A stretch of DNA of 64,000 bases, taken from positions 3,863,859 through 3,927,858 of the forward strand of contig NZ_KI912613.1 of assembly GCF_000519325.1 (NCBI RefSeq), given 5' to 3'. The translations under genes and the position numbers were made by a program. The stretch comes from Patulibacter minatonensis DSM 18081 (GTDB lineage: Bacteria; Actinomycetota; Thermoleophilia; Solirubrobacterales; Solirubrobacteraceae). Under the pieces are notes generated by a model. The model made no database searches and had not been told where the DNA came from. It saw only the letters and a list, made by a program, of their open reading frames with translations. Positions 1-64,000 of this stretch are shown one piece after another; the stretch's first letter is position 1; every line of letters begins with the position of its first letter.

Positions 1-65
1 GGTCCGGCGGTTCCCCGGGCCCGGCGCAGCCGTTCCGCGACCCGACGCTCGTCGGTGCCCGGTCC

Positions 66-2027
66 GTGCGCGTCGTGGGCCTCGCCCTGGCGCTCGGGGT
101 CGCGCCGCCCCTGGTCGACGGTGCCGTCGCGGCCCGGACCGCCTCGGGGTCCTTCGGCGTGCTGCAGGCCGGGACGGTCCACGCGACCGCGACGACCACC
201 GGCGTCCCCGGCGGCGAGCGCATCGTGCTCGAGGGCCGGGCCGGGGGCGGGACCACGGCGATCCGGGCGCGGTCGGTCGTCCGCGGCGGCGGCGCGCGGC
301 TCCGGTGGCGCTACCCGAGGACGACCCAGGCGCTGCACCTCCGGATCCGGGTGGTACGCGGGACGGGGTCCCGGACCCGCACGCTGGCCGCCTCGCCCTG
401 GCGAGTGCTGTGGCTAGGCGGGCTGCGTCGCGCGCGCCGGCTCGCGCCCGTCGGTCCGGGCGCGGTGATCAGCGCGCCCGTCGCCGGCCGCCACGGGGAC
501 CTCGTCCTGCGCGGGACGCCGTCGGTCCGGGTCGGGGACGTCGTCGCGCTTCCCAGCAGATCCGCGACCCCCGACGGCCTGATCGTCCGGGTGGTGGGCG
601 TCCGCACCGACGGCGGGCGCACGGTCGCCCGGGTCGTGCCCGCCCGGCTCCCGGACGTCCTGCCCGTCGCCGACCTCGCCGTCGCGGTCCGCGCCACCGA
701 CCCGCCCGCGCTCGGCGGCCGGTCGCGCGTCGGCGCGCTGCGCGCCACGCCGTCCTGCGACAACCCGTTCGCCGCGACGATCGCGGGGCGCGCGTCGATG
801 TCCGCCGGGCTCCGCATGCACGCGGCCTGGCGGGCGAGCACGTCGCTGGAGCGGCCGAACGTGACGGCGGACATCCGCTCCGACGTCCGGACGTCCGTCG
901 ACGCCGGGATCTCGGTCTCCGGCGGCGGCAGCTGCGGGTTCAGCGCCCGGGCGCTCTTCCCGGCGCCCGTCGTGCTCAGCAGGACCGCCACGTCGCTCGG
1001 TCCCGTGCCGATCGTCGTGACCGTCGACGGTCAGGTGGTGCTCTCGGGGTCCACGTCGACGCTGGGCCGGGTCGCGTCCGCGGCCCGGGGCGGGGTGCGG
1101 GCACAGGTCCGCACGGTCTACGACGGGTTGCAGGCGACCCAGCGCGGACGCCTGACCACCCGGCTGCGTCCCCACGACGTGGCCATCGCGGCGTCGGGCG
1201 GTGCGCAGGTCGGGGTGACGCCGAACGTCGAGGTGCGCGTCAACGGGCTCGCCGGCCCGTCGATCGACTTCGGCACCGGTGCGCGGACGGTCGCCGACAT
1301 CGGCCGGGCCCCGGCGCGCCCGTGGTGGACGACCACCGCGCCCGACGAGCTCGGGGCGAGCTTCGCGCTCCTCGCGCTCCGGCCGGACCTCGTCGAGCCG
1401 CGGACGACGCTCCAGACCCACGACGCGGAGATCGGGCGCGCTTCCGCCCTCCCGGGCGGGACGTCCGCCGATCCCGGAGCGGCGACGCCGGACCAGCTCC
1501 CGGAGGGCGTGGCGGCGCAGGTCACGTGGGACAGCGCGGCGAACGTCGCGCTCCACGCGTGGGACGCCGACGGGCACCACGCCAGCGCCGCCGCGCCCCG
1601 GGCGATCCCGGGGGTGACGCTCTCGTCCGGCTTCGTCGACGGCATCCCGACCGCCCGGGTCACGGGCGTCGATCCGGGCCGGCCCGTGACCCTCGGGCTC
1701 TGCCTCGACGACGGCACGGAGGCCGCGGCGCGGCTCGACGTGCGCGGTGCCGGCGGGACGACCCGTCACGCGGTGGTCCTGCGCGGCGAGCGGGCGGCGG
1801 CGATGGTCGCGGTGGCCCCGGAGGGCGGACCGGCCTCCCAGCCCGTGAGCGGCTGGTGCGGGTTGCCGTCGGGCGACCCGGTGCTGCTCGGTCAGCTGAC
1901 CGACGGGATCCTGCCCACCGCCCGTCCGCGCTTCGTCCTGCGCTCCGCGGAGCCCGGGGGCGGCGCGCGCGGTGGCGCGGTGCGCAAGACTGGACGCGTG
2001 ACGACTGGCACACAGGAGGACCGCTGA
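66..2027 (+). CDS. Putative secreted protein of unknown function
   Basis: I do not recognise this family. The 653-residue product begins at GTG with a short hydrophobic stretch (residues 3-22, rich in V, L, A, G) that could be a signal peptide. The rest is Gly/Ala/Arg/Val-rich, with alternating hydrophobic and polar residues typical of beta-rich exported proteins. A few cysteines (for example in SCDNPF and GSCGF) could form disulfides outside the cell. The true start may lie upstream of the window edge, because only 65 bases precede it. Its TGA overlaps the ATG of the next gene (TGATG), so the two are probably co-translated. GC-rich coding with strong third-position G/C supports a real gene. 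No function is inferred. Confidence 0.6.
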   Translation: MRVVGLALALGVAPPLVDGAVAARTASGSFGVLQAGTVHATATTTGVPGGERIVLEGRAGGGTTAIRARSVVRGGGARLRWRYPRTTQALHLRIRVVRGTGSRTRTLAASPWRVLWLGGLRRARRLAPVGPGAVISAPVAGRHGDLVLRGTPSVRVGDVVALPSRSATPDGLIVRVVGVRTDGGRTVARVVPARLPDVLPVADLAVAVRATDPPALGGRSRVGALRATPSCDNPFAATIAGRASMSAGLRMHAAWRASTSLERPNVTADIRSDVRTSVDAGISVSGGGSCGFSARALFPAPVVLSRTATSLGPVPIVVTVDGQVVLSGSTSTLGRVASAARGGVRAQVRTVYDGLQATQRGRLTTRLRPHDVAIAASGGAQVGVTPNVEVRVNGLAGPSIDFGTGARTVADIGRAPARPWWTTTAPDELGASFALLALRPDLVEPRTTLQTHDAEIGRASALPGGTSADPGAATPDQLPEGVAAQVTWDSAANVALHAWDADGHHASAAAPRAIPGVTLSSGFVDGIPTARVTGVDPGRPVTLGLCLDDGTEAAARLDVRGAGGTTRHAVVLRGERAAAMVAVAPEGGPASQPVSGWCGLPSGDPVLLGQLTDGILPTARPRFVLRSAEPGGGARGGAVRKTGRVTTGTQEDR

Positions 2028-2392
2028 TGCGACGCCGGACCACCACCCAGGTCGTCGTCCTCTGCGGCGGCGGCCCCGCCGACGGCGAGTCCCGCGAGGT
2101 CGAGGACGGCACGTCGACGCTCGTCGTGCACGACGGCCCGGTCGAGCCGGTCGACGACGACGCCGTCACGACCGCGCACCTCTACGTGCTCCGGGCGGAC
2201 GGCCGGTTCCACCACGACGGCGTGTTCGTGGTCGACGACGCACCGGAGCTGCCCGCGGCCACGCACGAGGACCCGCGGGCGATGGGCCTGGCCGCGCTCG
2301 GGCACGACACGTACCCGAGCTGGACCGCCATTCTCAGCATGTGCGTCTTCATCGTCGTCGTGATGGCGTTCTACTACGAGTACACCCACTGA
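2027..2392 (+). CDS. Small tail-anchored membrane protein
   Basis: Unrecognised 121-residue protein. The ATG overlaps the previous stop by one base and has a strong ribosome binding site, GGAGGA at 2015-2020, seven bases upstream. This fixes the start well inside a longer open frame. The N-terminal hundred residues are soluble and acidic (many D/E). The C-terminus is one hydrophobic helix (about residues 98-117, ILSMCVFIVVVMAFYYEY) and the chain ends three residues later. That arrangement suggests a tail-anchored membrane protein with its acidic domain in the cytoplasm. It probably works with the secreted protein encoded just upstream, because the genes are coupled. Function unknown. Confidence 0.7.
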   Translation: MRRRTTTQVVVLCGGGPADGESREVEDGTSTLVVHDGPVEPVDDDAVTTAHLYVLRADGRFHHDGVFVVDDAPELPAATHEDPRAMGLAALGHDTYPSWTAILSMCVFIVVVMAFYYEYTH

Positions 2393-2402
2393 TCGGCCGC
2401 GG

Positions 2403-2741
2403 ATGACCGACTGGGGCGACATCGTGGGGGCCGCGGAGCTGTTCCCGCCGGTCGGGTGGCGGCACCGCCTGACGCTGACGACGGACCTCGTCCGCGCGGT
2501 CGACGAGCGCGGGCCGATGGTCCACATCGAGCTGCACAGTGACGACCTGCGGCTGATGCTGAGCGTCTACGTCCCCGTCGTCGACGGGGCGGAGTGGATC
2601 GCGGCGCTGACCTCGCTGCTCGACGTGCCCGAGGGACAGGTCCCGCACCCGGACCGCTGGCCGGAGATGACCGAGGAGCTCGTCGGCCATCGTCAGGCCC
2701 TCGGCGACCTCCCGACGCTGGACGAGAAGCGCCGCCGCTGA
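2403..2741 (+). CDS. Conserved-looking small soluble protein, unknown function
   Basis: Unrecognised 112-residue protein starting 10 bases after the preceding stop, so likely the third gene of the same transcript. It is balanced in charge, has no signal peptide or membrane helix, and ends in a basic tail (EKRRR). The stretches LHSDDLRLMLSVYVPV and DGAEWIAALTSLLD look like a compact alpha/beta domain. The ribosome binding site is weak (GCGG), consistent with translational coupling. No catalytic motif is visible. Confidence 0.55.
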   Translation: MTDWGDIVGAAELFPPVGWRHRLTLTTDLVRAVDERGPMVHIELHSDDLRLMLSVYVPVVDGAEWIAALTSLLDVPEGQVPHPDRWPEMTEELVGHRQALGDLPTLDEKRRR

Positions 2742-2847
2742 TCCGCGCGATCCGGCCCTGTCGCGCCGCCAGTCGTCACCGTAAGCTCCCCGGTCCACGG
2801 TGCGTCCCGCACCCCGTCCCGCGCCCCGGCGCCCGACCGAGGACCCC

Positions 2848-4548
2848 ATGAAGCGCAGCTACATCACCATCGGCCTGATCGCCGCCGTCGTCGTCGCGCT
2901 CGCGGCCGTCGTGTTCGGTGGTGGGGGCGGGGACGACGGACCATCCGGTTCCGGGACGACCGGCACCCCGGTGTCGCGGGCCCCGGCCGGCGCGCTGGAG
3001 GTCTCCTTCGCGTACTCGCCGGAGAAGGAGGCGCTGCTGAAGCCGCTGATCGACCGCTTCAACGCCGACCGGACGAAGGTCGGCGGGCGGCAGGTGTTCG
3101 TCAGCGGGCGCGTGATCGCGTCCGGCGACGCCGAGCGGCGCATCGCCGCGGGGTCGTTGAAGCCGACCGTCTGGTCGCCGGCGGGCTCGCTCTGGGGGCG
3201 GCTCCTGAACTTCGACGCCGACCGGGCGTACGTCGCGAAGACGAACCGGTCGATCGTCTCGACGCCGCTGGTGATCGCGATGTGGGAGCCGCTGGCCCGC
3301 GCGCTGGGCTGGCCGAAGAAGCAGGTCTCGTACGCCGACATCCTGAAGCTCGCGACCGCCAAGGGCGGCTGGGGCGCCGTCGGGCACCCCGAGTTCGGGG
3401 ACTTCCGGCTCGTCCACACCAACCCGGAGTTCTCGACCGCCGGGCTCGAGGCCGTCGTCGCCGAGTACTACGCGGCGGTCGGCAAGAAGGAGGGCCTGAC
3501 GACCGCGGACGTCAAGGCCGCGCGCGACAAGGTGCGGGCGATCGAGAACTCGATCGTCCACTACGGCGACACGACGCTCTTCATCGAGCAGCAGCTCCGC
3601 AAGGGCGGCCCGGGGTACGCGTCGGCGGTCGCGATGGAGGAGACCACGGTCGCCGGGTTCAACCGGGACCGCGGCGGCCAGCCGAAGCTGATCGCGCTGC
3701 ACCCGAAGGAGGGAACGTTCTTCAGCGACAGCCCGTACGCGGTCCTCGACGCCCCGTGGGTGACGGCGGAGCAGAAGCAGGGCGCCGCGGCGTTCGACGC
3801 GTTCCTGAAGGTGAACGTCGACGCCGACGCGGCAGCACGGCGTGGCTTCCGGATCGGGACGACCCCGGTGGAGGAGCGCGGCACCCTGACCGCGGACAAC
3901 GGGGTCGACGTCCAGCAGCAGCTCCGCACGCTGTCGCTCCCCGAGCCCCGGGTGATGGACGCCCTGAAGTCGGCGTGGCGGGCGGACCGCAAGCCCGCGA
4001 ACGTCCTCCTGGTCACCGACGTGTCCGGGTCGATGAACGACGAGGGCCGGCTGCAGAACGCGAAGGACGGCCTGAAGGCGTTCTTCGCCCAGGTGTCGCC
4101 GCGCGATCGCGTCGGGCTCGTCGCGTTCTCGGACACGACGCGGCTGCAGCTGCCGCTCCAGGCGTTCTCGGCCGCCAGGCAGCGCCTGCTCGGCGCGGTG
4201 CAGACGCTGTCGGCCGACGGCGGGACGTCGGTCTACGACGCGACGATCGATGCACTGCGCACGGTGCGGAACGAGGCCGGGAAGGACGACCGCATCAACG
4301 CCGTCGTGCTGCTGACCGACGGCGAGGACACCGATTCGCGCCGCAGCCTGGAGGACGCGGTCCGGGCCGCCGGCGAGCAGCCCGACAGCGCGGGGGAGGT
4401 CCGGATCTTCACGATCGCCTACTCCGCCGGTGCGGCCGGGTCCGCGGACGCCCTGAAGCGCATCGCCGAGGCCTCCAACGGCAAGGCCTACACCGGCGAC
4501 ACGGACGACATCGACGGCGTCTACCGCAGCATCAGCTCGTTCTTCTAG
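2848..4548 (+). CDS. Membrane-anchored solute-binding / von Willebrand factor A protein
   Basis: 566 residues. I chose the ATG at 2848 because it is followed at once by a membrane anchor or signal segment (about residues 5-24, ITIGLIAAVVVALAAVVF) and then a Gly/Ser linker; upstream codons encode a Pro/Arg-rich non-signal stretch. Residues about 45-360 resemble extracellular solute-binding proteins of the periplasmic type. Residues about 385-560 form a von Willebrand A domain with a complete metal-ion-dependent adhesion site: DVSGS near residue 391, a conserved Thr in GGTSVYD, and LLTDGED. Binding-domain plus vWA fusions are known in actinobacteria, but their ligand is generally unknown. It is followed four bases later by a membrane coiled-coil protein that may be its partner. 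Confidence 0.85.
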   Translation: MKRSYITIGLIAAVVVALAAVVFGGGGGDDGPSGSGTTGTPVSRAPAGALEVSFAYSPEKEALLKPLIDRFNADRTKVGGRQVFVSGRVIASGDAERRIAAGSLKPTVWSPAGSLWGRLLNFDADRAYVAKTNRSIVSTPLVIAMWEPLARALGWPKKQVSYADILKLATAKGGWGAVGHPEFGDFRLVHTNPEFSTAGLEAVVAEYYAAVGKKEGLTTADVKAARDKVRAIENSIVHYGDTTLFIEQQLRKGGPGYASAVAMEETTVAGFNRDRGGQPKLIALHPKEGTFFSDSPYAVLDAPWVTAEQKQGAAAFDAFLKVNVDADAAARRGFRIGTTPVEERGTLTADNGVDVQQQLRTLSLPEPRVMDALKSAWRADRKPANVLLVTDVSGSMNDEGRLQNAKDGLKAFFAQVSPRDRVGLVAFSDTTRLQLPLQAFSAARQRLLGAVQTLSADGGTSVYDATIDALRTVRNEAGKDDRINAVVLLTDGEDTDSRRSLEDAVRAAGEQPDSAGEVRIFTIAYSAGAAGSADALKRIAEASNGKAYTGDTDDIDGVYRSISSFF

Positions 4549-4552
4549 GCCG

Positions 4553-5332
4553 ATGAGCTCGCCGTCGAGACTGCGATCGCCGCAGGAGGTCCGGAGGGCG
4601 TACGCCCGTGCCCTGGGGGTCCGTGCCGCGACCCACCCGGCCGCCCTGGGCGTCCTGGTCGTCCTGCTGGTCGCGGGGTTCGCGCTCGGTCTGCCGCCCG
4701 TGGCGACGATCGCGCTCGCCGCCCTCGTCTACGTGGCCGCCGGCGGCGTCCTCCTCAGCAACGGGGAGTTCCGGGACGCGGTCGCGAAGGAGCTGCGCCC
4801 GTCGGAGCCCGCGGGCGCCCCGGCGCTCCCGTCCCGCGCGCTGGCGATGCCGGTGGCGCAGGCGTACGGCGGCGTGCGGGAGCACGCGATGAAGCTCCGC
4901 GAGCTCGCCGGGCCCGACCGGCTCGACCAGCCCGAGGTCGCCGCGGAGGTGGACCGCCTCGTCGAGCACCTGACCCGCGGTGCCGAGCGCGCGTCCGTCC
5001 TCGCCGACACGCTCGACGGGCTGGACGTCTCCGCGATCCGCCGGCAGATCGGCGAGGCCGAGCGCGGCGGGGACGCCGAGCTCCTGGAGGCCTACCGCCA
5101 GCAGCTGCGGAGCGCCGAGCGGTGCGAGGAGCAGCTGGGCCGCTACTACGGCGAGTGCCGCCGCGCGACGGTCGAGGTCGACACGATCCGCATGAACCTC
5201 GCCGCGGCGTCGTCGATGGAGTCCGGGGAGGACTCGCGCCAGGCCGCCGAGACGCTCCGCTCCGTCCGCGAGCACGCGGGGGCCCTGGTGGAGGGCATGG
5301 AGGAGGCCTACCGGGTGCGCCCGCCGGACTGA
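4553..5332 (+). CDS. Two-helix membrane protein with long coiled coil
   Basis: 259 residues, starting four bases after the stop of the vWA protein. Two closely spaced hydrophobic helices (about residues 30-68) make a membrane hairpin. The C-terminal two thirds is charged and helical, rich in E, A, L and R (for example EAERGGDAELLEAYRQQLRS), and should form a cytoplasmic coiled coil. The architecture recalls XpaC/5-bromo-4-chloroindolyl-phosphate-type membrane proteins found beside vWA or TelA genes, but I cannot confirm that homology by eye. Context suggests a complex with the upstream surface vWA protein. Function unknown. Confidence 0.7.
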   Translation: MSSPSRLRSPQEVRRAYARALGVRAATHPAALGVLVVLLVAGFALGLPPVATIALAALVYVAAGGVLLSNGEFRDAVAKELRPSEPAGAPALPSRALAMPVAQAYGGVREHAMKLRELAGPDRLDQPEVAAEVDRLVEHLTRGAERASVLADTLDGLDVSAIRRQIGEAERGGDAELLEAYRQQLRSAERCEEQLGRYYGECRRATVEVDTIRMNLAAASSMESGEDSRQAAETLRSVREHAGALVEGMEEAYRVRPPD

Positions 5333-5476
5333 CGCGCACTCCGACGCCGTCCGCTTTGTCCCGCTGTCCAGGCGGTTCCGCCGCGACGCCGGGCAAGATC
5401 CGGTGCGGTCCTGTCGCGGACCCGCGGCGACGTCGCGGGCCGGAGGCGGCCCTCGACGACCACCGGACGGATCTCG

Positions 5477-5746
5477 ATGAGCACGACCATCACGAGCATG
5501 ACCGACGACCAGTGCCTGGCGCTGTCGATGGTCGCGGAGCGCCCGCGTCGACACGAGCGCCTCGTCGCCGACCTCGCGGACGACCTCGTCGGGATCTCCG
5601 GGACCAGCCGGGGGCTCGAGGCGCTGACGTGGATCGCCGACCACGACCTGGCGCAGCCACCCGTCACGGAGCTCGACGTGTGGCGCCTGACGAGCACCGG
5701 CTACGCCCTGCTCGGGCAGGTGCAGTCCCGCGTCGGCGGGCAGTAG
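5477..5746 (+). CDS. Small protein, unknown function
   Basis: Unrecognised 89-residue protein with its own 144-base upstream gap. It has no signal peptide or membrane helix. The C-terminal half (LEALTWIADHDLAQPPV then LDVWRLTSTGYALLG) looks like a winged-helix 'helix then wing' pattern, and STGYALL resembles the end of MarR- or ArsR-like DNA-binding domains, but the domain is too short for certainty. It is convergent with a winged-helix gene on the other strand, so both may be small regulators. Confidence 0.55.
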   Translation: MSTTITSMTDDQCLALSMVAERPRRHERLVADLADDLVGISGTSRGLEALTWIADHDLAQPPVTELDVWRLTSTGYALLGQVQSRVGGQ

Positions 5747-5779
5747 CGCCGGACCCGACGACGCGGTCCGGGCCGCGTC

Positions 5780-6091
5780 CTACTTGAGGTGGAGCCCGGT
5801 TCCGCGCTTCTCGATCAGGCCCTCGCCCTCGAGCCGGCGCACCACGGGGTAGAGCCCCGACGCCGCGACGCCGACCTGCTCGGCGGCCTTCGCGACGGTG
5901 ATGCCGGGCTCGTTGGCGACCGCCGCGAACAGCGCCTCGTCGTACTTGCCGCCCCGGCCCTTGCGCTCCTCGGTGACGACGGACTCCGGCTCGCTCGTCG
6001 ACGGCACCCGCAGCACGCCGAAGATGAGCTTCGCGACGCTGATCGGGAGCGTCACGACCGAACGGAGCAAACCGAGAGGAGACGATGCCAT
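5780..6091 (-). CDS. Small winged-helix protein with hydrophobic N-terminus
   Basis: 103 residues. I chose the ATG at 6091 (MASSPLGLLRS); the upstream in-frame extension is Arg-rich and unlike protein. Residues 1-25 are hydrophobic (LLRSVVTLPISVAKLIFGVL) and could bind the membrane. Residues about 50-103 carry a helix-turn-helix/winged-helix pattern: ANEPGITVAKAAEQVGV, ASGLYPVVRRLEGEGLIEKRG. That is the typical recognition helix plus wing of small actinobacterial DNA-binding proteins. A membrane-tethered regulator is plausible but inferred. Confidence 0.75.
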   Translation of the reverse strand: MASSPLGLLRSVVTLPISVAKLIFGVLRVPSTSEPESVVTEERKGRGGKYDEALFAAVANEPGITVAKAAEQVGVAASGLYPVVRRLEGEGLIEKRGTGLHLK

Positions 6092-6293
6092 GCGCCGAAG
6101 GATGCCACGGTCCGCGTGCGGTGTCCTCTCTCGGTGGCCGCGGACCCGACGACGGTCCGGGAGGGTCTCCACCGGCGTCGGCGGGCCGCCTCACGCTCGC
6201 GGCGGACCGGCCGCCGCCGTTGCGCCGCGGACGCCGTGCCGCGCCCGGACGGCTACCGTTCGGGCATGCAGCGCGCCCAGGAGCCCCGGACCC

Positions 6294-6632
6294 GTGCGTG
6301 ACGGCGCGTCCTGGACCATCGCCTTCCTGGCGCGCGGGGTCTCCCGTGCGGTGGTCGTGCTCTCCTGGCTCTGCCTCCTGGCGATCGTCTTCGTCTCGGT
6401 GCTCGAGGTGGTCGGCTCCTCGGGCAACCTCTACGCGCCCTTCGGGGCGGAGCCCGGCCCCGACCCGTACGGCACGTGGCTGTGGCAGTCCGCCGTCCTG
6501 ACGGTCCTGATCTTCGTCGTCGGCACCGCGTTGGTGCGCCTCATGCGCTGGGCCGGCTTCGCCCTGCTGACGGAGGCGGGCCGCGAGAAGCTGCGCGCCG
6601 ACGCGGCGGCGGCCGAGGCCGCGGGCGACTGA
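6294..6632 (+). CDS. Small two-helix membrane protein
   Basis: 112 residues from a GTG at 6294, supported by AGGAG at 6279-6283 with ten-base spacing; a nearby ATG at 6266 is in another frame. There are two transmembrane helices, about residues 17-40 (VVVLSWLCLLAIVFVSVLEV) and 66-86 (AVLTVLIFVVGTALVRLM), separated by a Gly/Pro-rich outer loop. The tail is charged and alanine-rich. Family unrecognised. A rho-independent terminator follows 14 bases after the stop. Confidence 0.65.
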   Translation: MRDGASWTIAFLARGVSRAVVVLSWLCLLAIVFVSVLEVVGSSGNLYAPFGAEPGPDPYGTWLWQSAVLTVLIFVVGTALVRLMRWAGFALLTEAGREKLRADAAAAEAAGD

Positions 6633-6645
6633 CCCCGGAACGACG

Positions 6646-6676
6646 GAAGCCCAGCGGGCGCTGGGCTTCTTCGTCC
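6646..6676. terminator. Bidirectional rho-independent terminator
   Basis: A perfect 10-base-pair inverted repeat, GAAGCCCAGC and GCTGGGCTTC with loop GGGC, is followed by TTCGTCC on the plus strand. It ends the small membrane gene on the left. It also lies four bases beyond the 3' end of the leftward tRNA-Asn, so it can serve both. Confidence 0.85.
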
Positions 6677-6680
6677 TAGG

Positions 6681-6752
6681 CTCCGGGGGCGGGACTCGAA
6701 CCCGCAACCCTTCGATTAACAGTCGAATGCTCTGCCATTGAGCTACCCCGGA
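6681..6752 (-). tRNA. tRNA-Asn (anticodon GTT)
   Basis: The reverse strand folds as a complete cloverleaf: acceptor TCCGGGG pairs with CCCCGGA, the D-loop reads AGCTCAATGG, and the anticodon stem TTCGA/TCGAA encloses loop CTGTTAA with anticodon GTT. The T-arm is GCGGGTTCGAGTCCCGC. It is 72 nt including the discriminator G, and no CCA is encoded. Confidence 0.95.
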
Positions 6753-6898
6753 ACGCCCGGGGCATGGTACGCGATCGGGGCCGCGCGCGCCGTCCCGGGT
6801 CACCGGGTCCGGCGGAGACCCGGCGAGCGGCGGTGCGGGCCGGCCGTCGAACGACGACCGGTGGGTCAGGGACCGCCCGTGTGCAGGGAGAACGCCGG

Positions 6899-8143
6899 TC
6901 AGCCGCGCCCGCGTGCCGCGAGGGCCTCGACGAGGGGTGCGCCGCGATCCGTGCCGTCGCCCGCGGCGACCCAGGCGGCGATCTCTCCCGCGCGGGCGGC
7001 GTAGGACGGGTCGGTGATCGCCGTCAGGACCGCCGTCCGCAGCGCACGGGCGCCCGCCAGTCGCCGGGGCAGGCGGATGCCGGCACCGGACCACGCCAGG
7101 CGGGCGGCGTTCTCGTGCATGTCGCCGGTCGCCGGGATCGCCACGACGGGCTTGCCGGCGGCCAGGGCGCGGAGCAGCGTGCCGTGCCCGGCGTGGCAGA
7201 CGACGACGTCGGCGGCGGGCATCGTCTGGCCGTAGGAGACCCAGGGGACCAGCAGAGCGTTGTCCGGGACGTCGATCGGCCCGAGGCGCGCGGCGTCCTC
7301 GGCGCTCACGCGGTTCTGGGCCGCGAGGACGCGGACGGGCGCGTCGGCGAGGCCGCGCAGCGCGGCCCGGAGCAGCAGGCCGCCCGGGTCCTGCGACGTC
7401 GACGGGGCCACGAGGACGAGGGGGGCGTCGCCGGGCGGCAGCTCCACGCGGTCGGCCGGCGGCTCCCAGACGAACGGTCCCACGGTGTGGGTGCCCGGGA
7501 GCGCCGGCCGCGGGTAGGCGAGCTGCGGCACGGATCCGACGAGCACGAGGTCCCGGCTGATGCCGCCGTGGTGGTGCGCCAGCGGGGGCAGCCCGACGGA
7601 GGCGCGCACCTCGTTGAGCTCGTCCCGCCCGTGGTCGAGCGCCCGGTCGACGAGCCGGCCGACACCACGCCAGCCGGCCCGGCCGAGCGGCGTGCGCGCG
7701 GGACGGGCGCCGGACGAGAACGGCGGCCACCCCGGCTCCGTGCGCGGGTCGACGTGCGGGATCAGCGTCGCGACCGGGACGCCGCGACGCTCGGCGGCCA
7801 GGGCCGGACCGAGCGTCAGGACGTCCGCGACGACGACGTCGGGCGCGAAGTCGTCGATCAGGGGCGTCGTGTCCTGCGCGGCGCGGGCCGCCGCCTCGTA
7901 CGGCTTCAGCGGCTCCTGCCCGAGCTGCGGGAACACCGGGTACTCCGGGGCGGCGGCGAAGCGCAGGCCCGCGGCCTCGACGTCGACCTTCCACCGCAGC
8001 CACGTCTCGACGCAGACGTCGTGCCCGCGCTCCGACAGCCGGCGCGCGAGCGCGAGGACCGGGAACGCGTGCCCGGGATCCCCGAAGGCCCCCAGGAGGA
8101 TGCGGCGCGGGACGTCGGTGCGTCCCGCGCCATCGGTGCTCAG
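6899..8143 (-). CDS. GT1-family (macrolide/UGT-type) glycosyltransferase, CTG start likely
   Basis: 414 residues if started at CTG 8143. This family transfers sugars from NDP-sugar donors to small acceptors or lipids. The N-terminal acceptor domain opens with the classic segment RRILLGAFGDPGHAFPVLAL and then LARRLSERGHDV. The C-terminal donor site is clear: CHAGHGTLLRALAAGKPVV followed by GDMHENAARL. The N-terminal motif lies upstream of the first in-frame ATG or GTG (GTG at 7936), so that start would delete the Rossmann loop. No ATG, GTG or TTG exists in frame between 7936 and the upstream gene. A CTG at 8143 overlaps the previous TGA (CTGA) with GGAGG four bases upstream, so it is the best start. 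Coupled to the LLM oxidoreductase gene. Confidence 0.85.
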   Translation of the reverse strand: MSTDGAGRTDVPRRILLGAFGDPGHAFPVLALARRLSERGHDVCVETWLRWKVDVEAAGLRFAAAPEYPVFPQLGQEPLKPYEAAARAAQDTTPLIDDFAPDVVVADVLTLGPALAAERRGVPVATLIPHVDPRTEPGWPPFSSGARPARTPLGRAGWRGVGRLVDRALDHGRDELNEVRASVGLPPLAHHHGGISRDLVLVGSVPQLAYPRPALPGTHTVGPFVWEPPADRVELPPGDAPLVLVAPSTSQDPGGLLLRAALRGLADAPVRVLAAQNRVSAEDAARLGPIDVPDNALLVPWVSYGQTMPAADVVVCHAGHGTLLRALAAGKPVVAIPATGDMHENAARLAWSGAGIRLPRRLAGARALRTAVLTAITDPSYAARAGEIAAWVAAGDGTDRGAPLVEALAARGRG

Positions 8144-9183
8144 ATCGCCTCCATGGCGGAGGCGAGCTCGCGCAACTGGGCGATCCGGCCATCACGGGTG
8201 ACGGTGGCCGGCGTGACCACGACCGTGTCGACCCCGGCGGAGGCGAAGACCCGCAGGCGCTCGGTGACCTCCTCACGCGTGCCGAAGAGGTTCAGCTCCT
8301 TCAGGAGCTCCATCGGGACCGCCTGCATGGCCTCGAGCTTCTTGCCCTCGAGGTAGAGGTCCTGGACCTCCTTGGCGGCCTCCTCGTACCCGTAGCGGCT
8401 GACGGCGGCGTTGTAGAAGTTCTTCTCCCGCGAGCCCATCCCGCCGACGTAGAGCGCCGACATCCCGCGCATCATGCCCTCCGCGGCCTGGTCCGGGTCG
8501 GGGCCGATGTGGAGCGTCGTCGACGGACAGACCTTGACGGCGGAGCGGTCGCGCCCGGCGGCGTCGAGGCCCTCCCACAGGGGCTGGAGCGCCGTCTCGA
8601 AGTGCTCGGGCGAGAACATCATCGGCAGCAGGCCGTCGGCGATCTCGCCGACGAGCTTCGTGTTGTTCGGCCCGATCGCGGCGATGTAGACCGGGATCTC
8701 GTCCTGGACCGGCGCGATGGTGAGCTTCAGCGCCTTGCCGGGGCCGTCGGGCAGCGGCAGGTCGATCGTCTTGCCGTGGTACTCGAGCCGCTCGCGGCGC
8801 AGGGCCTGGCGGACGACCTCGACGTACTCGCGGGTCCGCAGGAGCTGCTTGCCGAAGCGCTGCCCGTGCCAGCCCTCGGCGACCTGCGGGCCCGACGTGC
8901 CGAGCCCGAGGATGAACCGGCCGTCGCTGAGGTTGTCCAGCGTCGCGGCGGCCATCGCCGTCATCGCGGGTGACCGGGCGGGCATCTGCATGATCGCGGA
9001 GCCGATCTTGATCGTCGACGTCTGGCCCGCGAGCCAGCCGAGGATCGAGACCGTGTCCGACCCGTACGCCTCGGCGGCGAAGACGGAGTCGTACCCGAGG
9101 CGCTCGGCCTCCTGGACGATGTCGAGCTGGTCCTGGCCCGACAGGCCGAGCCCCCAGTAGCCGATCTGGATCCCGAGCTTCAT
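8140..9183 (-). CDS. LLM-class flavin-dependent oxidoreductase (probably F420-dependent)
   Basis: 347 residues. The fold is the luciferase-like TIM barrel: MKLGIQIGYWGLG at the N-terminus, AERLGYDSVFAAEAYGSD, ATLDNLSDGRFILGLGTSGPQ and a C-terminal TVVVTPATV. These are family hallmarks of F420- or FMN-using hydride-transfer enzymes; the substrate cannot be told. A TTG lies two codons upstream, but ATG 9183 has GGGAG seven bases before it, so I start there. The downstream glycosyltransferase overlaps it by four bases (CTGA), suggesting one transcript and perhaps one modification pathway. Confidence 0.9.
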   Translation of the reverse strand: MKLGIQIGYWGLGLSGQDQLDIVQEAERLGYDSVFAAEAYGSDTVSILGWLAGQTSTIKIGSAIMQMPARSPAMTAMAAATLDNLSDGRFILGLGTSGPQVAEGWHGQRFGKQLLRTREYVEVVRQALRRERLEYHGKTIDLPLPDGPGKALKLTIAPVQDEIPVYIAAIGPNNTKLVGEIADGLLPMMFSPEHFETALQPLWEGLDAAGRDRSAVKVCPSTTLHIGPDPDQAAEGMMRGMSALYVGGMGSREKNFYNAAVSRYGYEEAAKEVQDLYLEGKKLEAMQAVPMELLKELNLFGTREEVTERLRVFASAGVDTVVVTPATVTRDGRIAQLRELASAMEAI

Positions 9184-9238
9184 CTGCAATCTCCCGTTCA
9201 GCAGGGCGTACGCCGTTGCTTCTTGACGCGGGCCGACC

Positions 9239-9244
9239 TACCTT
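9239..9244 (+). promoter_or_regulatory. Candidate -10 element for the 9320 gene
   Basis: TACCTT, matching the TAnnnT -10 type seen throughout the window. It would start transcription near 9251 and leave a leader of about 70 bases. TTGACG at 9223-9228 is too close (10 bases) to act as its -35. Confidence 0.35.
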
Positions 9245-9319
9245 GGATCGGCCGCCGCGGTGCCCTCGCACTCTATTCGAGGGCCACCCGCACGACCCGA
9301 AGCAAGGACCGCCGCCTCC

Positions 9320-9940
9320 ATGTCCCGCAACACCCTGATCCAGGACCTCCGGAACACCATCGACTGCATGCCGATGCACACCCGCGTCGCGATGCTGCAG
9401 GGCGTCCGCGAGGAGAACATCATCGTCGGGGCCTACACCGACGGCACCGGCGGGGTCTGCCCGATGCTCGCCGCCCACCGTCGCGGCGGCCGCACGACCT
9501 TCATCCAGTTCGCCCGCACCTGGGACCGCTTCACCAAGGCGCCCCGCACGGGTTCACGGCCCGCCAAGACGCGCGAGCTGCAGATCCTGGCCCGCCACCT
9601 GGAGGCCTCGATCGAGGCCGAGTCCGAGGTCATCACGGCCTCCGAGATGGGCGCCGCGATCGCCGAGCACCGCGCGCTCGTCGAGCGTCGCAAGGTCGAG
9701 GAGACCGCGGCCGCCAAGCGCGCCCGCCGCCGCGAGCGCACCGCCGTCTCCGCCGCGCCGTCGCGCCTGCCGTCCTGGATGCGTCCCGTCGGCTCCGTCG
9801 AGGAGTACGAGCGCGCCCTCGAGGAGGTCGGCCGCCAGAAGGTGCGCCTCGGCCTCGTCGGCGACACCGCCGGCCCCGTCGACGTCGACGCCCCGCTGCC
9901 CCACGAGCAGGAGCAGCACGGCACGTACATCGCCGGCTGA
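9320..9940 (+). CDS. Conserved hypothetical protein with basic coiled region
   Basis: 206 residues from ATG 9320. The upstream in-frame part is Pro/Arg-rich, so it was not used. The N-terminal 70 residues (DCMPMHTRVAMLQGV, DGTGGVCPMLAAHRRGGRT) look like a small ordered domain. The middle is a strongly charged helix rich in A, E, R and K, and the C-terminus is acidic. There is no signal peptide or membrane helix. I do not recognise the family; clean codon bias and a strong terminator directly behind it argue for a well expressed housekeeping-like gene. Confidence 0.75.
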   Translation: MSRNTLIQDLRNTIDCMPMHTRVAMLQGVREENIIVGAYTDGTGGVCPMLAAHRRGGRTTFIQFARTWDRFTKAPRTGSRPAKTRELQILARHLEASIEAESEVITASEMGAAIAEHRALVERRKVEETAAAKRARRRERTAVSAAPSRLPSWMRPVGSVEEYERALEEVGRQKVRLGLVGDTAGPVDVDAPLPHEQEQHGTYIAG

Positions 9941-9983
9941 GCGACGACGCGCGCCGGTCGGCGCGCGTCACGGCAGGACCCTG

Positions 9984-10015
9984 CGGCCCCCGGATCCCGG
10001 GGGCCGTCGTCGTTC
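9984..10015 (+). terminator. Rho-independent terminator
   Basis: Perfect 10-bp stem CGGCCCCCGG / CCGGGGGCCG with loop ATC, followed by TCGTCGTTCC. It lies 44 bases after the stop of the 9320-9940 gene. Confidence 0.85.
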
Positions 10016-10077
10016 CCGCGAGGCGTCCCGCGGCCGTCGGGCGCATCCCGTGGGGCGCCCGCGACGTAGGTCCTGAC

Positions 10078-10383
10078 ATGAGCTCCGCCCGGCGTCAGCT
10101 GCTCCGCCGGACGGCGATCGCGATCCTCCTCTTCGGGTCGGGCATCGCGGCGTTCGTCTACGTGATCGCCACGTCGCGCGACCTCGCGGACGGGAACCCG
10201 CAGCCCGGCGAGCGCTGCATCTACCGCGCCGCCAGCGGCGAGGAGCTCTGCGGCGAGCGGGCCCGCAGCTTCTGCGTCGCGACGAGGGACCGCCGTGCGT
10301 CGGACGACCGGACCGCCCGGGACGCGTGCGACACCGTGCTGCGGGCACCCACCACGACGCGGGAGACCGTCCCGGAGGGGTGA
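10078..10383 (+). CDS. Small membrane-anchored, cysteine-containing protein
   Basis: 101 residues from ATG 10078. One N-terminal transmembrane helix (about residues 13-32, AIAILLFGSGIAAFVYVIAT) follows a basic patch (RRQLLRR), so the C-terminal domain should lie outside the membrane. That domain holds four cysteines (GERCIYRA, EELCGER, RSFCVAT, RDACDTV), which could form two disulfides. Family unrecognised. Confidence 0.65.
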   Translation: MSSARRQLLRRTAIAILLFGSGIAAFVYVIATSRDLADGNPQPGERCIYRAASGEELCGERARSFCVATRDRRASDDRTARDACDTVLRAPTTTRETVPEG

Positions 10384-10408
10384 GGGTTCCGCGCGGGCGG
10401 TGCGTCCC

Positions 10409-10678
10409 TCAGCGCCTGACCGCGCCGAGCGCACCCGACGCCGCGTAGGCGTAGAAGTCGCCCGAACGCGTGCGCCGCAGGCGCAGCACGAACGTCATCG
10501 GGAGGTCGCCGGTGATCCGGACCCGGCAGGCGCGCGAGGTCTCGCCCCGCGGCCGGCACCGGTCGACGAAGACCTTCCCGTCGCTCGTCTCCGCGGCCTT
10601 GTCGTAGACCAGGTGCGCGACGTGCCGGACGTCCGCGACCGTCGGCACCGGGACCCTGATGGGGGCGTCGGCGTTCAT
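10409..10678 (-). CDS. Hypothetical small protein
   Basis: 89 residues from ATG 10678. It is basic, with no membrane helix. The segment DRCRPRGETSRACRVRITGD contains two cysteines, and the end GDFYAYAASGALGAVRR is weakly hydrophobic. No family is recognised. It is kept because codon usage is typical and nothing better covers the stretch. It is convergent with the small membrane gene. Confidence 0.45.
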   Translation of the reverse strand: MNADAPIRVPVPTVADVRHVAHLVYDKAAETSDGKVFVDRCRPRGETSRACRVRITGDLPMTFVLRLRRTRSGDFYAYAASGALGAVRR

Positions 10679-10891
10679 GATCCCGTCTCCGTCGTCCGCG
10701 TCCGAGGACGTGTCCGGCCGGCCTCCGCCGGCCCCCGCTTCCGTGTGTCGATCATGCGCCGGTGATCGGCAGCGCCCTGCGCTTCATGAGGGTGGCTGGC
10801 CCCTTGGCCTGCGACGTGGGGACCGGCACGCCGCGGGTCGCGCCCCGTGATGGTGGCGGGGCAGGCGCCCCGTGCACAGGTTCCGCGCGGA
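10679..10891. other. Intergenic stretch before tRNA-Met
   Basis: About 210 bases without a credible gene. Open frames here are shadows. The leftward end probably carries the 3' processing region of tRNA-Met and the upstream region of the small hypothetical gene; no clear -10 or terminator hairpin stands out. Confidence 0.4.
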
Positions 10892-10964
10892 TGGGCCGGG
10901 CGGGACTCGAACCCGCATCGGACGAATTATGAGTTCGCTGCTCTGACCATTGAGCTACCGGCCC
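10892..10964 (-). tRNA. tRNA-Met (anticodon CAT), elongator type
   Basis: The reverse strand forms a cloverleaf: acceptor GGGCCGG/CCGGCCC, D-arm AGCTCAATGGTCAGAGC, anticodon stem GCGAA/TTCGT around loop CTCATAA, and T-arm GCGGGTTCGAGTCCCGC. The standard acceptor pairing and AGCTC D-stem fit the elongator rather than the initiator. tRNA-Ile2 (also CAT before lysidine modification) cannot be fully excluded. Confidence 0.9.
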
Positions 10965-11100
10965 GACGGTCCCGGAGGAGCGCCGGGGACGAAGCCTGCC
11001 AGAGCAGGCCGACGGGGGCGGCGGCGCAGTGGTGCGGGAGCGGGACCGCGCCACGGTACGCTCCCGGTCTCGCCGGTCCCGGGACGCGGCGGTGCATCCC

Positions 11101-11469
11101 ATGGCCGGCTACCTCCAACTCGCCCAAGCGGCTCGGGCGGCCCACGCGCGCATCCGCACGGCCCAGGAGCTCGAGGCACGCTGGAAGGCGCTCGACCCCG
11201 GCGCGCGGGAAGAGGCCCGGGCGGAGTGGGCGAGCCTCAAGACGGCGCTGGCCGCCGTCCGGAACCGCCTCACCGACGGGCCGAAGGGTTTCGTCCGCGG
11301 CTTCGGCGCCGGGTACCGCGGCGAGGAGGTCGACCCGGTCCCCGAGTCGCGACCGCTGATCGAGGTCGTCCGCGACCTCCACGCCGCGACGGACGCGCTG
11401 CGCACGAAGCTCGAGGCGCTCCCGGACCCCGGGGACGCTCCGAACGCTCTGGGTGGCGGCGACCCGTAG
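11101..11469 (+). CDS. Small helical protein, unknown function
   Basis: 122 residues starting at ATG 11101. The first half is helical and charged (LAQAARAAHARIRTAQELEARW, AREEARAEWASLKTALAAV), then GPKGFVRGFGAGYRGEEV and a second helix. There is no membrane segment. A TACGCT hexamer at 11055-11060 could be its -10, giving a leader of roughly 35 bases. Family unrecognised. Confidence 0.55.
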   Translation: MAGYLQLAQAARAAHARIRTAQELEARWKALDPGAREEARAEWASLKTALAAVRNRLTDGPKGFVRGFGAGYRGEEVDPVPESRPLIEVVRDLHAATDALRTKLEALPDPGDAPNALGGGDP

Positions 11470-11565
11470 CCCGGCCGCGGCGGGCCGCTCCCGAGCCCCT
11501 CCCGCGGAAAAACCGGCCGGTGCGGGAAGGACTTCCACGGCCCACCGCCAATCAGGTCATCGCCC

Positions 11566-12450
11566 ATGAAGCGCACGGCCTCCTCTTCCACGACCGCACT
11601 CGCGCCGATCGTCGATCACCAGACGCTCACCGAGTACATCCAGTCCCGATTCGACGAATTCTCCCGGTCGCAGAAGGACGTCGCGCAGTACATCGTCGAC
11701 CATCTCGACGAGGTCGCGTTCCAGACCGCGGAGGAGCTCGCCCGGCGCGCGAACACGTCCAGCTCGACGGTCGTCCGCTTCAGCCAGGCGCTGGGCTTCC
11801 ACGGCTTCCCGGACCTCCAGGACGCGGCCCGCGACGAGTACCGCCGCCGGGTCGAGGCCCGCGGGGTCGGCGGGTCCGGCGCCTCCGAGCCCGAGCCGCT
11901 CTTCGGCCTGGACCAGAGCCCGGGCGAGGCGTCGATCGCCGCCGACCACCTCGCCGTCGAGGAGACTGCGCGCCGGGTCTCGCGCAGCGTCCTGGACGCC
12001 GCGGTGGAGGAGATCGGCAAGGCCGACCGCGTGATCATCGTCGCGGCCGACCAGGTCGCCTACTTCGGCACGTACTTCCGCCACCTCCTGATGCTGCTGG
12101 GCATCCCGACGGACATCGTCGCCAGCCACGCCCAGGAGGGCCGGGCCCGCCTGGCGCGCCTGGACGAGAACGCGGTCCTCATCGGCATCACCGCCGGTCG
12201 GGCGCACCCACTGGTCGTCCGCTCGCTGCAGCTCGCCCGTCACCGCCGCGCCACGACGATCGCGATCACCGACGCGACGTTGTCCGAGGCCGCGAAGCTC
12301 GCGCAGCACAGCCTCTTCTACTCGAGCAACAGCCCGTCGTTCGTGCGCTCGCACGTCGCCCTGCTGTCGCTGCTGCAGGCGATGGCGCAGGGCGTCTACG
12401 CCAACGACGGCGCCCGCGCCGACCGCATCCGCGCCTACCGCCTGAAGTAG
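11566..12450 (+). CDS. MurR/RpiR-family transcriptional regulator
   Basis: 294 residues with two expected domains. The N-terminal helix-turn-helix (about residues 20-95) reads SQKDVAQYIVDHLDEVAFQTAEELARRANTSSSTVVRFSQALGF in successive parts and matches the RpiR HTH signature (AEELA, SSSTVVRF). The C-terminal SIS domain (about 130-265) binds phosphosugars and contains IIVAADQVAYFGTYFRHLL and LIGITAGRAHPLVVRSLQLA. Family members control amino-sugar or pentose genes in response to sugar phosphates; the target here is unknown. It is transcribed toward pdxST, but with an 84-base gap and a separate promoter. Confidence 0.92.
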   Translation: MKRTASSSTTALAPIVDHQTLTEYIQSRFDEFSRSQKDVAQYIVDHLDEVAFQTAEELARRANTSSSTVVRFSQALGFHGFPDLQDAARDEYRRRVEARGVGGSGASEPEPLFGLDQSPGEASIAADHLAVEETARRVSRSVLDAAVEEIGKADRVIIVAADQVAYFGTYFRHLLMLLGIPTDIVASHAQEGRARLARLDENAVLIGITAGRAHPLVVRSLQLARHRRATTIAITDATLSEAAKLAQHSLFYSSNSPSFVRSHVALLSLLQAMAQGVYANDGARADRIRAYRLK

Positions 12451-12503
12451 CGGGCGGTCCGTCGCGCGGACACCGTCGGCGCGCGACACCACGACGAGGG
12501 GCC

Positions 12504-12526
12504 CGAACGTCCGTTCCTGCCAGAAT
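12504..12526 (+). promoter_or_regulatory. pdxST promoter with inverted-repeat operator
   Basis: CAGAAT at 12521-12526 lies eight bases before the pdxS ATG, the leaderless spacing seen at other genes here. Just upstream, GAACG-TC-CGTTC (12505-12516) is a perfect inverted repeat around a 2-base centre, well placed for a regulator to block the promoter. It resembles, but does not meet, the SOS box consensus. Confidence 0.5.
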
Positions 12527-12534
12527 CCGGCGGG

Positions 12535-13419
12535 ATGCGCGACGAATCCACACCCCGTGTCAAGACCGGCCTCGCGGAGATGCTCCGCGGCGGGGTGATC
12601 ATGGACGTGATCGACGCCGAGCAGGCGAAGATCGCGGAGGCCGCCGGCGCGACCGCCGTGATGGCGCTGGAGCGCGTGCCTTCAGACATCCGTCGTGACG
12701 GCGGCGTCGCCCGCATGAGCGACCCGCAGATGATCAAGGAGATCCAGGAGGCCGTCTCCATCCCCGTGATGGCGAAGGCCCGGATCGGCCACTTCGTCGA
12801 GGCGCAGGTCCTCGAGGCCCTCGAGGTCGACTACATCGACGAGTCCGAGGTCCTCACCCCGGCCGACGAGGCCAACCACATCGACAAGTGGGCCTTCGAG
12901 GTCCCGTTCGTCTGCGGCGCCACCAACCTGGGCGAGGCCCTGCGCCGCATCGCCGAGGGTGCCTGCATGATCCGCTCCAAGGGCGAGGCCGGCACCGGCG
13001 ACGTCGTCGAGGCCGTCCGCCACATCCGCGCGATCCGCGGCGACATCAAGCGCCTGTCGGGCATGGACGGCGGCGAGCTCGCCACGGCCGCCAAGAACCA
13101 CCAGGCGCCGCTCGAGCTCGTCCGCTGGGTCGCGGCCAACGGCAAGCTGCCCGTCCCGCTGTTCTCCGCCGGCGGCATCGCGACCCCGGCCGACGCCGCG
13201 CTGATGATGCAGCTCGGCGCCGAGTCGGTGTTCGTCGGCTCGGGCATCTTCAAGTCCGAGGACCCGCAGCGCCGCGCCGAGCGCGTCGTGATGGCGACCA
13301 CGCACTTCCAGGACCCCGCGAAGGTGATGGAGGCCTCGACGGGCCTCGGTCGCGCGATGGACTCGCTGGAGGCCCGCAAGCTCGGCGAGGACCAGGTCTT
13401 CGCCGGTCGCGGGTGGTAG
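12535..13419 (+). CDS. pdxS: Pyridoxal 5'-phosphate synthase, lyase subunit PdxS
   Basis: 294 residues, the usual length. PdxS condenses ribose 5-phosphate, glyceraldehyde 3-phosphate and ammonia into PLP, in a dodecamer fed by PdxT. The sequence is highly conserved: [31 protein letters not shown] with the catalytic lysine, [11 protein letters not shown], the second catalytic lysine in [14 protein letters not shown], and [18 protein letters not shown] near the phosphate site. The start is ATG 12535, probably leaderless. Its last seven bases overlap the start of pdxT, so the two subunits are made together. Confidence 0.98.
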
Positions 13420-13976
13420 CCCCGACGATCGGGATCCTCGCGCTGCAGGGGGGCGTGCAGGAGCACGCCGCCCACCTGCGCGCGCACGGCGCCGAGGTCC
13501 GTGAGGTCCGCACCCCCGAGGGCCTCGAGGGGCTGGACGCGCTCGTCCTGCCGGGTGGCGAGTCGACGACGATGACCCTCGGCATCGCCCGCGAGGGCCT
13601 CGGCGATCCGCTGCGGGCGTTCGCGGCATCGGGACGACCGCTCTTGGCCACGTGCGCCGGGCTGATCCTGCTGGACCGCGACCACCTCGGCGTCCTGCCG
13701 ATCCGGTGCGAGCGCAACGCGTTCGGGCGGCAGATCCGCTCGTTCGAGGGCGACGTCGACGTCGCCGGCCTCGACGGCGGGCCGCACCACGGCGTCTTCA
13801 TCCGGGCGCCCAAGGTCGTCGAGCACGACGACGACGTCGAGGTCCTCGCGCGCGTCGACGACGCGGTCGTCGGGGTGCGTCGCGGCCCGGTGGAGGGCTA
13901 CGCGTTCCACCCGGAGCTGACCGACGACGGCCGCATCCACGCGGCGTTCGTCGCGCGGGTCCCCGCCGCCGGCTGA
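13413..13976 (+). CDS. pdxT: Pyridoxal 5'-phosphate synthase, glutaminase subunit PdxT
   Basis: 187 residues from GTG 13413, seven bases inside pdxS in another frame. PdxT hydrolyses glutamine and passes ammonia to PdxS. The class I glutaminase triad is present: the nucleophile Cys in [11 protein letters not shown], and His and Glu in [11 protein letters not shown]. The substrate loop [11 protein letters not shown] and the conserved [11 protein letters not shown] are also intact. Together with PdxS this gives the DXP-independent route to vitamin B6, usual in actinobacteria. Confidence 0.97.
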
Positions 13977-14010
13977 GCTCGGCGCGGCGCCACCGCGCGC
14001 CGCGGTCGTC

Positions 14011-15573
14011 CTACTTGAGCGGCGGGATCTGGTTCGGGTCGGAGGGAACCGTGGGGATCGTCGGGCGCGGCACGGGGGAGACCGATCCCTCGTCGCGCCC
14101 CGCGAACGCCCCGGCGGCGATCAGCGCCGCGATCAGGACGGCGAGGAGCAGGACGGCGGGGACGCCGAGCTGCCGGACGATCGGCACCTCGAGGATGCGC
14201 CGCCCGGTGGTCGACAGACCGCGTCGCGGGACGGTGGCGGGGACGACCGACGGCTCGACCTCGCGCGACGGTGCGGGCTCGGTGTCCTTCGAGACGGCGG
14301 CCGCGACGGGGACCTCGGTCGTCCGGCCGCGGTCTTCCCGGTTCGTGGCGTCCGGCCGATCGCCGACCTCGGCGCGGTGGTGGTCCTGCGCGTCCGTCTC
14401 CGTGTCGGCGGGGTCCGGGGCGCGCGCGGGCACGGGCACCGGGGCGACCGGCGCCTCGCTGGTCGCGTCCGGTCCGGGAGCGGACGGCGCGTCGCGACGG
14501 TCCGCGGCCGGCTCGGCCGACGCCGGGGCGCTGGTCTGGCCGCGCCGGCGTCGGCGGCGGACGCGGGGCCGGGCCGTCCGCTTCTCGGGGCGCGGGAGGC
14601 CACTGCGTGGGACGGCGTAGCCCAGCGCCTCGGGACCGAGCGGGTCCACGGGCTCGTCGGAGGACGGCGCGTCGCTCCCGGAGCGGGCCGGGGCGTCCCG
14701 CGGACCCGCCTCGTCGACGGGCGGAGCCGGGATGCTCGTCGGCGGGGCCGGGACGCCGGTCGGTGGGGCCGGAACGGCGGTCGGCGGAGTCGGGACGCTC
14801 GTCGGCGGTGCGGGGACGCCGGTCGGCGCCGACCCGGTCGGGCGCGACGTCCCGACGGTCGCCCCACCGCTGAGGTCGGGCAACGAGACGGGCGGCTCGG
14901 GGATGGCCGTGCGGCGCCCGATCGGCGGGGCCGGGGACGCCGCGTCCTCGTCGCCGGACGGCGGGGCGGGCAGGCTCGTGCGGCCGGCCCGTGCGGGGGC
15001 CGCGTCGTGCTCGCGGGGCTCGACTGTCGTCTCGGTGGTCGGGACCGCGAGCGCCATGGCGCTCGCGACCACGCCGACCTCGGTGCCGTCCAGCTCGACG
15101 GTCTCGCCGCCGCGGTAGCCGAGCTCCGCCCGGTCGAACGCGTCGCGGAGCGCGCGGCAGTCCGGGCACTCCTGCAGGTGGTGCACGAGCCGCTCGACGT
15201 CGCCGTCGGGCAGCCGGCCCTCGGTCCACGCGACGAGCAGGCGGGGCATCGCCTCGCACGCCTTCGTGCGCCGTGCGGGCCGCTCGCGGCCCTCGGGGCG
15301 GTACGGGTTCTCCGCGTGGGTGGTCGCCGCGCGCCGCGTGGCGCGCAGCAGCGCGGTCGCGGGGGCCTCGCCGTCGGGATCGGCGGCGCGGGCCAGCCGG
15401 AACGCGGCGAACGCCTCGCCCGTCCCGCGGAGCGCCCGGTCCGGGGTCGCCACGGCGTCGAGGTAGGCCAGGACGCGACCGGCGCGGCGGGAGACGAACG
15501 CGGCGAGCGCGATCGGGTCCGCGGTCGCCGAGGGGTCCTGGGCGTCCGGGGTCGTCTGTGCAGGGGCGGCCAC
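14011..15573 (-). CDS. Zinc-finger anti-sigma-like protein with long Pro-rich linker and C-terminal membrane anchor
   Basis: 520 residues from GTG 15573, seven bases after the -10 hexamer TAGCCT. Residues 1-95 are helical. Residues 104-150 carry a zinc-finger anti-sigma-like motif: C106, then H132-x3-C136-x2-C139 in HHLQECPDC. A very long disordered Pro/Ala/Ser linker follows, including tandem APPTxVP heptads at residues 250-285 and an Arg-rich patch near 335-345. A single transmembrane helix (about 468-491) is close to the C-terminus, leaving about 28 residues outside. Zinc-finger anti-sigma factors hold ECF sigma factors at the membrane, but no sigma gene is adjacent, so the partner is unknown. 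Confidence 0.7.
   Translation of the reverse strand: MAAPAQTTPDAQDPSATADPIALAAFVSRRAGRVLAYLDAVATPDRALRGTGEAFAAFRLARAADPDGEAPATALLRATRRAATTHAENPYRPEGRERPARRTKACEAMPRLLVAWTEGRLPDGDVERLVHHLQECPDCRALRDAFDRAELGYRGGETVELDGTEVGVVASAMALAVPTTETTVEPREHDAAPARAGRTSLPAPPSGDEDAASPAPPIGRRTAIPEPPVSLPDLSGGATVGTSRPTGSAPTGVPAPPTSVPTPPTAVPAPPTGVPAPPTSIPAPPVDEAGPRDAPARSGSDAPSSDEPVDPLGPEALGYAVPRSGLPRPEKRTARPRVRRRRRRGQTSAPASAEPAADRRDAPSAPGPDATSEAPVAPVPVPARAPDPADTETDAQDHHRAEVGDRPDATNREDRGRTTEVPVAAAVSKDTEPAPSREVEPSVVPATVPRRGLSTTGRRILEVPIVRQLGVPAVLLLAVLIAALIAAGAFAGRDEGSVSPVPRPTIPTVPSDPNQIPPLK
14719..14826 (-). repeat. 21-bp tandem repeats encoding Pro-rich heptads
   Basis: About five units of 21 bases encode A-P-P-T-(G/S/A)-V-P with small variations (residues 250-285 of the zinc-finger membrane protein). 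The copies differ at few positions, so copy number may vary between strains. Confidence 0.75.
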
Positions 15574-15580
15574 CGGCGAC

Positions 15581-15586
15581 AGGCTA
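15581..15586 (-). promoter_or_regulatory. -10 element, leaderless spacing
   Basis: TAGCCT on the minus strand, seven bases before the GTG of the zinc-finger membrane protein. Confidence 0.5.
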
Positions 15587-15693
15587 CCCCGTCCGCGCCG
15601 CGCGCACGGGTCGTGGGTGCCGCCTCCCAGACCGCAGGTGAACAGCGTGCGCCACGGACGGCGCCGCCGCGCGGCGATCCCCGGAGTCCCTGC

Positions 15694-16620
15694 TCAGCGC
15701 CGCTCCCCGCCCGACAGCCCGTCCCGGGCGCCGAGCAGGTGGTCGCGGGTCCAGGCCCGGTGCGCGGCCCGGCCCGGTGCCGCACCGAGGAGCGTCCGTC
15801 CGGCGGCGCCGGCCACGTTCAGCGCGGCGGTCGCGGCGGCGACCGCGGGAGAGCGCCGGTCGGCCTGCCAGCGGTACGTGGCGGCCATGTAGCGGCGGGC
15901 CCGTCCGTCACCGAACGCGGTGCCGGTGGCGGCGGCGATCTCGTGGTCGACGTGCGCGTCCGGGACGTACCGGGTCGCCCAGCCCGCCCGGTCCGCGCGC
16001 CAGCAGACGTCGAGGTCCTCCGCGTACATCCACATCAACGGGTCGAAGCCGTCGATGGCGTCCCACGTCGCGCGTCTGACGGCCAGGAACGCGCCGTGCG
16101 CCCAGGGCACGCGGCGCCCCTCGTCGGCGTCCCAGCTGCCCTCCAGGACGAACCGGCGCCGCAGGCCCGCGCTGCGCTCGACGAGCCCGGCGTTGAACGC
16201 GGCCGTGAACCGCAGGCCCGGGAACGGGTGCACGCTGTGCTGGGTCGAGCCGTCGGGGGCCAGCAGGCGCGGAGCGAGGATCCCGGCACCCGGGTCGGCG
16301 GCCCCCGCGCGCTCCAGCGCCTGCAGGGCGCCGGGACGGACGGCGACGTCCGCGTTGGCGGGGCAGATCCACCGGGCCGCGGACCCGCGTGCCCCGAGGT
16401 CGACCGCGGCGCCGAAGCCGAGGTTCGTCCCGGGCTCGACGAGCGCCACGCCCGGGTGCCGCTCGCGGACGAGCGCGGCAGAGCCGTCGCCGGGGGCGTT
16501 GTCGACGACCGCGACCGTCGCGCGCCCGGCGTCCTGCTCCGGGCGCAGCGAGGTCAGGCAGCGGTCCAGGAGCGCCGGCGTCCGGTACGAGACGACGACG
16601 ACGTGGAACGGCGCGGTCAC
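15694..16620 (-). CDS. GT2-family glycosyltransferase (rhamnosyltransferase-like)
   Basis: 308 residues. GT-A fold glycosyltransferases of family 2 add sugars from NDP-sugars to growing surface glycans. The N-terminal strand FHVVVVSYRTPALLDRCLTSL, the VVDNAPGDGS segment, NLGFGAAVDLG and the acidic CPANADV motif give the nucleotide-binding half. GSWDADEGRRVPWAHGAFLAVRR and FDPLMWMYAEDLDVCWR are typical of the rhamnosyltransferase branch. The gene ends before the phosphomannomutase upstream gene stop by only seven bases, so both are probably one transcript for glycan synthesis. Confidence 0.9.
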   Translation of the reverse strand: MTAPFHVVVVSYRTPALLDRCLTSLRPEQDAGRATVAVVDNAPGDGSAALVRERHPGVALVEPGTNLGFGAAVDLGARGSAARWICPANADVAVRPGALQALERAGAADPGAGILAPRLLAPDGSTQHSVHPFPGLRFTAAFNAGLVERSAGLRRRFVLEGSWDADEGRRVPWAHGAFLAVRRATWDAIDGFDPLMWMYAEDLDVCWRADRAGWATRYVPDAHVDHEIAAATGTAFGDGRARRYMAATYRWQADRRSPAVAAATAALNVAGAAGRTLLGAAPGRAAHRAWTRDHLLGARDGLSGGERR

Positions 16621-16627
16621 GGACGGG

Positions 16628-18013
16628 TCAGGAGCGGATGACGCCGAGGACGGCGTCGCGCTTCTCCTCCATGTCCTGCGGCGACACGAGCGACTCCAGG
16701 CACAGGCGCAGGAGCGGCTCGGTGTTCGACTTGCGGACGTTGAAGTGCCAGTCCTCGTAGTCGACCGACACGCCGTCGACGTGCGTGATCGTGGCGCCGG
16801 CCGCGCGGTGCTCCTCCTCGATCAGCGTCATCTTCGCGTCGGCGTCGTCGACGGTCGAGTTGATCTCGCCGGAGATGAAGTACTGCTCGTGGAAGCGGCC
16901 GACGAGCTCGGAGAGCTTCTGGCCGCGGACGGAGAGCAGCTCGAGGATCAGGAGCGCCGGGATCGTGCCGGAGTCCGCGTTCGAGAACTTCTCGAAGTAG
17001 TAGTGGCCCGAGACCTCGCCGCCGAAGATCGCGCCCTCCTTCGGCATCCGCGTCTTGAAGAACGCGTGGCCGACGCGGTTGATCAGCGCCGTGCCGCCGG
17101 CGGACTGCACGACGTCCGCGACGACGCGGGACGCGCGGCAGTCGTAGAGGATCGTCGCGCCGGGCTGCTTCTCGAGCAGCGACTCGGCGAGCAGCGCGGT
17201 GAGGAAGTCGCCGTCGATGAACCGGCCGAGGTCGTCGATGAAGAAGCAGCGGTCCGCGTCGCCGTCCCAGGCGATGCCGAGGTCCGCGCCGGTCTCCAGC
17301 ACCTTGTCGATGATGAACTGGCGGTTCTCCGGCAGCAGCGGGTTGGGCTCGTGATCCGGGAAGTTGCCGTCCGGTGTCCAGTACGTCTCCACGAGGTCCA
17401 GCCCGAGGCGGTCCAGCACGGGGCCGACCATCGGCCCGGCCATGCCGTTGCCGCCGTCGACGACGACCTTCAGCGGCTTGATGCTCGACGCGTCGATGAA
17501 CTCGAGCGACGCCTCCTGGAACGCGGCGTAGACGTCCTCCTCGACGACCGTTCCCGGCGTCACGCCCTGCGGCTCCTCGTCGAGCGCCGTGCCGATCGCG
17601 AGCTCCTTGATCTCGTTGATCCCGCGCTCGCCGGAGAGCGCGAGCGCGCCCTTCTCGACGAGCTTCGCGCCGGTGTAGGCCTTCGGGTTGTGCGAGGCGG
17701 TGCACATCAGCCCGCCGTCGAGCCCGCGCGTGCCGACGGTCCAGTAGAGCATCTCGGAGCCGACCTGCCCGAGGTCGACGACGCTCGCGCCCTCGAGCAC
17801 GATGCCGTCGCGGTAGGCGCGCAGCAGCTCGGGGGCGGAGAGGCGCATGTCCCGGCCGACGGCGAGCGTGAGGTCGGTCGTCGGCTTGCCCGAGAGGTCC
17901 GAGATCACGCGGGCGAACGCGCGGCCGATCCGGTGCGCGGCGGCGGCGTCGATCTGCTCTCCGGCGATGCCCCGGACGTCGTAGGCCTTGAAGATCTCGG
18001 GAGGGACGCTCAT
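16628..18013 (-). CDS. manB: Phosphomannomutase/phosphoglucomutase
   Basis: 461 residues. It interconverts hexose 6- and 1-phosphates (mannose and/or glucose), supplying precursors for GDP- or UDP-sugars. All signatures are present: N-terminal FKAYDVRGIAGEQ, the phosphoserine loop TASHNP (Ser107), the metal loop DGDADR (residues 250-255), GGEVSGHYYF for substrate choice, and RKSNTEPLLRLCLE for phosphate binding. I chose ATG 18013 over an in-frame start nine bases upstream, because -10 hexamer TAGGAT lies seven bases before it. Followed by the GT2 gene. Confidence 0.95.
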   Translation of the reverse strand: MSVPPEIFKAYDVRGIAGEQIDAAAAHRIGRAFARVISDLSGKPTTDLTLAVGRDMRLSAPELLRAYRDGIVLEGASVVDLGQVGSEMLYWTVGTRGLDGGLMCTASHNPKAYTGAKLVEKGALALSGERGINEIKELAIGTALDEEPQGVTPGTVVEEDVYAAFQEASLEFIDASSIKPLKVVVDGGNGMAGPMVGPVLDRLGLDLVETYWTPDGNFPDHEPNPLLPENRQFIIDKVLETGADLGIAWDGDADRCFFIDDLGRFIDGDFLTALLAESLLEKQPGATILYDCRASRVVADVVQSAGGTALINRVGHAFFKTRMPKEGAIFGGEVSGHYYFEKFSNADSGTIPALLILELLSVRGQKLSELVGRFHEQYFISGEINSTVDDADAKMTLIEEEHRAAGATITHVDGVSVDYEDWHFNVRKSNTEPLLRLCLESLVSPQDMEEKRDAVLGVIRS

Positions 18014-18020
18014 CCGCCGC

Positions 18021-18026
18021 ATCCTA
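18021..18026 (-). promoter_or_regulatory. -10 element, leaderless spacing
   Basis: TAGGAT on the minus strand, seven bases before the phosphomannomutase ATG. Confidence 0.5.
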
Positions 18027-18126
18027 TGGGCCGTGCCACGACGCCGCGGGCGCCGTGGTGCAAGGTCACCGGACGGTCACGGGCGCCGGGTGCAGGCAGA
18101 ACGCGGGCCACGGGGCCCGCACCGCC

Positions 18127-19716
18127 TCACCGGACGGCACCTCGCAGGTACCCGGCGATCTCGCGGACCAGGGCGCGCTCGAAGAGGTAGGTGCCGGCGG
18201 CCAGCAGGGCGGCGAACACCACGAGCTCGACGCCGAGGGGGACGTCCTGCGTCGTCAGGAAGACCCCGACCGCGGTGGCGGGCAGGACCGGGACGAGCGA
18301 CCGGACGGTCAGCCCGAACGGCGACCACGTGCCGAACCGCCTGCGGATGTAGACGGTGCGGATCGCGAGCTGCCCGAGGGCCTGCAGGACGGTGCTGACG
18401 GCGAGCCCGTCGAGCCCCCAGATCAGGGTCGGCGGGATCTGCAGCAGGACGAACAGGACGACCGCCCCGAGGCTGTTGACGGCCACGGGCCGCGCGTCCC
18501 CGGCGACGATCTCGTACTGCCACCAGTTCGTCCCGAGGTGCGCGACGGCGACGGCGACGGCGAACCACTGGACGACGCCGACCGCCGACCGCCACTCGTC
18601 GCCGTAGACGGCCGGGAGCAGCTGCGGGGCGAAGATCACGAGACCGGCGGCGACCGGCACGGCCCACGCGAGTCCGACGCGGTTGGCCTTCCCGAACGTC
18701 TCGCGCAGGACGTCGGGGCGGTCCTGCGCGGCGGCGATCGCGGGGTAGATGACCTGCGAGACGGCCTGGTCCAGGCGCGCCGCGAAGAAGGTGATGTTCG
18801 AGGCCAGCGTGACGGCGGCCACGGCCCGCGCGTCGATCGACCGCTGCGCCAGCACCATCAGGCCGAGTCCGACGACGGCGCTCGAGACCGCCGCGACCCA
18901 CAGGGACAGCGAGACCTTGCCGTAGCGGCGCAGGGCCGCCGCATCGAACCGCGGCCGCAGGCGGTACGGGCAGAGCACGACGGCGATCAGGGCCGTCGAC
19001 CAGGCGCCCGCGAGGATCCCGAGGACGATCGCCCACGCGCCGAGCCCGGCGATCGCCAGGCCGACGGCGACGACCGTCCCGAGCACCGGGTCGACCGCCT
19101 GGATCACGCGCAGCCGCCCGAACTCCATCCGCCGGTTCAGGACCCACAGCGGCGCCTGCAGCGTCTGCGCGGGCCACGCCAGGGCGCTGGCGACCCCGAG
19201 CAGGAGCAGCTCGGAGTTGCCGTACATCGCGGCGAGCAGCGGCGCGGTCGCGATCGTGATCACGAAGAGGACGCTGTTGACCGTCACCTCGATCGAGAAC
19301 ACGCGCTGGAACGCGAGCTCCTGGTCGTCCTCGTCCTGGCCGACGAAGACCTCGTTCGTGCCGGTCGTCCGCAGCGCCGCCAGCAGGGCGCCGAAGGCCA
19401 GCAGGGCGCCCCAGATGCCGTACTCCTCGGGCCCGACGACGCCCGGGAGCACGAAGTTCCGGCCGGCCTGGACGACGCCCATGGCGGCCATCCAGATCCC
19501 GCTGATCAGGACACCGCGCGTGGCGTGCTCGCGGAGGGACCGCGACCCGAGGGCGATGCCGCGGCGCTGCACCGCGTCGGCGGAGCCGTCCGAGGCTCCG
19601 GGCGGCGGCGTCACGGGCGGGACCACGGGGGTGGCGCCGCCGGGCACGTCGACGGGCGGCTCCGGGGCGGGGCCCGCGGGCGGCTCGGGTGGGAGGTCTG
19701 CGGGTGGCTCGGGCAA
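18127..19716 (-). CDS. Polysaccharide/lipid-linked oligosaccharide flippase (MATE/Wzx-like)
   Basis: Integral membrane protein with about 12-14 hydrophobic helices after a Pro-rich N-terminus. The first helix follows LREHATRGVLISGIWMAA, as in Wzx/RfbX-type flippases, and internal segments such as FVLPGVVGPEEYGIWG and ITFFAARLDQAVSQVIYPAI fit that family (translocation of lipid-linked glycans). The start is uncertain. The open frame runs back past the divergent methyltransferase, so the real start is right of 19572 and left of about 19800. TTG 19716 is the longest option; GTG 19647 and GTG 19572 are also possible, and none has a clear ribosome binding site. Confidence 0.88.
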   Translation of the reverse strand: MPEPPADLPPEPPAGPAPEPPVDVPGGATPVVPPVTPPPGASDGSADAVQRRGIALGSRSLREHATRGVLISGIWMAAMGVVQAGRNFVLPGVVGPEEYGIWGALLAFGALLAALRTTGTNEVFVGQDEDDQELAFQRVFSIEVTVNSVLFVITIATAPLLAAMYGNSELLLLGVASALAWPAQTLQAPLWVLNRRMEFGRLRVIQAVDPVLGTVVAVGLAIAGLGAWAIVLGILAGAWSTALIAVVLCPYRLRPRFDAAALRRYGKVSLSLWVAAVSSAVVGLGLMVLAQRSIDARAVAAVTLASNITFFAARLDQAVSQVIYPAIAAAQDRPDVLRETFGKANRVGLAWAVPVAAGLVIFAPQLLPAVYGDEWRSAVGVVQWFAVAVAVAHLGTNWWQYEIVAGDARPVAVNSLGAVVLFVLLQIPPTLIWGLDGLAVSTVLQALGQLAIRTVYIRRRFGTWSPFGLTVRSLVPVLPATAVGVFLTTQDVPLGVELVVFAALLAAGTYLFERALVREIAGYLRGAVR

Positions 19717-19853
19717 GCGGGACCGTGGGTTCCGGGCGGTCGTCGAGCGGGCGCGGGCGGGGTGCGCGGGCGCCGGGACGCCGCGGCAGTCTAGTGCCCC
19801 GGGGCCGGCGTCCGGGCCGGGGCGGCCGGGGTCGGCGGGCGCCGCATCCTCCG

Positions 19854-19859
19854 TAGACT
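19854..19859 (+). promoter_or_regulatory. -10 element, leaderless spacing
   Basis: TAGACT, eight bases before the GTG of the 19868 methyltransferase, in the gap shared with the divergent flippase. Confidence 0.5.
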
Positions 19860-19867
19860 GCCCGGCC

Positions 19868-20542
19868 GTGGCCCAGCCGATCACCCGCGAGTTCCTGTCC
19901 GACGTCCTGGCCCTCGTCCCGGCACCCGATCCGGTGGTCGAGTTCGGGTCGCTGCAGGTCGAGGCGGAGCAGGACATCGACCTGCGGCGGTTCTTCCCGG
20001 GCCGGCCTTTCACGGGCACCGACTTCCGCGAGGGCCCGGGCGTCGACCGCGTCGAGGACCTCCGGGCGCTGACCTACGCCGACGGCGAGATCGGCACCGC
20101 GGTCTGCCTCGACACCCTGGAGCACTGCGCCGACCCCGTCACCGCGGTCCGCGAGATGCACCGCGCGCTCCGCCCCGACGGCGGCCTCTGCCTCATCAGC
20201 TCGGTGATGCTCTTCGGCATCCACGGCTACCCGAACGACTACTTCCGCTTCACGCCCGAGGGCTTCCGGCAGCTGCTCGAGCCGTTCGACGACGCGTGGG
20301 TCCTCGGGGTCGGCGACCAGGGCATCCCGCGCGAGGTCTTCGGGGTCGGGATCCGCGGCGGCTCGCTCGACGCGCTCGGGATCGAGGCGATGCCGCAGCT
20401 CGCCGCCCGGCAGCGCTGGTGGGACGACGCCGACGGGCTCGTCCGCCTCGGCCCGCTCCGCTACCCGCCGCGGCTGCTCGCGAAGGAGCTGGGCTGGGAG
20501 GCCCGGCGCCTCGTGAAGGCGAAGCTGCGCCGCGGACGCTGA
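19868..20542 (+). CDS. SAM-dependent methyltransferase
   Basis: 224 residues from GTG 19868. It is a class I methyltransferase variant: VVEFGSLQVE at motif I, TGTDFREGPGVDRVED at the acidic loop, TAVCLDTLEHCADPVTAVREMHRALRPDGGLCLIS spanning motifs IV-V in pieces, and a YFRFTPEGFRQLL segment typical of glycan-cluster methyltransferases. Its place beside a flippase and glycosyltransferases suggests it modifies a surface glycan or its lipid carrier. The start is set by the upstream -10 hexamer. Confidence 0.85.
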   Translation: MAQPITREFLSDVLALVPAPDPVVEFGSLQVEAEQDIDLRRFFPGRPFTGTDFREGPGVDRVEDLRALTYADGEIGTAVCLDTLEHCADPVTAVREMHRALRPDGGLCLISSVMLFGIHGYPNDYFRFTPEGFRQLLEPFDDAWVLGVGDQGIPREVFGVGIRGGSLDALGIEAMPQLAARQRWWDDADGLVRLGPLRYPPRLLAKELGWEARRLVKAKLRRGR

Positions 20543-20689
20543 GCGCATCGGGTCGATCGGCCCCCCGGGGTCCCGCATGCCGCGGACGGCGACGCCGGGA
20601 GCCAGAACCTACCGCGGGTAGCGTCGCTGGCTACGGTCCTGTAGCTTCCGCCTCCGGCGCGCCGTCCGGCCGCCCGACCGGAGGTTCCG

Positions 20690-21928
20690 ATGCCCGACAC
20701 CGCGACCACGCCGAAGGCGCTCGCCGCGCCGCTCACCCTTCCCGGGGGCCAGACGCTCCCCAACCGGCTGGCGAAGTCCGCGCTCTCCGAGCAGCTGGGC
20801 GACCGCCGCAACGCGCCGACCGAGGACCTGACCCGGCTCTACCGCCGCTGGTCCGCGGGCGGCTCGGGGCTGCTCGTCACGGGAAACGTGATGATCGACC
20901 GGCGGCAGCTCGGCGAGCCGCGGAACGTCGTCGTCGAGGACGACCGCGACCTCGCCGCGCTCACGTCGTGGGCCGACGCCGCGCGCTCGGGCGGAGGCGT
21001 CGCGTGGGCGCAGATCAACCACCCGGGCCGGCAGGCGCTGTGGCTCGCCGGGTCCGCCCGCCCGGTCGCGCCGAGCGCCGTCGCCCCGCGGATCCCGGGC
21101 TACGTCACGCCCCGCGCGCTGACGGGCGCGGAGGTCGAGGAGCTGATCGCCCGCTACGCGCGCACCGCCGCCGTCCTGGCGACCGCCGGCTTCACGGGGA
21201 TCCAGCTGCACGGCGCCCACGGGTACCTGATCTCGCAGTTCCTCTCGCCCCTGGCGAACGTCCGCGACGACGCGTGGGGCGGCGACGCCGAGCGCCGGCG
21301 CCGGTTCGTCGTCGAGGTCGTCCGTGCCGTCCGCGCCGCGGTCCCGTCGGGCGTGGCGGTCGCGATCAAGCTGAACTCCGCGGACTTCCAGCGCGGCGGG
21401 TTCGACGAGGACGAGTCGATGGCGGTGCTCGAGGCGCTCGCCGCCGAGGACCTCGACCTGATCGAGATCAGCGGCGGGACCTACGAGCAGCCGACGATGA
21501 TGGACGGCGACAAGCGGCCGAGCACGATCGCCCGCGAGGCGTACTTCCTCGAGTACGCGGAGCGGCTGCGCGAGCGCGTCCCGCACGTGCCGCTGATGGT
21601 CACGGGCGGCTTCCGCACCGCCGAGGCGATGGAGCGCGCTGTCGCGTCCGGCGCCTGCGACGTCGTCGGGCTCGGCCGGCCGCTCGCCGTCGCCCCCGAC
21701 GCCCCGGCACGCCTGCTGGACGGGCGGATCACGTCCGTCGACGCGGGGGAGAAGCGCATCGGTGTCGCCAAGCTCGACAGCGCCGTGGACCTCTACTGGC
21801 ACACCCGCCAGCTCCGGCACATGGGCGCCGGCCGCGACCCGCGGCCGGGCGAGAGCGCCTGGCTCGCCGCCGCCGGCCTGATCGTCGAGAACGGCTGGGG
21901 CGCGATGCGCCGCCGGCGCGGCGGCTGA
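20690..21928 (+). CDS. NADH:flavin oxidoreductase, old yellow enzyme family
   Basis: 412 residues, typical for single-domain OYE-type FMN ene-reductases. LPNRLAKSALSEQLGD near the N-terminus, WAQINHPGRQA, FTGIQLHGAHGYLISQFLSPL in parts, and GGFRTAEAMERAVASGACDVVGLGRPL are family hallmarks covering FMN binding and the catalytic region. These enzymes reduce activated C=C bonds with NAD(P)H; the natural substrate is unknown. It is followed by two copies of a 44-base palindromic repeat. Confidence 0.93.
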   Translation: MPDTATTPKALAAPLTLPGGQTLPNRLAKSALSEQLGDRRNAPTEDLTRLYRRWSAGGSGLLVTGNVMIDRRQLGEPRNVVVEDDRDLAALTSWADAARSGGGVAWAQINHPGRQALWLAGSARPVAPSAVAPRIPGYVTPRALTGAEVEELIARYARTAAVLATAGFTGIQLHGAHGYLISQFLSPLANVRDDAWGGDAERRRRFVVEVVRAVRAAVPSGVAVAIKLNSADFQRGGFDEDESMAVLEALAAEDLDLIEISGGTYEQPTMMDGDKRPSTIAREAYFLEYAERLRERVPHVPLMVTGGFRTAEAMERAVASGACDVVGLGRPLAVAPDAPARLLDGRITSVDAGEKRIGVAKLDSAVDLYWHTRQLRHMGAGRDPRPGESAWLAAAGLIVENGWGAMRRRRGG

Positions 21929-22002
21929 CCCGGCGGAGGACCGATCCGACGCGAGGCTCGGCCGGCGCGGCCGGGCGGCCGGCGCGGCACCACGCGGGAG
22001 GA

Positions 22003-22129
22003 CGGATGCTGCGTTCGCGTCGCACGGCGACGACGACGCAGAACCGCATCGGCGGGCCCGGGTTGGGCGAGGCGACCTAGCAGTACGGATGCTGCGTTCG
22101 CGTCGCATGGCGACGACGACGCAGAACCG
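22003..22129. repeat. Two direct copies of a 44-bp imperfect palindrome
   Basis: The unit at 22003-22046 recurs at 22086-22129 with one substitution (C to T). Each unit folds: CTGCGTTCGCGTCGC pairs with GCGACGACGACGCAG except for a three-base internal mismatch. The repeats occupy most of the 370-base gap between the OYE and SDR genes, which otherwise holds no gene. They may be tandem terminators or copies of a dispersed REP-like element. Confidence 0.8.
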
Positions 22130-22298
22130 GACGGGCTCGCAGCCCGGCCCGGCCGCCCGGCGCCACGTCTCGGGCGCCCCGGCCCGCCCGGTCGGCCCCG
22201 TGCCGGGCGCGCCGGCTCGCCCACCGGCATCGCCTGCGATCCTCCCGGGCGCCGGGCCCGTCCGGCAGCCGTCCGACCCGACCCGAGGACCCCCGCCG

Positions 22299-23024
22299 AT
22301 GCCGCAGCGCGCCGCGATCGTGACCGGAGCCACCAGCGGCATCGGGCTGGCCGTCTCGCGCGCGCTGGCCGAGGAGGGGCTCGCCGTCACGCTGACGGCC
22401 AGGCGCGCCGACCGGCTGGAGGCCGCCACCGCCGAGCTGCTCGAGGAGGGCTTCACGGTCCACGGGGTGCCGGCGGAGCTCCAGGAGGACGGCGCCGTCG
22501 CGCGCATCGTCGCCGAGCACCGCGAGCGCTGGGGGCGCCTCGACGTCGTCGTCAACAACGCCGGCGTCGGCCGCGGTGCGGGGGTGGCCGAGACGACCGA
22601 CGAGGACCTCGACCTGCAGCTCGCGGTCAACCTCCGGACGCCGATCCTGCTCTACCGCGAGGCGATCCCCCTCCTGCGCACCGCCGCGCGGGAACATCGC
22701 AACGCGCTGGTGGTCAACGTCGCCTCCGTCACCGGGGTCTACGGCGAGCCGTGGCTCTCGGTCTACGCCGCGACGAAGGCCGGGCTCATCAACTGGACCG
22801 AGTCGATGCACCGCGAGCTCTCCGCCGAGGGCATCAAGTCCTCGGCGCTCTGCCCGGGCTTCGTCGATACGCCGACCCGTGATCCGGGCGGCGGCCCGCC
22901 GGACCCCACGGCGATGATGACCCCGGAGGACATCGCGCAGACCGTGAGGTTCCTGCTGCGCGTCTCACCCGCGTGCTGCGTGCCCCGGATCGAGCTCGTC
23001 CGCCCGGGCGAGCGCATGACCTGA
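22299..23024 (+). CDS. Short-chain dehydrogenase/reductase
   Basis: 241 residues from ATG 22299, with GAGG about ten bases upstream; the longer open frame upstream is repeat-encoded. This is a classical SDR: TGATSGIGLAVS for NAD(P) binding, VVNNAGVGRG, Ser in VNVASVTGVYG, and the catalytic Tyr and Lys in SVYAATKAG. The ARRADRL basic residues after strand 2 suggest NADPH. The substrate is unknown. The C-terminal CCVPRIELVRPGE is typical of actinobacterial members. Confidence 0.93.
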   Translation: MPQRAAIVTGATSGIGLAVSRALAEEGLAVTLTARRADRLEAATAELLEEGFTVHGVPAELQEDGAVARIVAEHRERWGRLDVVVNNAGVGRGAGVAETTDEDLDLQLAVNLRTPILLYREAIPLLRTAAREHRNALVVNVASVTGVYGEPWLSVYAATKAGLINWTESMHRELSAEGIKSSALCPGFVDTPTRDPGGGPPDPTAMMTPEDIAQTVRFLLRVSPACCVPRIELVRPGERMT

Positions 23025-23107
23025 CCGGCCCGGGCGACGCGGGCCGGCCCGTCGGTCGCCGCCGACGGACCGGACCGGCGCCGCAGATCGTCCGGACGAG
23101 CGCCGGA

Positions 23108-23821
23108 TCAGGTCGGCGTCGTCCCCACCAGCACGTGCTGGTAGGTGAGGAACGCGCGGACGCCGCGGGGCGCGATCCTCGGCAGCCGCCGGTCGATCCG
23201 GTGCGGCTTCCACGGGTGGACCTTCATGACGCGCAGGACGTCGCGGTCGACCGGCCCGATCGGGGCGCCGGCGTCCGCGAGGAGGTTCATCGCGTCGCCG
23301 AGCGTGAACCAGCGCAGGTGGGTGGCGTCGAAGATCCCGGCCTCGCGACGCGGCCAGGTGCCGTGCCGGGCGAGGGTCCAGAACGTCTCCCAGTACCGGA
23401 CGTTCGGGAGCGAGACGACGACCGCGCCGCCGGGGCGGAGCAGCGCGACGGCGGAGGCCAGCGCGGTCCACGGCTCGCGCAGGTGCTCGAGGACGTCGGC
23501 GGCGATCACGCAGTCGTAGCCGTCGCCCACGAGCTCGCGGGCCGACGCCGGCGTGGCGAGCAGCGCCTCGAGGTCGGCGACCTCCACGCGGTCCAGCCGT
23601 GTCCGGGCGCGCTCGGCGTAGACCGGGTCGAGCTCCAGGCCGACGATCTCGCGACCGGGCACCGCGGCCTTCAGCCCGGCGCCGAGCGCGCCGGAGGAGC
23701 ACCCCAGGTCGAGGATCCGGCGGGCGGACGCCGGGACCATCGACTGGACGTCGCTGCGCGGGTTCTCGTACGCGAACTGGCGCGCGTCGCGCAGCGCGTC
23801 GGTGGCTGGGGCCTCGGCCAT
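23108..23821 (-). CDS. SAM-dependent methyltransferase (glycan-cluster type)
   Basis: 237 residues from ATG 23821, eight bases after -10 hexamer TACACT. Motif I is RRILDLGCSSGALGAGLKAA, the acidic loop is IVGLELDPVYAERA, and IAADVLEHLREPWTAL with LLRPGGAVVVSLPNV complete the fold. FDATHLRWFTLGDAMNLLADAG is a segment common in methyltransferases of lipopolysaccharide and teichoic acid clusters. It is divergent from a second methyltransferase operon, with a shared 250-base control region. Confidence 0.9.
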   Translation of the reverse strand: MAEAPATDALRDARQFAYENPRSDVQSMVPASARRILDLGCSSGALGAGLKAAVPGREIVGLELDPVYAERARTRLDRVEVADLEALLATPASARELVGDGYDCVIAADVLEHLREPWTALASAVALLRPGGAVVVSLPNVRYWETFWTLARHGTWPRREAGIFDATHLRWFTLGDAMNLLADAGAPIGPVDRDVLRVMKVHPWKPHRIDRRLPRIAPRGVRAFLTYQHVLVGTTPT

Positions 23822-23829
23822 GGGCGCGG

Positions 23830-23835
23830 AGTGTA
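23830..23835 (-). promoter_or_regulatory. -10 element, leaderless spacing
   Basis: TACACT on the minus strand, eight bases before the ATG at 23821. Confidence 0.5.
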
Positions 23836-23982
23836 GGCCCCGGTCGCGGCACCGGGACCCGCCGGGACCCGCCGGTTCCCGACGCCCATCAGGGAATCGA
23901 CGGCTTCCGGTGCATTCCCCGACGGGCCGCGGAGGACGGATGCCCGCCCGTCGCACGGACGCCGCGGGGCGTCGGCCCGCCG

Positions 23983-23988
23983 TACACT
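23983..23988 (+). promoter_or_regulatory. -10 element for the 24 kb operon
   Basis: TACACT, eight bases before a GTG at 23997 that opens a 25-codon frame running into the next gene's ATG. Confidence 0.45.
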
Positions 23989-23996
23989 GCGGCGCT

Positions 23997-24074
23997 GTGG
24001 TCGACCGCTCCCTCCTGACGTCCCCCGTCGCCGCGCCCGGGGTCTCCCGCGCCGCCGGGGGGACCCGCCGATGA
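23997..24074 (+). CDS. Possible 25-codon leader peptide
   Basis: GTG 23997 sits eight bases after TACACT, the spacing used by leaderless genes in this window. It opens a 25-codon frame (VVDRSLLTSPVAAPGVSRAA then GGTRR) whose TGA overlaps the ATG of the following methyltransferase (ATGA). It may be a translated leader that couples ribosomes to the operon. It could equally be untranslated 5' leader, since GGGGGG lies eight bases before ATG 24071. Confidence 0.35.
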   Translation: MVDRSLLTSPVAAPGVSRAAGGTRR

Positions 24075-24832
24075 CCCTGCCCGTCGAGGAGCGCATCGCC
24101 GCCGCGCGCGCCGCGATCGCGGACAACCCGGTCTGGTACCACGCGATCGAGCTGGCGCCGGGCGTCGTCACGCCGGGGTTCGTCGACCACCGGCCCGTCA
24201 CGCCGAAGATCCTGCCGCGCGACCTGACGGGCGTCCGCGCGCTCGAGGTCGGCACGTTCGACGGCCACTGGTCGTTCGCGATGGAGGAGCGCGGCGCGCA
24301 GGTCACCGCGCTCGACCTCCCCGCGTTCGAGGGTACGAACTTCCCGCCCATCCACCGCGAGCGCCTGCTGAAGGAGATGGCCGAGAAGGACATGGAGCTC
24401 GGCCGCGGCTTCAAGCTCGCGCACGAGATCCGCGGGTCGTCCGTCGAGCGGCTCGAGGTGGACGTCCAGAACTTCGCGCCGGAGGAGGTCCCCGGCGAGT
24501 ACGACCTCGTCTTCGTCGGCGCGATCCTCCTGCACCTGCGAGACCCCGTCGGGGCGCTCGAGCGGCTCCACGGCTGCCTGCGGCCCGGCGGCCGCCTGAT
24601 CGCGTTCGAGGCGTTCTCCGTCGCCGCGACGCTGCGCTCGCCGCGGAAGGCGATGGCGACGTTCGAGACCGTCGAGACCGCGTTCAACTGGTGGGTCCCG
24701 AACCTCGCCGCCCTGCGCGCGTGGTTCGTCACCGCCGGGTTCGTCGACGTGAAGCGCCACGCGATCATGCGCCCGCCGACGAACGCGGAGATGAAGGGCA
24801 CGAACGTCCTCTTCACGGCCAAGCGCGCGTGA
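24071..24832 (+). CDS. CmoB/DUF1698-like SAM methyltransferase, paralogue 1
   Basis: 253 residues. Signature parts: NPVWYHAIELAPGVVTPGFV, DLTGVRALEVGTFDGHWSF (SAM motif I), a long insertion, VFVGAILLHLRDPVGALERL, LRPGGRLIAFEAF and C-terminal NWWVPNLAALRAWFVTAGF. The WYHxI...G and WWxPN...AGF segments recall CmoB-like (DUF1698) methyltransferases, which use SAM-derived donors on tRNA or small molecules. Two paralogues lie at 40.6 and 46.9 kb. First gene of a four-gene chain coupled by GTGA overlaps. Confidence 0.88.
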   Translation: MTLPVEERIAAARAAIADNPVWYHAIELAPGVVTPGFVDHRPVTPKILPRDLTGVRALEVGTFDGHWSFAMEERGAQVTALDLPAFEGTNFPPIHRERLLKEMAEKDMELGRGFKLAHEIRGSSVERLEVDVQNFAPEEVPGEYDLVFVGAILLHLRDPVGALERLHGCLRPGGRLIAFEAFSVAATLRSPRKAMATFETVETAFNWWVPNLAALRAWFVTAGFVDVKRHAIMRPPTNAEMKGTNVLFTAKRA

Positions 24833-25599
24833 GGCCGGACGCCCGGCAGCGGATCGACGAGCTCGCGGACGACCTGGTCGTCCTCGACGTCGGCGGCTGG
24901 GCGGCGCCCCTGTGGCGCGCGGACTGGGTCGTCGACCTGCTCCCGTACGAGACCCGCGGCCTCTACGGCGCGGCGGACCCCGACCGCGAGCGGTTCTCGG
25001 CGGACACCTGGGTCCAGGCCGACATCTGCGGCCCCGATCCGTGGCCGTTCGAGGACGACCAGTTCGACGTCGTGATCTGCTCGCACACGCTGGAGGACGT
25101 CCGCGACCCGGTCTTCGTCTGCGCCGAGCTCCAGCGCGTCTCGCGCTCGGGGTACGTCGAGCTGCCGACGGCGGTCGAGGAGCTGACCTTCGGCGTCCAG
25201 GGGCCGTGGGTCGGCTGGTCGCACCACCGCTGGATCGGCGAGTGGGACGGCGGCGAGCTCGTCCTGACCCACAAGCCGCACCTCCTCGCCGCGCCGGGCC
25301 GGCACCTGCCGACGGGCACCCACGAGGCCGTGCCCGCCGACGACCGCACGATCGCGTTCTGGTGGGAGGACGAGGTCCGGGCCCGCGAGCGCGTGCTGGT
25401 CGACGCCGACGAGTTCGACGGCTGGCTCGGCGGGCTGCTCGCGGCGTGCGCCGCACAGGCCGGGATCGAGGCCCCGCAGCCGGACGCCCCCGGGACCGCG
25501 TCGGGCGGCCGGCTCGCCCTGCGACGCAAGGGCCGGCTGCGGCAGATGCGCGGCGCGCTCGGTCATCGCGCGTCCCGGTGGCGGGACGGGCGGCGGTGA
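24829..25599 (+). CDS. SAM methyltransferase-like protein
   Basis: 256 residues from GTG 24829, overlapping the previous stop by four bases. The N-terminus LVVLDVGGWAAPLWRADWVV fits a Rossmann glycine region. Later come WPFEDDQFDVVICSHTLEDV, RDPVFVCAELQRVSRSGYVE and LPTAVEELTFGVQGPWVGWS. This pattern is found in glycan-cluster methyltransferases whose motif I is degenerate. The C-terminus is Arg-rich. A role in modifying sugars or lipids is inferred from the neighbouring glycosyltransferases. Confidence 0.8.
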   Translation: MRPDARQRIDELADDLVVLDVGGWAAPLWRADWVVDLLPYETRGLYGAADPDRERFSADTWVQADICGPDPWPFEDDQFDVVICSHTLEDVRDPVFVCAELQRVSRSGYVELPTAVEELTFGVQGPWVGWSHHRWIGEWDGGELVLTHKPHLLAAPGRHLPTGTHEAVPADDRTIAFWWEDEVRARERVLVDADEFDGWLGGLLAACAAQAGIEAPQPDAPGTASGGRLALRRKGRLRQMRGALGHRASRWRDGRR

Positions 25600-26576
25600 G
25601 CGGCACGCCCGACGTCTCGGTCGTGATGGCGACCGCCGGGCGCCGCGTCGGACTCCTCTGGGCGCTCGACGCGCTCGCCGCCCAGGAGCTCCCGGACGGC
25701 CGGACCTTCGAGGTCGTCGTCGTCCACACCGAGGGCACCGTCGCGCCGCCGCTGGACGCCGCCGCCGAGCATCCGCTGGTCGCCGCCGGGATCGCCCGGA
25801 TCGTGGCGGACCCGGCGCCGTTCGCCGCGGGCAAGCGCAACGCCGGCTGGCGGGCCTCGCGTGCCCCGCTCGTCGCGTTCACCGACGACGACTGCCGGCC
25901 CCGCCCGGACTGGCTGGCCGCGTTCCTTCTCGCCCACGAGGCCTCGCCGACGGCGTTCCTCCAGGGCGGTGCGGCGATCGACCCCGACCAGGAGCGCGTC
26001 GCGATGCGCGCGCCCCGGGTCCGTCTGCAGACGTTCGTGCCGCCGACGCCGTGGGCCGAGCTCTGCTCCGCGGCGATCCCGCGCGGGGCGCTCGAGCACG
26101 TCGGCGGGCTCGACGAGACGTTCGAGCGCGCGGGGGAGGACACCGACCTCGCCTGGCGGCTGCGCGACGCCGGCGCGCCGTGGGTCGCGGTCCCGGAGGC
26201 CGTCGTCGACCACGCCGTCGAGACGCCCGGGCTCCTCGGGGCGCTGCGCGTGGCGGCGCGGTTCGTCGACGGTCCGCGCCTCGTCCGCCGGCACCCCGGT
26301 CTGCGGCGGTTCTACCCGGCGGGCGTCTTCTGGTCCCCGGCCCACGCGTGGTGGCTGCTCGGCGCGCTCGGGATCGGGCACTCCGTGTGTCGCTGCCGAC
26401 CCCTCGGCCTCGGCCTGACCGCCCCGTGGCTCGCGTGGCACCTGACGCGCTACGGCCGCTCCCCCCGCGGGATCGCCCGCAGCGCCGCGGAGCTCCCGGG
26501 CGACGCGCTGATCGACGGCGCCCAGATCGCCTCGTTCGCGCTGGCGTCGGTGCGGGAGAGGACGCCGCTCCTGTGA
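25596..26576 (+). CDS. GT2-family glycosyltransferase
   Basis: 326 residues from GTG 25596 (GTGA overlap with the gene before). It starts with DVSVVMATAGRRVGLLWALD, then AAGKRNAGWRASRAPLVAFTDDDCRP, where DDDC holds the metal-binding acidic motif, and FERAGEDTDLAWRLRDAGAP, the acceptor-side ED motif. The C-terminal 70 residues include two hydrophobic stretches (AHAWWLLGALGIG and GLTAPWLAWHL), so it may associate with the membrane. It probably builds the same glycan as its neighbours. Confidence 0.9.
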   Translation: MSGTPDVSVVMATAGRRVGLLWALDALAAQELPDGRTFEVVVVHTEGTVAPPLDAAAEHPLVAAGIARIVADPAPFAAGKRNAGWRASRAPLVAFTDDDCRPRPDWLAAFLLAHEASPTAFLQGGAAIDPDQERVAMRAPRVRLQTFVPPTPWAELCSAAIPRGALEHVGGLDETFERAGEDTDLAWRLRDAGAPWVAVPEAVVDHAVETPGLLGALRVAARFVDGPRLVRRHPGLRRFYPAGVFWSPAHAWWLLGALGIGHSVCRCRPLGLGLTAPWLAWHLTRYGRSPRGIARSAAELPGDALIDGAQIASFALASVRERTPLL

Positions 26577-27739
26577 CCGGGCCGCCGCTGCGCCCGACGC
26601 TCCTGAACCCGGTCTTCTGGCCGGAGGTCCGGCGCGGCAGCGAGCGCGCCGTCCGCTCCCTGGCCGACGGCCTGGTCGCGGCCGGGCACCGCGCGCAGCT
26701 CGTGACGTCGCACCCGGGCCGGCGGCCGACGTTCGAGCGCGAGGACGGCCTCGACGTCACGCGACTCCCGCGGGTCACGTCCCGTCGCCTGTGGCGCACG
26801 ATCGCCGACGACCATGCCGCGCATCACGCCCTCGCGCTGCCGCTGCTGGCCGCCGACCCCGGCGACGTCCTCCACGCCTTCTACCCGACCGACGCGACGC
26901 TGGCCGTGCGTGCCGCGACCGCCCACCACGCGCTCGGCGTCGTCCGTCCCGCCGGCCGCGACCGTCGCGCCCGGGTCCCCGTCGTCGTCAGCGTCATGGG
27001 CCCGCCCGACCGCGCGTGGGCGGTCGCCGTCCGCGGCCGCCTGGAGGGGCTCGTCGACGCGGCCCGCGCCGCCGACGTCGTCACGACCCTGAGCCGCTTC
27101 GCGCAGCAGCGGGTCTGGCGGACGTTCGCCGTGCGGTCGGAGATCGTCCCGCCGCCCGTGGACCTCGACGCCTTCACGGTCGACCCGACGGCGGACCGCC
27201 ACGAGGAGCCGACGATCCTCTTCGCGTCCGACCCGGCCAGTGGCGCGAAGCGCATCGAGCTGCTCCTGGGGGCGCTGCCGATCGTCCGCCGGTCCCGCCC
27301 GGGGACGCGCCTCCTGGTGAACCGCCCGGCCGACCCGGCGCTGGCCCGCGACCTGGCGGCGGTCGACGGCGTGACGCTCGTCGACCTCGACGACCGCCCC
27401 GCCCTGGTCGACGCCTACCGCCGCGCGTGGGCCACCGCCCTGCCGTCGGAGAACGAGGCGTTCGGGCTGGTCGTCGCCGAGAGCCTGGCGTGCGGGACGC
27501 CGGCGGTCGCGTTCGCGGGGGAGGGCCCCGCCGAGATCGTCACGTCCGACGACGTCGGACGGATCGCCCCGGAGCCGACGGCGGAGGCGCTCGCCACGGC
27601 GCTCCTCGGCGCCCTGGAGCTCGCGGACGACGACGGCGTCCGCGACCGCTGCCGCGGGGCGGTCGCCGGGCTGGGCGTCGGCCCCCACACCGCCCGGACG
27701 GTCGAGCTCTACCGCGCGGCGATCGCCCGCACGCGCTGA
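26573..27739 (+). CDS. GT4-family glycosyltransferase
   Basis: 388 residues from GTG 26573 (GTGA overlap). GT-B fold retaining glycosyltransferase: RRGSERAVRSLADGLVAAGH in the acceptor domain, and in the donor domain TILFASDPASGAKRIELLLG, then the E-x7-E motif in PSENEAFGLVVAESLACGTP and GEGPAEIV. Family members extend exopolysaccharides or glycolipids. Last gene of the chain of four; 47 bases later yebC begins from its own promoter. Confidence 0.92.
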   Translation: MTGPPLRPTLLNPVFWPEVRRGSERAVRSLADGLVAAGHRAQLVTSHPGRRPTFEREDGLDVTRLPRVTSRRLWRTIADDHAAHHALALPLLAADPGDVLHAFYPTDATLAVRAATAHHALGVVRPAGRDRRARVPVVVSVMGPPDRAWAVAVRGRLEGLVDAARAADVVTTLSRFAQQRVWRTFAVRSEIVPPPVDLDAFTVDPTADRHEEPTILFASDPASGAKRIELLLGALPIVRRSRPGTRLLVNRPADPALARDLAAVDGVTLVDLDDRPALVDAYRRAWATALPSENEAFGLVVAESLACGTPAVAFAGEGPAEIVTSDDVGRIAPEPTAEALATALLGALELADDDGVRDRCRGAVAGLGVGPHTARTVELYRAAIARTR

Positions 27740-27772
27740 CGCCGCCGGATCCTCCGATCCCGCGCCCCGCGC

Positions 27773-27778
27773 TAGGCT
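27773..27778 (+). promoter_or_regulatory. -10 element of yebC, leaderless spacing
   Basis: TAGGCT, seven bases before the yebC ATG at 27786. Confidence 0.55.
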
Positions 27779-27785
27779 GGGACGC

Positions 27786-28535
27786 ATGTCGGGGCACAGC
27801 AAATGGGCGAGCATCAAGCACAAGAAGGCGATCGTCGACTCGCGCCGCGGCAAGATGTTCACGAAGCTCAGCCGTCACATCACCATCGCCGCGAAGGACG
27901 GCGGCGGGGACATCATCGGCAACCCGTCGCTCGCGCTGGCCGTCCAGAAGGCCAAGGACGCGTCGATGCCCAAGGACAACATCCAGCGGGCCATCGACAA
28001 GGGCACCGGGGCCGGCGCGGACGCCGCGAGCTACGAGAACGTGATGTACGAGGGCTACGGCCCCGGCGGCGTCGCGGTGCTGGTCGAGGCCCTGACCGAC
28101 AACCGCAACCGCACCGGCGCGGACATCCGGCACATGTTCACGAAGGCCGGCGGCAACCTCGGCGAGCCCGGCTCCGTCGCCTACCTCTTCGACCGCAAGG
28201 GCGTCATCGTCGTCGACGGCGCGCAGCACGACGAGGACGCGCTGATGGTCGCCATCGAGGCCGGCGCGGACGACATCGAGGACGAGGACGGCACGTTCGT
28301 CGTCGTCACCGAGCCCACGGCGCTGCCCGACGTGCAGAAGGCGCTGGACGAGAACGACATCGCCTACACGAGCGCCGAGCTCGTCTACCGCCCGCAGGTC
28401 CGCACGCCGCTGGACGAGGAGGGCGCCGAGAAGCTCGCCAAGCTCATCGACGCCCTGGACGACAACGACGACGTCTCCGAGGTCCACGCGAACTTCGACG
28501 TCGCCGACGACGTCCTCGAGCGCGTCTTCGGCTGA
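27786..28535 (+). CDS. yebC: YebC/PmpR-family translation or transcription factor
   Basis: 249 residues, the family's usual length. The N-terminus MSGHSKWASIKHKKAIVDS is diagnostic; further conserved parts are AKDASMPKDNIQRAIDKG, YEGYGPGGVAVLVEALTDNR and NLGEPGSVAYLFDRKGV. YebC proteins are widespread and have been described as DNA-binding regulators; some members rescue ribosomes stalled on proline stretches. Proximity to ruvC is widely conserved, but here one glycosyltransferase gene lies between them. Confidence 0.97.
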   Translation: MSGHSKWASIKHKKAIVDSRRGKMFTKLSRHITIAAKDGGGDIIGNPSLALAVQKAKDASMPKDNIQRAIDKGTGAGADAASYENVMYEGYGPGGVAVLVEALTDNRNRTGADIRHMFTKAGGNLGEPGSVAYLFDRKGVIVVDGAQHDEDALMVAIEAGADDIEDEDGTFVVVTEPTALPDVQKALDENDIAYTSAELVYRPQVRTPLDEEGAEKLAKLIDALDDNDDVSEVHANFDVADDVLERVFG

Positions 28536-28552
28536 CCGACCCCGAGGTCCCG

Positions 28553-29764
28553 ATGCGCACCGGCCCGTCGGGGCCGACCCCACGGGTCCTGGCGATCTCC
28601 AGCCTGTACCCGCCGCACCATCTGGGCGGCTACGAGCTGGTCCACCGCGGGGTCGACGAGCGGCTCCGCGCCGCCGGGCACGCCGTCCGGGTGCTCGTCA
28701 CCGACCACGCCGAGGCCGGGGCGGTGGAGCGCGGGCTGCCGGACGACCCCGACGTCCACCGCGAGCTCCGCTGGTACTGGCGCGACCACGCGTTCCCGGC
28801 GCTGACGGCGCGCGAGACCGTCCGGCTGGAGCGCCACAACCACCGCGTGCTCCGCCGGCACCTCGCCGAGCACCGCCCGGACGTCGTGGTCTTCTGGGCG
28901 ATGGGCGGGATGAGCCTGTCCCTGATCGGCGCGGTGACGCGCGCCGGGATCCCGGCCGTCTTCGTCGTCCACGACCGCTGGCCGATCTACGGCCCCGTGT
29001 TCGACCGGTTCCGGCGGCTGCTCCGCCCGCTCCCGCGCGGCCGGGGCCCCGTCGCCCGCGCGCTCGGCGCCGACCGGCCGGGGATGCCGGGCGGCGTCGT
29101 CCTCCTGAACTCCCTGCGCCTCGCCGACGAGCTCGTCCGCACCCGGTCGATCCCGCCGGGCTGGCGGGTCCTGTCGCCCGGCGTCCCGCTCCCGGACGCC
29201 CCGGTGCCCGAGCGACCCTGGACCGGGCGACTGCTCTGCCTCGGCCGGCTGGACCACCGCAAGGGCGTCGACGTCGTCGTCGACGCGCTCGCGCGCCTGC
29301 CGCACGACGTCTCGCTGACGGTCGTCGGCGGCGGGGACGAGCGCGTCGCGGCCGACCTGCGCCGGCGGGCGGAGGACGCGGGGACCGGCGACCGGCTGGA
29401 GTTGCGCCCCGCCGTCGACCGCTCCGCCCTGCCGACGCTCTTCGCCGAGCACGACGCGCTCGTCTTCCCCGTCCGCTGGTCCGAGCCGTTCGGCCTGGTC
29501 CCGCTCGAGGCGATGTCCTTCGGCCTGCCGGTCGTGTCGACGGACGTCGGCGGGCAGGCCGAGTACCTGGACGACGGGGACAACGCGCTCGTCGTCCCCG
29601 TCGACGACCCCGCCGCGGTGGCGTCCGCCGTCGCGCGGCTCGCCGCCGACCCCGGGCTGGGGTCCCGACTGCGGTCCGGCGGACTCCGGACGGCGGCGGC
29701 GCACGACGAGCGCGACTTCCAGGCGGGCGTCGAGGCCGCGATCGTCCGCGCGGCCCGACGATGA
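28553..29764 (+). CDS. GT4-family glycosyltransferase
   Basis: 403 residues from ATG 28553, with GAGG six to nine bases upstream. The acceptor domain has LYPPHHLGGYELVHRGVDER, as in GT4 enzymes of exopolysaccharide clusters. The donor domain has GRLLCLGRLDHRKGVDVVVD, LTVVGGGDER, and the E-x7-E motif in RWSEPFGLVPLEAMSFGLP. It stops nine bases before the LexA box of ruvC, so it separates yebC from ruvC, which are neighbours in most actinobacteria. It could be co-transcribed with yebC (17-base gap). Confidence 0.92.
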   Translation: MRTGPSGPTPRVLAISSLYPPHHLGGYELVHRGVDERLRAAGHAVRVLVTDHAEAGAVERGLPDDPDVHRELRWYWRDHAFPALTARETVRLERHNHRVLRRHLAEHRPDVVVFWAMGGMSLSLIGAVTRAGIPAVFVVHDRWPIYGPVFDRFRRLLRPLPRGRGPVARALGADRPGMPGGVVLLNSLRLADELVRTRSIPPGWRVLSPGVPLPDAPVPERPWTGRLLCLGRLDHRKGVDVVVDALARLPHDVSLTVVGGGDERVAADLRRRAEDAGTGDRLELRPAVDRSALPTLFAEHDALVFPVRWSEPFGLVPLEAMSFGLPVVSTDVGGQAEYLDDGDNALVVPVDDPAAVASAVARLAADPGLGSRLRSGGLRTAAAHDERDFQAGVEAAIVRAARR

Positions 29765-29773
29765 CCGGACGTA

Positions 29774-29787
29774 CGAACAGCTGTTCG
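29774..29787. promoter_or_regulatory. LexA (SOS) box of the ruvCAB operon
   Basis: CGAACAGCTGTTCG is a perfect palindrome (16 bp with the flanking A and T) and matches the Gram-positive/actinobacterial SOS consensus CGAACRNRYGTTYG at every position but R8 (C). It lies 36 bases before the ruvC start. With CAGAAT as -10, it occupies about -50 to -37, where bound LexA would block RNA polymerase. ruvCAB should therefore be DNA-damage-inducible. Confidence 0.85.
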
Positions 29788-29811
29788 TGGGAAGGCGTCC
29801 GACCCTCCGCG

Positions 29812-29817
29812 CAGAAT
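29812..29817 (+). promoter_or_regulatory. -10 element of ruvCAB
   Basis: CAGAAT, six bases before the ruvC GTG at 29824; the same hexamer and spacing precede pdxS. Confidence 0.5.
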
Positions 29818-29823
29818 GGCGGT

Positions 29824-30318
29824 GTGGTGACCGTCCTCGGCATCGATCCCGGCCTCGCCAACACCGGCTACGGCGTCGTCCACCGCCGCGGGAGCGGCAT
29901 GGTCGCCGTCGACGGCGGGGTGATCACGACCCGTTCAGGGACGGACCTCGGCGTCCGCCTCGAGCAGATCCACGACACCGTCTGCGCGCTGATCGACCAC
30001 CACGCCCCGGTCGCGCTCTCGATGGAGAGCCTGTACTTCGGCAGGAACACCACGAGCGCCCTGGCCGTCGGTCAGGCGCGCGGGGTGGTGCTGCTGGCGG
30101 CCGCCCAGCGAGGGGTCCCCTGCATCGACTACACGCCGCAGCAGATCAAGGGCGCGGTCTGCGGCAGCGGCGCGGCCGACAAGGCCCAGGTCCAGCGGAT
30201 GGTCCAGATGCTGCTCCGGCTCGACGCCCCGCCGTCGCCGGACCACGCCGCCGACGCCCTCGCCGCCGCGATCTGCCACGCCAACCACGCGCCGCTGCGC
30301 GCTGCGGTGGCCCGGTGA
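29824..30318 (+). CDS. ruvC: Holliday junction resolvase RuvC
   Basis: 164 residues from GTG 29824; an open frame further upstream would run through the LexA box. RuvC cuts four-way DNA junctions bound by RuvAB. The catalytic acidic residues are in place: Asp in VLGIDPGLANTGYG, Glu in SMESLYFGRN, and two Asp in SPDHAADALAAA. GQARGVVLLAAAQRGVP and YTPQQIKGAVCGSG are conserved too. It overlaps ruvA by four bases (GTGA). Confidence 0.97.
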   Translation: MVTVLGIDPGLANTGYGVVHRRGSGMVAVDGGVITTRSGTDLGVRLEQIHDTVCALIDHHAPVALSMESLYFGRNTTSALAVGQARGVVLLAAAQRGVPCIDYTPQQIKGAVCGSGAADKAQVQRMVQMLLRLDAPPSPDHAADALAAAICHANHAPLRAAVAR

Positions 30319-30911
30319 TCGCGCTCCTGCGGGGCACGGTCCATGAGCGCCGTGCGGACAACGTCGTCCTCCTGACCCCCGGCGGCGTCGGCTACGTCCT
30401 GAACTGCTCCGGCACCACGCTGGCCGCCCTCCCGGCCGCCGGACAGGAGACGACGCTCCTCTGCCACCTGGCGGTGCGCGAGGACGCCCTCACCCTCTTC
30501 GGATTCGGCAGCGAGCCCGAGCGCGACCTCTTCCACCTGCTCCTCACCGTGCAGGCCGTCGGTCCCAAGCTGGCCCTGGCAGTGCTGTCCTCGGGCGGGC
30601 CGGACGAGGTCGCCACGAGCATCGCCTCGGGCGACGCCAAGCGCCTCCAGCAGGTCCCGGGGGTCGGCAAGCGGACGGCCGAGCGCATCGTCTCCGAGCT
30701 GCAGGACAAGCTCGCCGGCCGGGCTTCGGTCGGCACCGGTGCGGGCGGCGCGGCCCGGGGCGTCGTCACGGCGACCCCCGTGGACGAGGCCCGCGAGGGC
30801 CTGCTGGGCCTGGGCCTGTCGCCGGACGAGGTCGAGGCCCTCCTCGCGGTCTCGCACGGCACCACCGCCGCCGAGCTGATCGCCGACGCCCTGCGCAGGT
30901 CCCGCGCGTGA
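30315..30911 (+). CDS. ruvA: Holliday junction DNA helicase subunit RuvA
   Basis: 198 residues from GTG 30315. RuvA binds the four-way junction as a tetramer and recruits RuvB. The N-terminal OB fold ([29 protein letters not shown]) is followed by the helix-hairpin-helix region with [14 protein letters not shown] and [20 protein letters not shown], then the flexible linker and domain III ([20 protein letters not shown]). Coupled on both sides by GTGA overlaps. Confidence 0.97.
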
Positions 30912-32002
30912 GCGGCCCCGGCGACCTCGGCCCCGGCGCGGGGCGTGGCGGCACGCCGCTGCCGGGGCAGGGCATCCGCACGCGCGACGCCGGCGGCGAG
31001 GACGTCCCGCGCCTGCCGGATCCCGAGCCGCTGCCGGGCGAGGAGGCCGAGGACCTCTCGCTCCGTCCGCGGAGCCTGGACGAGTTCGTCGGACAGACGC
31101 ACGTCCGCGACCAGCTGAAGATCGCGATCGACGCCGCGCGGGCGCGGGGGGAGTCCCTCGACCACGTCCTGCTCGCCGGCCCGCCCGGCCTCGGCAAGAC
31201 GTCGCTGGCCCGGATCCTGGCAGAGGAGATGGAGGCCCCGTTCGTCCCGACCGCCGGCCCGTCGCTGGAGCGCAAGGCCGACATCGCCGCGCTCCTGACC
31301 GCCCTGCAGCCGGGCAGCGTGTTCTTCGTCGACGAGCTCCACCGCCTGCCCAAGGCGCTCGAGGAGACCCTCTACCCGGCGATGGAGGACCGGCAGCTGC
31401 CGGTCACGATCGGCCAGGGCATCGGGGCCCGGGTGGTCACGCTCGACCTCCCGGCGTTCACGCTCGTCGGGGCGACCACCCGCGCGGGCCTCCTGACCCG
31501 GCCGCTCCGGGACCGCTTCGGCCTGCAGCAGCGCCTGGAGCCCTACGAGCACGCCGACCTCGTCTCGATCGTCCGCCGGTCGGCGGGCCTGCTGGGGATG
31601 GACGTCGACGACGAGGGCGCCGGGCTGATCGCCCTGCGGGCCCGCGGCACCCCGCGCGTGGCCAACCGCCTGCTGCGACGGGTCCGGGACTTCGTCGAGG
31701 TCCGCCACGGGGGGCGGGTCAGCGCCGACTCGGCGGCCGAGGCCCTGGATCTCCTCGGCGTCGACGCGCTCGGGCTGGACCGCCTGGACCGCGAGATCCT
31801 GCGCGGCATCTGCGTGATGTTCGCGGGCGGTCCCGTCGGCCTCTCGACGCTGTCGGCGGCGGTCGGCGAGGAGGCCGACACCATCGAGGACGTCTACGAG
31901 CCCTACCTGCTCCAGCAGGGGCTCCTGCAGCGCACCCCGAGGGGCCGGATCGTCACGCCGCTGGCGTTCGAGCACCTCGGTCTCGCGATCCCCGGATCCT
32001 GA
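30908..32002 (+). CDS. ruvB: Holliday junction DNA helicase subunit RuvB
   Basis: 364 residues. Hexameric AAA+ motor that drives branch migration with RuvA. Walker A is [15 protein letters not shown], Walker B is [11 protein letters not shown], sensor 1 is [12 protein letters not shown], and the arginine-finger/sensor 2 region is [17 protein letters not shown]. The C-terminal winged helix ends [18 protein letters not shown] disordered Gly/Pro-rich N-terminal extension of about 40 residues precedes the usual [12 protein letters not shown] start. GTG 30908 overlaps ruvA's stop. Confidence 0.98.
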
Positions 32003-32107
32003 AGATCTCCTGAAGATCCGGCGGGTCGGCGGTCGGTCGGGCGCGGGCCCGGTCGCGCCACCGCACGGGCGCTCCGCGACCGCGGCTCGGCGTTCCGTGG
32101 GGGTCGG

Positions 32108-32113
32108 TACGCT
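32108..32113 (+). promoter_or_regulatory. Candidate -10 element of secDF
   Basis: TACGCT, 12 bases before the secDF ATG, leaving a leader of only about five bases. Confidence 0.4.
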
Positions 32114-32125
32114 GGCCGCTGCGTT

Positions 32126-35098
32126 ATGACCGATCGCCGCCGCCAGTCCCTCATTCTCGCGCTCGTCGCGCTGATGGTCGTCGCCGCGGCGGTCGTGCTC
32201 ATCACGAAACCGACGAAGAAGGGCCTGGATCTGCAGGGCGGTGTCCAGCTCGTCTACCAGCTGACGCCCACGAAGGGCTCGAGCCTGAACGACGACTCGA
32301 TCCAGCGCACGATCGACGTGATGCAGGACCGCATCAACGCGTTCGGTGTCGGCGAGTCGGAGATCCAGCGCTCCGGGAACGACCAGATCGTCGTCTCGCT
32401 CCCGGCGGTGTCGAACACCCAGGAGGCCGAGCGGCGCGTCGGCACGACCGCCCAGCTGCGGTTCTACGACTGGGAGGCGAACATCGTCGGCGCGGGCGGC
32501 GCCATCGATCCCACGAACCCGCAGATCACGGGCGCGAACGTCGGCGGCATCGGGGCCGGCGGCGCCGAGACGAACAACGCGGCGGCCCTGACCCAGTACG
32601 GGGCGGTCCTGCGGGCGTCGAAGTTCCAGCGCCAGACGAACCCGAAGGGCACGTTCCCGACGACGACGGGGGACCAGTGGTACCTCGTCAACGACCAGTT
32701 GAAGACGGTCTTCAACGCGGTCCCGGCCGCAACCGTCAAGGACCTCGTGGCGGACATCCGGTCGAATCCGAAGACCCGTGGGCTGGTCGACGCCCAGAAC
32801 CAGCCCGTCGGCAAGCGCCGCTTCATCAAGGTGCCCGAGGGCTACCGCGTCATCCAGGCCGCCAACAACGTCAACGGCGACGGCAAGGTCCTGCCCGCCG
32901 GCAACCGCTGGTTCATCATCCGCGACCGCCCGGCGCTGCGCGGCCAGGACATCAAGAACCCCAGCCAGGGCGTCGACACCGGCCTCGGCGGCGGCAACAA
33001 GCCGAACGTCACCTTCGACTTCACCAGCACCGGCAAGAAGCGCTGGAAGGACGTCACGAAGGAGATCGCCAAGCGCGGCTCCGAGAACTGCGTCCCGCCC
33101 GCCGGCGTCACCGGGAAGACCGCCACCGGGCAGTACTGCAACCAGCACTTCACGATCGTCCTCGACCAGCAGGCGATCTCGTCCCCGGTCATCGACTTCC
33201 AGGACAACCCGGACGGCATCGGCGGCAACACCGGCTCGCAGATCTCCGGCTCGTTCACGTACGACCAGGCCAAGAGCCTCGCGAACCTCCTGAAGTCCGG
33301 CTCGCTGCCGCTGAACCTCAAGGTCATCTCGTCGCAGCAGGTCTCCGCGACCCTCGGCCAGGAGGCCCTCGACCAGGCCCTCGTCGCCGGTCTCGTCGGC
33401 TTCGGCGTGGTCGCGATCTTCCTGATCGCCTTCTATCGCGTCCTCGGCCTGATCGCCGTCGCCGGCCTCGCGGTCTACTCCGTCTTCTTCCTGGCGATCA
33501 TCAAGCTCGTCCCGGTCGTCCTGACCCTCCCGGGCATCGCCGGTCTGATCCTCACGATCGCCGTGGCGGCCGACGCCAACGTCGTCATCTTCGAACGTGT
33601 GAAGGACGAGCTGCAGGACGGCAGATCGGTCCCACGGGCGATCAAGGACGGCTATCGCAAGGGCCTGTCGGCGATCATCGACGGCAACGTCATCACGTTC
33701 CTCGTCGCGTTCGTCCTCTTCCTCGTCGCCGTCGCCGGACCGAAGGGCTTCGCGTTCACGCTCGGCATCGGCGTGCTGCTGTCGATGATCACCGCGGTCC
33801 TCCTGACCCAGGCGATCCTCGGCATCCTCGGCCGCTCGAAGCTGATGTCGAACCCGAAGGCCCTCGGCGCGCGCTCCCGCAAGCCGATCTGGCACCGGTT
33901 CGACTTCAACGGCGCCGGCCGCTGGTTCTTCGCGATGTCGGGCGTCGTGCTCGCGATCGGCGCGATCGCCGTCGGCTCGCGCGGCCTGAACTTCGGCATC
34001 GACTTCGAGTCGGGCACCCAGATCACGGCCACGGTCCCGGCCGGCAAGACGTTCAACGAGGACCAGGTCCGCGACGCGCTGAAGCCGGTCGGCCAGCAGG
34101 ACGCCAAGGTCCAGGAGATCGACGGCGGCAAGAAGTTCCAGGTCCAGACCGAGGACCTGACGCCGGCCCAGCAGCAGGCCGCACTGGACGCGATCCAGAA
34201 GGGCCTGCAGATCCAGCAGAAGGACGTGAGCACGAACTCGGTCGGCCCGACGTTCGGCGAGACCGTCGCGCGCACCGCCGTGATCGCGATCATCGCGTCG
34301 TTCGTCCTGATCGCGTTCGTGATCTGGTTCCGCTTCGGGCTCCGCTACACCGTCCCGATCCTCATCGCGGTCGTCCACGACCTCCTGATCACGGCGGGCA
34401 TCTACGCCCTCACCGGTGCCGAGGTCACCGCCTCCACCGTCGCGGCGCTGCTGACCATCATCGGCTACTCGCTGTACGACACGATCATCGTGTTCGACCG
34501 CGTCAGGGAGAACCTCGCCCGATTGCCGTCGGCCGCGTTCTCGCAGATCGTCAACCGCTCGATGAGCGAGGTCCTCGGCCGGTCGCTGGTGACGTCGTTC
34601 TCGACCGGTCTGCCGACGCTCGCGCTGCTGCTGTTCGGCGGCGAGACGCTGCAGGACTTCGCGCTCGCGATGCTCATCGGCACGATCTCCGGCGCGTACT
34701 CGTCGGTCTTCATCGCCGCCCCGGTGCTCACCGAGTGGATGGAGCGCGTCCCGGCGTTCAAGGCCCGCCGAGCGCGCCTCGAGGCGGCCAACGACGGCAA
34801 GCTGCCGCCGTACCCGGAGAAGGGCTCCGCGAAGGAGATCGACCTCGACGCGGCCAAGAAGCGCCGCGCCGAGCGGGTCACGGCGCCCGACGAGGCCGGG
34901 CAGCCCGTGTCGTCGGCCGAGTTCAACCGGATGGTGGCCGACCTCGGGATCGACGACGCGCCGGCAGGCGCGAAGGCGGAACCCGAGGGGCCGCCGCCGC
35001 CCGTCCAGCGCGCGAAGGACCTCTCGCCCGAGGAGGTGACGTTCCGGGACGACCCGGCGCGTCGCGCGAAGCCGAACCGCGGGAAGAAGAAGCGCTGA
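32126..35098 (+). CDS. secDF: Fused protein-export membrane protein SecDF
   Basis: 990 residues joining SecD and SecF. These RND-fold proteins use the proton gradient to complete export through SecYEG. The SecD half has a first helix, KGLDLQGGVQLVYQL, a large external P1 region (about residues 60-390) with an inserted Gly/Asn-rich stretch, and a six-helix bundle with LPGIAGLILTIAVAADANV. The SecF half begins near residue 585 (WHRFDFNGAGRWFFAMSGVV), with LNFGIDFESGTQI and TIIGYSLYDTIIVFDRVREN. The C-terminal ~110 residues are a charged cytoplasmic tail. No yajC precedes it; in most actinobacteria yajC lies between ruvB and secD, and secD/secF are separate. Confidence 0.97.
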   Translation: MTDRRRQSLILALVALMVVAAAVVLITKPTKKGLDLQGGVQLVYQLTPTKGSSLNDDSIQRTIDVMQDRINAFGVGESEIQRSGNDQIVVSLPAVSNTQEAERRVGTTAQLRFYDWEANIVGAGGAIDPTNPQITGANVGGIGAGGAETNNAAALTQYGAVLRASKFQRQTNPKGTFPTTTGDQWYLVNDQLKTVFNAVPAATVKDLVADIRSNPKTRGLVDAQNQPVGKRRFIKVPEGYRVIQAANNVNGDGKVLPAGNRWFIIRDRPALRGQDIKNPSQGVDTGLGGGNKPNVTFDFTSTGKKRWKDVTKEIAKRGSENCVPPAGVTGKTATGQYCNQHFTIVLDQQAISSPVIDFQDNPDGIGGNTGSQISGSFTYDQAKSLANLLKSGSLPLNLKVISSQQVSATLGQEALDQALVAGLVGFGVVAIFLIAFYRVLGLIAVAGLAVYSVFFLAIIKLVPVVLTLPGIAGLILTIAVAADANVVIFERVKDELQDGRSVPRAIKDGYRKGLSAIIDGNVITFLVAFVLFLVAVAGPKGFAFTLGIGVLLSMITAVLLTQAILGILGRSKLMSNPKALGARSRKPIWHRFDFNGAGRWFFAMSGVVLAIGAIAVGSRGLNFGIDFESGTQITATVPAGKTFNEDQVRDALKPVGQQDAKVQEIDGGKKFQVQTEDLTPAQQQAALDAIQKGLQIQQKDVSTNSVGPTFGETVARTAVIAIIASFVLIAFVIWFRFGLRYTVPILIAVVHDLLITAGIYALTGAEVTASTVAALLTIIGYSLYDTIIVFDRVRENLARLPSAAFSQIVNRSMSEVLGRSLVTSFSTGLPTLALLLFGGETLQDFALAMLIGTISGAYSSVFIAAPVLTEWMERVPAFKARRARLEAANDGKLPPYPEKGSAKEIDLDAAKKRRAERVTAPDEAGQPVSSAEFNRMVADLGIDDAPAGAKAEPEGPPPPVQRAKDLSPEEVTFRDDPARRAKPNRGKKKR

Positions 35099-35149
35099 TG
35101 TCCGCACCCGTCCTCAACCCCGCCGTCCGCGGAACCACGGAGGTCTGAC

Positions 35150-35422
35150 ATGGCCGTGCTCGTCTGGGTGCTGATCGCCCTCGCCATCTGGCACTTCACC
35201 GTCTTCGTCCCCGACAAGTTCGCGGGCGGCATCGTCGGCGCCTTCGGCATCTCGATCGCCGGCGGCATCATCGGCGGCCTCGCGCTGTCCGGCTTCGACA
35301 TGCCCTCGCGCGACGCCACCGACGTCGGCACCGTGATCCTCGGCGTGCCGGGCACCCTGATCGCCCTCGCGGTCCTGTGGCTCTGGGGCGCGCGCCGCGA
35401 GTCCGCGGCCGACGCCTCGTAG
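35150..35422 (+). CDS. Small membrane protein (GlsB/YeaQ-like)
   Basis: 90 residues with three hydrophobic helices (about 2-20, 27-48 and 62-82). The central glycine-rich segment GGIVGAFGISIAGGIIGGLA resembles transglycosylase-associated (GlsB/YeaQ/YmgE) proteins, small stress-linked membrane proteins without known enzymatic activity. ATG 35150 has GGAGG eight bases upstream (ACGGAGGTCTGAC). It follows secDF by 51 bases and may share its transcript. Confidence 0.75.
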   Translation: MAVLVWVLIALAIWHFTVFVPDKFAGGIVGAFGISIAGGIIGGLALSGFDMPSRDATDVGTVILGVPGTLIALAVLWLWGARRESAADAS

Positions 35423-35507
35423 CGCCCCGCGCGGGACCTCCGGTCGCCGGCGCGCCGACGACCGGGGCGCCGCGGGCCGGCCGGGCGCCCTCGTCCGGGC
35501 CCGCCCG

Positions 35508-35513
35508 TACCCT
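35508..35513 (+). promoter_or_regulatory. -10 element of recJ, leaderless spacing
   Basis: TACCCT, six bases before the recJ GTG at 35520; the same hexamer precedes the methyltransferase at 40636. Confidence 0.55.
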
Positions 35514-35519
35514 CGACCG

Positions 35520-37943
35520 GTGCGCTTCGAGATCCCACCCGCGCCGGCCGGTCAGGTCGCGCGGCTCCAGGAGTCCCTCGGCGTCGGCCGGGTCTGCGCC
35601 GAGGTCCTGGTCCGTCGCGGGTTCGACGATCCCGCGGCCGCCGCGCACTTCCTCGCGGCCGACGAGCACCCGCCCCTGGACGCGTTCCAGGGCCTCGCGG
35701 AGGCCGCGGACGTCCTGCTGCGCCACGCCCGCTCGGGGTCCCCGATCGTCGTGCACGGCGACTACGACTGCGACGGCGTGTGCGCCACCGCCACCCTGGT
35801 CCGGGCCCTGCGCCAGGTCGGCGCGGACGCCCGGTGGTTCCTGCCGCACCGCGTCGAGGACGGCTACGGACTCAACGAGCGGACCGTCCGGCGGCTGGCC
35901 GCCGACGGTACCGGGCTGGTGGTCACGGTCGACTGCGGCATCACGTCGGTGGACGAGGCCGCCCTGGCGACGGAGCTCGGGCTCGACCTGGTGATCACCG
36001 ACCACCACCGGCCGCGCGCCGACGGCCGCCTCCCCGACGTCCCGATCGTCCACCCGGGCGACGGCCGGTACCCGTACCCGCAGCTCTGCGGGGCCGCGGT
36101 CGCGTGGCGGCTCGCCGGGGCCCTGCTCGGGGCCGCGGGCCTGGACCCGGCGGACGCGGACGTCGATCTCGACATCGTGGCGCTCGCCACGGTCGCCGAC
36201 GTCGTCCCGCTGACGGGCGAGAACCGCTGGATCGTCCGCCAGGGCCTCCGGGCGATCTCCGACTCCCGCCGCCCGGGCCTACGGGCGCTGCTCGACGTCT
36301 CGCACACCCCGCCGGAGGACATCGACGCCACCGCGGTCGCGTTCCGCCTGGCCCCGCGCGTCAACGCCGCGGGCCGCATCGGCCGCGCGGACGTCGGCGT
36401 GGAGCTCTTCCTGTCGGGGGACGAGACGGAGGCCAAGCGGCTCGCCGACCGCCTGGACCGCGCGAACCTCGACCGCCGGGAGGTCGAGCGACGGATCCTC
36501 GACGAGGCCGTCGCGCAGGCGACCGCCCAGGGGCCGCAGCCCGTCTACGTGCTGGCCGGCGAGCACTGGCACCCGGGCGTCGTCGGCATCGTCGCGTCCC
36601 GGATCGTCGAGCGGTTCGAGCGCCCCGCCGTGCTGCTCGGCACCAACGGCGACGAGCTGACCGGCTCGGCGCGGTCGGTCCCCGGGTTCGACCTGCTGGC
36701 CGGGCTCGACGCGTGCGCCGAGCACCTGCTGCGGCACGGCGGCCACCGGGCGGCCGCGGGGCTCGCCCTGCTCCCGGAGCACCTGGGCGCCTTCACCTCC
36801 GCGCTGCGCACCTACGCGGTGCGGCATCTCGACGAGGACGCGCTCGAGCCGGTCGAGACCGTCGACGCCGTGGTCGGCGGCACGGAGCTCGGGATGGGCC
36901 TCGCCGACGAGCTGCGGGCGCTCGGACCGTTCGGCGAGGGCAACCCCGAACCCGTCCTCCTGGTCCCCGCGGGCCGCGCCGAGGGCGTCCGGCCGCTCGG
37001 GGCCGCCGGGGCGCACGTCGCCTTCACGCTGAGCTCGGGGTCGTCCCGCGTCGCGGCGGTCGCGTTCGGACGGGACCGCCTGCCCGGCGCGACCGAGGGC
37101 GCCGCGTACGCCGGCGGGCCGCTGGCGGGCACCTACGTCCTGGAGCGCCACGCCTTCCGCGGACACGTCACGCCGAGGCTGCGGGTCCGCGAGCTGATGC
37201 AGCCGTCGCCCGACGCGATCGACCGCCTCGACGGCGAGACCGCGGACGCCGCGCTGGCCGTCCTCGAGTCGCCGACCGGGCTGCCGGACGTGCCCGCCGT
37301 CAGCGACACCGCGTGGTCGGGGCGGTTCAGCGACCGCTCGGCGTCCGGGGCGGCATCGGCGATCGCCTCCCTGGTGGGGACCGGCGAGTCCGTCACCGTC
37401 GTGGTCGCGGACGCCGGCCGGCGCGCCGCCGTGCTCGCGCAGGTCGTCGGCGGCTTCTCGCTGACGGACTGGTGGAGCGTCGCCCGGACGCCCCGGTCCC
37501 TGGACGGCACCGCCCACCTGGTCGCGCTCGACCCGCCGAGCGACCCGGCGCACGCCGCCGCGCTCGACCTCCTCCCCGACGTCACGCCCTGGAGGGCATG
37601 GGGAGACCCTGAGCTACGATTCACGGTGGATGCGATCGGACGCGAACACGACCTGCGGAGCGGGGCGACGGCGCTCTACCGCCGCGTGCGCCGCGACGGA
37701 CCCACGCCGGTGGCCGCACTCGCCGACCCGGAGCTCTCCGGCTGGTGGCTCGGCCTGCTCCTCCGTGCGCTCGAGGAGTCGGGCGCCGTGGTCGTCGACC
37801 GCGTCGAGCGCGTCGTCGCGCTGGGCGACGGTCCGGTCCGCCCGCTCGACGACGGTCCGACCGCCCGTGCGTGGACCGCTCGCGGCCGGGAGCGTCACGC
37901 ATGGCTGACCGGGACGCGCCCCGGTCCGGTGCCGGTGCGGTGA
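35520..37943 (+). CDS. recJ: Single-stranded-DNA-specific exonuclease RecJ
   Basis: 807 residues from GTG 35520. RecJ degrades single-stranded DNA 5' to 3' in recombination and mismatch repair. The DHH phosphoesterase motifs are intact: GDYDCDGVCATA (residues 80-91), DCGITSVDEA, and DHH at 161-163; DHHA1 is at HPGVVGIVASRIVERF and RHGGHRAAAGLAL. An OB-like region follows. The last ~200 residues form a C-terminal extension like that of longer Gram-positive RecJ proteins, with a helix rich end (SGWWLGLLLRALEESG). It overlaps the rel start by 43 bases. Confidence 0.95.
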   Translation: MRFEIPPAPAGQVARLQESLGVGRVCAEVLVRRGFDDPAAAAHFLAADEHPPLDAFQGLAEAADVLLRHARSGSPIVVHGDYDCDGVCATATLVRALRQVGADARWFLPHRVEDGYGLNERTVRRLAADGTGLVVTVDCGITSVDEAALATELGLDLVITDHHRPRADGRLPDVPIVHPGDGRYPYPQLCGAAVAWRLAGALLGAAGLDPADADVDLDIVALATVADVVPLTGENRWIVRQGLRAISDSRRPGLRALLDVSHTPPEDIDATAVAFRLAPRVNAAGRIGRADVGVELFLSGDETEAKRLADRLDRANLDRREVERRILDEAVAQATAQGPQPVYVLAGEHWHPGVVGIVASRIVERFERPAVLLGTNGDELTGSARSVPGFDLLAGLDACAEHLLRHGGHRAAAGLALLPEHLGAFTSALRTYAVRHLDEDALEPVETVDAVVGGTELGMGLADELRALGPFGEGNPEPVLLVPAGRAEGVRPLGAAGAHVAFTLSSGSSRVAAVAFGRDRLPGATEGAAYAGGPLAGTYVLERHAFRGHVTPRLRVRELMQPSPDAIDRLDGETADAALAVLESPTGLPDVPAVSDTAWSGRFSDRSASGAASAIASLVGTGESVTVVVADAGRRAAVLAQVVGGFSLTDWWSVARTPRSLDGTAHLVALDPPSDPAHAAALDLLPDVTPWRAWGDPELRFTVDAIGREHDLRSGATALYRRVRRDGPTPVAALADPELSGWWLGLLLRALEESGAVVVDRVERVVALGDGPVRPLDDGPTARAWTARGRERHAWLTGTRPGPVPVR

Positions 37944-40432
37944 CCGCGCCCGGCGACGACCCGACGGCCCGGAACGGCTCGGTCACGGAGACCGACGCCT
38001 CCGGCACCAGGACGGGCACGCGCGTGCCCGTGACCGACGAGCGCTCGCGCGACCGCGTCGGGCTCTCGGCGGCGGACCTCGCCTCCGGAGCGCCCGGCAA
38101 CGGCCAGCAGATGCCTCCGGTGCACGCCGAGGACGTCGCCCACGCCGCTCAGGAGGGCGAGGTCCTGACGGCCGAGGAGCTCTCGCTGCGGGCCGACCTG
38201 CACGCCGTGATCGCCGAGCACGCCGAGGAGGACCGCGCGGCGATCGACGTCGAGCGCGTCGACGACGCGTTCGAGTTCTCGTGCGTGCACCACCGCGAGC
38301 AGCGCCGCAAGTCCGGCGAGCCGTTCATCGCCCACCCCGTCGAGGTCGCGAAGATCTGCGCGGGGATGCACCTGGACACCGAGGCCGTCGTCGCCGCGCT
38401 CCTGCACGACACCGTCGAGGACACCGCCGCGGAGCTCGAGGAGATCGAGTCCCGCTACGGCCGCACCGTCCGGCTGCTCGTCGACGGCGTCACGAAGCTC
38501 GACGGCATCCAGTTCACCTCGCGCGACGAGGCGCAGGCCGAGAACTACCGCAAGATGGTCGTGGCGATGGCCGCGGACGTCCGCGTCATCCTCATCAAGC
38601 TCGCCGATCGCCTCCACAACGCCCGCACGCTGGCGGCGCACAAGCGGCCGAAGCAGCTCGAGATCGCCAAGGAGACCCTCGAGGTCTACGCGCCGATCGC
38701 CCACCGCCTCGGCATCCACGCGATCAAGTGGGAGCTCGAGGACCTCGCCTTCGCGACGCTGCACCCGCGGAAGTACCAGGAGATCAAGGGCCTGGTCAAC
38801 CAGCAGCGCGGCGAGCGCGAGACCTACGTCGCCGGCGCCGGCGCGTACCTGGCGCGCGAGCTCGAGGGCGTCGGGATCGAGGCCGAGATCTCCGGCCGGG
38901 CGAAGCACTTCTACTCGATCTACCAGAAGATGACCCGCAAGGGCCGGGAGTTCAACGAGATCTACGACCTCACGGCGATGCGCGTCGTGGTCGACTCGGT
39001 GAACGACTGCTACGGCGCGATCGGCGTCATCCACTCGTTGTGGAAGCCGCTGCCCCGGCGGTTCAAGGACTTCGTCGCGATGCCGAAGGCCAACATGTAC
39101 CAGTCGTTGCACACGACGGTCGTGGGGCCCGAGGGGCAGCCGCTGGAGATCCAGATCCGCACGCAGGACATGCAGCGCACCGCCGAGTTCGGCGTCGCCG
39201 CGCACTGGATCTACAAGCAGCGCGCGCCGCAGGACACGAACACCGGCGCGACGACCACGACGTCGGGCGTCCCGTCGGTCGACGAGATCCGCTCCGACGG
39301 CGACCGCTTCACGTGGCTGCGGGCGATGCTCGACACCTCGCGGGACAACGACGACCCGCAGGAGTTCATGGACGACCTCAAGGTCGCCCTGTTCGAGGAC
39401 GAGGTCTACGTCTTCACCCCGAAGGGCGACGTCAAGTCGCTCTCCCGCGGCGCCACCCCGGTCGACTTCGCCTACGAGGTCCACACCGACGTCGGCCACC
39501 GCTGCGTGGGCGCGAAGGTCAACGGCAAGATCGTCCCGCTGAGCTACACGCTGCGCTCGGGCGACATCGTCGACGTCCTCACCGCCAACCGCGAGCGCGG
39601 CCCGTCCCGCGACTGGCTGACGCTCGCGCAGACCAGCCGCGCGCGGTCGAAGATCAAGGCGTGGTTCAAGGCCGCCGGCCGCGAGGACTCCGAGCACCTC
39701 GGGCGCGAGCTCCTGCAGGAGCAGCTGCGCAAGGCCGGCCTGCCGGCCCAGCGCCTCGTCGGCTCGCCGCTGCTCGCCGACGTCATCAAGGAGATGGGCT
39801 ACCGGAAGGGCGACGACTTCTACATCGCCCTCGGTGGCGGCAAGGTCTCCCCGCACGTCGTCGTCAACAAGGTCCTCAAGCACCTCAAGGAGGGCGAGGC
39901 CGCCGACGACGAGCCCGCCGGTCCCGTCGAGGCCCTGCTGCGCCCGGACGTCGTCCGCCGGCAGCCCACGGGCACGGCGAAGAGCTACGGCGTCTCCGTC
40001 GACGGCGTCGGCGACGTCATGCTGCGCATGGCCAAGTGCTGCCGCCCGGTCCCGGGCGACCCGATCGTCGGCTACGTCTCGCTCGGCCGCGGCATCACCA
40101 TCCATCGCGACGACTGCCAGAACGCCCAGCAGCTGCGCAAGGACCCCGACCGCTTCGTCCCGGTCGACTGGGCCGGACAGCACCAGCAGTCGTTCAAGGT
40201 CGAGATCCAGGTCGACGGCTATGACCGCCATCGCCTGCTCGAGGACCTCACCCGCGTCTTCGCCGAGGCCGGCGTGAACATCGTCTCCGCCGTCTGCACG
40301 ACGACGCCGCCGATGGTGCGCAACCGCTTCGTCGTCGAGGTGGGGGACACCAAGGTCCTGCGCACGACGGTCAACCGCCTGCGCAACACCGAGTCGGTCT
40401 TCGACGCGTTCCGCATCACGCCGTCGGTGTGA
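37901..40432 (+). CDS. rel: Bifunctional (p)ppGpp synthetase/hydrolase Rel
   Basis: 843 residues from ATG 37901, chosen because GGGAG lies eight bases upstream; GTG 37940 (overlapping recJ's stop) is an alternative. It makes and degrades the stringent-response alarmone. Domains in order: a ~100-residue disordered N-terminus; HD hydrolase with PFIAHPVEVAKI and the intact His-Asp at 169-170 (LLHDTVEDT), so hydrolysis should work; synthetase with GRAKHFYSIYQKM, EIYDLTAMRVVV and LEIQIRTQDM; TGS (VFTPKGDVKSL); a CC motif in AKCCRPVPGDPIVGYVS; and a C-terminal ACT domain. Tandem hairpins follow the stop. Confidence 0.97.
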   Translation: MADRDAPRSGAGAVTAPGDDPTARNGSVTETDASGTRTGTRVPVTDERSRDRVGLSAADLASGAPGNGQQMPPVHAEDVAHAAQEGEVLTAEELSLRADLHAVIAEHAEEDRAAIDVERVDDAFEFSCVHHREQRRKSGEPFIAHPVEVAKICAGMHLDTEAVVAALLHDTVEDTAAELEEIESRYGRTVRLLVDGVTKLDGIQFTSRDEAQAENYRKMVVAMAADVRVILIKLADRLHNARTLAAHKRPKQLEIAKETLEVYAPIAHRLGIHAIKWELEDLAFATLHPRKYQEIKGLVNQQRGERETYVAGAGAYLARELEGVGIEAEISGRAKHFYSIYQKMTRKGREFNEIYDLTAMRVVVDSVNDCYGAIGVIHSLWKPLPRRFKDFVAMPKANMYQSLHTTVVGPEGQPLEIQIRTQDMQRTAEFGVAAHWIYKQRAPQDTNTGATTTTSGVPSVDEIRSDGDRFTWLRAMLDTSRDNDDPQEFMDDLKVALFEDEVYVFTPKGDVKSLSRGATPVDFAYEVHTDVGHRCVGAKVNGKIVPLSYTLRSGDIVDVLTANRERGPSRDWLTLAQTSRARSKIKAWFKAAGREDSEHLGRELLQEQLRKAGLPAQRLVGSPLLADVIKEMGYRKGDDFYIALGGGKVSPHVVVNKVLKHLKEGEAADDEPAGPVEALLRPDVVRRQPTGTAKSYGVSVDGVGDVMLRMAKCCRPVPGDPIVGYVSLGRGITIHRDDCQNAQQLRKDPDRFVPVDWAGQHQQSFKVEIQVDGYDRHRLLEDLTRVFAEAGVNIVSAVCTTTPPMVRNRFVVEVGDTKVLRTTVNRLRNTESVFDAFRITPSV

Positions 40433-40451
40433 AGCCGACCGCGGTGCTGCC

Positions 40452-40541
40452 GATTCCTGCCGCGTGACGGCAGGAATCCGCAGCGGCCCGTCCGTGAGGA
40501 CGAGGTGCCGCGGATCCCTGCCGCCCGACGGCAGGAATCCG
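40452..40541. repeat. Two tandem hairpins sharing a repeated arm
   Basis: Hairpin 1 (40452-40478): GATTCCTGCCG / CGGCAGGAATC, loop CGTGA. Hairpin 2 (40511-40541): CGGATCCCTGCCG / CGGCAGGAATCCG with one wobble pair, loop CCCGA. The right arms and following bases (GACGGCAGGAATCCGCAGCG) are direct repeats. They follow rel by 19 bases and may be tandem terminators without a T-run or a dispersed repeat. Confidence 0.8.
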
Positions 40542-40622
40542 CAGCGGTCCCGCCGCGGACGTGGATCGCGGAGCGCCCGTTCGCCCGCCCGACCCGCGCG
40601 GACAGGTCCCGCCGCCCCCGGC

Positions 40623-40628
40623 TACCCT
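40623..40628 (+). promoter_or_regulatory. -10 element, leaderless spacing
   Basis: TACCCT, seven bases before the GTG at 40636. Confidence 0.5.
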
Positions 40629-40635
40629 CTTGGCC

Positions 40636-41433
40636 GTGCCGTCCTCCGACACCGCTGCCACCCCCGACATCGGGACCCAGGACCGGGAGGCCCTCCTCGC
40701 CGAGGCCCTCGGGCAGCCGTGGTACCACACGATCGAGGTCGCTCCCGGCCGCTTCACCGACGGCACGGTCGACCACCGGGCGATGACCCCGAAGCTCCTG
40801 CCCGCCGACCTGACGGGCAAGCGCTGCCTCGACGTCGGCACGTTCGACGGCTACTTCGCCTTCGCGATGGAGGAGCGGGGTGCGGCCGAGGTCGCCGCCG
40901 TCGACCTCGAGACGTTCGACCAGGCGCAGTGGCCGCCCCGCAACCGCCCCCGCCTGCTCGCCGACGGCGGCGACGCCGAGCCCGGCGTCCGCTTCAAGCT
41001 CGCCGCGAAGCTCCGCGGCTCGCAGGTCCGCCGGGCGCTGACCCCGATCGACGAGATCTCGCCCGACACCGTCGGCGGGCCGTTCGACCACGTCGTCCTG
41101 TCCGACCTCCTGCTCCACGTCCGGGACCCCGTCGGCGCGCTCGAGGCCGTGCGCACCGTGATCGCCCCGGGCGGGCGCCTGCTGGTGGCCGAGGAGATCA
41201 ACATCCGCCTGTCCCTCGCGTCGCCCCGGCGCGCCGCGGCGAAGCTCCAGACCGGGTGGACCGACTACGGCTGGTGGCAGGCCAACGTCGCCGGCCTGTG
41301 GCAGTGGCTGCACCAGGCCGGGTTCCGCATCGAGAAGCGCGCGTTCTACACGCTGGACGCGAAGGGCGCGATGCGCCGCCTGCACGTCGCGTACGAGGTC
41401 ACCCCGGACCCGACGGCGCCGCAGGCGGGCTGA
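40636..41433 (+). CDS. CmoB/DUF1698-like SAM methyltransferase, paralogue 2
   Basis: 265 residues from GTG 40636, set by the -10 hexamer seven bases upstream; the longer open frame is Pro/Arg-rich. It matches the 24.1 kb protein along its length: QPWYHTIEVAPGRFTDGTVD, DLTGKRCLDVGTFDGYFAF, DHVVLSDLLLHVRDPVGALE, APGGRLLVAEE and YGWWQANVAGLWQWLHQAGF. Acceptor unknown. It is convergent with the lipid-kinase-like gene. Confidence 0.88.
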   Translation: MPSSDTAATPDIGTQDREALLAEALGQPWYHTIEVAPGRFTDGTVDHRAMTPKLLPADLTGKRCLDVGTFDGYFAFAMEERGAAEVAAVDLETFDQAQWPPRNRPRLLADGGDAEPGVRFKLAAKLRGSQVRRALTPIDEISPDTVGGPFDHVVLSDLLLHVRDPVGALEAVRTVIAPGGRLLVAEEINIRLSLASPRRAAAKLQTGWTDYGWWQANVAGLWQWLHQAGFRIEKRAFYTLDAKGAMRRLHVAYEVTPDPTAPQAG

Positions 41434-41452
41434 GCCCGCGAGCCGCCTCCGG

Positions 41453-42439
41453 TCAGGCGACGACGAGCAGGCCGCCGGCCTGCACCGCGATCTCCGCGCG
41501 GTCGGTCTCGCCGACGTAGTCGCCGTCGACCTGGAACGGCAGCGCGCGGTCGTCCGTCGACCGCACCACCGCCTGCGTGAGCGGGTGCACCGCCTCGACG
41601 GCGCGGTGCCGGCCGAGGTCCAGCGACGGCACGAGGGCCCGGAGCGTCACACCGGGCATCACCGTCGGCCGGGAGTGGCGCAGGACCGCACCGGAGAGGT
41701 TCCCGGTGTGCAGCGACTGCCCGTGCAGGAGCCGCACGGGGCGGCTCGCGAAGTACGTGAACTCGGGGGCGTTCTGGAAGATCGCGGTGACCCCCGGGAG
41801 CTCCCGGCCGTCGGGGAGCTCGAGCACCATCTGCGGCGGGTGGCGCACGTACGTGCGATTGAACGTGCCCACGGCGGCCGCGGTGTAGAACCACGGGCCG
41901 AACCGCGCCTTGAGCTTCGGCCGCTGGTCGACCCGGTGCACGACGCTGGCGTCGAGCCCGACGCCGGCGGCGAACGTGAACCACCGGTCGCCGATCCGGC
42001 CGACGTCGACGGGCCGCGGGTCCCAGCGGTCGGCGAGGGAGAGGACGTGCTCGGTCGCGTCGACGATGTCGCCGGGCATCCCGATCAGCCGGTGGAAGAC
42101 GTTCGTCGCCCCGCCCGGCAGCGGCACCAGCGGCACCCCGGTGCCGACGAGGCCGTTGGCCGCCTCGTTGACGGTCCCGTCGCCGCCGAGCGTGACGACG
42201 GCGTCCGCCCCGTTCTCGGCGGCGATCCGGGCGAGCTCCGTCGCGTGCCGGGGACCCTCGGTGTCCACGGGCTCGACGTCGAACCGGTGCGACAGCGCGT
42301 GCACGACGAGACTGCGCAGCCGGGGTGACGTGGTGGTCGCGTTCGGGTTGACGATCACCGCGAGCCGCCTGCGCCGGGACGAGGTGAGCGCAGAGGCGTC
42401 GGGGGCGGGCGCGGAGACGTTCACGAACCTGAGCAACAC
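41453..42439 (-). CDS. Diacylglycerol kinase-family lipid kinase
   Basis: 328 residues if started at GTG 42439 (GTG 42424 also possible). DAGK-type catalytic fold: LAVIVNPNATTTSPRLRSLV, the ATP-binding VVTLGGDGTVNEAANGLVGT, VPLVPLPGGATNVFHRLIG and FAAGVGLDASVVHRV. Such proteins phosphorylate lipids such as diacylglycerol or sphingoid bases, or act in polyketide and glycolipid pathways. The C-terminal beta-domain ends with PFQVDGDYVGET, conserved in the family. It is divergent from a methyltransferase gene. TAACGT about 13 bases before GTG 42439 may be its -10. Confidence 0.92.
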   Translation of the reverse strand: MLLRFVNVSAPAPDASALTSSRRRRLAVIVNPNATTTSPRLRSLVVHALSHRFDVEPVDTEGPRHATELARIAAENGADAVVTLGGDGTVNEAANGLVGTGVPLVPLPGGATNVFHRLIGMPGDIVDATEHVLSLADRWDPRPVDVGRIGDRWFTFAAGVGLDASVVHRVDQRPKLKARFGPWFYTAAAVGTFNRTYVRHPPQMVLELPDGRELPGVTAIFQNAPEFTYFASRPVRLLHGQSLHTGNLSGAVLRHSRPTVMPGVTLRALVPSLDLGRHRAVEAVHPLTQAVVRSTDDRALPFQVDGDYVGETDRAEIAVQAGGLLVVA

Positions 42440-42487
42440 CGCTCCGCGCGCCACGTTACGCGCGACCGCAGGGTGGACACGCCGAAG

Positions 42488-42493
42488 TAGCAT
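42488..42493 (+). promoter_or_regulatory. -10 element, leaderless spacing
   Basis: TAGCAT, eight bases before GTG 42502. Confidence 0.5.
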
Positions 42494-42501
42494 CGGCGAC
42501 C

Positions 42502-43200
42502 GTGACCGCCGACGACGATCCCGAGCTCCACCGCATCGTCCGCTTCTGGGACGCCAGGGCGCGCGAGGACGCCGTGCGGTACTCGGTGCCCGGAGGGACG
42601 GCCATCGGGGACGACGCCTTCCGCGCGGCCGGCGAAGCCGTCCTCGACGCCCTCGAGCGCGACCTCGGCTGGTCCGCGCAGGGGGCGGGCCGGGTCCTCG
42701 ACCTCGGCTGCGGCGCCGGGCGCCTGACCGGGGCCCTCGCGGACGTCGCCGACGAGGTCGTCGCCGTCGACGCCTCCTCGCGGATGATCGAGGCCGCGCG
42801 CACCCGCCTGGGGGAGCTCCCCGACGTCTCCTGGCAGACGACCGACGTCGGCGACCTCGTGCGGCTGCCGGACGACGTGGCGGACGCCGCGCTGTGCATC
42901 GGCGTGCTCCCGCACCTGCCGACGGCCAAGCACGTCGCCGCCGCGATCGCCGAGTTCGGCCGGGTCCTGCAGTCCGGGGGCGCGGTGGCGTTCGACGTCC
43001 GCTCCGGCGTCGCCCCGCTGCGGCTGCCGGGGGAGGACGACCTGCCGCCGCACGTGACCGGCCATCCGCTGTGGTCGGGCGTCGTCGTCGACCTCGAGAC
43101 CGTCGCCGCGGTGGCCCACCAATCGGGGCTGGTCGTCGAGCGGATCGAAGGGTCCGGGACCGCACGGTCGCTCGTCCTGGCGCGCCGCGAGGAACGCTGA
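42502..43200 (+). CDS. Class I SAM-dependent methyltransferase
   Basis: 232 residues. UbiE/BioC-like Rossmann methyltransferase: GRVLDLGCGAGRLTGALADV (motif I), VVAVDASSRMIEAARTRL (motif II acidic loop), DVADAALCIGVLPHLPTA and LQSGGAVAFDVRSGVA. The N-terminus RIVRFWDARAREDAVRYSV suggests a 'methyltransf_11' small-molecule enzyme. Substrate unknown. GTG 42502 fits the -10 spacing. Confidence 0.9.
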   Translation: MTADDDPELHRIVRFWDARAREDAVRYSVPGGTAIGDDAFRAAGEAVLDALERDLGWSAQGAGRVLDLGCGAGRLTGALADVADEVVAVDASSRMIEAARTRLGELPDVSWQTTDVGDLVRLPDDVADAALCIGVLPHLPTAKHVAAAIAEFGRVLQSGGAVAFDVRSGVAPLRLPGEDDLPPHVTGHPLWSGVVVDLETVAAVAHQSGLVVERIEGSGTARSLVLARREER

Positions 43201-43343
43201 GCCGGGCCCGCGCCGGGGCCTGGACGGATGGTCGACGATCGAGGGAACCTCCTGCACGTCCGGCGGACGATCGACTGCGCCGGGACGCCGACGATCGTTG
43301 GTAGCCTCGCCGCAACACGCCGTCCCCCGGAGCAGTGCCCCAC

Positions 43344-44786
43344 ATGACCTCAGCAGCAGTCCCCCTTCGTTCATCGCGCGCCCGCAGGCTCCGCACGGCG
43401 CTGCTCGGGGGTGTCCTCGTCGTCGGTGCCGCCGCGGCGCTCCCGGCCGCCGCGCAGGCCGATCCGGTGACGTGGTCGGAGCTCAAGGCCAGCGCGAAGC
43501 CCCAGCCCGTGGAGGTCCACCCGGCCCAGGGCGAGCGGAAGATGATCGTCGCCGCGGTCCCGGGCGCCGGCTGGACGGGCGGCACCAACACGCTGCTCGA
43601 GCTCTTCAAGTACCTCGACTGGTGGACGCAGCTCATGCAGTCCAAGGGCATCGAGGTCCAGGTCATCACGCACCGCGCGGGTGGGTACTCCGGGGCGGTC
43701 CAGGACGAGCTCGCGGACCTCGGACTGCAGCTCCAGACGATCCGGGAGAAGAACCCGGGGGTGCCGATCTGCATCTACGGGCTCTCGTCCGGCGGCCACC
43801 TCGCCGCGATGCTGCAGATCATCCGCTCGGACATCTCCAAGTGCGTCGTCTCCGACGGCGGCCCCCTCGACATGGAGGCCTTCTTCCAGGACTCCGGCGA
43901 GCTGCGCGGCATCACGCTGGGGGACTTCTTCCAGGGCCAGATCGCGCAGACCGCGGTCCGGGACTGGTTCAACACGCCCGAGCACCCCGACAACGTCTCG
44001 CGCCTGTCGCCGTCCACCCAGACCAACCGCATCGGGAACCTCTTCGCGATCGAGGCCGGCCGCAACCCCGACGGCAGCTCGGCGGACCGCTCGGTGGGCG
44101 ACCGCCAGGGGCAGTTGATCCACGACAAGATCCCCGACCGCACGACCGTCCGGTACGTCCACGCGACGGAGACGATGCCGACGCTCCCGACCGCGCACAA
44201 CATCTACTCGAGCTTCCTCGACAGCTCCCCGGGCGGGGCGGAGGAGGTCGAGGCCCGCAAGATCTACGGCGAGGCCGCCGACTGGATGCTCAAGCAGGCC
44301 GACAAGGAGCGCGCGGCCGCGACGCCGACGACCCCGGTGGTCGTCACGCCGAACCCGCCGGTCGTCCCGGTCAAGCGGAAGCTCGTCCTCACGGTCCGCG
44401 GCTCGTCGGTGCGGCCCGACACGCGCAACCGCGTCCCGGTGCGGATCCGGTGCACCGGTGCCACCACCGTCTGCAGCGGCCGGGTGAAGACCACGTTCTC
44501 CGGCGTCAGCTCCGCGTCCGTGGTCTACAAGGTCACCGCCGCCCGCTCGACGTACGCGACGGTCCTCGTGCCGCTCTCCGCCCGCCAGGTCAAGGCGCTG
44601 ACGCCGAAGGCGAGCGTCGTCGCGAAGGTCGCGATCACCGGCAACTCGCCCGAGGCGGCGGCGGTCGCGAAGAGCGCCAACGTCCGCGTCTTCCGCACCA
44701 CGTCGATGGCCCGCAAGGACGCGGCGGCGAAGAAGGCGGCCAAGGCGAAGGCCGCGGCCGCGAAGAAGAAGAAGTCCGCGCGGTAG
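43344..44786 (+). CDS. Secreted alpha/beta hydrolase with basic C-terminal tail
   Basis: 480 residues. ATG 43344 is preferred to GTG 43335 because GGAG at 43329-43332 is eleven bases away rather than two. A signal peptide is clear (RRLRTALLGGVLVVGAAAAL ending near AAAQA). The mature part has MIVAAVPGAGWTGGTN (oxyanion-loop region), then the nucleophile elbow YGLSSGGHLAAML (GxSxG) and a late His in THRAGG or PTAHNIY. A Thr/Pro linker near residues 325-340 leads to a beta-sandwich-like domain (KRKLVLTVRGSSVRPD) and an Ala/Lys-rich tail that may bind the cell wall. Substrate unknown. Confidence 0.8.
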   Translation: MTSAAVPLRSSRARRLRTALLGGVLVVGAAAALPAAAQADPVTWSELKASAKPQPVEVHPAQGERKMIVAAVPGAGWTGGTNTLLELFKYLDWWTQLMQSKGIEVQVITHRAGGYSGAVQDELADLGLQLQTIREKNPGVPICIYGLSSGGHLAAMLQIIRSDISKCVVSDGGPLDMEAFFQDSGELRGITLGDFFQGQIAQTAVRDWFNTPEHPDNVSRLSPSTQTNRIGNLFAIEAGRNPDGSSADRSVGDRQGQLIHDKIPDRTTVRYVHATETMPTLPTAHNIYSSFLDSSPGGAEEVEARKIYGEAADWMLKQADKERAAATPTTPVVVTPNPPVVPVKRKLVLTVRGSSVRPDTRNRVPVRIRCTGATTVCSGRVKTTFSGVSSASVVYKVTAARSTYATVLVPLSARQVKALTPKASVVAKVAITGNSPEAAAVAKSANVRVFRTTSMARKDAAAKKAAKAKAAAAKKKKSAR

Positions 44787-44794
44787 GACCGCGG

Positions 44795-45790
44795 TCAGAG
44801 CACCGGGGTCCGGTGCTGCACGCTGCCCACGGACAGCGACGCGGCACCGACCAGCTCGCCCGCCGCCCGCACGGCGGCGATCCGGACCCCGACCTCGCGG
44901 ACGGCGAGGCCCTGACGCACCAGCCAGGGTACGGCCGCCGCGAGCGGTGCCCGTCGGCGCGTCACCGCGGCGAGCAGGACGCCCGCCAGCGCGGCGTTCG
45001 TCGTCGCCGTCGCGCCGTTCAGCACGACGCCGCCGGTCAGGAGCTCGCGCCGAAGTTCGGGGACCTGCCGCACCAGTCCCGGCATGTGGCGGAGGTCCCG
45101 GTACTGGGCGACCCACCCGCGGGCGTCGCGCGGGAACACGGCGTGCTCGACGAGCGCGTCGGGCGCCCACGCGGTGCGCGCCCCCGAGCGGATCGCCCGC
45201 CACGCGACGACGGTGTCCTCGCCGAACGGCCGCCGGGGCGCCTCGGTGGCGTCCGCGACCCAGTCGTCGAAGCCCCCGGCACGGTCGAGCACCGTGCGGC
45301 GGACCAGCAGGTTCGCGGTCGCCCAGAGCGGCGTGGGGGCGGGGTACTCCAGCGTGCGGTCCCACGTGCCACGGGGCACGGTCGGATCGGCGGCGACGGG
45401 GCCGGCGACGAGGTCCGAGCCGTGGGCGCCGTCCGCCGCCGACCAGAGCGCCGCGAGCCAGCCGGGGGTCGGGAAGCAGTCGGCGTCGGTGAAGGCGACG
45501 TGCGCCCCGCGTGCGGCGGCGACCCCCGCGTTCCGGGCGCGTCCCGGCCCGCCGGCGCGGTCGTCGAGCCGGACGACCCGCGCTCCGGCCTCCGCGGCGA
45601 GCCCGCCGGTGCCGTCGTGTGACGCGTTGTCGACGACGACGAGCTCGAACGGCGGGGCGTCCCGCTGGTCCAGCACCGCGCGGACGGCGCGCCCGATCGT
45701 CGCGGCGGCGTCGCGCGCGGGGATCACGACGCTCACCAAGGGCGCCGCGCTCACCGCCGCGGCGGCGTCCCCGGGCACCGCGGCGCTCAC
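44795..45790 (-). CDS. GT2-family glycosyltransferase
   Basis: 331 residues from GTG 45790 (GTGA overlap with corA). APLVSVVIPARDAAATIGRA opens the GT-A fold; VVVDNASHDGTGGLAAE, PGRARNAGVAAARGAHVAFT and DADCFP give the donor and metal site, and RRPFGEDTVVAWRAIRSGAR is on the acceptor side. The C-terminus has weakly hydrophobic helices. No other glycan gene is adjacent; it is instead coupled to a magnesium transporter. Confidence 0.9.
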   Translation of the reverse strand: MSAAVPGDAAAAVSAAPLVSVVIPARDAAATIGRAVRAVLDQRDAPPFELVVVDNASHDGTGGLAAEAGARVVRLDDRAGGPGRARNAGVAAARGAHVAFTDADCFPTPGWLAALWSAADGAHGSDLVAGPVAADPTVPRGTWDRTLEYPAPTPLWATANLLVRRTVLDRAGGFDDWVADATEAPRRPFGEDTVVAWRAIRSGARTAWAPDALVEHAVFPRDARGWVAQYRDLRHMPGLVRQVPELRRELLTGGVVLNGATATTNAALAGVLLAAVTRRRAPLAAAVPWLVRQGLAVREVGVRIAAVRAAGELVGAASLSVGSVQHRTPVL

Positions 45791-46782
45791 AGCAGGTCGT
45801 TCCGCCGGAACCACCAGATCATGCTCAGGAGGATCGTGATCATCACGCCCATCAGCACCCAGAACGCGCCGGCGTCGGCCTCGCCCGGGACCTTCACGTT
45901 CATGCCGAACACCGATGCGATCAGCGTCAGCGGCAGGACGATCACGGTGATCGCGGTCAGGACCTTCAGGGAGTCGCTCTGGTCGTGCGCGAGCACCGAC
46001 TCGTTCGAGCCCTCGAGCGCCTCGGCGACCTCCTTGAAGTTCTCGAGCATGTCCCAGACGCGCTCGGAGGCGTCGTTGATGTCGTCGAAGTAGAGCTCCT
46101 CGTCCTCGACGAGGTACCGCCGCGCGGCGTTGAGGTCCTTCAGCGCCGTCCGCTGCGGGCGGACGATCTTGCGGAAGTTGATGATCTCCTGCTTCGCGTT
46201 CGAGATGTCGCGGACGATCTCCTTCGAGCGGCCCTCGAAGATGTCCTCCTCGAGGTTCTCGAGCTTGTTGCCGATCTTGCGCAGCATCGGGAACGAGGCG
46301 TCGACGCACTCGTCGACGATGCGGTAGAGCAGGTAGCCGGCGCCCCGGGAGAAGTGGCGCTCGCGCTCCTCCTCGCGGTCCTCCACGCGGGAGAACAGGT
46401 AGTCGATCGTCCGCAGCGGGCGGTTCGGGATCGTGATGACGAAGTCCGGCCCGATGAAGACGTCGAGCTCCAGCGCGTTCAGGCGGCCGATGTTCTTGTC
46501 GTAGTCCGGGAAGTGGAGGACGATGAACAGGTAGTCGTCGTACTTGTCGACCTTCGGCCGCTGGTTGCGGGACGAGACGTCCTCGTAGTCCAGCGCGTGG
46601 AAGTCGTAGTGCTCCTGGAGCCACGCCATCTCGACGCGGCTGGAGCGCCCGAGGTTGATCCATCGGAGGCCGTGGGCCTCGACGACGTCGATCTGGGGGG
46701 TGTCGGGCTCGCCCTGGCCCGACGAGGAACTCTCAGCGGACCGGGTACCGAACCCGAAGCGGGGACGAGGGAACGTCGGCAT
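45787..46782 (-). CDS. corA: CorA-family magnesium/cobalt transporter
   Basis: 331 residues from ATG 46782; the longer frame would overlap the divergent methyltransferase start. The large soluble domain binds divalent ions in the cytoplasm, with helices such as RDISNAKQEIINFRKIVRPQ and FKEVAEALEGSNESVLAHDQ. Two C-terminal helices follow, the first ending in the diagnostic pore motif GMN (SVFGMNVKVPG) and the second in MITILLSMIWWFRRN. CorA forms pentameric Mg2+ channels. Coupled to the GT2 gene by a GTGA overlap. TAGACT at 46826-46831 (minus) may be the -10. Confidence 0.96.
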   Translation of the reverse strand: MPTFPRPRFGFGTRSAESSSSGQGEPDTPQIDVVEAHGLRWINLGRSSRVEMAWLQEHYDFHALDYEDVSSRNQRPKVDKYDDYLFIVLHFPDYDKNIGRLNALELDVFIGPDFVITIPNRPLRTIDYLFSRVEDREEERERHFSRGAGYLLYRIVDECVDASFPMLRKIGNKLENLEEDIFEGRSKEIVRDISNAKQEIINFRKIVRPQRTALKDLNAARRYLVEDEELYFDDINDASERVWDMLENFKEVAEALEGSNESVLAHDQSDSLKVLTAITVIVLPLTLIASVFGMNVKVPGEADAGAFWVLMGVMITILLSMIWWFRRNDLL

Positions 46783-46905
46783 CGGGACTGAGGGGATCGT
46801 CGTCGACGGGGAGCACGGTCCCTGCAGTCTACTCCGCGTCCCCACGACGTCCCTCGCGGGTCGTCCGTCTCCCGGGGCACGAGCGATCGGCCCGGGGCTT
46901 CTCTG

Positions 46906-46911
46906 TACCGT
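46906..46911 (+). promoter_or_regulatory. -10 element, leaderless spacing
   Basis: TACCGT, eight bases before ATG 46920. Confidence 0.5.
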
Positions 46912-46919
46912 GCACGCCC

Positions 46920-47780
46920 ATGACCTCGCCGACCGCATCCGCGGCCGCGCCGTCCGCCGCCGAGGTGCGCGCGGCCGTCGACGCCGTTCCCCTCTGGTAC
47001 CACACGATCGATCTCCCGCACGGGATCTCGACCCCCGGGTGGTTCGACCTGCGGCCGATCATCGACTCCATGCCGTGGCCGGACCTGCGCGGCAAGCGGT
47101 GCCTGGACGTCGGCACCTGGGACGGGCACCTCGCGTTCGAGATGGAGCGCCGCGGCGCGTCGGAGGTCGTCGCGATCGACCTCAAGGACCAGACGCAGTG
47201 GGACATCCCGGTCCGCGGCCGGCCGCTCGCGGCCCCGGTCCTCGAGGGCATGGTCGGCGAGGACAAGGCGGCCGGCTTCACGACCGCGCACCGCCTGCTG
47301 GGCTCGAAGGTCGACCGGCGCGCGATCTCCGTCTACGACCTCACCCGCGAGGCCGTCGGCGAGTTCGACTTCGCGATCTGCGGCAGCCTGATGCTGCACC
47401 TCCAGAACCCGGTGAAGGCGATGGAGGCGATCCGGAAGGTCACGACCGGGCACTTCCTCTCCGCCGAGATGCTGCGCGTCCGCGCGACGCTCCAGCACCC
47501 GCGCCGGGCGGTCGCGCTGCTCGAGGCCGACGAGGGCCTCGTCCAGTGGTGGCACCCGAACCTCGCCGCGCACCGCCGCATGGTCTGGGCGGCGGGCTTC
47601 GTCACCGAGAAGCAGAGCCGCCCGTACGTCATCCGCCTCGGCGAGGGGCACCCGACGAGCTACACGCTGAAGGAGCGCGCGTTCGCCCTGGGTCGCCGCG
47701 CGATCTTCGGCCACCACGGCCTGCCGCACATCTCGCTGCTCACGCGCGTCGACCACTCGGTCGACGCGGTCGCGCGCTGA
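46920..47780 (+). CDS. CmoB/DUF1698-like SAM methyltransferase, paralogue 3
   Basis: 286 residues. Third member of the family seen at 24.1 and 40.6 kb: PLWYHTIDLPHGISTPGWFD, DLRGKRCLDVGTWDGHLAFE, GASEVVAIDLKDQ, FAICGSLMLHLQNPVKAMEA and VQWWHPNLAAHRRMVWAAGF. The C-terminus is longer (about 40 residues) than in the other two. The acceptor is unknown. It precedes, but is not coupled to, the riboswitch-controlled threonine synthase. Confidence 0.88.
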   Translation: MTSPTASAAAPSAAEVRAAVDAVPLWYHTIDLPHGISTPGWFDLRPIIDSMPWPDLRGKRCLDVGTWDGHLAFEMERRGASEVVAIDLKDQTQWDIPVRGRPLAAPVLEGMVGEDKAAGFTTAHRLLGSKVDRRAISVYDLTREAVGEFDFAICGSLMLHLQNPVKAMEAIRKVTTGHFLSAEMLRVRATLQHPRRAVALLEADEGLVQWWHPNLAAHRRMVWAAGFVTEKQSRPYVIRLGEGHPTSYTLKERAFALGRRAIFGHHGLPHISLLTRVDHSVDAVAR

Positions 47781-47819
47781 GCGAACTCCCCGGTACGTCC
47801 GGGAACCCGGGGCGCTTGA

Positions 47820-47825
47820 TACGCT
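47820..47825 (+). promoter_or_regulatory. -10 element of the riboswitch transcript
   Basis: TACGCT, ending 20 bases before the P1 stem of the SAM riboswitch, so transcription should begin near 47832. Confidence 0.5.
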
Positions 47826-47844
47826 CCGCAACGAGCACGATCAG

Positions 47845-47938
47845 CACATCCAGAGGGGGGGAGGGACTGGCCCTTTGAACCCCCGGCAACCACCGCGAAA
47901 TCGCCGACGCGGAGAGGTGCCAATTCCAGAGAGATGTG
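47845..47938 (+). ncRNA. SAM-I (S-box) riboswitch
   Basis: The conserved S-box core is readable: GAGGGACTGGCCC, then CCCCGGCAACC and GGTGCCAATTCC, in the right order and spacing. P1 is closed by CACATC (47845-47850) with GATGTG (47933-47938). P3 is ACCGCG...CGCGG. SAM binding stabilises P1 and turns the gene off in known members. Downstream there is no T-run terminator. Instead a hairpin CCTCCGCC/GGCGGAGG (47957-47982) ends seven bases before the ribosome binding site GAGGAG, and its CCTCC arm could also pair with that site. Translational control is therefore likely (inference). Confidence 0.93.
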
Positions 47939-48002
47939 TGGCTGGACCAGTACGGACCTCCGCCACACCCCTTCGGCGGAGGACCGACGAGGAGTTCAGC
48001 CC

Positions 48003-49289
48003 ATGTCTGCCAGTTCCCTGACCTGTCGCGAGTGTGGCAGCGAGTACCCGCTCGAGGCCCACTTCGTCTGCTCGAAGTGCTTCGGGCCGCTCGAGGTGAA
48101 GTACGAGGAGCACCCGTCCGCGGGCGATCCCGACGCGATCCGCCGCCGCATCCAGGCCGGGCCGCCGAACATCTGGCGCTACGCCGACTTCCTGCCGCTC
48201 GACCGCGTCCCCACGCTCGCGGCCAGCGGCCCCGGCCAGACCCCCGGCCTCGAGGGGCTCCCCGCCGGCTCGACGCCGCTCGTCCGCGCCGACAACCTCG
48301 CCAAGGAGCTCGGGCTCCGCGAGGTCTGGGTCAAGAACGACGCCGCGAACCCGACGCACTCCTTCAAGGACCGCGTCGTCGCCGTCGCCGCCGCCCGCGC
48401 CAAGGAGCTCGGCTTCACGACGCTGGCGTGCGCCTCGACCGGCAACCTCGCCAACGCCGTCGCCGCCGCCGGCGCCGCGCTGGGGATGCCCGTCTACGTC
48501 TTCATCCCGGCCGACCTCGAGGAGCAGAAGATCCTCGCGACCGGCATCTACGGCGCCACGGTCGTCACCGTCCGGGGCAACTACGACGACGTCAACCGGC
48601 TCTGCACCGAGATCGCCGGCGAGCGCCCCGACTGGGCGTTCGTGAACGTGAACATGCGCCCGTACTACGCCGAGGGCTCGAAGACCCTGGCGTACGAGAT
48701 CGCCGAGCAGCTCGGCTGGCAGACGCCGGACCGCATCGTCGCGCCGATCGCCTCCGGGTCGCTCTTCACGAAGATCGGCAAGGGCTTCCAGGAGTGGAAG
48801 GACCTCGGGCTGCTCGACGCCGACCAGGCGCTGCCGATCATGAGCGGCGCGCAGGCCGCCGGCTGCAACCCGGTCGCCCACGCCTTCGAGCAGGGTCACG
48901 ACGTCTGCCGCCCGGTCAAGCCGGACACGATCGCCAAGTCGCTGGCCATCGGCAACCCCGCCGACGGCCCCTACGCGATCGAGCTCGCCCGGCAGACGGC
49001 CGGCACGATCGACCAGGTCACCGACGACGAGATCCGCGCGGGCATCGCGCTCCTCGCGCGGACGACCGGCATCTTCACCGAGACGGCCGGTGGCGTCACG
49101 ACCGCCACCCTCAAGAAGCTCGCCGACAGCGGACGGATCGGCGCCGACGAGCGCGTCGTGATCGTCATCACCGGCGAGGGCCTCAAGACGTTGGATGCGG
49201 TCCGGGGCACGTTCGAGTGCCGCGAGATCGACCCCAACTTCGACCAGTTCGAAGCGACCGCGGAACACCGCACGGAGGTGTCGGTCTGA
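48003..49289 (+). CDS. thrC: Threonine synthase (or threonine-synthase-like PLP enzyme)
   Basis: 428 residues from ATG 48003 with GAGGAG nine bases upstream. An N-terminal zinc ribbon has C8, C11, C23 and C26 (CRECG, CSKC). The PLP fold has the Schiff-base lysine K122 in NPTHSFKDRVV, and CASTGNLANAVAAAGAA and ITGEGLKTLDAV typical of fold-type II threonine synthases. These act on O-phosphohomoserine. Here the gene sits under a SAM riboswitch and overlaps a CysO-like sulfur carrier. That suggests either threonine synthesis tuned to methionine need or a sulfur-incorporating role (homocysteine formation). Confidence 0.9.
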   Translation: MSASSLTCRECGSEYPLEAHFVCSKCFGPLEVKYEEHPSAGDPDAIRRRIQAGPPNIWRYADFLPLDRVPTLAASGPGQTPGLEGLPAGSTPLVRADNLAKELGLREVWVKNDAANPTHSFKDRVVAVAAARAKELGFTTLACASTGNLANAVAAAGAALGMPVYVFIPADLEEQKILATGIYGATVVTVRGNYDDVNRLCTEIAGERPDWAFVNVNMRPYYAEGSKTLAYEIAEQLGWQTPDRIVAPIASGSLFTKIGKGFQEWKDLGLLDADQALPIMSGAQAAGCNPVAHAFEQGHDVCRPVKPDTIAKSLAIGNPADGPYAIELARQTAGTIDQVTDDEIRAGIALLARTTGIFTETAGGVTTATLKKLADSGRIGADERVVIVITGEGLKTLDAVRGTFECREIDPNFDQFEATAEHRTEVSV

Positions 49290-49570
49290 TGGCCGAAGTC
49301 ACGTTCAAGATCCCGACCCAGCTGCGCGCCGCCACCGGCGGCGAGGGCACGGTCAAGGCCGAGGGGACCACCGTCGGCACGGCGCTGGAGCACCTCTTCG
49401 GCAACCACCCGGAGCTCCGCTCGAGCCTGACGGACTCCGAGGGCGACCTGCGGCGGTTCGTGAACGTCTACCTCGACGGCGAGGACATCCGCTTCGGCGA
49501 CGGCCTCGGCACCGCGGTCGCCGACCGGCAGGAGCTGCAGATCCTCCCCGCCGTCGCCGGCGGCCGGTAG
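49289..49570 (+). CDS. CysO-like (MoaD/ThiS-family) sulfur carrier protein
   Basis: 93 residues, ubiquitin-like beta-grasp. It overlaps thrC by one base (TGATG), with GGAGG ten bases upstream. It strongly resembles mycobacterial CysO: FKIPTQLRAATGG, then RFVNVYLDGEDIRFGDGLGT, AVADRQELQILPAVAGG. Such proteins carry sulfur as a C-terminal glycine thiocarboxylate for cysteine (CysO-CysM) or homocysteine synthesis. The mature C-terminus must be Gly-Gly, but here one Arg follows (AGGR-stop), so a protease of the Mec/JAMM type may have to remove it. No such protease gene is in the window. Confidence 0.92.
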   Translation: MAEVTFKIPTQLRAATGGEGTVKAEGTTVGTALEHLFGNHPELRSSLTDSEGDLRRFVNVYLDGEDIRFGDGLGTAVADRQELQILPAVAGGR

Positions 49571-49610
49571 GACCCGCCCCGGGCCGGCATCGGCCCGGCG
49601 CAGGACGGAC

Positions 49611-49642
49611 GAGGGCCCCGCTCCGGCGGGGCCCTCGTCGTT
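49611..49642 (+). terminator. Rho-independent terminator
   Basis: Perfect 10-bp stem GAGGGCCCCG / CGGGGCCCTC with loop CTCCGG, followed by GTCGTTCC; it ends the thrC-sulfur carrier transcript and faces the convergent acyltransferase gene. Confidence 0.88.
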
Positions 49643-49664
49643 CCCGGGTCCGTGTGCGGGACGG

Positions 49665-50828
49665 TCAGTCGCCGGATGCCCGTGCGATCGCGGGGCGCGG
49701 CACGCGGCGGGAGGGCATCCGCCGGTGCGCCCAGTCGATCACCGGCGACTCGACGAATCGCCAGGAGACGACGGCGAGCGCGATGCTGATCCCGATCACG
49801 ACCACGACCGCCAGCAGCGGGTCCTTCGGGAACGCGTCCAGCGACCGCAGGACCTGGATCACGGGGTAGTGCACGAGGTAGAGGCCGTACGACGGGGCAC
49901 CCAGCCGGAACAGCGGACCGCGCTCCATCACCACGGCGCCGGTCGGACGGCCGGTCGCGATCGCCCCGATGATCAGGGCGAACCCGATCGTGATCGGGGT
50001 GTCGATCAGCAGCTCGCGCGCCGACGCGGGGCCGAGCTCGTAGATGCGCGCCGCCACCTCGCCGACGATGAGGACCAGGCCGACCGCCGCCATCGCGGTC
50101 GCCCGTCCCGTCGGGATGCGCCGGTCGTGCGCGAGGACGGCGACGAGCATGCCCGCCGCGAACGACCCCATGCGGACCGGCAGCGTGTCGGTGACCGTCG
50201 GGTCCCAGCCGTGCAGGGTGCCCTGGCCGATCAGGTACGACCCCACGACCATCAGGACGAGGCACGCCGCGCCGAGCACCCGACGGCGGGCGACCGCGCT
50301 CCGCAGGCGTCCCGCGGTCGTCGCCGCGAGGAGTCCGAGGAGCGGGACGACCACGTAGAACGACACCTCGATCGTCACGCTCCAGGTCGGCGCGTCGATC
50401 GCCCCGTGCGTGCCCGGGCTGTAGTTCTGCAGGAACAGCAGGAACGCGGGCAGGTCGGTGACCGGCCGCGCCGCGGGGTGCGCGAGGACGCTCAGCGCCA
50501 GGAGCGCGAGGAGGATCACGAGCCAGTACGCGGGGATGATCCGTGCGCCGCGCCGCAACGCGTACGGCCAGAGCCGCGGCTGGGCACGACCGTCGAGCGC
50601 CGCCGCCGCGAAGGGCCGGAAGATGAGGTAGCCGGAGAGCACGAAGAACAGGGGCATGCCGATCCGGCCCTCGCCGATGAGGCCGTTGAGCAGCCTCCCG
50701 TCCGGGGCGGCACCGTCCCCGCGCACGAAGCGCCAGACGTGGGCGACCGCGACGCCGAGTGCAGCGACGCCGCGGAGCCCGTCGAGGGCACTGAGGTGGG
50801 GGACGGAGGACTGCGCCGGGGCTGACAC
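49665..50828 (-). CDS. Acyltransferase 3 (OafA/YrhL-like) membrane protein
   Basis: 387 residues from GTG 50828, the first start compatible with a family-like N-terminus. Membrane-bound O-acyltransferases of this family acetylate sugars, peptidoglycan or lipids. HLSALDGLRGVAALGVAVAH is the diagnostic first-helix motif with its Arg and His; RIGMPLFFVLSGYLIFRPFA and WSVTIEVSFYVVVPLLGL follow, giving about ten helices. LRLGAPSYGLYLVH-like text near the end (FRLGAPSYGLYLVHYPVIQV) is also typical. It probably decorates a surface glycan. Confidence 0.92.
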   Translation of the reverse strand: MSAPAQSSVPHLSALDGLRGVAALGVAVAHVWRFVRGDGAAPDGRLLNGLIGEGRIGMPLFFVLSGYLIFRPFAAAALDGRAQPRLWPYALRRGARIIPAYWLVILLALLALSVLAHPAARPVTDLPAFLLFLQNYSPGTHGAIDAPTWSVTIEVSFYVVVPLLGLLAATTAGRLRSAVARRRVLGAACLVLMVVGSYLIGQGTLHGWDPTVTDTLPVRMGSFAAGMLVAVLAHDRRIPTGRATAMAAVGLVLIVGEVAARIYELGPASARELLIDTPITIGFALIIGAIATGRPTGAVVMERGPLFRLGAPSYGLYLVHYPVIQVLRSLDAFPKDPLLAVVVVIGISIALAVVSWRFVESPVIDWAHRRMPSRRVPRPAIARASGD

Positions 50829-51000
50829 GCCCGGCGTGACGTGCGCAGTGCGATCCGTGATGCGACGAAGTCGTAACAGAGGCGGAGCAGCGTACGTCGC
50901 ACCCCTCGGGCGGTTCTTCGGTGCTCCTTCGGTTCGCGGCGGCGCCCGGGGCGGGGGGACGCGACGGCCTCCGGAGCCCCACTCCTGCGACCATCGTGCG

Positions 51001-51216
51001 GTGCGAGACGTCGAGATCCGCGGGGACATGGTCCGACTCGGGCAGCTGCTGAAGCTGTCCGGGGCCGTCGACTCGGGGGGCGAGGCGAAGGCGGCGCTCC
51101 AGGAGGGCCTCGTGACCGTCAACGGCGAGCCCGAGGAGCGGCGCGGCAGGCAGCTGCGGGACGGCGACGTCGTCGCGTTCCAGGACGAGGTCCTGCGCAT
51201 CGTCGCTGCAAATTGA
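51001..51216 (+). CDS. S4-domain RNA-binding protein (YbcJ/YaaA-like)
   Basis: 71 residues from GTG 51001. The whole protein is one S4 RNA-binding domain: MVRLGQLLKLSGAVDSGGEA, LQEGLVTVNGEPEERRGRQL and LRDGDVVAFQ. Small stand-alone S4 proteins bind structured rRNA or tRNA. It is divergent from the acyltransferase and 36 bases upstream of the next gene, which has its own -10. Confidence 0.88.
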   Translation: MRDVEIRGDMVRLGQLLKLSGAVDSGGEAKAALQEGLVTVNGEPEERRGRQLRDGDVVAFQDEVLRIVAAN

Positions 51217-51239
51217 GGGATTCCGTCCGGGCGGCGGTC

Positions 51240-51245
51240 TACGTT
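51240..51245 (+). promoter_or_regulatory. -10 element, leaderless spacing
   Basis: TACGTT, seven bases before ATG 51253. Confidence 0.45.
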
Positions 51246-51252
51246 CAGCGCC

Positions 51253-51669
51253 ATGCTCACGCCTGCGGCCGCGGACCCGAACTGGGCCGCCGGTGACCTC
51301 CTGGAGCACGCCCGCCGTCTAGCGGCGATCGCCTCGGTCCCCGCCGCGTCGCGCAGGCCGGAGGACGACGTCGTCCTCGGTGTCAGAGAGCTCCACGCCC
51401 GGTGCGTCCGGCTCGAGGTCGACCCCGTCGTCGCCGACGTCCCCACGCGCCAGCGCGCCCGGCTGGCCGAGGCGCTCGACCGCCTGGCCTGCGCGTCGGA
51501 CGACCTGGCGTCGATCGTGTTCCTCCGCTGCTCCGACGCGTCCGACCCGTCGGCGGACGACGTCGTCCCGGATCTGCCGGCGCTGCTCGCACGCGTCACC
51601 GAGCGTCACGACCAGGTGGTCCGGCTGCTCGGCCGAGCCGGGATCCGGCGGACGTTCCCGACCGCCTGA
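51253..51669 (+). CDS. Hypothetical helical protein
   Basis: 138 residues from ATG 51253, eight bases after a -10-like hexamer starts its spacing. Mostly helical and acidic with scattered Arg (LLEHARRLAAIASVPAAS, RLAEALDRLACASDDLAS). It has no signal peptide, membrane segment or known motif. Codon use fits its neighbours. Family not recognised. Confidence 0.6.
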   Translation: MLTPAAADPNWAAGDLLEHARRLAAIASVPAASRRPEDDVVLGVRELHARCVRLEVDPVVADVPTRQRARLAEALDRLACASDDLASIVFLRCSDASDPSADDVVPDLPALLARVTERHDQVVRLLGRAGIRRTFPTA

Positions 51670-51750
51670 CCGACGCCGGGAGCCCGGCCGGACCAGGACG
51701 TTCTCATGCGACTCTCACGGCGCGGCGCGTTTTCGGCGCGGATCCTGGGC

Positions 51751-51756
51751 TAGGGT
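51751..51756 (+). promoter_or_regulatory. Candidate -10 element
   Basis: TAGGGT; transcription would begin near 51763, giving a leader of about 76 bases for the secreted protein at 51839. Confidence 0.4.
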
Positions 51757-51838
51757 CGATGGACCGCCCGGCGAGCACCTCGCCGGTCCCCCGACAGGTC
51801 GCCGCCAGCGGTCGGCCACCAAGTGCAGGAGCGTCTCC

Positions 51839-52813
51839 ATGATCCGCATCTCCAGGGCCGTCGTCACCGGCCTCGTGGTCGTCGCCGCGGCCCCCGCCGC
51901 CGCCCAGGCCGCACCCGCGAAGGCCCCGGCCGTCACGAAGCCGTCGGTCGCCACCGGCCTCGCCGGCAGCATCACGCCGCAGAGCGCCACGGTCACCGGC
52001 CGGGTCGATCCCGGCGGCGCACCGACGAACTACCGCTTCGAGTACGGCACGTCGAAGAAGTACGGGGCCCGCACCGCCCGTGCGAGTGCCGGGTTCGGGA
52101 TCTCCCCGGTCGCGGCCACCGCCGGCGTCTCCGGCCTCAAGTCCGCGACGGTCTACCACTACCGGATCATCGCGTCGAACAAGAAGGGCCTCGTCAAGGG
52201 CGCCGACCGCACGTTCAAGACCCCGAAGCAGCCGCTCGGGTTCGCGGTCGCGGCGAACCCGAGCATGGTGCCGTTCGGCGGGGCGACGACGATCGCCGGC
52301 ACGCTGGGCGGGACGGGCAGCACCGACCGCGAGGTCCAGCTCCAGGCGAACCCGTGGCCGTACACCGCGGGCTTCCAGCGGATCGGCAACGTCCAGCTGA
52401 CGTCGAAGGAGGGCACGTTCGCGTTCCCGCTCCTCGGCCTCGGGCTGAACACGCAGTACCGCGTCGCCACGACCGACAAGACCCCCGTCGTCTCCGACGT
52501 CGTGGGCACCCAGGTCGGCGTGTCCGTGACGACGAACGTCAAGCGGCTCGTCAAGAAGGGCAACGCGCTGCGGTTCTCCGGCCGCGTCCGCCCGGCCCGC
52601 GTCGGTGACGCGATCGGTGTCCAGCGACTCACGGGCAGCAAGTGGGTCACGCTGAAGGGTTCGCGGACGAAGGCCGGCACCGACCAGTACGCGTCGTACG
52701 CCACGCGCGTCCGGATCCGCAAGAGCGGCACCTACCGCGTGTTCGTGCAGGTCGCCGACGGCAGCCTCCAGTCGCTGCCGGGCTCGTCGATCCGGATCGA
52801 CCTGAGTCGCTGA
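51839..52813 (+). CDS. Secreted protein with fibronectin-III-like domain
   Basis: 324 residues from ATG 51839 (AGGAG eight bases upstream). The signal peptide is RISRAVVTGLVVVAAAPAAA, cut near AQA-AP. Residues about 40-125 form an Fn3-like sandwich with the segments ATVTGRVDPGGAPTNYRFEY and YHYRIIASNKKG; such FEYGT repeats are common in Thermoleophilia surface proteins. The second half is another beta domain (NVKRLVKKGNALRFSGRVRP, SGTYRVFVQVADGS), like the 'Ig-like' tails of actinobacterial exported proteins. Adhesive or structural role inferred; no enzyme motif. Confidence 0.82.
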   Translation: MIRISRAVVTGLVVVAAAPAAAQAAPAKAPAVTKPSVATGLAGSITPQSATVTGRVDPGGAPTNYRFEYGTSKKYGARTARASAGFGISPVAATAGVSGLKSATVYHYRIIASNKKGLVKGADRTFKTPKQPLGFAVAANPSMVPFGGATTIAGTLGGTGSTDREVQLQANPWPYTAGFQRIGNVQLTSKEGTFAFPLLGLGLNTQYRVATTDKTPVVSDVVGTQVGVSVTTNVKRLVKKGNALRFSGRVRPARVGDAIGVQRLTGSKWVTLKGSRTKAGTDQYASYATRVRIRKSGTYRVFVQVADGSLQSLPGSSIRIDLSR

Positions 52814-52889
52814 CCCGGCGGGGCGCGGGCCCCGACGCCCGCGCCCCGCCAACCCGTCGAGCGGCGTTGCCGCCGTCCGTCGCGACCGG

Positions 52890-52895
52890 CAGACT
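52890..52895 (+). promoter_or_regulatory. -10 element, near-leaderless spacing
   Basis: CAGACT, nine bases before GTG 52905. Confidence 0.4.
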
Positions 52896-52904
52896 CGGAC
52901 GGAC

Positions 52905-53840
52905 GTGCCCGAGGGACGAGACACCGACGCGACCCGCCCGACGCCGCTCCCGGGCGTCCCGGACGTCTACCGGCTGCTGGTCGCGTCGCTGACCGACTAC
53001 GCGGTCATCGTCCTCGACGTCGACGGCATCGTCCGCAGCTGGAACCCCGGCGCCCAGCAGATCAAGGGCTACCGCGCGGACGAGATCATCGGCCGCAGCT
53101 TCGAGGCGTTCTACACCCCGGAGTCCCTGGCGGTCGGCCATCCCGCGCGCGAGCTCGAGCGTGCCGCCGCGACGGGGCGCTACGACGAGGAGGGGTGGCG
53201 CGTCCGCAAGGACGGCGGGCGGTTCTGGGCGCACATCGTGCTCACCGCCCTGTTCGACGCCGACGGCGACCTCGTCGGCTTCGGCAAGGTCACCCGCGAC
53301 CTCACCGAGCGCAAGCACGCCGAGGAGCAGCTCGCCAACACGCTCGCCCTGCTGCGCGACACCGCGCTGACGGACGCCCTCACGGGCCTGGCGAACCGCC
53401 GGGCCTGGGACGACGGCCTGGCGCGCGAGATCGCCCGCGCCCGGCGCGCGGCGACACCGCTGTGCGTGGGGGCGATGGACCTCGACAACTTCAAGGCGAT
53501 GAACGACACGCAGGGCCACGGCGCCGGTGACCGCTTCCTGCGCCGGACGAGCGCGGCTTGGCGCACTGCGCTCCGGGGCGGGGACCTCCTCGCGCGGATG
53601 GGTGGCGAGGAGTTCGCGGTCGCGCTCCCCGAGTGCGAGCTCGACGCCGCCGCCGCGGTCGGGGACCGCTTCAGGGTCCTGACCCCCGACGGCCAGTCGT
53701 GCTCGGTCGGGGTCGCCCAGTGGGACGGCCACGAGTCCGCCGACGACCTCCTCCAGCGTGCCGACCGGGCGCTCTACCGGGCGAAGAACGGCGGGCGGGA
53801 CCGCACCGAGCGGGACGTCGCCGGCCCGGTCGGCGGCTGA
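52905..53840 (+). CDS. PAS-GGDEF diguanylate cyclase
   Basis: 311 residues. The N-terminal PAS domain (about residues 17-135) has YAVIVLDVDGIVRSWNPGAQ, KGYRADEIIGRSFEAFY and WAHIVLTALFDADGDLVGFG with the PAC end VTRDLTERKHAEEQL. A short coiled linker leads to GGDEF: LTDALTGLANRRAWDDGL, AMDLDNFKAMNDTQGHGAGD and the active loop RMGGEEFAVAL. An RxxD product-inhibition site (RGGD) lies five residues before GGEEF. It should make cyclic di-GMP in response to a signal sensed by PAS. The protein is soluble. Confidence 0.95.
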   Translation: MPEGRDTDATRPTPLPGVPDVYRLLVASLTDYAVIVLDVDGIVRSWNPGAQQIKGYRADEIIGRSFEAFYTPESLAVGHPARELERAAATGRYDEEGWRVRKDGGRFWAHIVLTALFDADGDLVGFGKVTRDLTERKHAEEQLANTLALLRDTALTDALTGLANRRAWDDGLAREIARARRAATPLCVGAMDLDNFKAMNDTQGHGAGDRFLRRTSAAWRTALRGGDLLARMGGEEFAVALPECELDAAAAVGDRFRVLTPDGQSCSVGVAQWDGHESADDLLQRADRALYRAKNGGRDRTERDVAGPVGG

Positions 53841-54022
53841 CGGCCCGGCGGCGCGCGAGTCGACGATCCCGGTCCGCGGCCGCCGGCGACACCGGCGACC
53901 GGAGCTCTCACGATCGTCTCACGGTGCCGATCGGATCCGCTGCCAGAATCGGTCCCACGAGCCCGGTCCGCGGGTTCGCCCGGACCTCACGGCCGGATCC
54001 CCCGCAGCACCCGGAGTCGGTC

Positions 54023-55003
54023 ATGCAGAAGAAGCTCGCGGTCCTCGGCGTCGCCGGGTCCCTCCTCGGCGCCTCGGCGCTCGCGGTCCCATCGGCCCAG
54101 GCCGCGACCCGCGACGGCGTCTGCGATCCGGGCGAGTTCTGTTACTTCTTCAACAGCGGCCAGCAGGGGTCGGTCTCCGATTTCGCCGGCTCGCTCGACG
54201 TGTACGGCACGACGCAGCCCGGCTGCTACGAGTACCGCGGACCGGGCGCCGGCAAGGGGCAGTGCGTCAAGAACCAGGCGGCGTCCGTGTGGAACCGCAG
54301 CGCCGGGCCGGTGACCGTGTACTTCAACAGCGGCTACCAGGGCGCGAGCCAGACGTTCGCGGCCGGTGCGAAGGGCAACCTGAAGCCCGGCCTGAAGAAC
54401 GAGAACGCGAGCCACCGCTTCCGTGCCGCCACGACGCCCGCCCCGGCGCCGACGCCCACACCGGCCCCGGTGCCTCCGACTCCGACGCCGGTGACCTCGA
54501 CGCCCACTCCCACGCCGACGCCCGTCCCGCCGAAGAAGCGCACGCTGTCCTTCGGGCTCTACCTGAAGTCGGGCGGGAAGATCAGCTGCCCGTTCAACGG
54601 CTACTCGACCACCCCGGGCAAGCACGAGGGCATCGACATCGCGCGCGGACTCGGGTCGCCCGTCCATGCGCTCATCGAGGGCAAGGTCACCCGGATCTCG
54701 GCCGGCTTCGAGGGACGGAAGGGCCTGTCGACGATCGCGATCTACAACGCGACGTACAAGAAGACGATCGTCTACCTGCACTCGGCGCCCTCGAAGCGCC
54801 TGAAGGTCGACCAGACCGTCAAGCGCGGACAGCAGATCGCCACCGAGTCCTGGCGGGGCGTCTCGCGCAAGGAGAGCCGTCACACCCACGTCGAGATGCG
54901 CCCCGGGTACGCGACCTCCGCCGCCCCCAGCGTCGGCGACCCCAAGCTGACGAATCCGGACCCCACCGCGTTCTGGAAGGCGCGCGGCTACGAGATCAAG
55001 TAG
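54023..55003 (+). CDS. Secreted I36 peptidase-inhibitor domain fused to M23 peptidase
   Basis: 326 residues from ATG 54023. The signal peptide is KKLAVLGVAGSLLGASALAV, cut after AQA. Residues about 32-130 form an I36/SMPI-type beta-gamma-crystallin fold: FCYFFNSGQQGSVSDFAG and VYFNSGYQGASQTFAAG. A Pro/Thr linker follows (about 135-170). The C-terminal LytM/M23 domain has the zinc ligands His and Asp in GKHEGIDIARG and the His pair in SRHTHVEMRPG. M23 enzymes cut peptidoglycan peptide bridges. Pairing an inhibitor-like domain with a peptidase suggests wall targeting or self-control. A terminator follows. Confidence 0.9.
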   Translation: MQKKLAVLGVAGSLLGASALAVPSAQAATRDGVCDPGEFCYFFNSGQQGSVSDFAGSLDVYGTTQPGCYEYRGPGAGKGQCVKNQAASVWNRSAGPVTVYFNSGYQGASQTFAAGAKGNLKPGLKNENASHRFRAATTPAPAPTPTPAPVPPTPTPVTSTPTPTPTPVPPKKRTLSFGLYLKSGGKISCPFNGYSTTPGKHEGIDIARGLGSPVHALIEGKVTRISAGFEGRKGLSTIAIYNATYKKTIVYLHSAPSKRLKVDQTVKRGQQIATESWRGVSRKESRHTHVEMRPGYATSAAPSVGDPKLTNPDPTAFWKARGYEIK

Positions 55004-55027
55004 CGCACCGTCGGACCCGGAGAACGA

Positions 55028-55060
55028 GAGAAGCCCCGCCGGAGCGGGGCCTCTTCGTCT
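55028..55060. terminator. Bidirectional rho-independent terminator
   Basis: Stem GCCCCG/CGGGGC (55033-55050), extended by GAG/CTC across an AA bulge, followed by TTCGTCT. It ends the M23 gene and lies immediately beyond the 3' end of the tRNA-Arg fragment, as at the tRNA-Asn locus. Confidence 0.75.
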
Positions 55061-55063
55061 CAC

Positions 55064-55105
55064 GCGCCCGGCAGGATTCGAACTTGCGACTTTCTGCTCC
55101 GGAGG
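55064..55105 (-). other. attL-like 3' fragment of tRNA-Arg(CCG)
   Basis: The reverse strand reads CTCCGGA (anticodon loop with CCG), then GTCGCAAGTTCGAATCCTGC (T-arm with one mismatched pair) and an acceptor 3' arm CGGGCGCG. Sequence 5' of the loop does not form an anticodon or D-stem, so only the 3' half of the tRNA exists. Such fragments are the attachment core left by integrases that use tRNA 3' ends. It faces left, so the intact gene should lie at the island's far end, to the right of the window. Confidence 0.75.
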
Positions 55106-55130
55106 CCCCGCGGAAGGGTCTAGAACGCGG

Positions 55131-55246
55131 TTCCTAGCGCGATTCAGTCTGCCGGATCGTCAGTTTCCTAGGCTGATTCGGCGAGTTTGGTACCCGCAGT
55201 GGTACCCGCTGAGAAAGTGGTACCCGCGCCGAAATCGTTGGTACCC
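55131..55246. repeat. Short direct repeats between att site and integrase
   Basis: GGTACCCGC occurs at 55189, 55201 and 55219, and GGTACCCTG at 55240, all in one orientation. An 18-base pair of looser repeats (TTCCTAG...GATTC) lies at 55131 and 55165. The position next to att and int suits integrase arm-binding or excisionase sites, or operators of the integrase promoter. The remainder of the 55004-55364 gap holds no gene. Confidence 0.7.
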
Positions 55247-55364
55247 TGGCCCTACGGTCGCTCCGCGGAGCGCCTCCGCAGAGCCCCATTCGGCGGGGTC
55301 GTCGGCGGGAGCGCTTCGAGGCCCGGACCTGGACCTCGAGCGACGCAGACGGACAGGGATCGGC

Positions 55365-56774
55365 GTGGCGAGAACGAGCGAGACGGCACCCGTCGTCACG
55401 GTGCGGGCGGGCAAGGACGGCACCCCGTACTACGAGGCGAAGTGGCGGCACGACGGCCGCCAGGTCAAGCGTCGCCTCGGCCGCGCGTGGCTCGACCCCG
55501 ACGGCCAGGGCGGCTGGCGCAAGCGCCGCGGCCGGACGCCCGAGGGCTGAATCGACGAGCGGACCGCGCACGTCGCGGCAGCCGAGGCGACACGGACGGT
55601 CGCCGACGAGGCCGCGAGGGCCGCGGCGGCGGAGGAGCACGCGAAACTCATCACGGTCCGCCGGCTCGCGTTCGAGTGGCTCGACTGGCTCGAGCACGTC
55701 CGCGGTGCGGCACCGTCGACGCTCCGCGACTACCGGCACCTCCTCCGCGAGCCCGGCGAGGCCCACAAGCGCGGGACCGGCACGACTCCCGGCCGGATCA
55801 TGGCGGCGTTCGGCGACACCGTCGCCGAGGACCTGACCCCGAAGGCGGCCAGTGCCTGGCTTCGGCAGCTCGACGACGAGGGGCTGTCTCCGCGGAACGT
55901 CAATAAGCACCGCCAGACGATGCGGGCGATCTTCGCCTACGGCCAGCGCCCCGACACGCACGCCGTGCCGGTGAACCCGTTCGCGGCGACCGACAAGCGC
56001 CGCGAGGCCCCGCGAGCGACGCTGGACTTCTACGAGGCGGCCGAGGTCGAAGCGCTGGCGCGAGCGTGCGAAGCAGGGGCGCACCGAACGGTGCGGGGGA
56101 GGGCCAACCCCGACCACCGCGGTCCGGAGACGCCGGCCCCGCTGTCGCGCGCCCAGAAGGAGGCGCAGGCGGCCGAGCGAGACGCGCGAGCAGCAGAGGA
56201 CCGCCAGGACGCCGATCTCTTCCGCGTCCTCTTCTACTCGGGGCTGCGGCTCGGCGAGGTCCTGGCGCTCCGCTGGGACGACGTCGCGTTCCTGGTCGAC
56301 ATGTCGGGCGCCTCGCTCCACGTCCGCCGCGCCGTCTCGGCCGGTGTCGAGAAGGAACCGAAGGGTCGCAAGGCCCGCCGGGTCCCACTCCCGCGAGCCG
56401 CCGCCGAGGCCCTGGCGCGCGTCGGCGCCCGAGGCGACTTCACGACCCCGGACGACTACGTCTTCTGCAACCGCTTCGGCCGCCGCCTGGACGGCGAGGC
56501 CCTCCGCTCGCGCTACAACCGCGCCGTCCAGGCAGCCGGGCTGCGCCACGTCAAGCTCCACGGCCTCCGCCACGCCGCCGGCTCGGTCCTCGCCCGCTCG
56601 ATGCCCCTGGTCACCGTCCGCGACGTCCTCGGCCACTCCGACATCCAGACGACGAACCGCTACCTGCACTCGAAGATCGACGCGGCGGCGGTCGAGGCGG
56701 TGAATGCGGCGTTCGGGACGCCGATCGTCGAGGAGCGGGAATCCGGGACGACGAACGGGCCAGCGGGGGCATGA
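55365..56774 (+). pseudogene. int: Tyrosine recombinase (integrase) with in-frame TGA
   Basis: One reading frame from GTG 55365 to 56774 encodes a 469-codon phage-type integrase, interrupted only by TGA at 55548-55550. Before it is the N-terminal arm-binding domain (GTPYYEAKWRHDGRQVKRRL). After it come the core-binding helices (FEWLDWLEHVRGAAPSTLRD) and the full catalytic set: Arg in SGLRLGEVLALRW, His-x-x-Arg in LHGLRHAAGS, and the final His and Tyr in LGHSDIQTTNRYLH. A TGG-to-TGA change would explain it. ATG 55800 could give a catalytic-domain-only product. A tract of about 80 residues with extra charged sequence separates core parts. Probably inactive or poorly active. Confidence 0.88.
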
Positions 56775-56868
56775 CGGGAGCCGGGTCGCTAGTCGCGACA
56801 CGCGACACCGTGGCCCCTCGGACGTTTGGTGCGCAAGATGGCAAGACTGTTCACTCCGGTTGCTCGTC

Positions 56869-56874
56869 TAGGCT
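56869..56874 (+). promoter_or_regulatory. -10 element of the defence operon
   Basis: TAGGCT, identical to the yebC -10 hexamer, 16 bases before the radical SAM gene's ATG, leaving a leader of about ten bases. Confidence 0.45.
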
Positions 56875-56890
56875 CACGTCGCTGCTGACC

Positions 56891-57817
56891 ATGGCCTCAC
56901 CTGTCGCATTCCGCAGACTCAAGATCCGCCGCGACCGCGTCGGCGTACATGCGTTCGATCGTGCGACCGGGCTTAACCTTCTCGTTGACGAGGTCGCGGT
57001 TCCCGAGCGGGAGTGGGCCGCAGCCCCAAGGCATCTCGCTGTTGCGTTGACTAACGCCTGCGACTTGCACTGCCCCTTCTGCTATGCGAACAAGCACCGC
57101 GCCGCCCTCGACCCTGCCCGTGTGCTCGGCTGGCTACGGGAGGCCGATGCTGCTGGGTGCCTCGGTGTGGGTTTCGGGGGTGGGGAGCCCACGACGGTGC
57201 GGGGGTTCGCGGAGCTCTGTCGGGCCGTTGCGAACGAGACGGCGCTCGCCGTGTCGTTCACGACCCACGGCCACCGGCTCTCCGAGGATTTGCTCAGTCA
57301 GCTAGCCGGGAGCGTCCACATGGTGAGGGTGTCCATCGACGGGGTCGGAAAGACGTACGAGCGATTGCGCGGGCGGCCCTTTGATGCGCTCGTTGACCGC
57401 CTGAACATGCTGCGCCACGTCGCACCGTTCGGAGTGAACGTCGTGGTGAACGATCACACCATTGGCGAGCTCGATGCGGTCGCCGAGCTCGGCGCGCGCG
57501 TCGGCGCCGCAGAACTGCTGCTGTTGCCCGAGCTCCGCTTCGGCGCAGGAACGGGCGCGACGGCGCGGACCCTCGCGGCGTTGCGCGCCTGGGTCGATGC
57601 CTACAACGGCGAGGTGAGGCTCGCGATTTCGCAGGAGGGCGCCGACGGACTCCCGGTTGCTGAGCCCTTTCGCAGTCAGCCGCTGATTGAGCGGTACGCG
57701 CACATCGACGCCGACGGTGTTCTGCGCAGGTCGTCTTTTGCGGCCGGCGGCGTCGCTATCGGCGAGCGCACCTTCTTGGCGACCTACCAACTACTGGCAG
57801 GAGAGGAAGCCGAATGA
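56891..57817 (+). CDS. Radical SAM enzyme in the defence-island operon
   Basis: 308 residues from ATG 56891. The cluster motif C-x3-C-x2-C is in TNACDLHCPFCYANK (about residue 57), followed by the SAM-binding GFGGGEPT and a MoaA/PqqE-like barrel (FTTHGHRLSEDLL, VRVSIDGVGKTYERL). Cysteines are almost absent from the C-terminal half, so there is no SPASM auxiliary cluster. The product cannot be deduced; it lacks obvious viperin-like context. Lower GC than the chromosome, first of three tightly spaced genes: its stop overlaps the next ATG by four bases (ATGA), so it belongs with the nuclease-NACHT gene. Confidence 0.9.
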   Translation: MASPVAFRRLKIRRDRVGVHAFDRATGLNLLVDEVAVPEREWAAAPRHLAVALTNACDLHCPFCYANKHRAALDPARVLGWLREADAAGCLGVGFGGGEPTTVRGFAELCRAVANETALAVSFTTHGHRLSEDLLSQLAGSVHMVRVSIDGVGKTYERLRGRPFDALVDRLNMLRHVAPFGVNVVVNDHTIGELDAVAELGARVGAAELLLLPELRFGAGTGATARTLAALRAWVDAYNGEVRLAISQEGADGLPVAEPFRSQPLIERYAHIDADGVLRRSSFAAGGVAIGERTFLATYQLLAGEEAE

Positions 57818-58230
57818 AGGTCTGGATTGGGTACGGCTCCGAGCACTCCAGCAACCTGAAGTTGATTGGGCGCTTCCAGACTGAGGAAGCCGCGAAGGCT
57901 GCTGAGCAGCTGTTCGAGCGTCTCCGTGACCGCGTCTACGCGGACCTAGACGCCGAGACCTACGACGGCGACCAAGACTCGCCGCCGGACCTCTCCGACG
58001 AGATCGCGGAGCTCCTGCGCGAGTTGAAGCTCTACTCGGTGGGGCCCGCCGATGTGGAGAACTTCGCCTACGACCACTCGGTCCGACGCGAAGGCGCGGA
58101 CTTTGTCTTGACGACCGACGAGAACAACATCGGAGGCTTCGTAAAGATCCTCGTCGACGTGGACGCGAAGATCGAGATCTTCTCATTGCACTCGCATACC
58201 GACAACGGGGAACGCAAGGACGAGAGCTAG
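57814..58230 (+). CDS. Small acidic partner protein (DUF6375-like)
   Basis: 138 residues from ATG 57814 (ATGA overlap). MKVWIGYGSEHSSNLKLIGR opens an alpha/beta domain, then a helix (TEEAAKAAEQLFERLRDRVY) and a very acidic middle (DAETYDGDQDSPPDLSDE). The end is FVKILVDVDAKIEIFSLHSH. I associate this pattern with DUF6375-type proteins, whose role is unknown, from memory only. It has no cysteine, no leader-peptide look and no membrane helix. Its fixed place between a radical SAM enzyme and a nuclease-NTPase suggests a dedicated substrate, sensor or inhibitor of one of them. Confidence 0.75.
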   Translation: MKVWIGYGSEHSSNLKLIGRFQTEEAAKAAEQLFERLRDRVYADLDAETYDGDQDSPPDLSDEIAELLRELKLYSVGPADVENFAYDHSVRREGADFVLTTDENNIGGFVKILVDVDAKIEIFSLHSHTDNGERKDES

Positions 58231-58233
58231 CTG

Positions 58234-61200
58234 ATGCCGGCGCTCGACTGGGACAAGTTTTCGGCGCTGCGCGGGGCGCCGGAGCACAACTTCGAGTTGC
58301 TGTGGCGCGGCGCCATCCGCCGGACGTATGCCTCCAAGGGGCAGTTCCTGTCGACGGCGCAGCAGCCCGGCGTCGAGTTCCATTTGCGTCTCACTGCCTC
58401 GTGCGACGCGCTGGGCGACCCGCCCCGCTGGTGGGGTTGGCAGTGCCGCTGGTACGACGTCGCGTCGGGCAGGCAGATCGGGGAGCGTCGAAGGGAGAAG
58501 ATCGTCGAGGCCATACGAACGACGGAGAAGTGGCTGCCGGATCTCACCGACTGGGTCCTGTGCACCCGGCGCCCATTGACGCCAGCCGACCAGTCCTGGT
58601 TCAACGGCATCGAGACCGACATGAGCCTCCACCTGCTCACCGGCGACGATGACCTGCCCGATCTGTTGGAGGGCGACGCCGCGCCACTTCGCGAGGCCTA
58701 CTTCGGCGAACTCGTTCTCACGCCTGAGCGGCTTGCACGCCTCCGTCGGGAGGGAGTCGCCGCGGTGAAACGACGCTATAACGCCAAGCTCCACATCAAG
58801 GTGGAGGCCGAGAAAGTCCTGGAGCAGGTCCTTGCCCGGCCAGAGGCGTGGCCGGTTCTTTCCCGGCGCGCCGCCGCACTTGGCAAAAAACCAAGCAGCT
58901 TGCGGAGGACCTCCGGCAGCTCGCTTCCGACCACGAGGCGCAAAACGCCATCGGTCGGCTGTTGACCGATGCCGCGCAGGTGGAGGAACGACTGCGCAAG
59001 GTTGTCACGGAGCTTCAAGCTCACGGACCTGAGCCGGCATCGAGCCTCGCGGCGGAGGCCTGTCTCACGCAAGTTGGCCGCCGCGAGGCCGACAGGGTGA
59101 TGGCGCGGCTGCGCAAGGACCGCCAGCCGGCAGCGCTGAGCACTCACATGCTTGAAGCGGAGCTTCGGCGCGCCCGCCGGCTGCTGGCCGGCTTCGCGGA
59201 GCGCATTCGCCCCGAGATGTGGGCGGTGGTCGGTGATGCAGGTCGCGGCAAATCCAACCTGGCGATCGCGCTGACTGCCGAACGCGGCGAGGCTCCCGCC
59301 GGCATTTATTTGCAGGGCCGCAACCTCTCGCGGACCAGTGGGCTTGAAGACCTGTTGGTACCCCTCCTGTCCCGACCTCAAGGCTCATTCCGCGACCTTC
59401 TGGAGGCCGTTGACGCTGCTGGAGCGCGCGCCGGTCGGCGCGTGCCCATCGTCATCGACGGGCTCAACGAAGCCGAGGATCCGGCGCGGTTCAAGCCGTT
59501 GTTGAGCTCCCTTCAAGTAGCCGCCGCGGACTTCCCCAACGTTCTAGTGCTCCTCACGCTTCGCGAGTCAGCGTTGGGGTACGCCATGCCCGACGACGCA
59601 CCCGCCCGGCTTGAGCTGCCTGGGTTCGTCGATGAGTTCGACGAAGCCGTCGACCGCTACTTCAACCACTACAAGATCCGACGCGGGGACGCACGACTTC
59701 CGCAGCGGCTGCTGCGCCAGCCGTTGCTGTTGTGGATGTTCTGCGAGGTCGCCAACCCCGGCCCTCCAGAGGAGCGGCGTCCAGTGCCGCTGTCCTCCCT
59801 CCCGGCGACCCCCGTGGCTCTGTTCGAGGCATTCCGCGACGAATCGGTTAGACGCATAGGCACCGAGCTACTTGGTTGCGGAATCCCTGACGTCGCGAGC
59901 GGTCTAGACAAGGTCGCGCTGGCCCTCTGGGAGCGGCGCGCCCGAGACCTTCCGTTCGAAGAAGTGCGCGCCATGATCGATCGCGGCGCAGACTGGAACC
60001 ACAGCATCGCCCGCGCTCTGGAGGATGAGGGTGTTCTGATGCGCGAGCCCGCTTCGTCTTGGCAGCGCCAGCCCAGCGGGATCCTCTTCGACGCTTTCGC
60101 CGGGTTCCTCATCGCCGACGCAATCGTCCGACACGTCGGCGCGGGAGGCATCGAGGCGTGGTTGGCAGACACGAAGAACCTCGCCAAGCTCGACTCACAG
60201 GACGAGGCTGGACATCCGCTGGCTCCGGACATCCTGACCGCACTGGCCGGTGTCCTGCCGCGTCGGACCTACCGGCAGTTGTGGCCTCACCTCGATGGCC
60301 TGCGACGCGAACAGGCGCTGGTCGACGCGGCGGACCTTGATCGCGGTGCGGTTGACGTCGAGACCGCAGAGGCACTTGCGAACGTTCTGCGCAGCGGCTC
60401 AATGTGGGCGTTCAGGCAGATCGTGGATCGACTGACCGACGTGCGAAGCGATCCGCATCACCGTCTGAACGCCGACTACATCGACCGCGTCCTGCGGACC
60501 CTGCCGGTCGCCGATCGCGATCTGCGCTGGACCGAGTGGGTCCGCAAGACCAACGAACCCAGCTGGCCGCAGCGCGATGGGGCACTACAGCGCGACATCG
60601 AAGCGATTGGCAGCCGCTGGCGCGAGCGTCACGAGCGCGACGGGACTGACCGGCTGCGCGCGGTGTGGGTGTCTTGGCTGCTCACGAGCACCGACCGGCG
60701 GCTCCGCGACTGTGCGACCGAAGCTCTCTACCGTTTCGGTCGCGACGCACCAGGAGAGCTGTTCGAGATGACCACCGGCGCGCTGGACCTGGACGACCCA
60801 TACGTGCCCGAGCGGCTGCTCGCTGCTTCCTACGGCGTGATCATGGCCAACCAACGGCCAGGAACTGACGACTTCGATGGCGTCTACGGCGAGTACCTAC
60901 GACGGCTCGGGGAGACCTTCCGCGGAGACGCCGCGACCCAGCCGACCAGTCACTGGCTGATGCGCGCTTATGCGCAGGGAGCGTGGGACATGGCCTCCGC
61001 ACTTCGGGGCAACGCGGCAGCTCCGGCGGAGTCCCTCTGGAAATCGCCGTTCGCGGCCGCGGCTGCGCCGCGCGGCGACAGCGAAAAGAGCAGTCGTGGT
61101 GAAGAAGTGCAACGCGCCTTCGGCATGGACTTCGAGAACTACACCGTTGGGGGCCTCTACGACGACCGGTCCAACTACGACAGCACGCACGAGGCGTACC

Positions 61201-62279
61201 GCGCGGGGCTCGCTGCGATACGGGGCAGGATTTGGGACCTCGGCTGGCGCGATGACCGACTCGGCGGAATCGATCGGAGCATCGCCGAAAGCCAATGGCG
61301 AGGCGGGCGCGCAGACCATCCTGACCGTGTCGACCGGTACGGCAAGAAATACGGCTGGATTGCCTACTACGAGCTCGCCGGCCGACTTGATGACGCCCGC
61401 GTGCTCACCAAAGACTCCGCCGAGCACATTGTCGACCTTGATCCCTCGTTCCCCGACAAGCCACCGCCCCTGCCGGTGGAGATTCCTCGATGGGCCCGAG
61501 CTACACCCGTAAGACTGTCTGACTGGGTCCGCCGCGGAATCGTCACCGTCCCGGACGAGTTGCTCGCGCCCGCGGAGCTCGCCGGCACCGACGGTCCGTG
61601 GGTCGCGGTGAACGTCGTCCTGCGCGACCTCAACAACATCGCTGGCCGTCGGGCCTGGGGCGTCGTCGAGGCGCTGCTCGTGACCCCCCAAGTGGCCACC
61701 CAGTTCGAGGCAGCAGTCGGCGCGTCGTCAGGGTGGTCCGGGACACGCTGGCCTGGGGACCCGAGCGACTACTACACGTACGCTGGCGAGATCCCGTGGT
61801 CTCCGAAATTTGCGGCCTCGGTCATGCGCTGGGAGGAAAATCCCTATCGCTATTGGCTGGAGCTCCCTGGTGTGGGGACGTGCGACGCGGAGATCGTCAG
61901 CCACCGCTTCGCCTGGGAGAGCCACCACAGCACAACCAATCAGCAAGGCGGGTTGCTCGTCCCCTCGCGGCGGCTGACCGAGGCGATGGGGCTGCTCAGG
62001 TCCCCGGACGGCCTGGACCACGTCGATAGTGACGGCCGCGTTGCCGCTCGCGTGTTCCTCTCGCCCCCGCACTTCGAGTCTGGCAACGCGCTCTACATCC
62101 GCCGAGATGTGTTGGAGGGCTACGCCAAAAGCCTTCAACGTGAGGTGGTCCTCGTGGTGCGTGGCGAGCGCCAGCCCGACTACGAACTCGTCAGAAGTCG
62201 GCCGCAGTGGTACCTGAACGCTGTCAGATCGAACGCCCATGAGTGGGCGTTCGGTCGTCGGCTTAGCGACCTCGGCTAG
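58234..62279 (+). CDS. Nuclease-NACHT (STAND) NTPase, split by a -1 shift at A6
   Basis: Two overlapping frames read as one protein of 1348 residues if the ribosome shifts -1 at the six A's (58885-58890): ...AAALGKK then TKQLAEDLRQL. Frame 1 starts at ATG 58234, three bases after the previous gene. Its N-terminal domain has Glu48 and GWQCRWY (Gln70, Arg72), like PD-(D/E)xK nucleases of Mrr type. A coiled coil follows, then NACHT: Walker A VVGDAGRGKS (fused 334-341) and Walker B PIVIDGLNEAED (Asp409). The C-terminal ~700 residues are a helical sensor-like region. Frame 2 alone (GTG 58848) has no ribosome binding site. Related STAND proteins sense phage proteins and cut DNA. The shift may be real recoding, mutation or a homopolymer error. 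Confidence 0.85.
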
Positions 62280-62687
62280 TTGAGTTGCCTACGGTCTCCG
62301 TGAACACGGGACCGCATTGCCCCAGAAGAGGCGACGGCAGTTTCTGGCGGTAGGAGTCGCACGGCGGAGCGCCTCGTGTCCGACCGGTGGCCTGTAATCG
62401 AAGGCCGAGCGCGGTCGCCCGTGGCTGTATCAACCGACAGATGCATCTCTGGCTGGAACAATTGTGTCCCGTTCGGAGCGGATGGTGGGCGGCGTTGCGA
62501 GAACGACGCGCCCGGTTGGTGCGATGGGCGCTGCACGGTGGTCGGTTTCGACCGAGACAGAGTGGACGTCGCCAGGGGGTCGCGAAGAGGCGGAAGGTCA
62601 CTTCGCGACGGAGCTGATCGTCGAGGACGACCCCTGGCGTCGGCCCGGACCGATCGGCAGCGACCGCGGGAAAGTCCTCACCGGGCC
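62280..62687. other. Gap between convergent island genes
   Basis: About 410 bases. Several open frames cross it on both strands (one on the plus strand runs into the SIR2 gene), but none has a recognisable motif, a ribosome binding site or a consistent codon pattern. No clear terminator hairpin is seen. It may be degraded cargo. Confidence 0.5.
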
Positions 62688-63914
62688 TCACGGTATCGGC
62701 GGCGACTGCTCCGCGGGCCCGGTGTCGGAACCGAGAAGGTGTTGCAAACCGTCGCCGGCTCCCATCTCCAGATAGGTCATTCGGTTAGGTGGACGCTCCT
62801 GTCCTTCGGGGAGCCAGTCTGGGTTCAGCCGGGCCTTGAGACCGTCGCGATAGTCGGGCCCGGATCCGCGGCCGCCCCCAGAGGACCAGGACGGATCGAT
62901 GACGACGATCCCACGCCGATGGTCGGCGGCTAGCCACTGCTCAATGATGTGGTTCACGTGATCGTCTCGGTAGGCGTAGCCGATTGAGATGAGCGTCAGC
63001 GCTCCGGCGAGTCGCTGTTCGAATTCGCTCAGCATCGAGCGGAAGGGCCCGCCGCCCTTCAGTTTGCCGCGCTTGCCGAATACCACCTGGGGGGCACCAT
63101 GGTCGTCGATCCTGGCTACCGCGATCGCTTCCCGTGCGATGTGGCCTAGCTGCGCCTCGGAAGTGGCTGCTCTCCAGTCGATCGAACCGTGCAGTTTGAG
63201 GAGTCGTACGCCCTTCTCCGGGCCATCCCAGGAACGGTGCGACGTCCAGGATTCAATTCCGGTTGAGACGTCGATGCCTCGGGCGGCACCCTCCTGTTCG
63301 ACGGCAAGATCGTAGTTCAGGGTGGTTACGTCCACTCGCTTGTCTCTTGCCATCTCAAGCAGCGGACCGAGGTACGCCGTCTGTCCCGGCGGGATAGCCA
63401 CGAGCTGCTTCAGCTGTTGGACCATACGGTCCGCGAGCCCGCGGTAGACATCGCCTGTGCCTTGCCCTGTGGCAGATCTAATAAGGGCGACGACCTCATC
63501 GCGAGCGGTGTCGAAGCCCGGCTTCGCGAGGGCTTGAGCGAACCGCTTGTCCCAGAACGACGGCAGCCGGGGTCGGTCCCAGACGTCTACCGCAGGATGC
63601 CACGAAGCGACAAACGGGCTCACTTCGAGATCGCGTCGTTCGGCGAGGAGCTCGACCGCGGAATAAACGCGCTCTACGTCGAGGCTGCGGAGTGGGTCAT
63701 GCCCAGCCGCGGCGTCATACGCGGCGATCGCTCCGCAGACAAAGTTCAGGGCTTGTCCCGCCTGGTCGAGATATCCGGCTTCGTTGAACGACGCGAGCAG
63801 CTTCTGGGTCATCTGCAGAGACGTTGGAGCTCCGGCTTCGACCGACGCGCCGGCACCCAAAAGAAACATGGGGCTTGAGATCAGCGGTCGACTGGGGTTT
63901 GTCGCATCGTTCAC
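62688..63914 (-). CDS. SIR2-domain protein (likely NAD+-consuming defence effector)
   Basis: 408 residues from GTG 63914, chosen because -10 hexamer TACGAT lies six bases upstream; a TTG nine codons earlier is the alternative. The SIR2-like fold has MFLLGAGASVEAGAPT for NAD binding, TTLNYDLAVEQEGAARG, the catalytic-type His in RLLKLHGSIDW, and ISIGYAYRDDHVNHIIEQWL, a pattern typical of bacterial defence SIR2 proteins (ThsA, DSR and relatives). Those deplete NAD+ and abort infection. No second domain is obvious; the last 70 residues are Gly/Pro-rich. It converges on the NACHT gene and may act alone or with it. Confidence 0.88.
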   Translation of the reverse strand: MNDATNPSRPLISSPMFLLGAGASVEAGAPTSLQMTQKLLASFNEAGYLDQAGQALNFVCGAIAAYDAAAGHDPLRSLDVERVYSAVELLAERRDLEVSPFVASWHPAVDVWDRPRLPSFWDKRFAQALAKPGFDTARDEVVALIRSATGQGTGDVYRGLADRMVQQLKQLVAIPPGQTAYLGPLLEMARDKRVDVTTLNYDLAVEQEGAARGIDVSTGIESWTSHRSWDGPEKGVRLLKLHGSIDWRAATSEAQLGHIAREAIAVARIDDHGAPQVVFGKRGKLKGGGPFRSMLSEFEQRLAGALTLISIGYAYRDDHVNHIIEQWLAADHRRGIVVIDPSWSSGGGRGSGPDYRDGLKARLNPDWLPEGQERPPNRMTYLEMGAGDGLQHLLGSDTGPAEQSPPIP

Positions 63915-63920
63915 CTGGAC

Positions 63921-63926
63921 ATCGTA
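63921..63926 (-). promoter_or_regulatory. -10 element, leaderless spacing
   Basis: TACGAT on the minus strand, six bases before GTG 63914 of the SIR2 gene. Confidence 0.45.
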
Positions 63927-64000
63927 AGCCGCGAAATGCAACGCGCGTGGGCGGCTGTCACGAGGCCCCTACACCCGAGTCTCAAAGGACCGGCCCGTTC

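What the first reader, a model, noticed from the sequence alone, without database searches (positions are those of the whole stretch)
47845..49570. SAM-I riboswitch controls threonine synthase plus a CysO-like sulfur carrier
S-box riboswitches are known to control methionine, cysteine and SAM genes. Here the first gene is annotated by family as threonine synthase and the second, overlapping by one base, is a thiocarboxylate-type sulfur carrier. O-phosphohomoserine is the branch point between threonine and methionine. A coherent hypothesis is that this PLP enzyme takes sulfur from the carrier to make homocysteine from O-phosphohomoserine, parallel to CysO-CysM for cysteine and to the carrier-dependent methionine route known in Wolinella.
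Basis: partly seen in the sequence, partly recalled or inferred. Interest (0 to 1): 0.8.

Follow-up and report, generated by a model that had tools for sequence, protein, structure and literature searches.

The report
SAM-riboswitch MetM/MetO homocysteine synthesis operon
A SAM-sensing RNA switch sits in front of an enzyme that looks like threonine synthase and a small sulfur-carrier protein; the pair is almost certainly the MetM/MetO route to methionine described in Streptomyces in 2024, so the finding is correct but is a new example of something already known.

Summary
A full SAM-I aptamer lies at 47843-47940 (74 bits), the only one in the genome, followed by a ThrC-like PLP enzyme (48003-49289) and a CysO/SAMP1-like carrier (49289-49570). 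The proposed mechanism (O-phosphohomoserine + carrier thiocarboxylate -> homocysteine) is best supported but already published: MetM/MetO of Streptomyces (Hasebe et al. 2024), whose metM also has a SAM riboswitch. New evidence: the genome (Patulibacter) has a separate canonical hom-thrC-thrB set. MetM-type proteins form a 100/100 clade apart from ThrC, with ThrC active-site motifs replaced in essentially all of 127 relatives. In a class sample, 49 of 50 metM genes have SAM-I 25-172 nt upstream, and 28 of 50 metM genomes lack MetX and MetY. Enzyme activity and SAM binding were not tested.

The parts
47843..47940 (+). SAM-I (S-box) riboswitch aptamer
   Evidence: Rfam RF00162, 74.2 bits, full-length; sole copy in the genome
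47953..47986 (+). Hairpin between aptamer and ribosome-binding site; probable part of the expression platform
   Evidence: Aligned in 7 Patulibacter leaders; 11 pairs, 97% of cells paired, one pair C-G to U-A on both sides in 3 sequences. Weak statistics; no T-run, no terminator found
47990..47994 (+). Probable Shine-Dalgarno AGGAG of metM, 8 nt before ATG
   Evidence: sequence; inference
48003..49289 (+). metM: threonine-synthase-like PLP enzyme, predicted O-phosphohomoserine-dependent homocysteine synthase, with N-terminal CxxC...CxxC ribbon
49289..49570 (+). metO: CysO/SAMP1-like sulfur carrier, C-terminus ...ILPAVAGGR

Best explanation
This is a metM-metO operon. The carrier MetO is activated at its C-terminal Gly-Gly (after loss of one extra Arg) and thiocarboxylated, most likely by the MoeZ-like ThiF-rhodanese protein of this genome. 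MetM, a PLP enzyme of the threonine synthase family, takes O-phosphohomoserine made by Hom and ThrB, eliminates phosphate and accepts sulfur from MetO to give homocysteine, which MetH methylates to methionine. High SAM folds the S-box aptamer and lowers expression of both genes, probably at translation, so SAM closes this branch while the separate ThrC keeps making threonine. Shown here: the riboswitch, the gene pair, the separate ThrC, the partner genes, the conserved active-site differences and the conserved linkage. Inferred: substrate, sulfur transfer, trimming, SAM response and level of control.
For: The riboswitch is full-length and unique in the genome, and is conserved in front of metM in 49/50 class members and in 16/16 loci fetched from outside the class. 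A published equivalent exists: MetM/MetO of Streptomyces with an upstream SAM riboswitch, as reported in PMC12172450. The same genome holds hom, thrB and a canonical ThrC (39% identical to MetM). MetM and ThrC separate on a 100/100 branch of length 2.74. In all or nearly all of 127 MetM sequences the ThrC motifs are changed: VNSxNPxRxEGQK to VNVNxRxYYxEGSK, GNAGN to ASGS, STGNT to STGNL, PASA to TAGG. Of 122 metM loci where a carrier could be sought, 111 have a carrier ending PAVAGG (+0-6 aa) next to metM, as counted by that pattern. 28 of 50 metM genomes lack MetX and MetY, and in a few relatives SAM-I precedes metY. Partner genes present: MoeZ-like ThiF-rhodanese, JAMM protease, MetH.
Against: No activity or ligand binding was measured. 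This genome has a complete MetX-MetY-MetH route, so MetMO is not needed in principle. The reference MetM sequence (S. albulus) was not available, so orthology rests on the described gene order, the riboswitch and the clade. Microcystis ThrC, described as 51.6% identical to MetM, showed threonine synthase and deaminase activity in vitro (PMC12172450). 11 metM loci have no recognisable carrier next door. The Arg after GG would have to be removed first.
Confidence: 0.88

Rival explanations
1. A second threonine synthase whose expression follows SAM, with the carrier used elsewhere (for example by CysM).
For: It passes the broad thrC model TIGR00260; the Microcystis relative made threonine weakly in vitro (PMC12172450).
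Against: A canonical ThrC already sits in hom-thrC-thrB. Several residues invariant in ThrC are replaced in all relatives. It fails all narrower threonine-synthase cutoffs. An S-box on a threonine gene would be odd. The genome has another CysO-like carrier, next to MoeZ and near CysM.
Confidence: 0.06
2. MetM makes homocysteine from O-phosphohomoserine with free sulfide, and MetO is only a helper or serves another enzyme.
For: 11 metM loci lack a recognisable adjacent carrier; in one of them (L154) a sulfite/nitrite-reductase-like frame lies downstream instead (read by eye).
Against: 111 of 122 metM loci keep a GG-type carrier adjacent; in Streptomyces metO was reported as a sulfur-carrier gene linked to metM.
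Confidence: 0.1
3. The pair makes cysteine (or both amino acids) with O-phosphoserine or O-acetylserine, like CysM-CysO.
For: The carrier's nearest solved relative is Mtb CysO (3dwg), and it is 55% identical to this genome's own CysO-like carrier.
Against: The enzyme is far closer to ThrC than to CysK/CysM. The genome has a CysM-like gene near a JAMM gene, and a CysO-like carrier beside MoeZ about 4 kb away. The S-box fits methionine.
Confidence: 0.04

Closest known systems
MetM/MetO route of Streptomyces (Hasebe et al. 2024, Appl Environ Microbiol 90:e01247-24; read only through PMC12172450)
   Same: ThrC-like enzyme plus adjacent sulfur carrier; SAM riboswitch upstream
   Different: Here in Patulibacter (Thermoleophilia); metX-metY also present; carrier has an extra C-terminal Arg; activity untested
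HcyS/HcyD/HcyF-MetY route of Wolinella (from general knowledge)
   Same: Homocysteine from a carrier thiocarboxylate; carrier with extra residue(s) after GG needing a JAMM protease
   Different: Wolinella uses a MetY-type enzyme and an acylated homoserine; here a ThrC-type enzyme and, by inference, O-phosphohomoserine
CysO-CysM-Mec+ of Mycobacterium tuberculosis (from general knowledge; 3dwg)
   Same: Same carrier family; PLP fold-type II enzyme; JAMM and MoeZ-like proteins present in this genome
   Different: Makes cysteine from O-phosphoserine; enzyme of the CysK/CysM family
Canonical threonine synthase ThrC (1uim, 2d1f, 6cgq)
   Same: Same broad family; catalytic SFKDR lysine motif kept
   Different: Several active-site motifs replaced; extra N-terminal CxxC...CxxC ribbon; 39% identity to the genome's own ThrC

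Membership tests
SAM-I riboswitch (RF00162) | Score above the curated threshold over the whole model | tested here: met
   74.2 vs 44.4 bits, model 1-108
SAM-I riboswitch (RF00162) | Binds SAM and switches expression | not testable with these tools
   needs in-line probing and reporter assays
MetM/MetO (Hasebe 2024) | ThrC-like protein distinct from a separate ThrC | tested here: met
   hom-thrC-thrB elsewhere; clades split 100/100
MetM/MetO (Hasebe 2024) | Adjacent sulfur-carrier gene downstream | tested here: met
   49289-49570, ThiS/SAMP1 models
MetM/MetO (Hasebe 2024) | SAM riboswitch upstream of metM | tested here: met
   reported for S. albulus in PMC12172450
MetM/MetO (Hasebe 2024) | Sequence clusters with the characterised S. 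albulus MetM | tested here: inconclusive
MetM/MetO (Hasebe 2024) | Makes homocysteine from O-phosphohomoserine and carrier thiocarboxylate | not testable with these tools
   needs enzyme assay
MetM/MetO (Hasebe 2024) | Stands in for missing conventional homocysteine genes (a context feature in Streptomyces; I do not count it as defining) | tested here: not met
   metX and metY are present here, though absent in 28 of 50 metM genomes
Canonical threonine synthase | Conserved NSxNPxRxEGQK and GNxGN motifs | tested here: not met
   key columns replaced in 120-127 of 127 MetM-type sequences, the window's own included
Sulfur carrier of ThiS/MoaD/CysO type | C-terminal Gly-Gly, free or after trimming | tested here: inconclusive
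   GG present but followed by Arg; JAMM candidate present

The most novel reading that the evidence does not exclude
In Patulibacter two homocysteine routes run side by side: a MetX-MetY sulfide route without a SAM riboswitch, and a MetM-MetO route from O-phosphohomoserine that SAM alone gates. SAM would then decide how O-phosphohomoserine is shared between threonine and methionine and whether carrier-bound sulfur is used. The carrier is made as an inactive precursor (GG-Arg) that a JAMM protease shared with CysO must trim, adding a second control point.
Probability: 0.3. Interest if true: 0.45.

Novelty: new member of a known kind. Interest (0 to 1): 0.3.

Why it matters
Broad family models call this enzyme threonine synthase. 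The survey suggests that metM with a SAM-I switch is usual in many Actinomycetota lineages, and that about half of the metM-bearing Thermoleophilia sampled have neither MetX nor MetY. Pathway predictions that call such organisms methionine auxotrophs could then be wrong, and a 'threonine synthase' under an S-box can be re-annotated with a simple motif test (VNVNxRxYY and ASGS).

Tried and rejected
The Hasebe paper itself is not held. One leader (L106) was in the wrong orientation in the first alignment and was left out of the second. A first pattern for carrier tails found nothing because it was too strict; it was replaced. A first structure string had the wrong length. Folding of the leader gave an alternative pairing of the P1 3' strand with the start-codon region when P1 is open, which would invert the usual logic; by eye it is not conserved between species, so no switching model is claimed. 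AlphaFold was not used: sequence similarity to solved ThrC already fixes the fold. 'Conventional methionine genes missing' was tested and rejected for this genome. MetB, MetZ and other Cys/Met PLP enzymes were not searched across the class, so 'no MetX/MetY' does not prove that MetM is the only route there.

Full report
WHAT IS THERE. The window comes from a 5.52 Mb single-contig genome whose nearest named relatives are Patulibacter species (P. americanus 92% identical in the enzyme). A complete SAM-I aptamer lies at 47843-47940 with 74.2 bits. It is the only SAM-I match in the genome. Then come a hairpin at 47953-47986, a probable ribosome-binding site AGGAG at 47990-47994, and the ORF 48003-49289. 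The next ORF, 49289-49570, starts on the last base of the stop codon. The first protein is PALP; it passes TIGR00260 thrC but misses the cutoffs of all narrower threonine-synthase models. The second is a ThiS-family protein, above cutoff for SAMP1, with the Mtb CysO entry 3dwg as best solved match. It ends ...ILPAVAGGR, so one Arg follows the Gly-Gly.

THE REST OF THE GENOME. A canonical threonine synthase (39% identical to the window enzyme) sits with hom and thrB. An adjacent metY-metX pair lies near sulfate-assimilation-like genes (read by eye), with no SAM-I and no other Rfam match. MetH is present, full-length but slightly below the curated cutoff (974 vs 1011 bits). A cystathionine gamma-lyase-like gene exists. 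One region (5.170-5.186 Mb) holds a CysM/CysK-like gene and a JAMM-family protease and, some 4 kb further on, a CysO-like carrier (ending GGAA) beside a rhodanese-ThiF protein of the MoeZ/MoeB kind. Candidates for every step of charging a carrier are therefore present.

COMPARISON WITH THRC. 127 MetM-type proteins were aligned with 21 ThrC proteins, all from this genome or relatives, and the matched cores of five solved ThrC sequences. The motif VNSxNPxRxEGQK of ThrC is VNVNxRxYYxEGSK in MetM (Ser to Asn in 126/127, Arg to Tyr in 127/127, Gln to Ser in 127/127). GNAGN becomes ASGS, STGNT becomes STGNL, and PASA becomes TAGG. From general knowledge of the Thermus enzyme, the Ser and Arg of the first motif bind the substrate phosphate and the GNxGN loop lies at the PLP phosphate; I could not check this in a held paper. 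MetM proteins also have an N-terminal CxxC...CxxC ribbon absent from nearly all of the genome ThrC compared. The tree splits the two groups with 100/100 support and a branch of 2.74 changes per column.

CONSERVATION. In 99 genomes drawn from the class, 50 have a metM gene and 49 of these have SAM-I 25-172 nt upstream; the exception is a gene cut by a contig end. Of 19 loci fetched afterwards, 16 lie outside the class, including Nonomuraea gerenzanensis, and three were in the class sample; all have SAM-I. In the phylum sample 94 of 246 genomes have a strong metM match. Of the 50 metM genomes in the class, 28 lack MetX and MetY, 21 have both and one has one of them; of the 49 without metM, 35 have both. 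The association (Fisher p 0.002) ignores kinship and is descriptive only. In three relatives (G003, G015, G069) SAM-I also stands before metY. Carriers next to metM, scored by a sequence pattern: 85 end exactly in GG, 26 have one to six more residues, 5 could not be seen because the contig ends, and 11 loci have no recognisable carrier. All seven loci from the window genome and its close Patulibacter relatives (80% or more identical) end GGR or GGC.

MECHANISM. The published MetM/MetO route (Hasebe et al. 2024) accounts for the main features. I did not have that paper; I rely on PMC12172450, which states that MetM is a homocysteine synthase of Streptomyces, names metO as a sulfur-carrier gene, and says that S. 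albulus metM has an upstream SAM riboswitch. That MetM uses O-phosphohomoserine is in the title of the 2024 paper and in PMC12172450; that thiocarboxylated MetO is the sulfur donor is from my memory of the abstract. Expected steps: Arg removed by JAMM; MetO adenylated and thiocarboxylated by the MoeZ-like protein; MetM removes phosphate from O-phosphohomoserine and adds sulfur at the gamma carbon; MetH completes methionine. The expression platform is not solved. No terminator is seen. In some relatives the aptamer ends only about 25 nt before the gene, which leaves little room for a terminator and argues for control of translation. One pair of the hairpin covaries among seven closely related leaders, which is weak support.

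VERDICT. Observation confirmed; interpretation supported and already published for Streptomyces; new member of a known kind. What is added is the breadth of the metM-SAM-I linkage, the coexistence with MetX-MetY, and the tailed carriers.

Noticed in passing
L022 (G000:C1:1104000-1112000): A ThiF (E1-like) gene, a large ORF with a JAB domain, a small ubiquitin-like protein and an E2-like protein lie together: looks like a bacterial ubiquitin-type conjugation cluster, unrelated to metMO. Named by eye from ORFs and two Pfam hits.
   Followed up: no
L058, L059, L064, L069, L076, L109, L142, L151-L154: metM-type genes with no recognisable carrier gene next door; the five of these scanned (L142, L151-L154) do have SAM-I. 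L154 has a sulfite/nitrite-reductase-like frame downstream.
   Followed up: partly
G085:C1:2108650-2109836: metM appears split over two frames, in a genome that also has metX and metY: a decaying gene or a sequencing error.
   Followed up: no
L057, L088, L095, L105, L061: Public records titled Bifidobacterium breve or Chlamydiae carry metM loci typical of Solirubrobacterales; the record titles look wrong.
   Followed up: no
L020:10358-10636 (- strand): The genome's other CysO-like carrier ends GGAA, also past the reactive GG, so both carriers seem to need trimming.
   Followed up: partly
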